Below, piece by piece: positions 1 through 39,983 of a stretch of 39,983 bases of DNA (position 1 is the stretch's first letter; each line of letters begins with the position of its first letter). The DNA lies in assembly GCA_020718085.1 (NCBI GenBank), contig DYDB01000011.1, positions 1 to 39,983 of the forward strand. Direction: 5' to 3'. The translations under genes and the position numbers were made by a program. The notes below the pieces were generated by a model that did not search any database, was not told where the DNA came from, and saw only the letters and a program-made list of their open reading frames with translations. Source of the DNA: Micavibrio sp. GTDB taxonomy: Bacteria; Patescibacteriota; Minisyncoccia; Moranbacterales; GCA-2747515.

Positions 1-571
1 CTTCTTCCTCACTCCTCAATCCTTTATATCCAAAAGCTATTATCCAGATTATATACGATATAATTAGAACTATATTTATAGCAATCCCATTTACATCTAT
101 AAGTGAAAAAATTGTAAAAAAAACAACTACAAGTGCTCCACCAGTTAAAATTCCAACAATACTCTGAATTAACATCTGCCCAATATTTATTACAGATCTT
201 AATTGTGATTTTTCTGGAATAAAAACATAATTGAATTTAGTCAATAATTCATCTCTCAACCTTGTGAAAAATTCATTCATCTTATCAGTAAGAAGTGATT
301 CATCCGAATTTCGTGTATATCCATATAGCTTCAATTTTATATAATTCTTTTTTTGATATACTTTCACATTAAAGATTATTTTATCACTTTCTGTAGTATT
401 CATTATTCCACTTATTTCTTTTGTAAGCGGTTTGATTTTCAAAACACTTTCCTTGCACATTTCAATTTTTATTTCTTTGCATACCTCCTTACATGCTTCG
501 TATAATTGATCAAATGACAAATTAATAAACTCATATCCCTCTTCTTTTTTTTCTAGACTTATAATATCCAT
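1..571 (-). CDS. Unknown two-TM membrane protein, C-terminus cut by window edge
   Basis: This frame is open from an ATG at 571 to the left edge, giving about 190 residues and no stop, so the C-terminus is missing. The first ~125 residues are polar and rich in Lys and Glu. Two hydrophobic segments follow, at roughly residues 131-155 and 160-180, so the protein looks like a cytoplasmic domain tethered by a membrane hairpin. I recognise no family. The stretch is visibly richer in A/T than the rest of the window, with many ATA, TTA, AAA and AGA codons, and it lies on the 3' side of tRNA-Asn, a usual entry point for integrating elements. No Shine-Dalgarno sequence precedes the start. Reality as a gene is likely; function is unknown. 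Confidence 0.6.
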   Translation of the reverse strand, partial: MDIISLEKKEEGYEFINLSFDQLYEACKEVCKEIKIEMCKESVLKIKPLTKEISGIMNTTESDKIIFNVKVYQKKNYIKLKLYGYTRNSDESLLTDKMNEFFTRLRDELLTKFNYVFIPEKSQLRSVINIGQMLIQSIVGILTGGALVVVFFTIFSLIDVNGIAINIVLIISYIIWIIAFGYKGLRSEEE

Positions 572-637
572 AAAATCAATTTTACAATTATCTTACCTCT
601 GTATCATATCATAAATTCTATCACCCAACTCAAATAT

Positions 638-664
638 AAAAAATCCCTCTTTCAAGGGATTTTT
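638..664 (-). terminator. Intrinsic terminator of tRNA-Asn
   Basis: An inverted repeat (AAAAATCCCT / AGGGATTTTT) lies just after the tRNA-Asn 3' end. It gives a T-run on both strands, so it may also work in the other direction. Confidence 0.8.
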
Positions 665-667
665 CCA

Positions 668-742
668 TGGCTCCGCGAATAGGATTCGAACCTATGACCA
701 ATTGGTTAACAGCCAACTGCTCTACCGCTGAGCTATCGCGGA
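668..742 (-). tRNA. tRNA-Asn (GTT)
   Basis: On the minus strand a full cloverleaf can be folded. The acceptor stem is TCCGCGA/TCGCGGA, the D-arm is GCTC...GAGC, and the anticodon stem GTTGG/CCAAT carries the loop CTGTTAA with anticodon GTT. The T-arm is ATAGG-TTCGAAT-CCTAT. The discriminator is G at 671, and CCA is encoded at 668-670, unlike the other two tRNAs in this window. A 7-bp hairpin (CTGTATC/GATACAG) lies in the 5' leader at about 749-767. Confidence 0.97.
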
Positions 743-771
743 ATATTCTGTATCAAATCGATACAGGTTTG

Positions 772-800
772 ATTATAGGGGAAAAATCAAAAAGATGCAA
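772..800 (-). promoter_or_regulatory. Promoter of tRNA-Asn
   Basis: TTGCAT (795-800) and TATAAT (772-777) are separated by 17 bp. The -35 box lies inside the stem of the preceding gene's terminator, so the two signals share bases. Confidence 0.65.
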
Positions 801-823
801 GGTTGGTAACTTCTTGCATCTTT
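789..823 (-). terminator. Terminator of the rpoD-downstream gene
   Basis: The stem AAAGATGCAA/TTGCATCTTT is followed by a T-rich tail on the minus strand, directly after the stop codon of the 188-residue gene. Confidence 0.8.
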
Positions 824-831
824 CTTACATT

Positions 832-1398
832 TTAGTGTGTGTTATGCCCATCCGCTTCTTCCAGCGCTTTGATCTGTTCAATTGCTTCCGGCACGATCGT
901 GTCGAGAATGAACTGCGGATTCTCCATTATGCCTGCCGTTGCATTAGTTTCATCACTTAGTTCTGCCACCTTTGCATGAATAACTGAATTTACATGCTTT
1001 GGATCCAACATCTCGTTACGCGCAATTTTATTGACCACTGCAACAAAATTGCGAATATTTCTTTCCGCGATCATTTTCCTACGATCATGCTTTTCATCCA
1101 TTCGTTGCTTTATATCTTTTGCCGTCAATTCCTCTGCAACAAATTCATCTACATCAACTTCAATGGTAGCATCGCTTCCTGATTCAATGATATCTTTAAT
1201 TTCTGGGTACTTTGCGTACATTTCTTCCACTGCACCCTTCTTATTTTCCGAAACTGGAACATCGAATTTAATACTTTCTGCACCCTTAAAGAGTTTGTCC
1301 AATTTACCACCTTGGAGATCTTCCATGGAAATATTGACCGGTTTCTCAAAAGTTCCTTTTCCCTCACGTGGTTCATCGACTAATGTATTTCTCTCCAT
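832..1398 (-). CDS. Unknown acidic soluble protein downstream of rpoD
   Basis: This encodes 188 residues, is strongly acidic and mostly helical in appearance, with no signal peptide or membrane segment. A charged central part (around residues 95-115, rich in Lys, Arg and Asp) is followed by a helical C-terminus. I do not recognise a family. The gene starts 18 bp after the rpoD stop and ends at a clear terminator, so it is probably the last gene of a dnaG-rpoD transcript. Its position suggests a housekeeping role linked to transcription or replication, but this is only context. No Shine-Dalgarno sequence is seen. Confidence 0.75.
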   Translation of the reverse strand: MERNTLVDEPREGKGTFEKPVNISMEDLQGGKLDKLFKGAESIKFDVPVSENKKGAVEEMYAKYPEIKDIIESGSDATIEVDVDEFVAEELTAKDIKQRMDEKHDRRKMIAERNIRNFVAVVNKIARNEMLDPKHVNSVIHAKVAELSDETNATAGIMENPQFILDTIVPEAIEQIKALEEADGHNTH

Positions 1399-1416
1399 AT
1401 GTTTTTATATAAAGAA

Positions 1417-2817
1417 TTAATAATCTTTGAGTTTTTCAATGATCGCATTATCACGGATTTTTTCCAATGCCTTTGCTTCAATCTGACGAATACGCTCGCG
1501 TGTTACACCAAATTCTTGTCCCACTTCTTCAAGAGTATGCGTTACGCCATCCTCAAGTCCAAAACGAATTTTGAGGATCTTTTGTTCACGCGGGGACAAT
1601 TCTTCCAATACCTGTGCCACATGCTCGGAAAGCAACGTGCGTGATGCGCCTTGTTGTGGTGCAATAGATTCCGTATCTTCGATGAAATCTCCCAGCACAC
1701 TATCATCATCACTATCACCCACAGATGTTTCAAGTGAAACAGTTTCTTGCGAGATCTTTTGAATGTGACGTACTTTTTCCACTTCAAGGTCCATTTCTGC
1801 TGCAATTTCTTCCGGCAACGGTTCACGTCCAAGCTCTTGTACGAGACGTCTGACAACTTGAATATATTTATTGATCGTTTCCACCATATGGACAGGGATA
1901 CGAATTGTGCGTGATTGATCAGCAAGCGCACGCGTGATCGCCTGACGGATCCACCATGTTGCATATGTAGAAAATTTAAATCCTTTTTGATAATCAAATT
2001 TTTCTACCGCACGAAAAAGACCGATGTTTCCCTCCTGGATCAAATCAAGTAATGAGAGATTTGTAGAGCGTCCCACATATTTTTTGGCAATTGAAACAAC
2101 CAAACGCAAATTTGCTTCCGTGAGCTTTTGTCGCGCCGCTTCGTCACCACTTTCAATTGCCTTGGCAATTGAGATCTCTTCCTCTGTTGAAAGGAGCGGC
2201 ACACGACCGATTTCTTTGAGATACATTTGTACCAGATCAGCAGTACCACCTTCCAAAGCCGCGGCCTCCTCAATGAGAAGCACATCTTTCTGTTGTTGGA
2301 ATTTTTTCCCTTGGGCACCCTTTTTCTGCTCGGTCTCCATGTCAACTTGCAGAATGTCATCAGAATTTACAATATCAATACCAAAAGCTTCTAAGCCCTC
2401 ATAAAAGGCCTCCAAGCCGCCCAGATCTTTCTCAATATCCGGCATGGCATGCATGATCTCATCCTCAGTCACAAATCCGCGTTGTCTTCCACGACCCATC
2501 AATTCCTCGAGTTCCTTTGGCAAGACACTTTTTACGCGACTTTTACGTTCAACACGACGCTCCTCCACGGTTTGTGGCGCAGATGATGCTTTTTCTTTCT
2601 TAGCTGACTTTTTTGCAATTTTTTTAACAGGTTTCTTCTTTGTAAAATTCTTTTTCTGCTGTTTTTGCTTCTTGTGCACATTTTTTTTCACTGTTTTTTT
2701 TACAACAGTTTTTTTCTTTGCTGATTTTTTAACTGCCGTTTTTTTAGTGCTCTTGGGTTTTTGCACTGTTTTTTTGGTTAATTTTTTTACCGGTTTTTTC
2801 GTCAATTTCTTAGCCAT
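1417..2817 (-). CDS. rpoD: RNA polymerase primary sigma factor (sigma-70)
   Basis: This is the promoter-recognition subunit of RNA polymerase, 466 residues. Residues 1-78 form an extreme Lys-rich, low-complexity tail. A sigma-1.1-like part follows (about 95-155), then region 1.2 (about 190-225). Region 2 (about 235-310) carries the core-binding and -10-melting helices with the motif [12 protein letters not shown]. Region 3 comes next, and region 4 (about 405-466) ends with the helix-turn-helix around [19 protein letters not shown]. Only 3 bp separate it from dnaG upstream, which is the classical macromolecular-synthesis order without rpsU. Consensus -35/-10 boxes found elsewhere in the window fit a housekeeping sigma of this type. 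The Lys-rich tail is the odd feature. Confidence 0.97.
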
Positions 2818-2820
2818 TGG

Positions 2821-4614
2821 TTATGTGTTACGTATTATTTGTTGTGATAATGTGTTGATCTCTATCAATATTTTTTTTTGTTCTTCGCCATTTCCATCTC
2901 GCTCTGCTTCACTCATTTTTTTGAGAAGATGATCAATTTTTTGTTGAGTGATATTTTCCATGGCGACTGCAATATATGTTTCAGTATCTTTGATCGGGCT
3001 CCCGCCATCCTCATGCTCCATTTCATAGACCTGTTGCATTTTCATTGCTGCTTTATAGAGTGCTTCACGACGGATATCTCGACTCACAAAATCTCCGATA
3101 GAAAATCCACATTCAGGACCCTCACGCACAAGTGCGGAAATATTACTTTGTTTTACGATCGGTCCATATCGATCACGATTTTTGTGTACGTGCTCCCACA
3201 CATGCGGATATGCCATCATCATCAGTATGATCGAGCGATAAATTCTCTGCATTTGCGAGAACACTGCCTCATCCACAACCTCTTCCACCACATCTGCTTT
3301 TACCTGTTTATGCGTTACATCACCATGATCCTTCTCAAATCCTTGCACCGCCTTACGGATCATGTGTTCATCGATCTCAAATAATTGTGTACTCTTTGTG
3401 ATCCATTCATTTTTTTCAATATCATTGGCGATATGCGAGATGATCTCTGCAACATACTCGATCGCGTTGCGTTTTCCGTGCGGATCATTCACATCAAACA
3501 TGTCTCGTGCAATTTGTATAAAAACTTCTATGGCATGTGGCGCTTGATCAATGATCTTTTGTAACTTTTGCGGATTTTCTCGCACAATATCTGCCGCGTC
3601 CTTTCCTTCTGTCAAAGTGACCATGCGCAACTGCACATCCGCCGCATAACACGCCATAGCACTGCGTCGAGCTGCCTGTAATCCCGCTTTATCTGAATCA
3701 AAAAATAATGTGAAATTTTTTGTATATCTTTTCAATACACGAATATGTTCATCTGTCATTGCGGTTCCGGATACGGCGATCACATTATCCACGCCGGCAT
3801 CATGTGCGGCGATCACATCCATATTTCCTTCCACAACCACCACATTGTCATGATTCTTTATTGCCTGCTTGGCAAGATGAATACCATACAGCACATTGCT
3901 TTTATGATATAAAAATGATTCCGGCGTATTGATATATTTTGCCTGATCATCTTGACCCGGCAGTGCACGTGCTGTAAACCCAATGACGCGACCCATGACA
4001 TCCGCGATCGGGAACATGATCCTTCCGCGAAATCGATCATAATACTCTCCCGAATCTTTCTTTATGAGCATCCCAACTTGCGCCGCAACTTCTTTATCAA
4101 CCTCTTTGCTTTCCAAAAATTTTTCTACAAAGTGCCATCCATCCGGAGCAAATCCCAATTGAAATTTTTTGATTGATGCATCACTTATGCCTCTGCTACG
4201 CACATATGTTAATACATTTTTTCTTCCAACACCGTCCCACAGTTGCTTTTCATAAAAACGCATTGCCAAGTCTAAGGCATCATATAACTTTTTTTTCCGA
4301 TCTTGAGAATCATTATCTGCCTGTACATAATTATTTTGTATTTCCACACCAGCTTTTTCTGCCAAGAGCATCAATGCCTCTCGAAAACCCATTCCTTCCA
4401 TTTCCATTACAAAACTGAACACATCACCGCCCTGCCCGCAACCAAAACAATGATAGGTTTGTCGATCTTCATTTACAACAAAAGAAGGTGTTTTTTCTTG
4501 ATGAAAAGGACAACATGCCTTAAATCGACTGCCCGCCTTTGTCAATTTAACATATTCTCCTATAATATCTATGATATTTATACGAGATTTCACAATATCA
4601 ACATCCGAATACAT
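2821..4614 (-). CDS. dnaG: DNA primase
   Basis: DnaG makes the RNA primers for replication. The protein has 597 residues, close to the usual length. The N-terminal CHC2 zinc finger has ligands C35, H38, C56 and C59. The catalytic core follows, with YDRFRGRIMFPI around 192-203. The TOPRIM domain spans about 255-340, with the VEG glutamate at 262 and the DSD motif at 306-308. The C-terminal ~200 residues are the divergent helicase-interaction part. It is the first gene of a dnaG-rpoD-unknown operon. The ATG at 4614 gives the expected start, MYSDVDIVKSRINI. No clear Shine-Dalgarno sequence is seen. Confidence 0.97.
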   Translation of the reverse strand: MYSDVDIVKSRINIIDIIGEYVKLTKAGSRFKACCPFHQEKTPSFVVNEDRQTYHCFGCGQGGDVFSFVMEMEGMGFREALMLLAEKAGVEIQNNYVQADNDSQDRKKKLYDALDLAMRFYEKQLWDGVGRKNVLTYVRSRGISDASIKKFQLGFAPDGWHFVEKFLESKEVDKEVAAQVGMLIKKDSGEYYDRFRGRIMFPIADVMGRVIGFTARALPGQDDQAKYINTPESFLYHKSNVLYGIHLAKQAIKNHDNVVVVEGNMDVIAAHDAGVDNVIAVSGTAMTDEHIRVLKRYTKNFTLFFDSDKAGLQAARRSAMACYAADVQLRMVTLTEGKDAADIVRENPQKLQKIIDQAPHAIEVFIQIARDMFDVNDPHGKRNAIEYVAEIISHIANDIEKNEWITKSTQLFEIDEHMIRKAVQGFEKDHGDVTHKQVKADVVEEVVDEAVFSQMQRIYRSIILMMMAYPHVWEHVHKNRDRYGPIVKQSNISALVREGPECGFSIGDFVSRDIRREALYKAAMKMQQVYEMEHEDGGSPIKDTETYIAVAMENITQQKIDHLLKKMSEAERDGNGEEQKKILIEINTLSQQIIRNT

Positions 4615-4645
4615 AAAAAGTCCCCTATTAATTGTTCATTTTATC

Positions 4646-4667
4646 AAAAACCACCCCATGTGCGGGG
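4646..4667 (-). terminator. Weak terminator upstream of dnaG
   Basis: A short CCCC/GGGG hairpin on the minus strand is followed by TGGTTTTT. It probably ends the small membrane-protein transcript just before dnaG. The stem is only 4 bp, so support is moderate. Confidence 0.45.
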
Positions 4668-4699
4668 ATACACCAAGTACTACATCTATCATTGAATAT

Positions 4700-4882
4700 T
4701 TATTTCACTTTTAGTTTTCGATGGTATCGTATCTCCCAAAAATGTACAAAGAGATATGTACAGCCTAATGCACCAACCACTGTAAAAAGAGAAACGGGCC
4801 CGCTAAAAACACTGAGAAACAAGAGTGTGCTGAGAAAGAAGATGATAATTTTCATAATTGCCTCAATTTCTTTCTTTTTCAT
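4700..4882 (-). CDS. Small two-TM membrane protein, hypothetical
   Basis: An ORF of 60 residues from ATG 4882. A longer reading from 4912 would begin inside the tRNA-Pro terminator and is less likely; an internal ATG at 4855 is a further alternative. A charged N-terminus (MKKKEIEAIMK) precedes two hydrophobic stretches at about 10-30 and 32-48, and the end is basic. This is the layout of a small integral membrane protein. No family is recognised. The gene lies between two terminator-like hairpins, consistent with a separate short transcript. Confidence is limited by its size and weak ribosome-binding signal. Confidence 0.4.
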   Translation of the reverse strand: MKKKEIEAIMKIIIFFLSTLLFLSVFSGPVSLFTVVGALGCTYLFVHFWEIRYHRKLKVK

Positions 4883-4899
4883 ATCCCATATGCTACTTA

Positions 4900-4925
4900 C
4901 AAACAAAACCACCGCATCGGTGGTT
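4900..4925 (-). terminator. Terminator of the tRNA-Pro transcript
   Basis: AACCACCG/CGGTGGTT stem with a 3-nt loop, followed on the minus strand by TTGTTT. It lies about 10 bp beyond the displaced copy of the tRNA-Pro 3' end, as expected if it once stood directly behind the tRNA. Confidence 0.75.
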
Positions 4926-4934
4926 CATGTTCTT

Positions 4935-4957
4935 TTGTGTCGGGGTACTGGGACTCG
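4935..4957. repeat. Displaced copy of tRNA-Pro 3' end (direct repeat, copy 1)
   Basis: These 23 bp are identical to 5067-5089, which cover the acceptor and T-stem 3' strands of tRNA-Pro plus a few bases beyond. The remainder of a tRNA is absent here, so this is a duplicated tRNA 3' end, as found at attachment sites, rather than a second tRNA gene. Confidence 0.85.
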
Positions 4958-5046
4958 CGCTACCGCGCTCTTTGAGAACCCACGGTTCTCAAGACTCTCC
5001 TTCACGGGAAAATAAAACTTTCCCAACCCCTTTATTGTCCCAGTGG
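4945..5046 (-). other. Structured insert between tRNA-Pro and its terminator (possible RNA)
   Basis: The interval is delimited by an 8-bp complement: GTCCCAGT at 5037-5044 pairs with ACTGGGAC at 4947-4954. It encloses three further hairpins: GCGC/GCGC at 4957-4968, a perfect 9-bp stem at 4972-4992, and GGGAAA/TTTCCC at 5006-5024. On the minus strand this would be a four-helix multibranched RNA co-transcribed with tRNA-Pro and ended by the hairpin at 4900-4925. No coding frame is visible. It could be a small ncRNA, or an inert relic of a mobile element. No known RNA family is recognised. Confidence 0.4.
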
Positions 5047-5066
5047 ACGCGTACTCATAATTTTCA

Positions 5067-5089
5067 TTGTGTCGGGGTACTGGGACTCG
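5067..5089. repeat. tRNA-Pro 3' end (direct repeat, copy 2, within the intact tRNA)
   Basis: This is the intact-gene copy of the 23-bp repeat; the other copy begins 132 bp to the left. The pair brackets the structured insert. Confidence 0.85.
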
Positions 5090-5143
5090 AACCCAGACTA
5101 AATCCTCCCAAAGGACTCGTGCTAGCCATTACACTATACCCCG
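5072..5143 (-). tRNA. tRNA-Pro (TGG)
   Basis: The minus strand folds into a cloverleaf. The acceptor stem is CGGGGTA/TACCCCG, the anticodon stem AGTCC/GGATT carries the loop TTTGGGA with anticodon TGG, and the T-arm is CTGGG-TTCGAGT-CCCAG. The discriminator is A at 5072. CCA is not encoded (CAC follows), so it must be added enzymatically. Confidence 0.95.
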
Positions 5144-5159
5144 TTTATACGTGATTTCT

Positions 5160-5188
5160 ATTCTACTACATCAAAACCAAAAAGGCAA
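5160..5188 (-). promoter_or_regulatory. Promoter of tRNA-Pro
   Basis: TTGCCT (5183-5188) and TAGAAT (5160-5165), spaced 17 bp, place the transcription start about 10 bp before the tRNA. Confidence 0.7.
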
Positions 5189-5211
5189 GCAATGGACAAT
5201 CTCCCATCCTT

Positions 5212-5775
5212 TTAAAACAAATCCCTAAAAAATTGTATGATCTTTTGTCCAAAGCTCTTCTCGTTATTGACTGTTGCAGATTTATCAATATAATTTTGAG
5301 CCGATTTATTCGAAGAACAATCACCCATACAATTGAATTCTGTTTCCCCCAAATTTTTTTCACACGATCCATTTCCATTACATGTTGTGAATTCACTTAG
5401 ATCTGCAGACAATAAAACAGCATTTGTTGATTTTTCCACAATACGCAAGCTTTTTGCAGTACTGAAATACGGGATGACCAATTGAAAAGGTTTGTCATTT
5501 TCTTTATTAAACTGATTTTCTGAAAATTTTATACCTTTGACATTATACAGTTCCAAAATATATGGACCAACAGTCGTGTCTTTGCTAAATTCCACAATGG
5601 ATGTATCAGCCGACGCCTTTCTTTCAACATTCTTTGATGCTTGTTCATCAAATTTTAATGTATTTGTCGAAGAAACATAATACAAATTGATCACAAATCC
5701 ATCTGCATGAGCGTCATGTCCCAAGCACAGAGCGATCACACACCCCACGATCATCACGATGTTTTTCTTTTTCAT
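5212..5775 (-). CDS. Secreted protein with C-terminal Cys-rich motif
   Basis: This 187-residue protein has an N-terminal signal peptide: MKKKN, a hydrophobic core and a likely cut after AHA near residue 24. The middle is beta-rich and resembles an extracellular adhesive or interaction domain. Near residues 132-153 is a spaced four-Cys motif (CNGNGSC, then CMGDC) of a type common in Parcubacteria surface proteins, possibly a disulfide or metal loop. The C-terminus is charged with an amphipathic end. It starts 5 bp after the stop of the pilin/transglycosylase fusion gene, so the two are probably co-expressed and act together at the envelope. The precise function is unknown. Confidence 0.8.
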   Translation of the reverse strand: MKKKNIVMIVGCVIALCLGHDAHADGFVINLYYVSSTNTLKFDEQASKNVERKASADTSIVEFSKDTTVGPYILELYNVKGIKFSENQFNKENDKPFQLVIPYFSTAKSLRIVEKSTNAVLLSADLSEFTTCNGNGSCEKNLGETEFNCMGDCSSNKSAQNYIDKSATVNNEKSFGQKIIQFFRDLF

Positions 5776-5780
5776 ATCTT

Positions 5781-6797
5781 TTATTTAGAGCAATTATTCA
5801 AATATGTTTCCAAACGACCACAATAATTAGCCGTCGTCTTTGCACAGTTATTCTTCTTACCGCTATTATAACACGAACCCACTTCTCGAATGTCAGTCAT
5901 TGGGCAACGTTTGTTATTATCCTTGATCAGTTTTGCAGCACAATTTATATCCAGATTTACATCATTTTGAACCTTTGCACATGTCTCTGCCGCTGTACCC
6001 GTAATACCACACCATTCACGGACAGCCGGCAAAGCTTGTGAATATCCACAAGAACCAAATCCATCAGATGATACTGATTTATTGCAGCCTTCACCTGCTG
6101 TTACCACTGTCTTTACCACATTTGGGTCCACGCCGGACGAATTATTTTGCACGGCATCGTTCACTTGAGGACATCCATTATCAGCACATGTGAATCCTGC
6201 GGGCGAAGTCGATGGCGACGTTGAAGGTGAAGTACTTGGCGATGTGCTAGGAGAAGTCGAGGGAGATGTGGTTGGGGTCGTCGATGGAGATGTGCTGGGT
6301 GATGTTGAGGGAGATGTGCTGGGAGAATTCGAGGGAGATGTGGTTGGAGTTGTTCCCCCTCCCTCACATTTAAAAGTCCATGCGTTAGTTGCTATGCCGG
6401 AAAGACCGCCTTTTTCTACCGTAAGTGTTGCTGAAGAGTTTTGAAATACGTTATTTATAATGAACGTGATCACCACAAAAGCCGTGAGGATGATCACCAT
6501 TCCTGTGATGGTATTTTTCAATGCTGATTTTGCCAGAGATGTCATAGCAGTGTTACCGGCGGAGACTATATAGAGAATACCGGCAATGACTATTACGACA
6601 ACACCCGTGATTGCCGATATGCTGACAATAAATTTGATCACACCATGAATGCCTGAAACAAGATCACAAATAGTACATGCCTTTGATACATTGGATGATC
6701 GACCGCAATTTACAAGATCTGCATGTGCAGAAAACACTGGCATAAAAAAAAGAACTAAGCTCAGTGCTATAAGATATAATTTTTTATTACTGTGCAT
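5781..6797 (-). CDS. T4SS pilin-like / lytic transglycosylase fusion protein
   Basis: This is a 338-residue three-part envelope protein. A signal peptide (1-27) is followed by a pilin-like module with two membrane helices (about 52-80 and 95-116), of the same type as the pilin cluster at 17703-19845. A Thr/Ser/Pro linker of repeated STSP units spans about 147-199. The Cys-rich C-terminal domain (about 201-338) looks like a VirB1/SLT-type lysozyme-like fold: candidate catalytic Glu E235 in TAGEGCN, then DGFGSCGYSQ and a region resembling the family's NI..G..L motif. It would cut peptidoglycan locally for a secretion or pilus apparatus. The -10 is TATAAT at 6827-6832. Confidence 0.82.
   Translation of the reverse strand: MHSNKKLYLIALSLVLFFMPVFSAHADLVNCGRSSNVSKACTICDLVSGIHGVIKFIVSISAITGVVVIVIAGILYIVSAGNTAMTSLAKSALKNTITGMVIILTAFVVITFIINNVFQNSSATLTVEKGGLSGIATNAWTFKCEGGGTTPTTSPSNSPSTSPSTSPSTSPSTTPTTSPSTSPSTSPSTSPSTSPSTSPAGFTCADNGCPQVNDAVQNNSSGVDPNVVKTVVTAGEGCNKSVSSDGFGSCGYSQALPAVREWCGITGTAAETCAKVQNDVNLDINCAAKLIKDNNKRCPMTDIREVGSCYNSGKKNNCAKTTANYCGRLETYLNNCSK
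6201..6353. repeat. Low-complexity Ser/Thr/Pro-encoding repeat in the fusion gene
   Basis: Degenerate 12-bp units encode STSP tetrapeptides and form the linker between the membrane pilin module and the transglycosylase domain. Such repeats are prone to length change by slippage. Confidence 0.75.
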
Positions 6798-6826
6798 ACA
6801 TCATTCTTTTTTCTATTTACAAATGC

Positions 6827-6832
6827 ATTATA
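6827..6832 (-). promoter_or_regulatory. -10 box for the pilin/transglycosylase gene
   Basis: TATAAT on the minus strand lies 30 bp before the ATG at 6797. The -35 region is T-rich and has no good match. Confidence 0.5.
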
Positions 6833-6851
6833 ACATTGAAAAAATAAAAAC

Positions 6852-6882
6852 AAAAACACCTCCGCTTGTCGAAGATGTTTTT
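6852..6882 (-). terminator. Terminator of hup
   Basis: A 13-bp stem with G-U pairs, a 5-nt loop and flanking A/T runs lies between HU and the next gene. Confidence 0.8.
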
Positions 6883-6925
6883 GTATAAACTTTTTGCTTT
6901 AGACAAAAAGTGAATTGCACCTTAT

Positions 6926-7210
6926 TTATGCCTTGATCGCATCTTTCAATGCTTTTCCAGCTTTGAATTTTGGTACAGTTGTAGCTGCGATTTGAATTTT
7001 TTCTCCTGTCTTAGGATTTACGCCCTGACGTGCTGCACGCTTTGATGCTGAAAATGTTCCAAAACCTGTAAGAGCAACTTCATTGCCGCCCTGTAGTTGT
7101 GATGTAACTTCATCTACAACAGCTTCGATTACACGCTCTACATCGCGCTTGCTCATATCAGTCTTTGCTGCGATCGCATCGATAAGCATTCCTTTATTTA
7201 CTTTTGCCAT
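6926..7210 (-). CDS. hup: HU-family DNA-binding protein
   Basis: HU is a small dimeric histone-like protein that bends and compacts DNA. The 94 residues match the family length. It opens with the helical dimer part (MAKVNKGMLIDAIAAKTDMS). The FGTFSASKRAARQGVNPKTG segment forms the DNA-binding beta arm, with the Asn-Pro intercalation site conserved. The C-terminus is AGKALKDAIKA. The ATG at 7210 has a good Shine-Dalgarno sequence (AAAGGACGGTG). The gene is monocistronic, with its own promoter at 7267-7296 and its own terminator. Confidence 0.96.
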   Translation of the reverse strand: MAKVNKGMLIDAIAAKTDMSKRDVERVIEAVVDEVTSQLQGGNEVALTGFGTFSASKRAARQGVNPKTGEKIQIAATTVPKFKAGKALKDAIKA

Positions 7211-7266
7211 TGTGATTTCACCGTCCTTTCTACTTTTAAATTTTACCTATTATTTTGAATGCACTT

Positions 7267-7296
7267 ATTGTACTACTTTTCTAGTAAATAAGGCAA
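7267..7296 (-). promoter_or_regulatory. Promoter of hup
   Basis: TTGCCT (7291-7296) and TACAAT (7267-7272) with an 18-bp spacer. Confidence 0.6.
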
Positions 7297-7401
7297 ATCT
7301 GTTATTCACAGTTCTAAAACAATGATGCTGGCAAGTGTGAAATTTGTCAATGTTCAGACGTACGAGATCATGCATGAATATAGACTAATGCATTGATTCA
7401 A

Positions 7402-7433
7402 AAAAATAAAAGGATGCAACGTGCATCCTTTTA
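7402..7433 (-). terminator. Terminator of rny
   Basis: A GGATGCA/TGCATCC stem with a 3-nt loop is followed by TTTTATTTTTTT on the minus strand. Confidence 0.85.
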
Positions 7434-7471
7434 TAAGTTTTATGTCTCAAGCATTGTCCCTCTTACATGAC

Positions 7472-9022
7472 CTACCTTGCATATTCCACAGCACGCACTT
7501 CGCGCATCACATTGATCTTGATCTCTCCAGGATATTTCAATTCTTCTTCGATCTTATCGGCAATGTTTCGTGCAAGTTTTGCAGCACCAAGATCATCTAC
7601 GGTTTCCGGCTTTACAAATACACGGATCTCACGACCGGCTTGAATTGCATAACATTTTTCCACTTCCGGAAAACTGTTTGTAAGTGATTCCAATTCTTCC
7701 AAACGCTTCAGATAATTTTCCACCGTATCCTTACGTGCGCCAGGACGCGCTGCAGAAAGAGCATCTGCTGCGGATACGATATAAGATTCCGGCGTAGAAT
7801 ATGGATATTCGTCATGATGTGACATCATTGCATCGATCACACGTTTATCAATATTAAATTTCTGCAAGATCTTAATACCAATCTCCACATGTGTACCTTG
7901 AACTTCATGATCCACTGCTTTACCAACGTCATGAAAAAGCCCTGCCATTTTTGCCACTTTTACATCACACCCCAATTCAGCAGCCAAAGCACCTGAAAGA
8001 TAAGACACTTCCAATGAATGAAGGAGTACATTCTGTTTGAAACTTGTACGGTAGCGCAAACGTCCCAAAATATACAAAAGCTTTGGGTCCAGTCCTGCAA
8101 TACCCACTTCATACGCGGCTGCATCTCCCGCCTCACGAATACGACTGTCGATCTCTTTTTCTGCCCATACAACAACTTCTTCGATCTTAGCTGGATGAAT
8201 ACGTCCGTCTTCGATCAATTTTTCCAATGCGATCTTTGCAACTTCTCTGCGCACAGGATCGAATGATGATAAAACGATCGAATCCGGCGTCTCATCGATG
8301 ATCACTTCCACACCAGTCATTCGTTCTAATGATCGAATATTGCGACCTTCTTTACCAATGATCTTTCCCTTGATCTCCTCAGAGGGAATCATCAGTGTGG
8401 ATGTCATTACCTCGGCCGCATGCGAACGAGAATATTTCTGGATCACATGTGTCATAATATCACGCGCTTCTTTTTCCAAATCTTCATGTGCTTGTTTTTG
8501 CAAGCGTGCAGATTGTTGTGCAAAATCTTCACGATTCTGTTCTTCTGTAAGCTGTAAAAGTGCTTTGCGCGCCTGCTCTTGCGTCAATTCACTAATGCTT
8601 TCGAGACGTCGCATTTCTTCTACACGCATTTCTTCTATGCGCGTGCGCACATCTCGCACTTCTTGTGCCTTTGCCTCCAATGCCTTTTTATATTCCTCTG
8701 ATTCTTCAAGTTTGCGATCAAGGAGATTTTCCCGCTTTTCCAAACGTTTTTCTGTAGAACGGATCTCTTGTTTACGTTCGCGCTCTTCTTCTTCAGCTTT
8801 TTCACGAATCGAAACCACCTTATTCTTTGCTTCGAGTTCGATCTCTTTAGCTTTATTTTTTGCTTCGAGTTCGATCTCTTGTGCCTTACTTTTTGCTTCT
8901 GTGATAGTGCTTTCTGCTGTTTTGGCTTGATTTTTGGCAATGGTCTGTCGCACAACATAACCAACACCAGTACCCACAGCCAACGACGCAATCACCATCA
9001 ATAATAGCGTTGAACTTATCAT
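7472..9022 (-). CDS. rny: Ribonuclease Y
   Basis: RNase Y is the membrane-anchored endoribonuclease that starts mRNA decay. The 516 residues match the family. There is one N-terminal membrane helix (4-25), then a long coiled coil (about 30-200) with a near-duplicate Lys/Glu/Ala segment at 50-69. The KH domain has GKIIGKEGRNIR at 219-230. The HD phosphohydrolase domain has metal-binding H364-D365 in LFHDVGK and a later MMSHHDEYPYSTPE. It appears monocistronic, with a strong terminator. Anchoring RNA decay at the membrane fits a small cell with few other nucleases visible here. Confidence 0.96.
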   Translation of the reverse strand: MISSTLLLMVIASLAVGTGVGYVVRQTIAKNQAKTAESTITEAKSKAQEIELEAKNKAKEIELEAKNKVVSIREKAEEEERERKQEIRSTEKRLEKRENLLDRKLEESEEYKKALEAKAQEVRDVRTRIEEMRVEEMRRLESISELTQEQARKALLQLTEEQNREDFAQQSARLQKQAHEDLEKEARDIMTHVIQKYSRSHAAEVMTSTLMIPSEEIKGKIIGKEGRNIRSLERMTGVEVIIDETPDSIVLSSFDPVRREVAKIALEKLIEDGRIHPAKIEEVVVWAEKEIDSRIREAGDAAAYEVGIAGLDPKLLYILGRLRYRTSFKQNVLLHSLEVSYLSGALAAELGCDVKVAKMAGLFHDVGKAVDHEVQGTHVEIGIKILQKFNIDKRVIDAMMSHHDEYPYSTPESYIVSAADALSAARPGARKDTVENYLKRLEELESLTNSFPEVEKCYAIQAGREIRVFVKPETVDDLGAAKLARNIADKIEEELKYPGEIKINVMREVRAVEYAR

Positions 9023-9305
9023 AAAAAATTATCTGGTCGTCTGCTGTGCACAGTAAAGGTATATCAAAACAAACACATCAAAAAACGCTTAAGTCCGCGC
9101 TTTTTTTGTGATTGATAATAAAAGATAGATCATATCATTTTATAGTTTGCATCTTGAATCCATCGGTACACCCCTCAGCCCCACAACAACAACCTTTCAA
9201 ATCATTAATATTACTGCGTGAATCATACTATGGAAACACGTATTTGTCAAAAGGACAGAAGGTGTTAAAATAAAGAGGTAAAAATCATAATAAAAAGAAA
9301 ATTTT
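9023..9305. other. Divergent intergenic region between rny and gpmI
   Basis: It must contain the minus-strand rny promoter, which I could not place confidently, and the gpmI promoter at 9244-9271. No ORF, RNA or repeat is evident. Confidence 0.6.
9244..9271 (+). promoter_or_regulatory. Promoter of gpmI
   Basis: TTGTCA (9244-9249) and TAAAAT (9266-9271) with a 16-bp spacer, 34 bp before the start codon. The short leader has no Shine-Dalgarno sequence. Confidence 0.65.
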
Positions 9306-10874
9306 ATGTATTCTCCTGTAGTTCTTGTCGTGATCGATGGATGGGGTCTTAGCAGTTCTCCTGATAATCCGCTCAACCAAATTGAATTGCCGACTTTTGA
9401 CAAACTCGACACGTATTATCCCCTCGTCGCTCTTCAAGCGTCAGGCATTTCCGTTGGTTTACCGTGGGGAGAACCCGGAAACAGCGAGGTCGGTCATATG
9501 ACCATGGGCATGGGCAAGATCATTTATCAAAGCTTTCCACGCATCTCTCTGTCAATTCAAAATGGCAGTTTTGATCAAAATCCTGCAATTATCAAAGCAA
9601 TGCAAGATGTCAAAGATCATAATAGTTCTCTCCATATTATGGGCCTTGTTGGCGATGGTGGCGTACATGCTGCCCGCGAACATCTCTATGCGATTGTTGA
9701 CCTTGCACACAAACAAAACGTCAAAAACCTTTTTGTGCATTGTTTTATGGATGGTCGTGATTCATCTCCTACATCCGGCGTGCGTGTCATACAAGAAATT
9801 GGTGACAAACTCAAACAAATTGGCGTTGGTAAGATCGCATCAATGATCGGACGCAATTGGGCAATGGATCGCAATAATAACTGGGATCGTATTGAAAAGG
9901 CATATAAGATGCTTGTAGATGGTGTTGGCGAAAAAGTTACCGACCCTGTTGCTGCCGTACAGAAATCCTACGACAATAATATTACCGACGAATTCATTGA
10001 AGCCACAATTGTCACAGATGATGCAGGAAATCCCCTCACGACGATCAAAAGTGGTGACAGTGTGATCTTTTTTAACTTTCGCGAAGATCGCGCACGCCAA
10101 CTCACCATGGCCTTTGCGCTTCCTGGATTTGAAAAATTCGATCGCGGTGAGAAACTCGACATCAATTTTGTCACAATGGTGGAATATGAAAAGGATATGC
10201 CTGTAAATATTGCATTTCCCCCAGAAAATGCACAAAATGGCCTCGGTGAGGTGCTGAGCAAACACAATCGCAAACAACTTCGCATAGCAGAAACGGAGAA
10301 ATATGCTCACGTCACATATTTTTTTAACGGTGGCGCCGAAGAACCATTTCCCGGCGAAGATCGCGCACTTATCCCCTCTCCTGCTGTAGATAAATTTGAT
10401 GAAAAACCGGAAATGAGCTCTTATGAACTGACAGATAAGATCATTGAGAATATTGATGCGGGAAAGTATGAATTTTATGTAATTAACTATGCTGCACCTG
10501 ACATGGTTGCTCATACAGGAAACGAACCGGCTGCCAAAGAGGCTGCCAAGGCAACTGATGCATGCATGAACAAGCTTATTAAAGCCGTGCTCCTCAAGGG
10601 TGGTTGCCTCCTCATTACTGCAGATCATGGAAATATCGAGATCATGCGCAACTCACACAATGGCGAAGTTGACACGAAACATAATACCAGCCCCATTCCA
10701 CTTTGGTTTGTAGCTCCAGATAACCATCGCCAGCGATCTGAAGAAGAAATCACGCGCAATCAAACTGAGATTCGCGGTCTCATGAGCGATATTGCTCCCA
10801 CAATATTGGATATCATGGAAATCCGTAAGCCGGAAGAAATGCAAGGCGAAAGTCTCATTCCCTCACTGCAATAA
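9306..10874 (+). CDS. gpmI: Phosphoglycerate mutase, cofactor-independent
   Basis: This enzyme interconverts 3- and 2-phosphoglycerate in lower glycolysis using two Mn2+ ions and a phosphoserine. The 522 residues are typical. Metal-binding D11 is in VVIDGWG and the catalytic serine S60 is in GNSEVGHM. The substrate-binding segments are HCFMDGRDSSPTSG and GRNWAMDRNNNWDR. The late metal motifs NYAAPDMVAHTGN and ITADHGNIEIM are intact. It is transcribed alone, between a good promoter and a bidirectional terminator. With pyk (24600-26051) it represents the ATP-yielding lower glycolysis. Confidence 0.97.
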   Translation: MYSPVVLVVIDGWGLSSSPDNPLNQIELPTFDKLDTYYPLVALQASGISVGLPWGEPGNSEVGHMTMGMGKIIYQSFPRISLSIQNGSFDQNPAIIKAMQDVKDHNSSLHIMGLVGDGGVHAAREHLYAIVDLAHKQNVKNLFVHCFMDGRDSSPTSGVRVIQEIGDKLKQIGVGKIASMIGRNWAMDRNNNWDRIEKAYKMLVDGVGEKVTDPVAAVQKSYDNNITDEFIEATIVTDDAGNPLTTIKSGDSVIFFNFREDRARQLTMAFALPGFEKFDRGEKLDINFVTMVEYEKDMPVNIAFPPENAQNGLGEVLSKHNRKQLRIAETEKYAHVTYFFNGGAEEPFPGEDRALIPSPAVDKFDEKPEMSSYELTDKIIENIDAGKYEFYVINYAAPDMVAHTGNEPAAKEAAKATDACMNKLIKAVLLKGGCLLITADHGNIEIMRNSHNGEVDTKHNTSPIPLWFVAPDNHRQRSEEEITRNQTEIRGLMSDIAPTILDIMEIRKPEEMQGESLIPSLQ

Positions 10875-10895
10875 AATATTGACAATTGAAAAACA

Positions 10896-10921
10896 AAAAC
10901 TCCCCTTTAGGGAGTTTTTTT
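10896..10921. terminator. Bidirectional terminator between gpmI and clpP
   Basis: An AAAACTCCC/GGGAGTTTT stem with T-runs on both strands lies between convergent genes. Confidence 0.85.
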
Positions 10922-10958
10922 ATAGAACATATTTTAGAGGTAAAATAACGAATGCACC

Positions 10959-11534
10959 CTATTTTACAATCTTATCCACAATTCCATATTTTTTTGCCTC
11001 GGCTGCACTCATGAAATTGTCACGGTCACTATCTCGTTCAATTGCTGCGACTTTCTGCCCCGTATGTTTTGCCATGATCACATTGAGACGTTCCTTAGTT
11101 TGAATGATATGACGTGCATGAATATCGATATCACTTGCTTGCCCTTGTGCTCCACCTAACACTTGATGGATCATCACTTCTGCATTTGGCAAAATGAGAC
11201 GCTTTCCCTTTGTCCCAGATGCAAGAAGCAGTGACGCTGCGGATGCCGCCATACCCACGCAAATAGTCGACACATCGGACTTGATGTGCTGCATGGTGTC
11301 ATAGATCGCCAACGCACTCGTCACAACACCACCAGGTGAGTTGATGTACATACGCACATCTTCCTCACTACCATGCGCATCGAGAAATAAGAGCTGTGCG
11401 ATCACGCTATTGGCAACTTGATCATCGATCGCCGTTCCCAAGAAAATGATACGATCCTTGAGCAAGCGTGAATAAATATCATATGCACGTTCATACTGCC
11501 CACTTTTTTCAATTACTGTTGGAATATAGTACAT
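10959..11534 (-). CDS. clpP: ATP-dependent Clp protease proteolytic subunit
   Basis: ClpP forms the barrel of a cytoplasmic ATP-dependent protease. The protein has 191 residues. The catalytic serine is S98 in VGMAASAA, the histidine is H123 in MIHQVLGG, and the aspartate is around 170-172 in ERDSDRD. The oxyanion-loop motif INSPGG is at 64-69. It lies downstream of the trigger factor gene, an arrangement common in bacteria, though the usual clpX is not in this window. The spacer between them carries an 8-bp-period TAGAC array instead of ordinary sequence. Confidence 0.96.
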
Positions 11535-11539
11535 AAGAT

Positions 11540-11587
11540 TAGTATATTAGCATGTTAGACACACTTCGTTTTAGACTTGTAGACTAT
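11540..11587. repeat. 8-bp-period TAGAC array between tig and clpP
   Basis: Six registers of 8 bp run TAGTATAT, TAGCATGT, TAGACACA, CTTCGTTT, TAGACTTG, TAGACTAT. The last unit overlaps the tig stop codon (11584-11586). The phase is exact even where the unit is degenerate. Confidence 0.7.
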
Positions 11588-12888
11588 TTGATTTTTTCCA
11601 AGATGTCAAAAACTTTATCATTGCGCATCATGCCGCGTGTATATTCATACAATTGACGCATATCAATATTTTTGTCCAGATCTTGTACGCCCTTATACAT
11701 TGCCAATGTTCTGTTCATTTCTTCTTCAATTTCTTTACTATCAACATTCACTTCTTCATCTTCCGCAAGTTGTTCCAATACAAGTGCACTGATCACACGT
11801 TTTTTTGCTTGTGGTTCCCATTCTTTTTCAACTTCCTCTTTCGTTTTGCCAATCTTTCCCAGATATGTGTCCATATCCATACCACTCATCGACAATTGTT
11901 GCGAAAATTCCCCAAGCATGCGATGTAGTTCATCATGCACGATCGCTTCCGGCAATGACACATCGATCATTTCTGCCAATGCATCTAAGTATTTTGCACG
12001 TCTTTCCTCTTGAACTTTCTTTTCCTGTTCTTTTTCCATACCCTCTTTTACGCTCTTTTTCAGATCATCCAATGTAGAAAATTGCGCCCCCAACGATTTT
12101 GCGAATTCATCTGTGATTTCCGGCGTACTACGCTCTTCTACCACATTTAATTTTACTTCAAATGTTGCATCTTTCCCCGCAAGATTTTTTGCATGATATT
12201 CATCCGGAAACTTCAGATCAAAAGTTTTTTCCTCACCTTTTATCATGCCGATCACAGCTTCCTCAAACCCAGGAATAAAAACTCCCTTACCCAACACAAG
12301 TGAATGATCTTTACTTGTGCCGTTTTCAATGATCACACCATCTTGTTTGACCGTAAAGTCAACTTTTACATGATCATTTTTTTGTGCAGCACGATCCACC
12401 TCTTTATGTTGTGCACGACTGTTAGCGATGTGTGCGATCTCTTCGTTCACATCCTCATCAGATACTGTTTTTACATTCTTTTTATCATCTTTATTGATCT
12501 TTGAGATGGCATCCTTCCATTTTTTCGGCAGTACGACCTCTGGTAATACGGCAGCAATGATCTTTATCTCAATATCATTACCTTCTGCAAGCTTCGTTAC
12601 ATTGACACGTGGCGCACCGATCACCTTAAGTGATTCTTTGGTGATAATGTCCATGTAGTGTTTGCGTAGCAATTTATCTGTTGTATCAGCAAGAACCTGA
12701 GCACGATCCACATGTCCTTCTGCAATTTCTTGTGGCACAGCACCTTTACGAAACCCTTTTACAGAAACTCTTTTTAGCGCCTCTTGCATCAATACATCAA
12801 ATTCTTTTTGTGCATCATTCCATGGAATGATCACATCAATTTGCACATCATCCTTTTTTTCGATCTTATACTCCATATAACTTATCAA
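11584..12888 (-). CDS. tig: Trigger factor (ribosome-associated chaperone)
   Basis: Trigger factor binds the ribosome exit tunnel and shields nascent chains. The 434 residues match the family. The N-terminal ribosome-binding domain carries the signature KGFRKGAVPQ near residues 45-54. The FKBP-type peptidyl-prolyl isomerase domain spans about 160-250 (NDHVKVDFTV to FEEAVIGMIKGEEK). The helical C-terminal chaperone arms follow and are rich in Lys and Glu. It starts at ATG 12888 and ends inside the TAGAC array. It is likely transcribed with clpP, 49 bp downstream. Confidence 0.95.
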   Translation of the reverse strand: MISYMEYKIEKKDDVQIDVIIPWNDAQKEFDVLMQEALKRVSVKGFRKGAVPQEIAEGHVDRAQVLADTTDKLLRKHYMDIITKESLKVIGAPRVNVTKLAEGNDIEIKIIAAVLPEVVLPKKWKDAISKINKDDKKNVKTVSDEDVNEEIAHIANSRAQHKEVDRAAQKNDHVKVDFTVKQDGVIIENGTSKDHSLVLGKGVFIPGFEEAVIGMIKGEEKTFDLKFPDEYHAKNLAGKDATFEVKLNVVEERSTPEITDEFAKSLGAQFSTLDDLKKSVKEGMEKEQEKKVQEERRAKYLDALAEMIDVSLPEAIVHDELHRMLGEFSQQLSMSGMDMDTYLGKIGKTKEEVEKEWEPQAKKRVISALVLEQLAEDEEVNVDSKEIEEEMNRTLAMYKGVQDLDKNIDMRQLYEYTRGMMRNDKVFDILEKIK

Positions 12889-13095
12889 AAAACTTATAAA
12901 CTAACCTCACCAAAACCCTACAATCAGCAGATTTCAGAATTATTATCACCAATTTTTAATTTTGAATTATAAATTTCGAATCACTTTCCCAATGATTCAA
13001 AAATCATATAAACTGTTTGAAAAATTCAATCATTTAACATTTGTTCAAAACCTGCCTGCCGGTAGGCTGGTTCCAAATTTTAAATTCAAAATTTT
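12889..13095. other. AT-rich intergenic region with a G+C palindrome
   Basis: This stretch consists of low-complexity AT-rich words (TTAAATT, AATTTTGAAT, TTCAAAATT) surrounding a G+C-rich hairpin at 13049-13072. Related AT-rich words recur at 13655-13788. The tig promoter must lie here but I could not place it. No ORF is supported. Confidence 0.5.
13049..13072. repeat. GC-rich palindromic hairpin, REP-like
   Basis: An AACCTGCCT arm and an AGGCTGGTT arm (one mismatch) surround a GCCGGT centre within very AT-rich DNA. Palindromes with this core are, from memory, scattered through Parcubacteria intergenic regions. It lacks a T-run, so it does not look like a terminator. Confidence 0.55.
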
Positions 13096-13626
13096 CTATT
13101 TCCCAAATTTCTTCTTGTACAATTTGATACTTTTTTCCACAGCTGCCATTGCCGCTTTTTTGTTCTTAAATCCAGACACGGTCACTTCTTTCTTTTCAAT
13201 TTGCTTATATGTCTCAAAGAAATGTTGAATTTCCTTCACTGTGTGTTTATTCACATCGGACAGATCTTTCACATCCTCCCAACGAGGATCATTCACTGGC
13301 ACGGCGATCACCTTATCATCACTATCACCACCATCTATCATGCGCATCACAGCTACCGGTCGCACTTTTACCAAAATACCAGGTGAGAGAGGATACGTTG
13401 TTAGCACAACCACATCCAATGCGTCATCATCATCCCACAGTGTTTGTGGTGCAAAACCATAGTCAAAAGGATAATCCTGAGAAGTTTTCATTGCGCGATC
13501 TAATTTTATCAGACCCGTTTCTTTGTCGATCTCATACTTATTTTTCGATCCTTTTGGAATTTCAATGATCACATTGAACTCTTCCGGTACATTTTTTCCA
13601 AGTGGAACATCATGCCATAGGTTCAT
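13096..13626 (-). CDS. ppa: Inorganic pyrophosphatase (family I)
   Basis: This enzyme hydrolyses the pyrophosphate made by biosynthetic reactions, pulling them forward. The 176 residues fit family I. The active-site motif DYPFDYGFAPQT is at about 51-62, followed by the metal-binding DDDALDV; the usual residue after the second Asp pair is Pro or Glu, so the Ala is a small deviation. Later residues DGGDSDDKVIAVP and KDLSDV are also typical. The start at 13626 (MNLWHDVPLG) matches the family. No Shine-Dalgarno sequence is seen, and AT-rich spacers flank the gene on both sides. Confidence 0.96.
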   Translation of the reverse strand: MNLWHDVPLGKNVPEEFNVIIEIPKGSKNKYEIDKETGLIKLDRAMKTSQDYPFDYGFAPQTLWDDDDALDVVVLTTYPLSPGILVKVRPVAVMRMIDGGDSDDKVIAVPVNDPRWEDVKDLSDVNKHTVKEIQHFFETYKQIEKKEVTVSGFKNKKAAMAAVEKSIKLYKKKFGK

Positions 13627-13639
13627 ATATTTGAATTGT

Positions 13640-13655
13640 TAGTTTATTAGATATT
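13640..13655. repeat. Short TAG-unit pair near ppa start
   Basis: TAGTTTAT followed by TAGATATT keeps the 8-bp phase seen in the TAGAC arrays at 11540 and 26101-26261. It may be a decayed member; alone it is not compelling. Confidence 0.3.
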
Positions 13656-13788
13656 GGATACTCAATTTTTAATTTCTAATTTTGAATAAATTTTAAATAA
13701 CTAAATTTCTCAAAAAATTACTATGATTTCATCATTGGATCATTAATATTTCAATCGAAATTCAACATTTTAAATTCAAAATTCTATT

Positions 13789-15126
13789 CTAAAGTTCTTC
13801 TTCAACATCAGTCTTTTTTTTCTTCTTCGCTACTTTTTTTGTTGCCTTCTTTGCTTTTGGCTTTTCTTCTACAACAGCCTCCTCTTCAGCCACAACTTCT
13901 TCTGCTGCTGCAGGAGTCTCCTCACTTGCTTCTTCAATCACCTCTTCTTTTGCACCTGGTACACGACTTTCATCAGCACTGATCACATCCAGATCCCAGT
14001 GTGTAAGCTTCACTGCCAAACGCACATTTTGTCCACGCTTACCAATTGCGAGTGACAATTGATCATTTGGCACAACAACCGTTGCTTTATGTGTATCTTC
14101 ATTGAGTCGCACATCCAATACTGTTGCAGGAGAAAGTGCTGCCGTAATAAAGTCCTCCATTTTTTCATTCCATTCAATAATGTCAATTTTTTCTCCAGCT
14201 AATTCTTCAATGATCGCATTGACACGCGTTCCTTTTTGTCCCACACAAGAACCGATCGGATCAATACCCTCTTCTTCCGTATATACCGCGATCTTACTGC
14301 GCGAACCCGCTTCACGAGCAATCGCCTTGATTTCTACAGAACCGGCAAAGATCTCCGGCACTTCCAATTCAAATAAACGACGAATTAATTCCGGGTGTAC
14401 ACGTGACAACTTGATGCCAGGACCCTTTGGATCCAATTCCACACTTTCCACATATACTTTGATGCGTTGTCCCACATTGTATCTTTCACCACGTACCTGC
14501 TCACGTGGAAAAAGCACACCAATCGATTTTCCCAGATCCACAAAAACATTTTTGCCTTCCACGCGCTGTACTGTTCCGTTGACGACTTCGCCCTCTTTTT
14601 CCTTATATTCACTATACATTGCATTGCGTTCTGCTTCACGAATACGCTGAATGATTACCTGTTTTGCTGTCTGTGCCGCCACGCGACCAAATTCTGTATA
14701 TGACGGTAATTGTTCCTCAACAACAGAACCCAATTCCACTGCGCCATAACGCTCACGTGCATCCTCGATCGTAATATCTCGCTCCGGATTGAAACGTGGT
14801 TTGCGATCCTCTTGATCTTCCTCATCCACAATGATATCTTGCACCTCGGAAGCATCTACCTCTTCCTCAACTGCGTTTGGATCAATAAACTCACGAGTGG
14901 TTTCATCCACCACTTCTTTCATCAAATAAAATTTCATGTCACCGGACACACCATTAAGTTCCGCACGAATATTTTGTCCACGCTTTCCATATTCTTTTTT
15001 GTACGCAGCTGCAATCGCAGTTTCTACGGTTGTCATCACTTCATCCACTGCAATACCTTTTTCTTCTGCAAGTGCAGTCATTGCGCCCGTGAAATCACTA
15101 AATGCGCTCTTTTCTTCTTTTGCCAT
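13789..15126 (-). CDS. nusA: Transcription termination/antitermination factor NusA
   Basis: NusA binds RNA polymerase and nascent RNA to control pausing and termination. The protein has 445 residues. The N-terminal polymerase-binding domain is about 1-135, interrupted by an acidic segment at 87-110. The S1 domain is about 178-242. KH1 has VGQKGTRVNAIIEEL (295-309) and KH2 has LAIGKRGQNVRLAVKL (359-374). The tail (391-445) is first Glu/Ala-rich, then Lys-rich, and does not resemble the Gammaproteobacterial repeats. The long leader from a consensus promoter contains a terminator-like hairpin, suggesting autoregulation. It is not in the usual rimP-nusA-infB order. Confidence 0.95.
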   Translation of the reverse strand: MAKEEKSAFSDFTGAMTALAEEKGIAVDEVMTTVETAIAAAYKKEYGKRGQNIRAELNGVSGDMKFYLMKEVVDETTREFIDPNAVEEEVDASEVQDIIVDEEDQEDRKPRFNPERDITIEDARERYGAVELGSVVEEQLPSYTEFGRVAAQTAKQVIIQRIREAERNAMYSEYKEKEGEVVNGTVQRVEGKNVFVDLGKSIGVLFPREQVRGERYNVGQRIKVYVESVELDPKGPGIKLSRVHPELIRRLFELEVPEIFAGSVEIKAIAREAGSRSKIAVYTEEEGIDPIGSCVGQKGTRVNAIIEELAGEKIDIIEWNEKMEDFITAALSPATVLDVRLNEDTHKATVVVPNDQLSLAIGKRGQNVRLAVKLTHWDLDVISADESRVPGAKEEVIEEASEETPAAAEEVVAEEEAVVEEKPKAKKATKKVAKKKKKTDVEEEL

Positions 15127-15216
15127 ATATTTCTTCTATTAAATTGTTATATGCATCTACGTTATGTAATACCCATACCCCCTCCTTTTGAGAGAGGGAT
15201 GGAGTGAGGGCATTAA

Positions 15217-15246
15217 ATAAAAAATTCGCGTCTCGCCGACCCGAAT
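15217..15246 (-). terminator. Attenuator-like terminator in the nusA leader
   Basis: On the minus strand, ATTCG and GTC pair with GAC and CGAAT around a GGCGA loop with one G-G mismatch, followed directly by TTTTTT. It lies between the nusA promoter and the nusA start, and its T-run is on the nusA strand only. Confidence 0.65.
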
Positions 15247-15276
15247 CACCCCAGAACCATCTCATTTCGTACTGCC

Positions 15277-15305
15277 ATTCTAGCAAATCACTCGAGAAAT
15301 GTCAA
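15277..15305 (-). promoter_or_regulatory. Promoter of nusA
   Basis: TTGACA (15300-15305) and TAGAAT (15277-15282) with a 17-bp spacer. The start of transcription is expected near 15270, leaving a long leader. Confidence 0.75.
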
Positions 15306-15326
15306 ACTGTGCCTGTTAGTAAGATA

Positions 15327-15355
15327 TTGACATATTTGATATTTTATGATATAAT
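15327..15355 (+). promoter_or_regulatory. Consensus promoter, copy 1 of the shared unit
   Basis: A perfect TTGACA (15327-15332) and TATAAT (15350-15355) with a 17-bp spacer. The conserved leader starts about 6 bp downstream, at the expected transcription start. Confidence 0.9.
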
Positions 15356-15360
15356 TGCCT

Positions 15361-15424
15361 ATTACAGTATCAGAGTGCACACATCGTGTCTCACACTGTA
15401 AAAACATTTTGTTAACTTAAAAAC
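15361..15424 (+). ncRNA. Conserved structured 5' leader, copy 1
   Basis: The leader can fold as TTACAGT paired with ACTGTAA (7 bp), enclosing GAG/CTC and ACAC/GTGT stems around a 3-nt loop. It is followed by an A/T-rich single-stranded part containing GTTAACTTAAAAA. It is highly similar to 16763-16826, and the substitutions between the two copies inside the stem keep it paired. I recognise no known riboswitch or leader family. It may set mRNA stability or bind a regulator. Confidence 0.7.
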
Positions 15425-15456
15425 TTCATATACTACTTACCCAGGAGGGTACGATC

Positions 15457-16143
15457 ATGGCCGAACAAAAAAAAGAACCCGTAGTAAAGACTATCTTGAA
15501 AGAAGGTACCAAGGAAGCTGTTGCTGCCGCGGGAGGTTTTGTCGGGCTAGCCGCACTAATCAAAAAATACATCTTTCCAAGCAATTCTCCGGATGCAAGT
15601 CCTGGAACTGAAGGCTTACAGGCAGATAAGATTGGACGTGGCCAAGCCGATGAAGCGTTATTCTACGAAGCTGTCGCAGAGGCAGCAAAAAAAATTGAGC
15701 CAACAGATAAGGATGCACGTGAAGACTTGATCAAGCGGTTCTTTACTGCTTTTAATAAACTCAAGCCAACTTCACGCAAAAACGCCATTCTGTGTCTTGG
15801 TTTATCGGAAAGTAAGACGACTGTCACTGATCCAAAAGGTGGCAATGTAAACACAACGTCGTCAAACACGCGCGGTATCAATATTTTAGAGTCATGGCTT
15901 CAGTTGGATGCCAAAACTCTCAAAAAAGTTCTTGCCGCACCCGTGCAGCCCTTTGATATCGCGAAAGAGCGCATTAAAGAGCTCGACGGTTTTTGCAAAA
16001 AGATCAACACGGAAATGGTTAAAATCCACGGAGATCTTCCCGCAAGCAAAACGCCGGATAAGCGCAAGGAATGCCGAGAAGAACGTCGTAAAAAAATTGG
16101 CACAAATCCACTCTCAAGTCTTTTCTCACGGAGGAAAAAATGA
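15457..16143 (+). CDS. Unknown soluble protein, first gene of shared-leader operon
   Basis: This encodes 228 residues and is basic at both ends. Residues about 18-42 are hydrophobic and Ala/Gly-rich (AVAAAGGFVGLAALIKKYIF), possibly a membrane-associated helix. The rest is helical and charged, ending in a Ser/Arg/Lys tail (SLFSRRKK). No family is recognised and no catalytic motif is visible. The start is well supported by AGGAGG 8 bp upstream. Its stop overlaps the next gene's start (ATGA at 16140-16143), so it is translationally coupled to a membrane protein, and the pair may form one complex. It carries the conserved leader. Confidence 0.85.
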   Translation: MAEQKKEPVVKTILKEGTKEAVAAAGGFVGLAALIKKYIFPSNSPDASPGTEGLQADKIGRGQADEALFYEAVAEAAKKIEPTDKDAREDLIKRFFTAFNKLKPTSRKNAILCLGLSESKTTVTDPKGGNVNTTSSNTRGINILESWLQLDAKTLKKVLAAPVQPFDIAKERIKELDGFCKKINTEMVKIHGDLPASKTPDKRKECREERRKKIGTNPLSSLFSRRKK

Positions 16144-16634
16144 TCCAAAATATAATCGACCTTATCCGACACATTCTGCATGGCAACTATTTCGAAGACG
16201 CAGAAGACTGGTTCGTCGAAAAAACGAACCCTCTGTATCAAGCGATAGTCTTTGGCATCATCGGCTTTATGCTCATGGTTGCCATCGGGATCACTGCAAA
16301 CATCTACGGATTCAAAGGCATTAATCTTGTCTTCTGGATCCTGTGCTTGATTGCAATCTTGACCTTACTCCTCTATGGAAGACACATCTTTCGCATAGGA
16401 GTTGCAGGCGCTGCATACGGTGTTGCAAAATCAGGTGTCAGTGGTCTCGACGCCGGTGTTGTACTGCTCAAACAGTACTACCGGTTTGGACTTCTGTTAG
16501 TGATGATCGTCACAGGCATATTCGGCCTGTTACTTTTCATCAATTTTACCTGGGTTAGTGCAGGTTTCGGAGTTTTTGGCAGCATATTTCTTGCTGCTAT
16601 GCAACTGCGAGACCCACAAACAAAAAAGGCGTAA
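16140..16634 (+). CDS. Unknown four-TM membrane protein
   Basis: This encodes 164 residues. A short amphipathic N-terminus (MIQNIIDLIRHILHGNYFED) precedes four hydrophobic segments at about 34-53, 60-78, 113-131 and 133-152. Between the second and third is a Gly/Ala/Val stretch (GVAGAAYGVAKSGVSGLDAG). I recognise no family. The start has GGAGG at 16130-16134 and overlaps the previous stop. Coupling with the upstream protein suggests a membrane complex of the two. A strong terminator follows. Confidence 0.85.
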   Translation: MIQNIIDLIRHILHGNYFEDAEDWFVEKTNPLYQAIVFGIIGFMLMVAIGITANIYGFKGINLVFWILCLIAILTLLLYGRHIFRIGVAGAAYGVAKSGVSGLDAGVVLLKQYYRFGLLLVMIVTGIFGLLLFINFTWVSAGFGVFGSIFLAAMQLRDPQTKKA

Positions 16635-16647
16635 CAACGCCATAAAA

Positions 16648-16690
16648 AAGAGGCAGAAACAATCATTGTTTCTGCCTCTTTCCTTTTTTA
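16648..16690 (+). terminator. Terminator of the first shared-leader operon
   Basis: A long perfect stem (AGAGGCAGAAACAAT and its complement) is followed by TTTCCTTTTTT. Confidence 0.92.
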
Positions 16691-16728
16691 TAGATAAAAA
16701 ATTGCTTTATATTGATTCAAATGTAATA

Positions 16729-16757
16729 TTGACAATTAACTAATTATATGATATAAT
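16729..16757 (+). promoter_or_regulatory. Consensus promoter, copy 2 of the shared unit
   Basis: A perfect TTGACA (16729-16734) and TATAAT (16752-16757) with a 17-bp spacer. The last bases before the -10 (TATGA) match the first copy too. Confidence 0.9.
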
Positions 16758-16762
16758 ACAAA

Positions 16763-16826
16763 ATTGCAGCATCAGAGTGCACATATCGTGTCTCAAGCTG
16801 TAAAAACGTTTGTTAACTTAAAAAAT
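16763..16826 (+). ncRNA. Conserved structured 5' leader, copy 2
   Basis: This has the same layout as copy 1. The closing stem is TTGCAGC/GCTGTAA. Compared with copy 1 there is one G-U for A-U change, one U-A to C-G double change, and a U-G for C-G change at the tip of the inner stem. The downstream GTTAACTTAAAAA part is also conserved. It begins at the expected transcription start and ends about 35 bp before the Shine-Dalgarno sequence. Confidence 0.7.
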
Positions 16827-16862
16827 TTATATAAAATATTTCACTCATCCAAGGAGATTACC

Positions 16863-17639
16863 ATGAGAAAATCAGTAAAGTGGTTCATCATTATTTTTGT
16901 TATCTTAATTTTTTTAGGTAACTATGGCTACATCATGTATGGCAGTTTCGAAGTAGACACTGACGGCTATACAGCAGACCAAGCTGGCAAGAAAGTGGCC
17001 TATAAACTTCACGGTGCGTATAGTCAAGCCAAAATCGATCAGTGTTTCCGAGATATAGGAATTGATCCTGATCCTAAAAATCTAGAAAGATTGGAAAGCA
17101 AGATTCTTTCTGGGGCGCTCAAGCCGAACGATGCACTCAAAGAATGCATTGAAAAAAAAGTAGATGGATACGCCTCTCCAAAGCAAGATCTCACTAAAGC
17201 GGCAAAAGCTGTGAGAGAAATTGTTGCAGGAGAACCAGAGCTCGTTTGGACGCAGGTTGGTGAGATGAAATATACTCCCAATCAACCCGGTTGGCAAACA
17301 CGCAAAATCGCAGTGCCTGCTGGTAAGGGAAAATGTCGGATCACCTGCACCAAAGGATATAATCAATTCTTTAATGATTACGGTCATACTGAATATATCC
17401 AACCTGGTGGATGGCGAAGTGCGCAAGACATCACCCTTGAAGACACACGTTACACAGCATTGGCACAATTAATAAAAGTTGGTGGCATTACCCATTCAGT
17501 AAAAAGCCACGAATTTTCTTGTAACACTGAGGTTGAGGCTTCATTCACACCGAATATGAGCCCTGACGACCCGAGTGATTACGCAAAAAATCAGGGAGAA
17601 GCAATATTTTTTGTTGAAAAACAAATGCCAAAATCCTGA
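16863..17639 (+). CDS. Unknown membrane-anchored extracytoplasmic protein
   Basis: This encodes 258 residues from ATG 16863, chosen because AAGGAG lies at 16851-16856; an upstream TTG reading from 16764 would start inside the conserved leader. One N-terminal membrane helix (about 6-26) follows MRKSVKW, so the remainder is probably outside the membrane. The body has five Cys residues (CFRDIG, CIEKK, CRITC, then a late C) that could form disulfides. No family is recognised. It shares promoter and leader with the operon at 15457, so the two units probably respond to the same signal. Confidence 0.85.
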   Translation: MRKSVKWFIIIFVILIFLGNYGYIMYGSFEVDTDGYTADQAGKKVAYKLHGAYSQAKIDQCFRDIGIDPDPKNLERLESKILSGALKPNDALKECIEKKVDGYASPKQDLTKAAKAVREIVAGEPELVWTQVGEMKYTPNQPGWQTRKIAVPAGKGKCRITCTKGYNQFFNDYGHTEYIQPGGWRSAQDITLEDTRYTALAQLIKVGGITHSVKSHEFSCNTEVEASFTPNMSPDDPSDYAKNQGEAIFFVEKQMPKS

Positions 17640-17642
17640 TCA

Positions 17643-17690
17643 AAAAAAGACGGCGGTATGCAATGCATACAGCCGTCTTTTCCTTTTTTA
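17643..17690. terminator. Bidirectional terminator after the second shared-leader gene
   Basis: A GACGGC...GCCGTC stem with an internal GTATGCA/TGCATAC pairing has T-runs on both sides. It ends the plus-strand gene and the convergent pilin transcript. Confidence 0.9.
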
Positions 17691-17702
17691 TGTAAAAATC
17701 TC

Positions 17703-18314
17703 TTAGAAAATATTCACAATTTGTGTCACAATCACAAGTGAGAGAATTGCTACGATAAGACCGATGATCGCATATTGAATGGTCTTTTTTGCCATATCGG
17801 CGCGATCTGAACCGGCAGATGTGATGTACATAATACCACCCACCACAAGCATAATGACTGATAACGTACCGATAACACTGAGAAGTACTTTCAACGCCTC
17901 AAGAATGATTTGACTGAGCGTACGATTTGCCGCAGGTGCAGTGTTTGGTGCAGTGCCGCCGAGTACAGTATAGATCTCTTTTAGAAGTGCGGGCGCCGCT
18001 ACTGCAATTGCCAAACCGATGATCGCTGCAGTCAGCGCAGTTTTTGCTAGTGTTACACGTCCTGAGTCTCCCGCTGATGTGATATAAATAAGTCCACTCA
18101 CCACGATCATAAGCACAGCAAGAATAGCAACAACACTCTGCACAGCAGTAAGTACATTGCCAAGAGCTTTTTCTACAGTTGGTGCACTGATCGGATTTTC
18201 AAATTTTGCGCTTCCACTATCAACAGCATAAATATCTGTCACAAAAATGTTTAAAGCAAAAATAGATGCAAGGACAGGAATGGCAAGTGGGTAAATAACT
18301 TTTTTGTATTGCAT
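17703..18314 (-). CDS. Double T4SS pilin-like protein (two tandem modules)
   Basis: This encodes 203 residues from ATG 18314; a longer reading from 18377 overlaps the neighbouring gene. A signal peptide is followed by two copies of the pilin-like module: the first around YITSAGDSGRVTLAKTALT, the second around YITSAGSDRADMAKKTIQ. Each has a hydrophobic helix before and after the polar loop, giving four membrane helices in all. This is the pattern of the VirB2/TrbC-like pilin family (PF18895-like) found widely in Patescibacteria. It is the last gene of the cluster and the only one with two modules, so it may be a fused dimer or a cap or base subunit. Confidence 0.82.
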   Translation of the reverse strand: MQYKKVIYPLAIPVLASIFALNIFVTDIYAVDSGSAKFENPISAPTVEKALGNVLTAVQSVVAILAVLMIVVSGLIYITSAGDSGRVTLAKTALTAAIIGLAIAVAAPALLKEIYTVLGGTAPNTAPAANRTLSQIILEALKVLLSVIGTLSVIMLVVGGIMYITSAGSDRADMAKKTIQYAIIGLIVAILSLVIVTQIVNIF

Positions 18315-18336
18315 AATGATATATAAATAATATTTA

Positions 18337-18684
18337 TTAAGAATTCGCCCCAAGCGCATCTCCCACAAAAAGAACAATCACATAGCCAAGAAGAGCAACT
18401 ACCAAACCGGTAATCGCATAGACCAACGTATCTTTTGCTTTATCAATTCTTCCACTGTCACCATTCGCTGTAATATACATCACTCCAGAAGCAATAATCA
18501 TCAACACCGCCAATGAACCCACAATCCCCAAAACCCACATGATCACTCCTTCCAAAACACCCAAAAGACTATAATTATGCACCAGGCCATGTGAATTTGG
18601 TTTTGTTAATTGAGCAAAAGCATCATGTGCAAAAAGAATGAATGGAACGCACATGAAAAATATTTTATATACAGATTTTTTCAT
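18337..18684 (-). CDS. T4SS pilin-like protein
   Basis: This encodes 115 residues. A signal peptide ends after AFA at about residue 24. A 20-residue spacer precedes two membrane helices (about 46-70 and 88-110) separated by the loop TANGDSGRIDKAKDTL. This matches the module of its neighbours: GIMYIT-like helix end, Gly-Asp, basic residue, AK, then a second helix rich in Gly, Leu and Val. It sits 22 bp before the double-module gene and 34 bp after the next paralog, so the three are probably one transcript. It may be a structural subunit of an envelope fibre or a DNA-uptake/secretion complex. Confidence 0.82.
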   Translation of the reverse strand: MKKSVYKIFFMCVPFILFAHDAFAQLTKPNSHGLVHNYSLLGVLEGVIMWVLGIVGSLAVLMIIASGVMYITANGDSGRIDKAKDTLVYAITGLVVALLGYVIVLFVGDALGANS

Positions 18685-18718
18685 TTTTGTATCGTTATTT
18701 TTTTACAATAGAACGTTT

Positions 18719-19066
18719 CTACCAACTCACACCAAGTGTAGTGCCCACAACAATGACAATTACAAATGCCAAAAGTGCGATTACCAATCCAACAATCGAT
18801 GCGATGAGCCATTCTTTGGCTTTCTCCGCTTTACCACTATCCCCGCCGGCTGTGATGTACATAATGCCGGAAACTACAATCATGAGCACAGCGAGTCCGG
18901 CGATCAGACTGATCACAAACTTTGAGACATTATCCAAAACCGTGGTTACTTCACTACTTGGCAATCCCGTTCCCGAAGGAAGCGTGATGCCATTCTTTGC
19001 CGCATGCACAGTCAAAGGTAATGATACGATAAATAAAACTACTAGGAGAGAGAGGGTCTTTCGCAT
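18719..19066 (-). CDS. T4SS pilin-like protein
   Basis: This encodes 115 residues. A signal peptide (1-22, ending in VHA) is followed by a short polar segment and two membrane helices around the loop TAGGDSGKAEKAKEWL. It has the same fold pattern as its neighbours but differs at many positions, so it is an old paralog rather than a recent copy. A TATAAT-type -10 (19092-19097, minus) lies 26 bp before the start, just behind the terminator of the preceding paralog, so it may begin a separate transcript with the next two genes. Confidence 0.82.
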   Translation of the reverse strand: MRKTLSLLVVLFIVSLPLTVHAAKNGITLPSGTGLPSSEVTTVLDNVSKFVISLIAGLAVLMIVVSGIMYITAGGDSGKAEKAKEWLIASIVGLVIALLAFVIVIVVGTTLGVSW

Positions 19067-19111
19067 AAATTTATTTTAATTTTCTTCTTTTATTATACAA
19101 CGCAAAACAAA

Positions 19112-19144
19112 AAAAACAAAGGTTTTGTATCCTTTGTTTTTTTG
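19112..19144 (-). terminator. Terminator within the pilin cluster
   Basis: An AAAACAAAGG/CCTTTGTTTT stem with a long T-run on the minus strand splits the cluster into at least two transcripts. Confidence 0.85.
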
Positions 19145-19160
19145 TAGAGTAAACTTATTT

Positions 19161-19505
19161 TTACTGCAATGCAGAACCAACTGTAAGTACGATTACGTAA
19201 CCGAGAAGTGCAACAACCAAACCAATGATTGCAGATGTTAACAAGCTCTTTGCTTTATCAACACGACCTTCATCACCGCCCGACGTAATGTACATGATAC
19301 CAGCAATCACAATCATGAGAACTGCCAATGAGCCGAGGAATGTGAGTAACCACTGGATTATAGTAAGGATCAATTCATCAGCATCTCCTGCTGTTGGCAC
19401 GCCACCTGGATCACTTGGTCCGTTGTATTGTGCTAAAACAATTGCTGGAAGAGCAAGAACTGTTGATGAGACTGCAAAAAATGCTTTTTTCATTTTTTTC
19501 ATCAT
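19161..19505 (-). CDS. T4SS pilin-like protein, strong ribosome-binding site
   Basis: This encodes 114 residues. A signal peptide (about 1-25, ending in VLA) is followed by an N-terminal spacer with GPSDPGG and two membrane helices around TSGGDEGRVDKAKSLL. It is the only pilin-like gene here with a near-perfect Shine-Dalgarno sequence (AAAGGAGGTG), and it has its own terminator. Both hint that it is the most highly expressed member, possibly the major subunit, but this is inference from signals only. Confidence 0.84.
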   Translation of the reverse strand: MMKKMKKAFFAVSSTVLALPAIVLAQYNGPSDPGGVPTAGDADELILTIIQWLLTFLGSLAVLMIVIAGIMYITSGGDEGRVDKAKSLLTSAIIGLVVALLGYVIVLTVGSALQ

Positions 19506-19572
19506 TTACATACACCTCCTTTCTTTGTTTGTATTTTTCTTTTCATATATCTATTATCTCACACTTTTATTT

Positions 19573-19845
19573 TTATACAAGATGGACAACCGTCGTCACA
19601 ATCACAAGCGAAAGAATTGTCACAACAATTCCGATGATACTCCCTACCAGCGCTTTTTTTGCCAGCATCACTCGCTTTGAGTCTCCGCCTGCCGTCATAT
19701 ACATGATACCTGCAACAACACATGCGATCACGGAAAGCGTTCCAACAATTGTTAACAAAAACATCAGCACCGCATCAAAATATGAGCTGATCGGCGGTGC
19801 ACTCGTGATCACTCCAGCGTAAACATCATTAATCAAAAATAACAT
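19573..19845 (-). CDS. Short T4SS pilin-like protein
   Basis: This encodes 90 residues, the shortest member. A brief N-terminus (MLFLINDVYAG) leads to helices around TAGGDSKRVMLAKKAL. The signal peptide is weak or shortened compared with the paralogs, so the true start could lie elsewhere or it may use a different export route. It is the first gene of the cluster in the transcribed direction, 46 bp after the solute-binding lipoprotein stop. Family assignment is good; its particular role is unknown. Confidence 0.75.
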   Translation of the reverse strand: MLFLINDVYAGVITSAPPISSYFDAVLMFLLTIVGTLSVIACVVAGIMYMTAGGDSKRVMLAKKALVGSIIGIVVTILSLVIVTTVVHLV

Positions 19846-19891
19846 TGCTATAAAAATTGAGAATTATTTATCACAACTCAGAAAAAGACAC

Positions 19892-21310
19892 CTATCGTTG
19901 TTGTAGCTGTTGTGCGCGCTGTTGTCCAAGTTCGAGTGATTCGTGCACAGACATTTGACCCGTATTAACTCGATCGATCATGTCATAAAGTATACCGTCC
20001 ACCGCATCTGCATCGTGACGCCACCATGTGCGTGCGATCAAGTTACCTCGCGCAAATGCGCCGAGTCGCACATCAGTTTTTTGCTTTTCGATCAAGTCAC
20101 GACGTGCTGCCGGCTTACCTGTTTTCTCCAAATACTTTTCTGTGAAATCAAATTCCGGTGTGTACATCAATCGCTCCTTGGTAATTGCATTTGTAAGTAT
20201 CACACCTTTACCAGATGGGAATGACAAAGAACGCAATAGTTGCCATGATTCATTGATACGCATGTCATCAGTAATTCTAATTGCCTTTGGATCATTTGGC
20301 TGTGTTGGCACTTTGTTTTTTGCAACCACAAACACCCAATAGTTTGCGAAGTTTGCCTGATCACCGATCGTACCAAGTGATACTTGTGGCACATCAGCCA
20401 CTGCAAAATTCAATTTTGCATTTTTAGCTTTGATCGTGTCGTAGTGATAGGAATAATTGATCGTCATAGCTGTTGTTCCCTCAAAAAATTCATCAATAGA
20501 ATAATTTTGATTTTTATTCCACGTATATTGCGGCGTTCCTGCAACTGCAAAATTTGTGTAATAACGCAGTGCCTTTTCTCCTGGTGCATCTGCCACATCA
20601 TGCTCTGCCCCAACCTCAGCAAATGTCACACGATTTTCTTTGCCGATAGACATGTCAGCGCCATTTTGGATCATCATGAGCGAAAGAATATCTGGTGCAC
20701 GATTTACATTGATGGCTCCGTTGGTGTTGTATGCTGTACCCAGTGCAGCAGCACTTTGTTTGATATTTCCAAATTCATCTATTTGTGTTAACGCCTTTAC
20801 CGCTTTATCAAATTCTTCCCATGTACTTGGCGGACGCGTAATGCCGGCAGCATTAAAGATATCTTTGTTATAATACAACCCCAGAGAATCCACAAAAAAA
20901 GGTACACCGTAGATCTTTCCATCCACGATCATGTCATCAGCGACCACATCAACAAAATTATTGCGAAAGTCTTGTTCGATCAATAGCTCGTCAGGTGCAG
21001 GTATGATCTTATCTTGAAAATCCGGCAACCACGAATTATGGATCATAAATACATCTGGACCTGTACCGGCTGCCAACGCACTAAGCAAATCTTCCTTATA
21101 GGATTCCAACGTGATCTTACGGTAATTGATGAGGGAAATGTTTGGATTCACATTATTGTACGCATTGAACACCTCTGAATATGCATCAGAGTTATCAAAA
21201 GTACCCCACACATCAAGATAAACTTGATATTTACTTTTTGGTCCTTTGCACCCCAATCCTGAAAATGTCAGTACCGCAAAAAGCGTAATAACAGCAACAA
21301 TTTTTTTCAT
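19892..21310 (-). CDS. Extracellular solute-binding lipoprotein (ABC family 1)
   Basis: This encodes 472 residues. The signal peptide ends in a lipobox (FSGLGC, Cys21), so the protein is probably lipid-anchored outside the membrane. The mature part matches the family 1 carbohydrate-type binding proteins: VDVWG-like start, AGTGPDVFMIHNSW, GKIYGVPFFVDSLGLYYNKDIFNAAGI and PPSTWEEFDKAVKALT. No permease or ATPase genes are adjacent, so the transporter partner is elsewhere or the protein serves another binding role. It starts 18 bp after a methyltransferase gene and precedes the pilin cluster. Confidence 0.92.
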   Translation of the reverse strand: MKKIVAVITLFAVLTFSGLGCKGPKSKYQVYLDVWGTFDNSDAYSEVFNAYNNVNPNISLINYRKITLESYKEDLLSALAAGTGPDVFMIHNSWLPDFQDKIIPAPDELLIEQDFRNNFVDVVADDMIVDGKIYGVPFFVDSLGLYYNKDIFNAAGITRPPSTWEEFDKAVKALTQIDEFGNIKQSAAALGTAYNTNGAINVNRAPDILSLMMIQNGADMSIGKENRVTFAEVGAEHDVADAPGEKALRYYTNFAVAGTPQYTWNKNQNYSIDEFFEGTTAMTINYSYHYDTIKAKNAKLNFAVADVPQVSLGTIGDQANFANYWVFVVAKNKVPTQPNDPKAIRITDDMRINESWQLLRSLSFPSGKGVILTNAITKERLMYTPEFDFTEKYLEKTGKPAARRDLIEKQKTDVRLGAFARGNLIARTWWRHDADAVDGILYDMIDRVNTGQMSVHESLELGQQRAQQLQQR

Positions 21311-21328
21311 AAGAAAGATCTCAAATAA

Positions 21329-21859
21329 TTATTTGGTAAAAATATATGCGTAATGATAATGTCCCGCATCCAATTCCAAGGTATGTGAAAATCCTGTTTG
21401 GTCAGCCAAGGCAACCACTTCCGCTGCAGGAATACGCTTCTCCATGCCAAATCCTTTGATCACGTCCTCACCCCATCCCACAACCAGCAAGTTACCCCCC
21501 GGCTTCAATACACGATAAGACTCTGCAAAAAGCGTTATCCTATCCTCATTTTGTAATAATATTTTGCGCATCACCACATGACTGATAAAACCATCGTCCA
21601 AACCGGATCCATTTAATTTTTCCAAATTTGAGCGTCGCGTGACAATATTATGTAATCCCATAACTTGTGCACGATTCTTAACTGCCTCCAAAGCAGACTC
21701 CATTACGTCAAAACAAAAGACCGTTCCTTTGGTCAAACGTGCCAATGGAATCGAAAAAATTCCCGGACCACACCCAAAATCTGCCACATTATCCGCTTCC
21801 ATGATATTGCACTCCTTAAGTAATTTGTCTGGATCCAAAACCAAATCTTCTGCATGCAT
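21329..21859 (-). CDS. SAM-dependent class I methyltransferase
   Basis: This encodes 176 residues with the Rossmann-fold SAM site. Motif I is VADFGCGPGIFSIPLA (about 24-39), followed by an acidic end of strand 2 (FCFDVMESALEAV). Motif IV/V lies in VLKPGGNLLVVGWGE. It is short and lacks a specific substrate domain, resembling UbiE-like or small-molecule methyltransferases. The substrate is unknown. A promoter lies at 21894-21921. It is the first gene of a transcript continuing into the solute-binding protein, although a functional link is not obvious. Confidence 0.88.
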   Translation of the reverse strand: MHAEDLVLDPDKLLKECNIMEADNVADFGCGPGIFSIPLARLTKGTVFCFDVMESALEAVKNRAQVMGLHNIVTRRSNLEKLNGSGLDDGFISHVVMRKILLQNEDRITLFAESYRVLKPGGNLLVVGWGEDVIKGFGMEKRIPAAEVVALADQTGFSHTLELDAGHYHYAYIFTK

Positions 21860-21893
21860 ATTTTTGTTTTAAATATCAGTATAATTATTTGTC

Positions 21894-21921
21894 ATTATAG
21901 CACAAAATTATTTTCTACCAA
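21894..21921 (-). promoter_or_regulatory. Promoter of methyltransferase-SBP transcript
   Basis: TTGGTA (21916-21921) and TATAAT (21894-21899) with a 16-bp spacer. Confidence 0.65.
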
Positions 21922-22082
21922 AGCAATGCGCTCCGTGTTCATACATATTTTTATGCAAATATTTACACAGATTCGCAAAATTTATACGATGTAGTCTTTT
22001 GATATTTTTGAAGATCCCAATCATAGATAGTGGTATGTACGAAAAATATATCAAAACTTACCCGAACTTCGCATGAAATCAG

Positions 22083-22111
22083 TTGACTAACTAACACAAT
22101 TGTGCTATCAT
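22083..22111 (+). promoter_or_regulatory. Promoter of the 127-residue unknown gene
   Basis: TTGACT (22083-22088) and TATCAT (22106-22111) with a 17-bp spacer. Confidence 0.7.
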
Positions 22112-22112
22112 G

Positions 22113-22173
22113 CTTTTTCAAAGTTCTTAACAGTCAGACGATCAAAATATCATTCATTTTGAAAAAGAGGAGG
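22113..22173 (+). promoter_or_regulatory. Leader hairpin adjacent to Shine-Dalgarno sequence
   Basis: CTTTTTCAAA (22113-22122) is the exact complement of TTTGAAAAAG (22158-22167), which directly abuts the Shine-Dalgarno AGGAGG (22168-22173). If transcription starts a few bases into the left arm, a shorter stem still forms. It may tune access to the ribosome-binding site. Confidence 0.4.
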
Positions 22174-22178
22174 TTCTC

Positions 22179-22562
22179 ATGTTAATTCTGGATAGAAAAA
22201 CCGATGATTTGGCACACAATCTGATCACATACATCAAAAATTGCATTGCCAAAGGTCCCTGCATATGTTGTGGTTTCACCAATGCTGCTCTGGATCAACA
22301 TTGCAACGTTCTACAGGAGATCGGAGTAATCTTCCTCACAGATACAAGTGATATGGAACGTGCCATCGCAGAAGAATTTTGCGTTTCCATTCTGCAAGGA
22401 TCAGAGTTTCCTCCAAGTTTCAAGCGCATTGCATTGTACTTTTTGAGACATAAAAAAGCGGCGCCCCACGCAAGAAGCAAGCGCATCATTGCAGCATTTG
22501 AAGAAGATCTTCAGAATAGAGAGATCGTTCAGGGAGCAAAAAAACGTCTAATGCAAGATTGA
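22179..22562 (+). CDS. Unknown small soluble protein
   Basis: This encodes 127 residues with a CxCCG cluster near residue 28 (KGPCICCGF) and another Cys and His nearby (DQHCNV), which could bind a metal or be redox active. The rest is helical with a basic C-terminus ending in RLMQD. No family is recognised. The ATG at 22179 has a strong Shine-Dalgarno sequence, and the gene is flanked by its own promoter and terminator, so it is a monocistronic unit. Like the genes at 15457-17639, it is a plus-strand unknown with consensus-like signals, but it does not share their leader. Confidence 0.8.
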   Translation: MLILDRKTDDLAHNLITYIKNCIAKGPCICCGFTNAALDQHCNVLQEIGVIFLTDTSDMERAIAEEFCVSILQGSEFPPSFKRIALYFLRHKKAAPHARSKRIIAAFEEDLQNREIVQGAKKRLMQD

Positions 22563-22593
22563 TCAATGAACGTATCAGCACACCAAAAGATGG

Positions 22594-22629
22594 AAGACTC
22601 ACTCGGCAATGTCCGGTGAGTCTTTTTAT
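22594..22629 (+). terminator. Terminator of the 127-residue unknown gene
   Basis: A GACTCAC...GTGAGTC stem with inner CGG/CCG is followed by TTTTTAT. Confidence 0.9.
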
Positions 22630-22693
22630 CTTCCCTTTTGAAAAAATGAGACGTGTAAAAGTCATGTAATTTTGGTCATGCTAAACCTGCGTG

Positions 22694-24289
22694 TCACATT
22701 TTTTTGTCCAAAATATGGACAGTTTTTCGTGATGCACCATCAACTGTATCTATCGATGTCAAAACACCGGAAAGATCAATTCCGGACAACCAAATATCTT
22801 TAACCTTACTTCCGCCAACAAGAAAACACGGATTTGCCCCTTTTCGACAATTCACATTTTCCACACGGATATTTTGACTATTTTCAATCTCATACATTGG
22901 ATCAACCTCTGTTTCAATATAAATATTTTTTAATGACACGTTCTTAGCGCCTTTAAGACTGATCGAACGCTCAGATGATGTAAAGGAGATGTTCTCCATA
23001 TGGACATTTTCCATATTTGGCGTGGAATTGCTATCCAAATTTATTGCCAAACGCTCATTTCCCGTTCCTCGAATATTATTGATAAAAATATTTTGAATAA
23101 TGGGCTTATTGGTAATTTCCCCTTGAAGTTCAGAGCTATACGTGAGGTTAATATCAATTGCATCTCCGGTCATATGATCCATCACGATATTTTCCACACG
23201 AACATCTTTTATATATCCACCGCGACTTTTGGTAGTTTTGATACGAAAACCATGACGTGCATTTTTAAAGACACTATCTCGAACATCAACATCTTCCACA
23301 CCACCGGACATTTCACTTCCTATTGAAACACCGCTACTACCTTTTGCGACAGTGATATTTCTTATCCGAATATTTTCTGATGGTCTTGCCACTCTCCACC
23401 CATCTTCATCCAATCCAGACTTGATCGAGATAGCATCATCTCCTGTAGAAAAATAACTATTCTCAATGACAACATTTTTCGTCGAATCTATAACTATACC
23501 GTCAGTGTTTCCACTCCATGTATTGATCGTCAAGTTGCGAGCTGTAAAATTCTCAGAATAGATTGGATGAATTGTCCATATCGGACCATTTTCCACGGTA
23601 AGTCCGTCCAATAGAATATTTTTGCAGTTTACAAATTGGATAAAAGAAGGACGCAATCCAGGGTTTTGATCACCAAAAATTCTTTCCTCTACGGGAACCT
23701 TTTCTCGCGACATCATGTGCAGTTTTTCCCTCGCAAGATCAAAATTGCCACCACCCGTCCATGCTTCACGATCATCTCCATTTCCAACAAGTTTTCCCTT
23801 GCCGGTGATAGCTATGTTCTGCGCATCTTTCACATAGATGAGCGGAGAAAAATTATAAAATTCTATTCCTTGAAACCGCGTAAAAACAATCGGTAAATAG
23901 TCATTTAGATCCGTACTGAAAATAATTTCCGATCCTTCCTCCAAAAAAATATTGATATTCCCTTTTAATTTGATCCCTCCGGAAAACCACGTACCATGCG
24001 GAATAAAAACCACTCCGCCCCCATTGGCGGAACAATCATCAATAGCGGAATTTATTGCTTGTGTTGATTGTGCATCAGAGCCAAACTTTGCACCATACGT
24101 GCGAATATCACACACTCTATCAGGAATGCCCTGTACACGTACAAAATTGGAAATTTCAGCAGTTGACGTAAGTGGACGTGTCCATAGATCATGTACTTTT
24201 TCACGTAATTGTGGAAAAAATATGAAAGCAAGAAATCCAAAAATACACATACTCACCATGCTCACCAAAATGATATGTATTTTCTTCAT
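22694..24289 (-). CDS. Membrane-anchored GH28-like pectin-lyase-fold protein
   Basis: This encodes 531 residues. One N-terminal membrane helix (about 5-25) anchors a right-handed beta-helix. The start VCDIRTYGAKFGSDAQSTQAIN is the classic glycosyl hydrolase 28 entry. Catalytic motifs are visible: NTDG (261-264) with D263, GDD (283-285) and RIK (349-351). The third motif, usually GHG, reads GSSG here (317-320), so the conserved histidine is missing while the following IGSEMSGG is kept. Activity may be changed or reduced. The likely substrate class is polygalacturonan-like acidic polysaccharide, but this is uncertain. It could act on host or environmental polymer, or on the cell's own surface glycans. 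Confidence 0.9.
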   Translation of the reverse strand: MKKIHIILVSMVSMCIFGFLAFIFFPQLREKVHDLWTRPLTSTAEISNFVRVQGIPDRVCDIRTYGAKFGSDAQSTQAINSAIDDCSANGGGVVFIPHGTWFSGGIKLKGNINIFLEEGSEIIFSTDLNDYLPIVFTRFQGIEFYNFSPLIYVKDAQNIAITGKGKLVGNGDDREAWTGGGNFDLAREKLHMMSREKVPVEERIFGDQNPGLRPSFIQFVNCKNILLDGLTVENGPIWTIHPIYSENFTARNLTINTWSGNTDGIVIDSTKNVVIENSYFSTGDDAISIKSGLDEDGWRVARPSENIRIRNITVAKGSSGVSIGSEMSGGVEDVDVRDSVFKNARHGFRIKTTKSRGGYIKDVRVENIVMDHMTGDAIDINLTYSSELQGEITNKPIIQNIFINNIRGTGNERLAINLDSNSTPNMENVHMENISFTSSERSISLKGAKNVSLKNIYIETEVDPMYEIENSQNIRVENVNCRKGANPCFLVGGSKVKDIWLSGIDLSGVLTSIDTVDGASRKTVHILDKKM

Positions 24290-24345
24290 ATTTTTTCATA
24301 TTACTAATCTATAGCATATCATAAAACGCGCATCTATTTCCACAT

Positions 24346-24378
24346 ACAAAAACAGCCCCTGTTTATGGGCTGTTTTTA
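24346..24378 (-). terminator. Terminator of tRNA-Ser
   Basis: An AAAACAGCCC/GGGCTGTTTT hairpin with T-runs on both strands lies 5 bp beyond the tRNA. Confidence 0.85.
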
Positions 24379-24382
24379 ATTG

Positions 24383-24469
24383 CGGAGAGGGGGAGATTCG
24401 AACTCCCGATACCTTTGACAGTATGCCGCCTTTCCAAGGCGGTGCACTCGGCCACTATGCGACCTCTCC
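24383..24469 (-). tRNA. tRNA-Ser (GGA)
   Basis: This is 87 nt on the minus strand. The acceptor is GGAGAGG/CCTCTCC with discriminator G. The anticodon stem ACCGCC/GGCGG carries a loop with anticodon GGA. A long variable arm, typical of tRNA-Ser, lies before the T-arm (CGGGA-GTTCGAA-TCTCC region). CCA is not encoded. Confidence 0.95.
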
Positions 24470-24542
24470 TTAATTTTATTAATTACATGTTCTATCCATT
24501 TTTTACTGGTCATGGTTCAAAACACTATATCATAGTGTACAC

Positions 24543-24590
24543 AAAAAAACAAAAAGGTTCAACCTTTGGATTTGAAGGTTGAACCTTTTG
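24543..24590 (-). terminator. Terminator of pyk
   Basis: A 15-bp perfect stem (AAAAGGTTCAACCTT and its complement) with an 8-nt loop is followed by a long T-rich tail on the minus strand. Confidence 0.92.
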
Positions 24591-24599
24591 TATAAAGAC

Positions 24600-26051
24600 C
24601 TACACCAGCCGTGTACCAGTCAATGTTAGTTTTTTCCCTTTTTTAGTTGTGCCTAGAATTGTGATCACCAGATCACCGGAATACAAGATGCCTTTTTCTT
24701 TTGCTGTATCGATTGCATGCAAAATACATTCTTCTCTACTTTCCTTTCCTTCTGCCAAAAATGATTGCACGCCCCACACCAATGCAAGTTGATTGTATGT
24801 TTTTTGTCGGTTTGTCACGACAATGATTTGTTGTTCCGGTCGATAGTGCGACAGCATGCGTCCGGTATAGCCACTTTCTGAATAGATGACAATTGCTTGA
24901 GCCTGCATTTCTTTGGCAAAATCGTATGTTGCATGTGCAATGCGAACTTCCTCAGAAGAAAATGCGATTGACATTGCCTCATGTATATCATCATATGGCG
25001 AGCATTCCGTATGTGCTGCAATTTGTGCCATTGTAGCTACAGATTCCACGGGATATGCACCCATACTTGATTCACCAGAGAGCATCACTGCATCTGTATG
25101 ATCGGCAACCGCATTGGTCACATCTGCCACTTCTGCACGTGTCGGTCGCGCATTATGTTCCATACTTGCAAGCATTTGCGTTGCCACAATTACCGGTCGC
25201 AAATGATGAATTGATTTTTCCAAAATATCTTTTTCCAAAATTGCAATTGTTGTTGGATCCATCTCAATTCCCAGATCTCCACGCGCGATCATCACAGCGT
25301 CAGTTGCCGTGAGGATGCGTTCCAAATTTCCAAGTGCTTCTTTACATTCAATCTTCGACACGATCTTTGGCAAAAAAACTTCTTCACCAAGAATTTTTTG
25401 CATGTGTTGGCGTACATCTACAATATCCTGTCCATTTCGCACAAAAGATAGCGCTATATAATCCACATCATGTGCCAGTGCAAATGCCAGATCATCATAG
25501 TCTTTTTTTGTCATTGTCGGCAATGGAATGCTCGCATCCGGAATATTTATGCCTTTGTGATTTTTTACTGTTCCACCATCCACAACATCACACACGACAT
25601 ATTGTTCTGTCTTATCGACAGCTTTTAGTTTCATGAGTCCGTCTTCGATCAAAATCTCATTACCCACAGAAATTGCATCTACAATATGTGGACAATCCAA
25701 TGTAAGATATTTTACATCGTGCGCTTGCTGTGCAATTTCTTCATCTGTCTGAGATACGTCAAAAAGTCGAATGGTTTCGCCAGAAGCAATAACAACCTCT
25801 TCTGCAACATGCGTGCGTACACGCGGGCCTTGTAAATCTGCCAAGATTGCTATTGGCACTCCCACATTTTTTGCTGCAATGCGCACATTCTTCATCACCT
25901 GCTCATGCCATTCATATGCACCATGTGAAAAATTGAATCGCATGACATTCAAGCCGTTCCGGATCATTTGTTCCAAAACCTCCACAGTTTCCGAGGATGG
26001 TCCGAGTGTTGCTACAATTTTTGTTTTTTTATTAAAAATGTTTTTCTCCAT
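24600..26051 (-). CDS. pyk: Pyruvate kinase
   Basis: This enzyme converts phosphoenolpyruvate and ADP to pyruvate and ATP. From ATG 26051 it has 483 residues; an upstream GTG at 26087 would lie inside the apparent -10 box (TATAGT, 26086-26091), so it is rejected. The barrel begins KTKIVATLGPSSET and includes MRFNFSHG, LADLQGPRVRT, IVSKIECKEALGN with the catalytic Lys, and MIARGDLGIE. The late barrel segment ATQMLASMEHNARPTRAEVADV is typical, followed by the C-terminal regulatory domain. With gpmI it covers the energy-yielding end of glycolysis. Confidence 0.96.
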   Translation of the reverse strand: MEKNIFNKKTKIVATLGPSSETVEVLEQMIRNGLNVMRFNFSHGAYEWHEQVMKNVRIAAKNVGVPIAILADLQGPRVRTHVAEEVVIASGETIRLFDVSQTDEEIAQQAHDVKYLTLDCPHIVDAISVGNEILIEDGLMKLKAVDKTEQYVVCDVVDGGTVKNHKGINIPDASIPLPTMTKKDYDDLAFALAHDVDYIALSFVRNGQDIVDVRQHMQKILGEEVFLPKIVSKIECKEALGNLERILTATDAVMIARGDLGIEMDPTTIAILEKDILEKSIHHLRPVIVATQMLASMEHNARPTRAEVADVTNAVADHTDAVMLSGESSMGAYPVESVATMAQIAAHTECSPYDDIHEAMSIAFSSEEVRIAHATYDFAKEMQAQAIVIYSESGYTGRMLSHYRPEQQIIVVTNRQKTYNQLALVWGVQSFLAEGKESREECILHAIDTAKEKGILYSGDLVITILGTTKKGKKLTLTGTRLV

Positions 26052-26100
26052 ATTTTTGATATCACAATTTGTATTTACTCTCTTCACTATACCATATTTT

Positions 26101-26140
26101 TAGATTGATAGACCATTAGACACGTAGACAGATAAATAAT
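26101..26140. repeat. 8-bp-period TAGAC array, left arm
   Basis: Five registers run TAGATTGA, TAGACCAT, TAGACACG, TAGACAGA, TAAATAAT. The units are the inverse of those at 26206-26261, so the two arrays form a long inverted arrangement around a terminator. Confidence 0.7.
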
Positions 26141-26173
26141 AATCGACTGAATGAACTTTTAAATTTATAAAAA

Positions 26174-26204
26174 AACAAAAACAGGTTTTCACCTGCTTTT
26201 GTTT
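26174..26204 (-). terminator. Terminator between the two TAGAC arrays
   Basis: An AAAACAGGT/ACCTGCTTTT stem with one mismatch is followed by a T-rich tail on the minus strand. It ends the DUF4870-like gene. Confidence 0.75.
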
Positions 26205-26205
26205 T

Positions 26206-26261
26206 GTCTACAAGTCTACATATCTACTAGTCTACCTGTCTACTGATCTAAAAATCTATTT
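26206..26261. repeat. 8-bp-period GTCTA array, right arm
   Basis: Seven exact 8-bp registers run GTCTACAA, GTCTACAT, ATCTACTA, GTCTACCT, GTCTACTG, ATCTAAAA, ATCTATTT. The last overlaps the stop codon (26256-26258) of the DUF4870-like gene, as at the end of tig. Confidence 0.75.
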
Positions 26262-26642
26262 ATCCAAAAGATGGATTCCTCCGATAAGAGGTAATTCTGT
26301 CATTTTGCCATTTGATGCATTGATTATGCCCATGATCCAAAACACAATGCTTCCGATCATTACGACAAAGTAAATCAAAAATCCAATCAAAATCACTGTC
26401 AAAATACTTGAAATGATATATCCGCCAACCGTAAACATCAAAAGGATCAATGATTGATTTGCATGAAACTTCGCATATGGACTATCCTTTGAATCTGTGA
26501 TGAGTGGCAAAAAGAAAATAAAATACGCCAAAATGGCCATTGTCTTATTCTTTTCCACATCAGCAGGATCAGCTTGTCGCACAGGAGCTACTGTAGGTTG
26601 TGCTTGCTGTTGTGTTTGTTGTGTGTTGTTTTGCTCTTCCAT
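26256..26642 (-). CDS. DUF4870-like (Tic20-like) small membrane protein
   Basis: This encodes 128 residues from ATG 26642, preceded by AAAGGTGGGTGAC; a GTG four codons upstream is less likely. A Gln/Thr/Pro-rich cytoplasmic N-terminus (1-30) leads to membrane helices near 35-52, 65-90 and 92-112. The motif DSPYAKFHANQSLIL is characteristic of the DUF4870 family and is followed by MGIINASNGK. Molecular function is not established for this family. A promoter is seen at 26690-26717, inside the upstream gene. Confidence 0.9.
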   Translation of the reverse strand: MEEQNNTQQTQQQAQPTVAPVRQADPADVEKNKTMAILAYFIFFLPLITDSKDSPYAKFHANQSLILLMFTVGGYIISSILTVILIGFLIYFVVMIGSIVFWIMGIINASNGKMTELPLIGGIHLLDK

Positions 26643-26689
26643 AATGTCACCCACCTTTCTATGAAAATGTAATTAATTTCTATATTTTT

Positions 26690-26717
26690 ATTATATCAAA
26701 CTATTCAATTTCCGCAA
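26690..26717 (-). promoter_or_regulatory. Promoter of the DUF4870-like gene
   Basis: TTGCGG (26712-26717) and TATAAT (26690-26695) with a 16-bp spacer. The -35 lies inside the 3' end of the preceding gene. Confidence 0.65.
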
Positions 26718-27117
26718 TCTCATCGGTAATTTCATCTGGCAGCGTTTCCCCAGGCTCTGTTTTTCCTGGATAGCGCCATGTGCTGATAATGTACATTTGG
26801 TTTTGTGCACTATGTGCAAGAAATTGTGCCATACGATCATTCGTTTCAATTTTTTCTTGTCCTTCATGCTTTTTCTTTTCATATTTATACATCACCCAAA
26901 TTTCATTATTCCATGTTTTTTCGCCCTGTGCATCACGGCGTGTTGATTGTGGCTGCATTACTGCAATCGTGCCTTTACCTGCAATACCCTCCTCTTTGCG
27001 ATATGGACTGCGAAGAACTCGTGTGATGCGTTGTGCACTCAAACCATACTGACGCATTTTTAATTTAGCATGCTCTGTCCAGTAATATTTATCAGAATTT
27101 TTTGGTGATTTCCACAT
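26701..27117 (-). CDS. Unknown basic protein, possible RelE/DUF4258-like fold
   Basis: This encodes 138 residues. The start MWKSPKNSDKYYWTEHAKLKMRQYGLS resembles the beginning of DUF4258 or RelE-type small domains (a His and basic residues before a helix). It is followed by RSPYRKEEGIAGKGTIAVMQ and an Ile-rich, acidic tail (DEITDEIAEIE). There is no signal peptide or membrane helix. No antitoxin partner is seen next to it, so a toxin-antitoxin reading is not supported. The gene lies 107 bp after htpX. Function is unknown. Confidence 0.7.
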   Translation of the reverse strand: MWKSPKNSDKYYWTEHAKLKMRQYGLSAQRITRVLRSPYRKEEGIAGKGTIAVMQPQSTRRDAQGEKTWNNEIWVMYKYEKKKHEGQEKIETNDRMAQFLAHSAQNQMYIISTWRYPGKTEPGETLPDEITDEIAEIE

Positions 27118-27224
27118 ATGGATAATTTTCAGTTATCAGTTTTTTGATTTTCAAAAATGAAAAGATGTATTACTTTTGAAAATTGATTGAAAAATGTAAA
27201 TTGCAAATTGATAATTGAAAGATA
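27118..27224. other. AT-rich intergenic spacer with self-similar words
   Basis: It is composed of related short words (TTTTCAAAA, TTGAAAATTGATTG, AATTGATAATTGAAAG). They resemble the AT-rich spacers around ppa at 12950-13095 and 13655-13788. No gene or terminator is clear. Confidence 0.45.
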
Positions 27225-28100
27225 TTACTCTCGGTCTGCGCCTCGCAAACGTGCAATGCGTTCCTCCACTGGAGGATGTGTCATGAAGAGTTTTGACATG
27301 CCACCAAGCTTTTGTTTGAGCGGATTTGCAATAAAGAGATGTGCTGTGGTATCAGATGCAGTTGCAACCGGTTGCGGATCTGCACTGATCTTTTCCAGTG
27401 CCGATGCCAGACCCTCGGGGTAGCGCGTAAGCATTGCCCCAGAAGCATCAGCAAGAAATTCACGTTTACGCGAGATGGCCAATCGTAAAATAGTAGCCAA
27501 AAGCGGTGCAAGGATGAGCAAAATAAGTCCAATGACCATCACGAGAGCGTTACCACGCTCACGATCTCCGCCGGAAAAATACATCATATGTGAGATCATC
27601 CCGATGATGCTCGTAAAGATCACTGCAACCGTTCCGATAAGAATATCTCGATTGCCGATGTGCGACATTTCATGTGCTGCAACACCGCGGATTTCCTCTT
27701 CATTAAGTCGTTCCAATATGCCACGTGTAAATACGATCACACCATGCTCAGGATTGCGTCCTGTGGCAAAAGCGTTGAGTGCCGGATCATCAATTACATA
27801 GATCTTTGGTGTAGGTAATCCTGCCGTGATTGCCAAGTTATCCACAATTTCATAGAGTTCTTTGAGATTTTTTCGAGACACTTCTTTGGCACCTGTCATG
27901 CTGAGCACCATTTTATCTGAAAACCAATATGACCACACACTTGTTACAATCGCAAAAAATGCCGCAACATACATGATCCATCCACGGTTAAAATAAACCG
28001 ATAAGACAAAACCAATTGCAACAAGCAGGCCAAAAAACGCGGTCATGAGAAACCACGTTTTTAAAATATTTTCTGATTGATGCGTATACAGTGTCTTCAT
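27225..28100 (-). CDS. htpX: Membrane zinc metalloprotease HtpX (M48)
   Basis: HtpX degrades misfolded membrane proteins. The 291 residues match. Two N-terminal membrane helices (about 14-34 and 41-60) precede the catalytic HEMSH (143-147), with the third zinc ligand in the region RKREFLADASGAML. Two more membrane helices lie between (about 155-177 and 185-205). The C-terminus MSKLFMTHPPVEERIARLR is diagnostic. It follows lemA by 38 bp, and the two genes are commonly paired in bacteria. Confidence 0.96.
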   Translation of the reverse strand: MKTLYTHQSENILKTWFLMTAFFGLLVAIGFVLSVYFNRGWIMYVAAFFAIVTSVWSYWFSDKMVLSMTGAKEVSRKNLKELYEIVDNLAITAGLPTPKIYVIDDPALNAFATGRNPEHGVIVFTRGILERLNEEEIRGVAAHEMSHIGNRDILIGTVAVIFTSIIGMISHMMYFSGGDRERGNALVMVIGLILLILAPLLATILRLAISRKREFLADASGAMLTRYPEGLASALEKISADPQPVATASDTTAHLFIANPLKQKLGGMSKLFMTHPPVEERIARLRGADRE

Positions 28101-28138
28101 AAATTCCTCTTTTCACTTTACAAACTTTACAACTGTTT

Positions 28139-28714
28139 TTAGAACTGCACTTTTACATTTTCTTTTTCCCCTTCTGCGATCTCAAAAAATTCTCTTTTGG
28201 TGAAAGAAAAGATCTTTGCAACAATATTGCTCGGCACTGTTTCTACTTTGGTATTGTAATCACGAACGGTACCATTGTAAAAACGACGTGATGCTTGAAT
28301 TTTGTCTTCCGTGTCGGTAAGGTCGTTTTGTAACTGTAAAAAATTCTGATTTGCTTTGAGGTCAGGATAGTTTTCCGCTACAGCAAACAATTTACCCAAT
28401 GCACCTGAGAGACCTTGCTGCGCCCCTGCAAATGCCGCCATATCTGCCGCCGTTGCATGACTTGCATCGACCGTGATTGCAGTTGCCTTAGACCGTGCTT
28501 CCATCACGTTCTCCAATGTTTGACTCTCGTGTTTTGCATACCCCTTAACAGTTTCCACAAGATTAGGGATCAGATCATAGCGTCTTTTAAGCTGTACATC
28601 AATATCACTCCAGCCCTCATCTACACGCACGCGCATTTTTACAAGTGCATTATAAATTCCAATTCCCCACACGACGATCACCACGATAGCGATCAATAAA
28701 ATAAGTCCAATCAT
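28139..28714 (-). CDS. lemA: LemA family protein
   Basis: This encodes 191 residues from ATG 28714; an in-frame GTG at 28750 is less likely. One N-terminal membrane helix is followed by the LemA hallmark sequence VDEGWSDIDVQLKRRYDLIPNLVETVKGYAKHE. The remaining helical part includes YPDLKANQNFLQLQNDLTDTEDKIQASRRFYNGTVRDYN. LemA proteins are membrane-anchored, with an extracellular or periplasmic helical bundle; their function is poorly defined. It probably forms an operon with htpX. Confidence 0.95.
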   Translation of the reverse strand: MIGLILLIAIVVIVVWGIGIYNALVKMRVRVDEGWSDIDVQLKRRYDLIPNLVETVKGYAKHESQTLENVMEARSKATAITVDASHATAADMAAFAGAQQGLSGALGKLFAVAENYPDLKANQNFLQLQNDLTDTEDKIQASRRFYNGTVRDYNTKVETVPSNIVAKIFSFTKREFFEIAEGEKENVKVQF

Positions 28715-28754
28715 ATTTTTTCTTATAAAATTACACCACAATCCTAACACACTC

Positions 28755-28783
28755 TGTCAAAAAAATACAGAGGATGATATACT
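28755..28783 (+). promoter_or_regulatory. Promoter of the DUF212/YuiD-like gene, likely leaderless
   Basis: TGTCAA (28755-28760) and TATACT (28778-28783) with a 17-bp spacer. The transcription start is expected near 28790-28792, at the start codon. Confidence 0.5.
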
Positions 28784-28791
28784 ATGCATAT

Positions 28792-29244
28792 ATGATTGAT
28801 ATTTTGTTACAATTTCAACTTTTTCTCATTCCGATCATTGTGATCTTTTTTGCACAATTGATCAAATTTGTTCGTCTGTCGATAAGACATGGTATAAAAT
28901 GGGACAACATTTTCGATCCGGGACATTTTCCCAGTGCTCACAGTGCCTTTGTTACGTCCCTCGTTGTCATAATCGGTTATCATGAAAATGTCAGTTCTGG
29001 CGTTTTTGCTGTTGCATCATGCTTTGCATTCATCACGATCTATGATGCAATGCGTGTACGTATGCAGATTGGCATGCAAGGTCGCACACTCAATAGACTT
29101 GTAAAAGAAATACAGGGTATTGATCGCAAGGATTTTCCTCGACTCAAAGAACATGTTGGTCATTATGCCAATGAGGTTGCCGGTGGGATTGCTGTTGGTT
29201 TTTTGGTAACCATTTTCTTCATCTATATCACCACGTTGGTGTAA
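28792..29244 (+). CDS. DUF212/YuiD-like divergent PAP2-type membrane protein
   Basis: This encodes 150 residues from ATG 28792; an earlier ATG at 28774 lies within the promoter. The central motif DPGHFPSAHSAFVTSL, followed by YDAMRVRMQIGMQGRTLN, is the signature of the YuiD/DUF212 group related to PAP2 acid phosphatases and vanadium haloperoxidases. There are membrane helices at about 5-23, 45-62, 70-90 and the C-terminus. A lipid-phosphate phosphatase activity is plausible but unproven. A strong terminator follows. Confidence 0.9.
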   Translation: MIDILLQFQLFLIPIIVIFFAQLIKFVRLSIRHGIKWDNIFDPGHFPSAHSAFVTSLVVIIGYHENVSSGVFAVASCFAFITIYDAMRVRMQIGMQGRTLNRLVKEIQGIDRKDFPRLKEHVGHYANEVAGGIAVGFLVTIFFIYITTLV

Positions 29245-29266
29245 AAATGTTTCATGCAAAAATGAG

Positions 29267-29302
29267 AAAGCACCGATAGAACTTCCTATCGGTGCTTTTT
29301 TT
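29267..29302 (+). terminator. Terminator of the DUF212/YuiD-like gene
   Basis: An AAAGCACCGATAG/CTATCGGTGCTTT stem is followed by a T-run. Confidence 0.92.
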
Positions 29303-29306
29303 AACT

Positions 29307-29756
29307 TTAGATCTTATTCCATATACGCCTGACTGAAAGTTTTGCACTGCAATATTCATCGACAAAGATAAACTGTCCGCCGACAATATCACCGCGCACA
29401 CTCACGATCCTCATTGCTGTGACAACCGTGTGTTCAGAGAACGAAAAAGAAACATCATATTCCTGTCCGATCGTAACCGCAACAGAACGTGTTGTAAATC
29501 CCACCCCTTGTAAGGATAGGTCCACCAAAGTAATAGGATACGCAATACGTTCACCAATTTTAAGCAATCCTTTAGCATTGATCTTCTTACGATCGCATAT
29601 ACGACGAAAGAACGAGATCATAAAAGATTCTTGACAACTACATCTCGCTTTTGTGCGCACAGAATTTTCTGAGACATCGATCCATACACCTTTTGTGCAA
29701 TAGGGACAAACAACCCACGCACGCCCGTTTTTAACTGCAACTTCCATTTTTTTCAT
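29307..29756 (-). CDS. Zinc-ribbon + PilZ domain protein A
   Basis: This encodes 149 residues from ATG 29756, supported by GAGGTG just upstream. The N-terminus has two Cys pairs (CPYC and CSC, about residues 18-41) suggesting a zinc ribbon. The PilZ part follows, with the arginine motif in FFRRICDRKK and the DLSLQGVGF motif (DxSxxG), which are the usual cyclic-di-GMP-binding residues. A beta-rich C-terminus completes the domain. It has its own promoter (29829-29857) and is separated from the next two paralogs by a terminator. It could be a cyclic-di-GMP effector with a nucleic-acid or protein-binding zinc module; no cyclase is visible in this window. Confidence 0.85.
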   Translation of the reverse strand: MKKMEVAVKNGRAWVVCPYCTKGVWIDVSENSVRTKARCSCQESFMISFFRRICDRKKINAKGLLKIGERIAYPITLVDLSLQGVGFTTRSVAVTIGQEYDVSFSFSEHTVVTAMRIVSVRGDIVGGQFIFVDEYCSAKLSVRRIWNKI

Positions 29757-29828
29757 TAACTGCACCTCATATATTATGATTGATCTTTTATTGTAAAGTA
29801 ACAAATACCCATTCGTTTATGATCTGTG

Positions 29829-29857
29829 ATTTTACATAAAAAATAATTTCCTGTCAA
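29829..29857 (-). promoter_or_regulatory. Promoter of PilZ protein A
   Basis: TTGACA (29852-29857) and TAAAAT (29829-29834) with a 17-bp spacer. Confidence 0.75.
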
Positions 29858-29913
29858 AGAAATTAGCCCTATATCAAATCACTCTCATTGATACATAATT
29901 TTCTAGAAAATTT

Positions 29914-29949
29914 AAAACCCCTTGAAGTTCTCGACTTCAAGGGGTTTGT
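29914..29949. terminator. Terminator between PilZ genes
   Basis: A perfect AAACCCCTTGAAGT stem and complement with a 5-nt loop. Flanking T/A runs allow action in both directions. Confidence 0.9.
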
Positions 29950-29960
29950 CTGTCATATTT

Positions 29961-30389
29961 TCATACACCATATCGACAAAATTTCACACCAATTTTATCT
30001 CCGGAAATATTTTGAACCACAAGTTTGTGTCGTGAAAATTGCGGATTCCAATCGCATACAATACCCTGCAATTCCTGACCGACACGCAATTTACGTCCCT
30101 GTCCATGCAATACGGTAAACCCCACACCATCGCACGACACATCCTGCAAATGAATGATCATGAGTTGATTAGCGACAATCCGCAATTGTGCTTTGCCGCT
30201 TTGTCGTTCACGAATAGTGCGACGACGATTCAGTTCACATTCACATTTTTGATTACAATTCTTACACGTAACGCTACGACGTTTTTCATCTGGTCGCACA
30301 ACAATAGAACTTTTTTTCCTACAGTTGGGACAGACAAAACGTATGCGTCCATCTTGCACACGACACACCATTCTCTTTCGATATAACAT
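29961..30389 (-). CDS. Zinc-ribbon + PilZ domain protein B
   Basis: This encodes 142 residues from ATG 30389, with GGGAGATG upstream. The zinc-ribbon part has CPNC and CKNC pairs plus a further CEC. The PilZ part has an Arg-rich motif (RRRTIRERQ) and QDVSCDGVGF (DxSxxG), then a beta-rich stretch ending KIGVKFCRYGV. It is the second gene of a pair with protein C (29 bp apart) and ends at the hairpin terminator. It is diverged from A and C, so the three are an old expansion. Basic overall, which would suit RNA or DNA contact; this is inference. Confidence 0.85.
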   Translation of the reverse strand: MLYRKRMVCRVQDGRIRFVCPNCRKKSSIVVRPDEKRRSVTCKNCNQKCECELNRRRTIRERQSGKAQLRIVANQLMIIHLQDVSCDGVGFTVLHGQGRKLRVGQELQGIVCDWNPQFSRHKLVVQNISGDKIGVKFCRYGV

Positions 30390-30418
30390 GATCAATCATC
30401 TCCCAAAATATACTAATG

Positions 30419-30871
30419 TTATTGTATGATCATTCGCTGTTGTGGTGAATAATCTTTACCATCTGCATATTGCACACCGACGTACTCACCATCTATACTG
30501 CGCACAAGAAAATCATGTTTACATTGCACGCCTCTGCTTAACTCATAGGTGATCGAGATCTTTTTTCCCACCATAAAACGATCTTTCACATATGACGCTT
30601 TAAAACCCATACCACCAAAAGAAATGTCTTTCGGTTGTATCGTACACTTTGATTGTGTTGATAGCGCACACTGTGCCTTGCCAAATTGATATGATTGCCT
30701 CCTACTTGTACGTCTTTCAATTGTATAGGTGATCTTCAAACCACATATACATTTTCCCGTTAATGTTCTTCTATGTGCGGGCACTTCAATATCTGCCACA
30801 TATCCGCAAGCAACACATTTGTGTTTTATGATACCATCACGCGCATTTGTTACGATCATTCGACCACTCAT
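30419..30871 (-). CDS. Zinc-ribbon + PilZ domain protein C
   Basis: This encodes 150 residues from ATG 30871, with AAGGTGACT upstream. Cys pairs CVAC and CIC form the ribbon; note the second has one Cys less than usual. The PilZ part has ERRTSRRQSYQFGK and KDISFGGMGF (DxSxxG), ending in YVGVQYADG. It starts 70 bp beyond the MurE-like stop and is probably read with protein B. All three paralogs keep the cyclic-di-GMP residues. Confidence 0.85.
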   Translation of the reverse strand: MSGRMIVTNARDGIIKHKCVACGYVADIEVPAHRRTLTGKCICGLKITYTIERRTSRRQSYQFGKAQCALSTQSKCTIQPKDISFGGMGFKASYVKDRFMVGKKISITYELSRGVQCKHDFLVRSIDGEYVGVQYADGKDYSPQQRMIIQ

Positions 30872-30941
30872 ATTAGTCACCTTTTTTGTATGTATTTTGA
30901 TTTTAAGTAACAATGATCTTATGTCTTTGTTCCATTATTCT

Positions 30942-32288
30942 TTATTTTTTCAATGTTTGCAAAATCTTACGCACACTTACTCGATCATCCCAAGGCATTA
31001 ACACACCGTCCTTGCCCACAATTGCCTGTTCCGATCCCTTACCTGTAATTAAAACTACATCATTTTCTGTTGCAAGATCTATGGCCTTTTTGATCGCCTC
31101 TGCACGATCCCTGATCAAAAAGAGATCTTTTCCTTCAATTTTACCTTTCTCGCGCGACCCCTCTGCAACAGCTGTAATGATCATCATTGGGTCGTCATCA
31201 TAGGGATCCTCATTCGTTACAACGACATACCGCGCCAATTCTCCGGCAATGCGCCCGAGCTTTCCCCGCCGCGCAACATCACGCCCACCGCCGGTTGAAC
31301 CTAAAACATGTATAATATTTTTTGGTTCAAGCACACGTACTGTCTCGTATAGTTTTTCCACTGCAACAGGTTCAAATGCATAATCCACAATAACCGTAAA
31401 ATTTTGTCCTTCATCGATCCGTTCCAAACGACCTGGTAGCCCAGAAATTTGCATCAATCCCTTGACTGCAACGTCATGTGCTATACCAAGTGCACGAGCA
31501 ATAGAAAGTACCGCAGTAGCATTGGTTGCATTGAAATTCCCAAGGATCTGCATTTGAATCTCAGCATTAGCACATACAAAATGTACACCGATCTTATTGG
31601 ATGAACCTGACGTATAATGTATCATCTCTACAGATGGCATGTTATCGTAGTAATCTTTCTGTCCAAAACCGATTTTATGATCAACAGGAAACTGTATAAA
31701 TTCTGCTGCATACGGATCATCCATATTAGCAACAATTGTTTTTGCAAATTTTTCACCATGCATTATTTTGCGTGCACATCGCGAGAGATGTAAAAATAAT
31801 TTTTTCTTTGCATTTTTATAATTATCAAAACCACCGTGAGATTCAATATGTTCCGGATATAGGCCTGTGAACACCATTACATCGTAGTTGATGAATCGAT
31901 GACGAAATTGCACTGCGCCTTCGGATGTTGTTTCGACAATTGCCACATCACATTTGTTCCGCACCATGCGAGCGAGCATTTGTTGCGTAAAAAACCGCCC
32001 AACCATCGTCATTTTTTTATCATTGAGCCAATCATTTTTTCCATCACTGAACATCGCTGTCGACGTATATCCCACACACAACCCTGCATGACGCAATACC
32101 TGTGCTGTCATATATGTTACTGTTGTTTTACCTGTCGTCCCCGTTACACCAATAACGATCATTTTTCTACTGGGAAACCCATAAAATAATGCCGCGAAAA
32201 ATCCCATCACAAAATGATAGATTGGTTGGAATACATTAAAAATTGTACGTGGAATCATTCTTTTAATTCCTATAAGCATAGTATTCAT
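30942..32288 (-). CDS. MurE-like Mur ligase lacking the usual N-terminal domain
   Basis: This encodes 448 residues from ATG 32288. Mur ligases join an amino acid to a UDP-MurNAc-peptide using ATP. The P-loop TGTTGKT is at 49-55, preceded by only ~40 residues with a hydrophobic segment, so the normal ~90-residue MurE substrate-binding domain is missing. Later motifs are present: ETTSEGAVQFRH, LPGRLERI, GSTGGGRDVARRGKLG, NEDPYDDDP (in place of the usual DNPR-type specificity loop), ITGKGSEQ and PWDDRVSVR. The amino acid added is uncertain. A TATAAT at 32304-32309 precedes it. It is next to a FemAB-like gene, which suggests a peptidoglycan or related polymer pathway. Confidence 0.88.
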   Translation of the reverse strand: MNTMLIGIKRMIPRTIFNVFQPIYHFVMGFFAALFYGFPSRKMIVIGVTGTTGKTTVTYMTAQVLRHAGLCVGYTSTAMFSDGKNDWLNDKKMTMVGRFFTQQMLARMVRNKCDVAIVETTSEGAVQFRHRFINYDVMVFTGLYPEHIESHGGFDNYKNAKKKLFLHLSRCARKIMHGEKFAKTIVANMDDPYAAEFIQFPVDHKIGFGQKDYYDNMPSVEMIHYTSGSSNKIGVHFVCANAEIQMQILGNFNATNATAVLSIARALGIAHDVAVKGLMQISGLPGRLERIDEGQNFTVIVDYAFEPVAVEKLYETVRVLEPKNIIHVLGSTGGGRDVARRGKLGRIAGELARYVVVTNEDPYDDDPMMIITAVAEGSREKGKIEGKDLFLIRDRAEAIKKAIDLATENDVVLITGKGSEQAIVGKDGVLMPWDDRVSVRKILQTLKK

Positions 32289-32370
32289 ATACAACTATGA
32301 TACATTATAATATCAGGGAAAACAAAAATTCTGACAGCTCATAAAACAGTTTTATCATGCTCCTTATGTC

Positions 32371-33303
32371 TTATTTCGCCAATTTTTGCAAAAAACGATA
32401 TAGAGAATAGTGTAAAGAAGATCGTACTATATCGTATGAACCTTTTGTAATATACAATTTCTCATTTGGCGCAAATCCCTTTTTAAAACGCGTGATACCC
32501 CGCTTACCATCATCCTGTATATCCTCAGAGAACACCCCGCCAAAATCATACCATTCACAACCAATTTTTTTTGCATCACAAATCGCTTGCCACTGCAATA
32601 AGAAAGGTGCCATTACCTCACGATTTTCATCCGCCGTCGCACCATGAAGGTATGTTGCCACACCTCCAAAAAAAGATATCACATTTACTGCAAGAATTTT
32701 GTCTTGATATTGTGCGATGTACAGCTGTATATTCTCATCTGGTAGTATTGCAATAATTTTTTCATAATGCATTTTTTCATGAAAAGACACCTTCTTTCTT
32801 GTCGCTGTTTGTTTGACGAGTTTATAAAAAATGTCTATATATTTTTGTTCTTTCGATGTGAATACTTTTACGCCTTTTTTTTGTGCAAGTCGAATATTGT
32901 ATCGCGTTTTGCTTTTCATATCCTGCAACAATTCATCTTCTGTTCGCACGATGTTCATGATCAAATTCTGTCGCGGTTGCATATCATGCGGTGCTTTAAC
33001 GATTTTTTTACACGCACTCTGCATTACATGAAGCATGTCATCATCATTCACATCCACACGAACCCATCCGTATCGCAAATTGCACATTTCTCGACACATA
33101 TCATCCGTAAGAGTCGCTACTCGCGATATATAGAGATATTTCCCAACTAATGGCACTTTTTGTTCTACTCCATATAAGACGTGATCCCCACAATGCATAT
33201 CAACAATCTCCTTTTGTTCCGCACGCAAAACTGCCATCCACTCTCGTGACTGCAAAAGTCCCCCTTCCGGCTTTTTAACTTGATCATTCATCATAATACA
33301 CAT
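32371..33303 (-). CDS. FemAB-family peptidyltransferase
   Basis: FemAB-type enzymes transfer amino acids from aminoacyl-tRNA to peptidoglycan precursors. The protein has 310 residues, with two GNAT-like halves. Signature stretches are LQSREWMAVLRAEQKE at the N-terminus, SKTRYNIRLAQKKGVKV, then YLHGATADENREVMAPFLLQWQAI, and YDFGGV with RFKKGFAP near the end. The coiled-coil arm of long FemA proteins is not obvious. The start could be any of three in-frame ATGs (33303, 33294, 33291). It precedes the MurE-like gene, consistent with shared wall assembly. Confidence 0.92.
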   Translation of the reverse strand: MCIMMNDQVKKPEGGLLQSREWMAVLRAEQKEIVDMHCGDHVLYGVEQKVPLVGKYLYISRVATLTDDMCREMCNLRYGWVRVDVNDDDMLHVMQSACKKIVKAPHDMQPRQNLIMNIVRTEDELLQDMKSKTRYNIRLAQKKGVKVFTSKEQKYIDIFYKLVKQTATRKKVSFHEKMHYEKIIAILPDENIQLYIAQYQDKILAVNVISFFGGVATYLHGATADENREVMAPFLLQWQAICDAKKIGCEWYDFGGVFSEDIQDDGKRGITRFKKGFAPNEKLYITKGSYDIVRSSLHYSLYRFLQKLAK

Positions 33304-33328
33304 ACTATCAAATCTCGGATAAAAACGC

Positions 33329-33334
33329 TATAAT
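33329..33334 (+). promoter_or_regulatory. -10 box for the deaminase-mgtE transcript
   Basis: TATAAT at 33329-33334, 32 bp before the start codon; the -35 match (TATCAA) is weak. Confidence 0.5.
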
Positions 33335-33365
33335 ATACTCATGATAACCATTTTAGGATTGTTCT

Positions 33366-33878
33366 ATGCACGATTTTGATTATGCATGCATGCGTCGTTG
33401 CATCGCACTTTCACAAGAATCGCTCAATGTTGGTGATGCACCATTTGGAACAGTAATTTCCAAAAATGGCATAGTTATTTCTGAAGCGCAAAATGATTAT
33501 AAAACAAAAATATCCGAACATGCCGAAATTATTGCGCTCAATCGTGCGCACAGCTCCACTGGTTCAGCTAATCTTGAAGGTTGCACTCTCTATACCAACG
33601 TTGAACCGTGTCCCATGTGTTCATTCATGATTCGTGAGTTTAAAATCAGTCGTGTAGTTTTTGCACTTCCATCACCGTATGTCGGCGGATACAATCGATG
33701 GCCTATTCTCCAGGACACGATCATGAGTGGACTCACGCCTTATTTTTCCACGTCGCCGGAAGTTATCGACTGCTTTTTGGAAAAAGAAGCCGCATTAATT
33801 TTACAAGACACATCCTTGTGGATGTTTGGCAGCAATGTTAAAATCACAGATCCACCCAATGATCCTCGAGAAAAATAA
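33366..33878 (+). CDS. Cytidine/guanine/tRNA-adenosine type deaminase
   Basis: This encodes 170 residues in the zinc-dependent CDA fold. The HAE motif has H52 and the proton-shuttle E54, and PCPMC provides C82 and C85 as zinc ligands. GDAPFGTVISKNG at the N-terminus resembles TadA and guanine deaminase. The C-terminus is longer than in TadA and lacks its typical basic end, so the substrate (tRNA A34, guanine or a pyrimidine) cannot be fixed from sequence. It begins a two-gene transcript with the MgtE-like transporter, 11 bp downstream. Confidence 0.9.
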   Translation: MHDFDYACMRRCIALSQESLNVGDAPFGTVISKNGIVISEAQNDYKTKISEHAEIIALNRAHSSTGSANLEGCTLYTNVEPCPMCSFMIREFKISRVVFALPSPYVGGYNRWPILQDTIMSGLTPYFSTSPEVIDCFLEKEAALILQDTSLWMFGSNVKITDPPNDPREK

Positions 33879-33889
33879 TTTATATATTT

Positions 33890-34885
33890 ATGTCACACAT
33901 TGAAAAAACATCCAATCTCATACACGCAAGTGAAACTGCGGGTCATCTCATGATCCATAATGTGCCAATTGTTGCAGAGACTGATACGATTGCTCATATC
34001 GAAAAACTTCTTTTAGAAAAAGTACACACATTTGCAACTATTGATTATATTTTTGTTGTCAACACAAAAAATGTGCTCAAGGGTGCTGTGTCGATCAAAG
34101 ATCTTTTTCGAGCAGATAAATCAACTGCTGTTGATGATATCATGACGCGGGACCTTATAACTGTGCGTGCACACACAGATCAAGAACGCGTAGCGCTTCT
34201 CGCTGTACGACACAACCTTAAATCCGTTCCTGTCGTTGACAAAGATATGCATTTTCTCGGCATCATTCCCTCTGACACAATTCTCCAAATATTAGATAGT
34301 GAATCTGTAGAAGACATTCTACGCTTCGGAGGTGTGATCCACAAAACAACGTTCGATGATGTATTTCATCTCTCCATCTTTAAATCCTTACAGTATCGTC
34401 TTCCATGGCTTCTTTTGGGTCTCTTTGGAGGCATTTTGACATCTGGCATCATCGGGAATTTCGAAGAAGTGCTTTCGAAAAATCTTGTTCTTGCAACATT
34501 CATTCCGCTCATTGTGTATATGGCGGATGCTGTAGGTACGCAAATGGAAGCATTCATCATTCGTGATCTTGCAATTGACCCAAAACTCACTTTCATGCGT
34601 TATTTTTTCCGTCAATTTTCAGTCGTGGCCATCATTGGTGCAATTGTGAGTGTTATTTTATTTGGCATCAGTAGCCTGTTATATCACGACACAAAACTTA
34701 GTATCGTTATTTCCTTATCACTTTTTTGCGCGATCATGTCATCAATTATAAGCGGCTTGGCAATTCCTTTCATTTTCAACAAGATCAACCTTGATCCTGC
34801 AAATGCCAGTGGTCCCATCGCAACGATCTTGCAAGATGTTTTCAGCGTTTTTGTATACTTTAGCATCGCTTCCCTTTTACTTTAA
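33890..34885 (+). CDS. MgtE-like divalent cation transporter, short form
   Basis: This encodes 331 residues. A CBS pair (about 15-145) is followed by the membrane domain, starting RLPWLLLGLFGGILTSGIIGNFEEVL and containing the pore region VYMADAVGTQMEAFIIRDLAID. Five hydrophobic segments are visible to the end. The usual ~120-residue MgtE N-terminal domain, which helps gate the channel by sensing magnesium, is absent, so gating may rely on the CBS pair. The pore motif also differs from the standard GGNAGSQ. Substrate specificity is inferred as Mg2+ only by family. Confidence 0.88.
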   Translation: MSHIEKTSNLIHASETAGHLMIHNVPIVAETDTIAHIEKLLLEKVHTFATIDYIFVVNTKNVLKGAVSIKDLFRADKSTAVDDIMTRDLITVRAHTDQERVALLAVRHNLKSVPVVDKDMHFLGIIPSDTILQILDSESVEDILRFGGVIHKTTFDDVFHLSIFKSLQYRLPWLLLGLFGGILTSGIIGNFEEVLSKNLVLATFIPLIVYMADAVGTQMEAFIIRDLAIDPKLTFMRYFFRQFSVVAIIGAIVSVILFGISSLLYHDTKLSIVISLSLFCAIMSSIISGLAIPFIFNKINLDPANASGPIATILQDVFSVFVYFSIASLLL

Positions 34886-34900
34886 AGACAGGTGAACTTT

Positions 34901-34937
34901 AAAAAACCATTTTGTCATACAATATAGTGGTTTTTTG
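34901..34937 (+). terminator. Terminator of deaminase-mgtE transcript
   Basis: An AAAAAACCA/TGGTTTTTT stem with an 18-nt loop and a T-run. The longer loop makes it less certain. Confidence 0.6.
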
Positions 34938-34957
34938 TAAATAAAAACAAAGTTTTT

Positions 34958-35947
34958 TCATGCAATTTTCTTTTCCATCACATCTTTGAGAAAAAGTCCA
35001 ATCGCACCGGCAAGTGGTACCGCAAGAAATATGCCGACAATTCCAGCGATCTGTCCACCAATAAGCAAAGCCAAGATCACTAAAACCGGATGCAATCCAA
35101 TCGCTTTATTCATGATCTTTGGGATCAAAAAGTAATTTTCGATCAAATTAATGCCCCAATATGCCACAAACACGAACAGTCCAATCATCGGATCTTGCAT
35201 AAAGCCAAAGATCACAGCCGGCACACCTGCCATAATAGGACCAAAATATGGCACAATTTCCAAAAGTCCACCAATAACAGCCAAAACGGATGCATATGGC
35301 ACGCCCAAAAGTCGCAATGCGATGTAATACAATACACCAACAAAGATCATCGTCACCAGCTGACCAGCCATCCACCGTCCAAAATTTTCTTGAATACGAT
35401 CGATGAGTGTGGCTATATACTTTTGGTGTTGTGACGGGACAATAAGAAGAAGAGCATTTTTTAAACCGTCCTCCTGCAAGGACATATAAAACGACATGGA
35501 AATTACAGCAAAAATGGAGATGAGTCCAGAAAGCAAACCGACTGTTGTAGAAAAAGGATTGCCGAGTAGTCCAATAAATTGCTGACTGACATTACTGAAT
35601 GTTGGATCTTCTATCGGTGAGAGATGTTTTGGTAAAAATTGTGCAAGCAGTTTTGGCACTTCAGTGCCAATTTCTTCAAATTGTGCTGATATTGTTGGCA
35701 CAATAAATGAGATCAGGACGCCTAAAAGCAAGAAAAAGATGATGTATACCACACTCACAGCAACTGCCCGGGGCGAACGCAAAAATGCTTGCGTATTTTT
35801 GATCATTGGATTAAGCGCTGCCGTGATGATGATCGCAATAAGAAAAAGCCAGATCACATCACGAATGACATATAAAAACCACAATCCCAGAACAATACCC
35901 AGAACACGGAAAATGATATTGGACGATACATCAATAACTTGACTCAT
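34958..35947 (-). CDS. AI-2E family (PerM/YdiK-type) membrane permease
   Basis: This encodes 329 residues with about eight membrane helices. Signature regions are LNPMIKNTQAFLRSPRAVAVS early, then the central hydrophilic part ending NFGRWMAGQLVTMIFVGVLYYIALRLLGVPYA. The late motif VPYFGPIMAGVPAVIFGF and KIMNKAIGLHPVLVILALLIGGQIAGIVGIFLAVPLAG complete the family pattern. Members move diverse small molecules; the substrate here is unknown, and the family name does not prove autoinducer transport. Confidence 0.94.
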   Translation of the reverse strand: MSQVIDVSSNIIFRVLGIVLGLWFLYVIRDVIWLFLIAIIITAALNPMIKNTQAFLRSPRAVAVSVVYIIFFLLLGVLISFIVPTISAQFEEIGTEVPKLLAQFLPKHLSPIEDPTFSNVSQQFIGLLGNPFSTTVGLLSGLISIFAVISMSFYMSLQEDGLKNALLLIVPSQHQKYIATLIDRIQENFGRWMAGQLVTMIFVGVLYYIALRLLGVPYASVLAVIGGLLEIVPYFGPIMAGVPAVIFGFMQDPMIGLFVFVAYWGINLIENYFLIPKIMNKAIGLHPVLVILALLIGGQIAGIVGIFLAVPLAGAIGLFLKDVMEKKIA

Positions 35948-36048
35948 ATCATGTATTTATAATTACACTATACAGTATCACATAAAAAAGATAAAAACAA
36001 TCATTTTTTATCAATGACATTTTTAATTGAGATGATCTTCATTTTTTG

Positions 36049-37323
36049 CTAAAAATGTAAGATTTTTCTGATTTCATCTTCTTTTTCTTTTTGTGGACCA
36101 ATAATTGTACAGTTCAAACCCTCATTTACAAAGATTTCTTTGGCTACACGTTGAATATCTGCACGTGTTACCTTCTTAATACGACGCAACGATTCTTCCG
36201 GCACCACGATTTCGTCACGCGTCGCCTCTTGTTCTGCAAAATTCATTGCAATTGCATCCGATGTTTCCATACTGTATGCAACACGACCTTCAAAACCACT
36301 GCGCGCACGGTCGAATTCCTCTTGCGTCACGCCACGTTGTGCAATTTTTTTCATTTCTTTGAGGATAATTTGCATTGTTTCAAAAAGTTTGTCGTGTTCC
36401 ACGCCCGCTTTTGCTGCAATATATCCGATTTCTGGATAAAATTCCGTGAACGCATGAACACTGTAGGCCAAACCTCTTTTTTCACGCACTTCTTCCCACA
36501 ATCTACTGCTCATACCTCCACCCAAAATGTTTGATAACACCGAAAGTACATAACGGTCCTTGTGATCAAATCCTCCCGTGTGCACACCGACAATAAAATG
36601 TGTTTGATCTGTTTTTTTATCTTTGATCATCAGTGCAGGTGCATCCTGCATTCGCACAAAGAACTCATGCGTTGGTTTTTCTCCCACAACCATATCCGAA
36701 AAATCTTTGCGGATCTTTTGTAACACTTTTGTTTCTGGAAAATTTCCCACAACACATATAACTGTGTTATGTGCTGCATAACATCGTGCCAAATAATCGA
36801 TAAAATCTTTACGCACAAACGATGTCACATTTTCTTTTGATCCAGCAATATCTCGCCCCAATGGATGATCTTGTCCATACAAAAGATTTTCAAATGTATC
36901 ATATACAAGTCGTGCCGGCATATCTTCATACATATTGATCTCCTGCACAATTGCACCAGACTCCTTCTTGATTTCCGCTGCTTTGAAAGTTGAGTGAAGA
37001 AAAAGATCGTGCAAAATATCCATTGCACTGAAGATCTTTGCTGCTGGAACCTTCGTATAAAATGCTGTACGATCTTTGCCTGTATACGCATTATGTTGTG
37101 AACCTAGTGCATCAAGTTCCTTGGTAATATCCATGGATTTTGGTCTGCGCTCCGTACCTTTGAAAAACATATGTTCCAAAAAGTGCGCCAAGCCATTCTC
37201 ATGTACATCTTCAAATCGCGATCCTGTGCCCACACAGATCAATGCTGTTGCCGTGGTCATTTCCTTGATCGGCACGAGCACAATACGCAAACCATTTTTC
37301 AGCACGTGTTTTTTATATTCCAT
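36049..37323 (-). CDS. M16 family zinc peptidase (insulinase/MPP-type)
   Basis: This encodes 424 residues. The inverted zinc motif is HFLEH with H47, E50 and H51, and the third ligand is E128 in VQEINMYED. The segment GLAHFLEHMFFKGTERRP is diagnostic. The C-terminal half, including GGGMSSRLWEEVREKRGLAYSVHAF, is the substrate-clamping inactive domain. No signal peptide is visible, so it likely acts in the cytoplasm on small peptides or signal peptides. It lies alone between the permease and the S74 gene. The ATG at 37323 has no Shine-Dalgarno sequence. Confidence 0.95.
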   Translation of the reverse strand: MEYKKHVLKNGLRIVLVPIKEMTTATALICVGTGSRFEDVHENGLAHFLEHMFFKGTERRPKSMDITKELDALGSQHNAYTGKDRTAFYTKVPAAKIFSAMDILHDLFLHSTFKAAEIKKESGAIVQEINMYEDMPARLVYDTFENLLYGQDHPLGRDIAGSKENVTSFVRKDFIDYLARCYAAHNTVICVVGNFPETKVLQKIRKDFSDMVVGEKPTHEFFVRMQDAPALMIKDKKTDQTHFIVGVHTGGFDHKDRYVLSVLSNILGGGMSSRLWEEVREKRGLAYSVHAFTEFYPEIGYIAAKAGVEHDKLFETMQIILKEMKKIAQRGVTQEEFDRARSGFEGRVAYSMETSDAIAMNFAEQEATRDEIVVPEESLRRIKKVTRADIQRVAKEIFVNEGLNCTIIGPQKEKEDEIRKILHF

Positions 37324-37390
37324 AAAGAGAATTTCTTAAAAAGTGATACTTTTTTATTGTCTACGATATTTCTCATTGCGTCAACCAAAA

Positions 37391-37424
37391 TAAAAAGAAA
37401 TGCCTCTACTCAAGTGACATTTCT
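37391..37424 (-). terminator. Terminator of the S74 surface-protein gene
   Basis: An AGAAATG/CATTTCT stem is followed on the minus strand by TTTTTATTTT, 27 bp beyond the stop codon. Confidence 0.7.
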
Positions 37425-37450
37425 CATAATCCGTTTCTTATATTAATTTT

Positions 37451-39983
37451 CTATAGAACTTCTCCAATGATAAACCAATCAATATCCAAGTCCTCATTTC
37501 TTTCTGTAAGAAGTTCTACAACGAATGATTTTCCATCAACGATCTTTGTAGCGGCCAAAGTTTGATCAAGTGGCATCTTTGGACTCACAAACACGCGACT
37601 TCCCCTTGTGATTGCTTTTGTTTCTATCATGATTTCTTTTTTACCTGCCGGAATTGTCGCGGTTCCTATAGATGCAGCATCACTCTCTTGATCATCCCGC
37701 ACATGATCATTGATCATCAATTTGTTTGTTTCAATTTCTTTTACTTTAAGCTTTTCAGTAACTAGTATGCCAGCAATCGTCACCATAGAAATATCCTCAC
37801 CGTTTTTTGTAAATAGAAAGTTTTCATTGATTGCAATGATCGTTTCTTGATGCACTTCCACAAGCGCCCTTATTGCAGATTGTTCCATTTCTTGCAATGC
37901 CATATTTTGCTTAATGTCCGCGATCAATTGTGATTGCGCATTCGCATCTTCTTGCAGCGCAAGAATATTTTTTCGTGCGTTGGCAATATCATTCTTAACC
38001 TCTTCTACCGATGAAGTAGTTTGTATTAAAGTTGCAATATTTTGATCTTCTTGCAAAGCGATATTGGAAAATTCATCGAAAATTGAAAATTGATCGCTGG
38101 AAATTCCTGTGATAACAGACTGTTGCTCTTTGATCGCATTGAAGGCTACTGGAATAAGATCTGCATAATATACACCCAAAGAATTTCCATTATTTTGTAC
38201 AACCTCAGGAACAATCTTTTGCAATTCCTGTGCAGAAAATCCGATCTTTGTTTGCGTCCCCAATCTTTCATCTTTCCAATTAAATGTGATGGGGGTGATA
38301 TTCATAACCGCATCCAAACCATAATTGAGAGTTGAAATATTCTTTTTTAACGTGATATCAGAGGTGTTGATCGTGCCATTTGCCGCATACACCGTATTCC
38401 ATCGGTTTGAGCCAGAACCAAGATTGATTACAGCATCCGATGTGGGGGTGATATTACTTGCGATTATGAGATTTGGGATCGTAACGCCTGAGCCATCAAG
38501 ATACATCTGCTCCGTATTGTTGTAAGCGAATCCCAATCTAGCAGAACCATCCATGAACATACCGACTCCTGTATATCCTGAGAATGCGTATGATGGGGTG
38601 TTCAACACACCGTTTCCTGCCAACACTCTGTTTGGAGAAAAATTCGTTGCAGAGAGACTTGTGAATGATGCCGTTGTTGCATTTAATGTTGGGATCGTAA
38701 CGCCTGAGCCATCAAGATACATCTGCTCCGTATTGTTGTAAGCGAATCCCAATCTAGCAGAACCATCCATGAACATACCGACTCCTGTATATCCTGAGAA
38801 TGCGTATGATGGGGTGTTCAACACACCGTTTCCTGCCAACACTCTGTTTGGAGAAAAATTCGTTGCAGAGAGACTTGTGAATGATGCCGTTGTTGCATTT
38901 AATGTTGGGATCGTAACGCCTGAGCCATCAAGATACATCTGCTCCGTATTGTTGTAAGCGAATCCCAATCTAGCAGAACCATCCATGAACATACCGACTC
39001 CTGTATATCCTGAGAATGCGTATGATGGGGTGTTCAACACACCGTTTCCTGCCAACACTCTGTTTGGAGAAAAATTCGTTGCAGAGAGACTTGTGAATGA
39101 TGCCGTTGTTGCATTTAATGTTGGGATCGTAACGCCTGAGCCATCAATTGTCATTTGATGATTGCCCATGGACGCAAAACGTATATCATGTGATCCCGTA
39201 CTGTACATACCAGTGCTCAGATCACTCGCAAAGGCGTAAGCTGGTGCAGATGCTGTGCCATAACCAGTTGTTACGCTCACAGGATTAAAATTTGTTGTAG
39301 AAAGAGTTGTAATAGCGGCAGTTGTTGACGAAAGCGTAGGGATGCTTACTCCTGCATTATTTATGGTCATGCGATGATTGCCCATTGAAGAGAACATAAT
39401 ATCATGTGAACCTCCTCCATACATACCGGTACTTGGATTGCCCACAAATGTAAACCCTGGCGCTGATGCTGTGCCATAATTAGCTTGTACCGACCCAGTC
39501 ACTCCCGCAATTAAATTTGTACCTGAAATCGTCCAATCGCTATCCGTTGGCAACGCCACAAACTCCAACCCTGTACCAGCAGCATTTACTCTGACATATT
39601 GATTTGCCGTGTACGCTGCAGGTGTATCTGTAAGTCCGAGAAATGTGGATACTCCTCCAATTGTAGACCATGTTCCTGCAGAATTTTTGTATTCCACCGT
39701 TCCGGCGTTATCTCTCAAACCATACCCCACCTCACCATCTGTGTCGCCGAAATTGACATATGAGCTCACATCGAGTCCGATATTACCTGCAACATCAAAC
39801 TTATGATCAGGAGTTGGATCACCTATGCCGACATTTCCCGACGCATAATATGCATCGTCATTATTCTGATCCCATAATGACCGTACCAGACTTTCTGTGC
39901 CATCGCTGGATTGATAATACAAATCAGCAATCGTTGACCCAGAAATATCATATGCATCCGTAGGAGGTGCAAAAGCAGATGTC
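37451..39983 (-). CDS. S74-domain tail-fibre-like surface protein, N-terminus beyond window
   Basis: The frame is open to the right edge, so the visible ~843 residues are only the C-terminal part; the TTG near 39922 is not a true start. Visible modules are repeats of the tail-spike type (GTASAPGFTFVGNPSTGMY, GSHDIMFSSMGNHRMTI), then three identical 72-residue repeats. Next comes a Peptidase_S74 intramolecular chaperone domain (SDITLKKNIS, then FNWKDERLGTQTKIGFSAQELQKIVPEV), a long coiled coil and a beta-rich end. S74 domains normally trimerise the stalk and cut themselves off at the Ser of SD. In Parcubacteria such proteins are candidate cell-surface adhesins; alternatively it is a prophage fibre, but no other phage gene is near. 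Confidence 0.9.
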   Translation of the reverse strand, partial: TSAFAPPTDAYDISGSTIADLYYQSSDGTESLVRSLWDQNNDDAYYASGNVGIGDPTPDHKFDVAGNIGLDVSSYVNFGDTDGEVGYGLRDNAGTVEYKNSAGTWSTIGGVSTFLGLTDTPAAYTANQYVRVNAAGTGLEFVALPTDSDWTISGTNLIAGVTGSVQANYGTASAPGFTFVGNPSTGMYGGGSHDIMFSSMGNHRMTINNAGVSIPTLSSTTAAITTLSTTNFNPVSVTTGYGTASAPAYAFASDLSTGMYSTGSHDIRFASMGNHQMTIDGSGVTIPTLNATTASFTSLSATNFSPNRVLAGNGVLNTPSYAFSGYTGVGMFMDGSARLGFAYNNTEQMYLDGSGVTIPTLNATTASFTSLSATNFSPNRVLAGNGVLNTPSYAFSGYTGVGMFMDGSARLGFAYNNTEQMYLDGSGVTIPTLNATTASFTSLSATNFSPNRVLAGNGVLNTPSYAFSGYTGVGMFMDGSARLGFAYNNTEQMYLDGSGVTIPNLIIASNITPTSDAVINLGSGSNRWNTVYAANGTINTSDITLKKNISTLNYGLDAVMNITPITFNWKDERLGTQTKIGFSAQELQKIVPEVVQNNGNSLGVYYADLIPVAFNAIKEQQSVITGISSDQFSIFDEFSNIALQEDQNIATLIQTTSSVEEVKNDIANARKNILALQEDANAQSQLIADIKQNMALQEMEQSAIRALVEVHQETIIAINENFLFTKNGEDISMVTIAGILVTEKLKVKEIETNKLMINDHVRDDQESDAASIGTATIPAGKKEIMIETKAITRGSRVFVSPKMPLDQTLAATKIVDGKSFVVELLTERNEDLDIDWFIIGEVL
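38475..39122. repeat. Three identical 216-bp tandem repeats in the S74 gene
   Basis: Units 38475-38690, 38691-38906 and 38907-39122 are identical as far as I can read. They are followed by a partial fourth copy of about 24 bp, from 39123. Each encodes the same 72-residue module. Confidence 0.95.

Follow-up and report, generated by a model that had tools for sequence, protein, structure and literature searches.

The locus lies within a window of 39,983 nucleotides, the whole stretch of contig DYDB01000011.1 that we analysed, from the genome (G000) of an uncultured member of the order Moranbacterales. Two transcription units follow each other on the forward strand, the first with genes A and B and the second with gene C (Table 1). 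Each has its own TTGACA-N17-TATAAT promoter, as the initial annotation had stated, with all 12 positions matching and an additional TGn extension of the -10 element. In both units 5 nt separate the -10 element from the start of a leader block, in agreement with the earlier placement of the leaders about 6 bp past the -10. The stem of a hairpin begins 1 nt into this block. From the promoter geometry we infer that transcription starts at the stem base or within 1-2 nt of it.

Table 1. Positions of the leader units and neighbouring features in the window
Feature	Position	Strand	Remarks
RNase Y gene	7475-9001	-	leader locus about 6.4 kb away
Promoter 1, extended -10 (TGn)	15327-15355	+	12/12 match; -35 TTGACA 15327-15332, -10 TATAAT 15350-15355, spacer 17; arrangement common to all relatives
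Leader hairpin, copy 1	15361-15401	+	MFE fold; covariance model R3, 59.8 bits; conserved pairs; closing stem 15362-15368 with 15395-15401; inner stem 15373-15375 and 15377-15380 with 15386-15392
Leader 1 tail	15402-15432	+	A/U-rich, single-stranded, with GUUAAC; 27/31 conserved between copies
Gene A	15457-16143	+	ORF, 228 aa, helical, no assigned family; homologues in G001, G003, G004, G005
Gene B	16140-16634	+	ORF, 164 aa, apparent membrane protein, no assigned family; aligned with relatives; overlaps end of A
Intrinsic terminator, unit 1	16647-16681	+	16-pair stem, then T run; separates both units
Promoter 2, extended -10	16729-16757	+	12/12 match; -35 TTGACA 16729-16734, -10 TATAAT 16752-16757, spacer 17
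Leader hairpin, copy 2	16763-16803	+	MFE fold; covariance model R3, 56.2 bits
Leader 2 tail	16804-16833	+	A/U-rich, with GUUAAC; from sequence comparison of copies
Gene C	16863-17639	+	ORF, 258 aa, hydrophobic N-terminal segment, no assigned family; homologues; mosaic between relatives
T4SS-pilin genes (PF18895)	17703-19845	-	tandem array, convergent with the leader units

Comparison of genes A, B and C with Pfam, NCBIfam, PADLOC and PHROGs gave no convincing match, a search of IMG/VR found no relative of gene A, and the AlphaFold models are of low confidence (pLDDT 49 for C and 57 for A). That the genes encode envelope proteins, as initially proposed, can be inferred only from apparent membrane segments. 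The G000 gene C protein appears to be a mosaic, related to G001/G003 in its N-terminal half and to G004 in its C-terminal half, at about 50% identity each (L045 2427-3122; L047 805-1575). Pilin arrays similar to that of the window occur in the relatives, and in all six genomes the leader units point toward convergent pilin-like genes, the window genes having been tested against PF18895 and those of the relatives recognised by their similarity. On the opposite flank lies nusA in the window, and similarity points to the same gene in G001, G002 and G004; G005 has a gene for a ribosomal protein (rplT-like) there, and the G003 contig begins near the promoter.

Sequence and fold of the leader

The leader blocks of the two units (15361-15432 and 16763-16833) are identical in 63 of 72 columns (88%), as against 9/17 in the promoter spacers and 0/5 in the discriminators (Fisher p = 3e-5). 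The genes directly downstream are unrelated (BLASTP E 0.83), so that the description of near-identical leaders in front of unrelated genes holds. Five substitutions distinguish the hairpin copies. Two sites are in loops (15382 C>U, apical loop; 15394 C>A, internal loop) and the rest fall in the closing stem, where 15364 A>G changes A-U to G-U, and 15368 U>C together with 15395 A>G changes U-A to C-G. Both closing-stem changes had been recognized before, but the C-G to U-G change assigned to the inner stem is the apical-loop substitution at 15382. By themselves the two window copies give a single compensated pair; the main structural support is drawn from the relatives.

The window copies fold with minimum free energies (MFE) of -12.0 and -13.9 kcal/mol, and the folding z-score, about -1.9 over 64 nt, is about -3.3 when the hairpin of 45 nt is taken by itself. 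In an alignment of ten copies (A10), pairing holds in 89.7% of cells for an outer helix of 7 pairs and an inner helix of 6, compared with 27-47% for slid registers. Three pairs are changed on both sides, namely 4-41 (U-A/C-G), 9-36 (U-A/C-G) and 16-31 (G-C/A-U). The covariation score was reached by 0 of 500 shuffles on a shallow phylogeny, one genus in depth and thus with few independent changes. RNAalifold yielded -6.2 versus -0.2 +/- 0.56 for column shuffles, 1 in 1000 of which was as good. Among wobble cells, G-U outnumbers A-C by 11 to 5, in favour of the transcribed strand, and the covariance model scores 59.8 bits on the plus and 10.8 bits on the minus strand. We regard the block as a real leader RNA element, with compensatory pairing kept across the genomes compared.

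When the nine distinct leaders are folded as isolated 45-nt sequences, with the start predicted from the promoter, their MFE ranges from -8.6 to -13.9 and at most one 5' nucleotide is unpaired. Among 49 other promoter-like sites, one had an MFE of -9 or lower and a stem beginning within 3 nt. The details of the fold vary. Pair 9-36 is open in five of the nine distinct copies, and the upper inner stem of G000 has a shifted register with a 5'-side bulge, most other genomes having a 3'-side bulge. In G005 an alternative 5' hairpin is stronger than the consensus (-9.9 versus -8.2), with the 5' end still paired. The exception to paired 5' nucleotides is the full-length fold of the second G004 copy (G004b), in which other pairing beats the hairpin; the hairpin is also weaker in the first G002 copy (G002a). 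A perfect AUCACAGU-N6-ACUGUGAU hairpin is present in both G005 leaders (L048 3633-3654 and 4941-4962, minus strand), in competition with the consensus fold. A conserved terminator hairpin with U run was found neither in the window leaders by terminator scan nor in the full-leader folds.

Distribution of the leader in related genomes

The covariance-model search of relatives suggested in the initial annotation led to further copies in 5/5 same-genus genomes examined. Together with G000 this makes ten copies in six genomes, all at the matching locus, and the closing stem is kept in the further copies with compensatory change. Model R1, built from the two window copies, had its best outside matches (E 0.02 and 0.11) in G001 and G003, each lying precisely in front of the homologue of gene A, and reading of the loci revealed two copies each in G004 and G005. 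Model R2, built from eight copies (G000, G001, G003, G004 and G005), gave a blind match in G002 (E 3.4e-6); a second copy 860 bp upstream (E 0.38) was accepted on promoter and position. Every copy follows a TTGACA-N17 promoter, with the stem base 5-7 nt past the -10. Weak R1 matches in G027, G039, G011, G046, G052 and G037 were rejected as they lack the combination of promoter and pattern, as was one within a pilin ORF (L046:2799), and R2 matches in G012, G006 and G008 were taken as chance because the promoter context did not match. At the thresholds applied, and with strict filters that could miss divergent copies, no copy was accepted among 131 genomes from elsewhere in the order (R2) or in a sample of 384 genomes from the class (R3). 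A DNA search of 142 relatives gave, outside the own genome, just short chance-like matches of 17-26 nt.

Each genome has one or two copies at a single locus, located before gene A, B, C or an SPFH-like gene. A small regulon, as initially proposed, is therefore present in a modest sense, but it is confined to one locus. The order is leader-A-B, leader-C in G000 and G005; leader-A-B-C in G001 and G003; leader-A, leader-B-C in G004, where adjacency is inferred from two contigs sharing end sequence; and leader-B-like, leader-SPFH-like gene plus small ORF in G002, the SPFH-like gene matching Pfam Band_7 below the cut-off (E 0.0024). Within a genome the hairpins are identical at 40/45 (G000), 41/45 (G002) or 45/45 (G005) positions, as against 29-31/45 between G000 and those relatives with which it was compared.

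Several further elements recur at these loci. The longer leaders of G001, G003, G004 and G002 have a second hairpin, GAACC..GGUUC, which is imperfect in G002a and G004a (L045 1190-1235; L046 230-270; L057 1215-1250, minus strand; L083 1715-1740 and 2575-2600). It is followed by (A/G)UUAACAA ahead of the Shine-Dalgarno sequence. In G001 and G003 an AAUGGU behind the first hairpin could pair alternatively with ACCAUU in the second. Near-identical terminator hairpins of the ACGGTCGTGCGCAATGCGCACACCGT type close leader units in several genomes (L045 3120-3155; L048 2825-2845 and 3745-3775, minus strand; L057 365-400, minus strand).

None of the 4227 families of Rfam 15 matched the leader at gathering score, which agrees with the earlier remark that no known riboswitch or leader class was recognised, and on the plus strand nothing overlapped the leader hairpins even at E 5. 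The leader resembles the cis-regulatory candidate leaders of Rfam in its conserved hairpin, its compensatory changes and its place upstream of protein genes; it differs in matching no Rfam 15 family and in being found in one genus so far. A literature search for leader RNAs or mapped transcription starts in this bacterial group found none. The recurrence of the hairpin at the matching site in all five relatives suggests a shared control or protection signal on the RNA that is absent from the RNA family library.

Possible roles of the leader RNA

The genome encodes RNase J, at 482 bits on a separate contig, as well as RNase Y at 623 bits, each above the cut-off, and a search for RNase E/G found none. 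The enzymes for a 5'-end-dependent decay route are thus present in the host. It is in cells of this kind, with RNase J and RNase Y but no detected RNase E/G, that a hairpin at the 5' terminus protects mRNA best. B. subtilis provides an example, since long stretches of mRNA can be stabilised there by a hairpin placed upstream of them at the 5' end (PMC3997798). We tentatively favour, at slightly less than an even chance, a role of the leader in sequestering the 5' end and raising mRNA lifetime, probably while also being read by a trans-acting factor. On this view the block would combine a strong promoter with a structured 5' leader RNA particular to the genus. With transcription starting at or near the stem base, the hairpin would enclose the 5' end and hinder pyrophosphate removal and RNase J attack, giving a long-lived, well-expressed mRNA for the proteins of the locus. 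The trans-acting factor would probably recognise the conserved inner loops and the A/U tail, and would coordinate the split units. The initial annotation had spoken of a regulatory or stability element, and its stability part gains indirect support. E. coli ompA and papA and B. subtilis aprE provide comparable leaders, with a hairpin at or near the mRNA 5' end and then a single-stranded A/U-rich stretch before the ribosome binding site. Those are known as single-gene leaders, whereas the Moranbacteria leader is a recurring, sequence-conserved module before different genes at one locus, and stabilisation, a property of the former, is predicted for the latter.

A pure stabiliser would need no sequence conservation, yet the G000 block is conserved outside the stems. 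We propose a trans-acting partner because the leader sequence was kept in G000 while spacer and discriminator diverged; the conservation beyond the stems and the likeness within genomes suggest either such a partner or gene conversion. The same contrast (63/72 versus 9/22) would also fit an element that is mainly regulated, with internal loops and tail bound by a small RNA, a metabolite or an RNA-binding protein that thereby switches how the locus is translated or its RNA decays, 5' protection being secondary or absent. The copies are more alike within than between genomes, as if following one partner, and the longer leaders place their second hairpin before the Shine-Dalgarno sequence. However, a terminator or Shine-Dalgarno-sequestering alternative is not conserved over all copies, the hairpin, at 41 nt, is short for a riboswitch aptamer, and there is no Rfam relation, so that we consider this reading possible but on balance doubtful. 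Simple recent duplication of a promoter segment, with no function of its own beyond the promoter, would account for the alike copies within genomes, about 0.9-1.4 kb apart where measured, and for the spacers that the G005 and G002 copies also have in common. Given that spacer and discriminator but not the leader diverged in G000 and that the structure is kept across six genomes, it appears highly improbable.

The main rival outside RNA, which we regard as improbable, is that a repressor binds the block as double-stranded DNA, an operator just downstream of the promoter. The closing arms do form an inverted repeat (half-sites TTACAG/CTGTAA) just downstream of the -10, as in a repressor operator over a transcription start, and a position from +1 to +41 would suit a repressor. 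Near-direct AGTRC..AGTRY repeats lie 11 bp apart, with G/A changing together in several genomes, and G005 has a perfect 8-bp palindrome, ATCACAGT-N6-ACTGTGAT. Against an operator, the distance between the arms varies from 26 to 28 nt with indels in unpaired parts, the pairing contains bulges and G-U wobbles that favour the transcribed strand, and the pair of copies within one genome differ in their arms (TTACAGT/ACTGTAA and TTGCAGC/GCTGTAA) with the RNA pairing kept. Wobbles, bulges and indel positions are thus explained less well by a DNA operator than by an RNA.

Post-transcriptional control in Patescibacteria is almost unexplored, and the authors of a 2024 perspective foresee a key role for regulation at the level of translation in their differentiation, by mechanisms as yet unknown (PMC11665869). 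On a more speculative view, to which we assign a low probability, the leader class may mark, within this genus, an expression slot for changing, fast-evolving surface-type genes beside the T4SS-pilin array. If this is true, an RNA-binding factor could switch the slot genes jointly, for instance as cells alternate between a stage attached to the host and a free one. The leader itself is compact and conserved, with clear boundaries and stems open to mutation, and it points to a set of proteins that are probably co-expressed.
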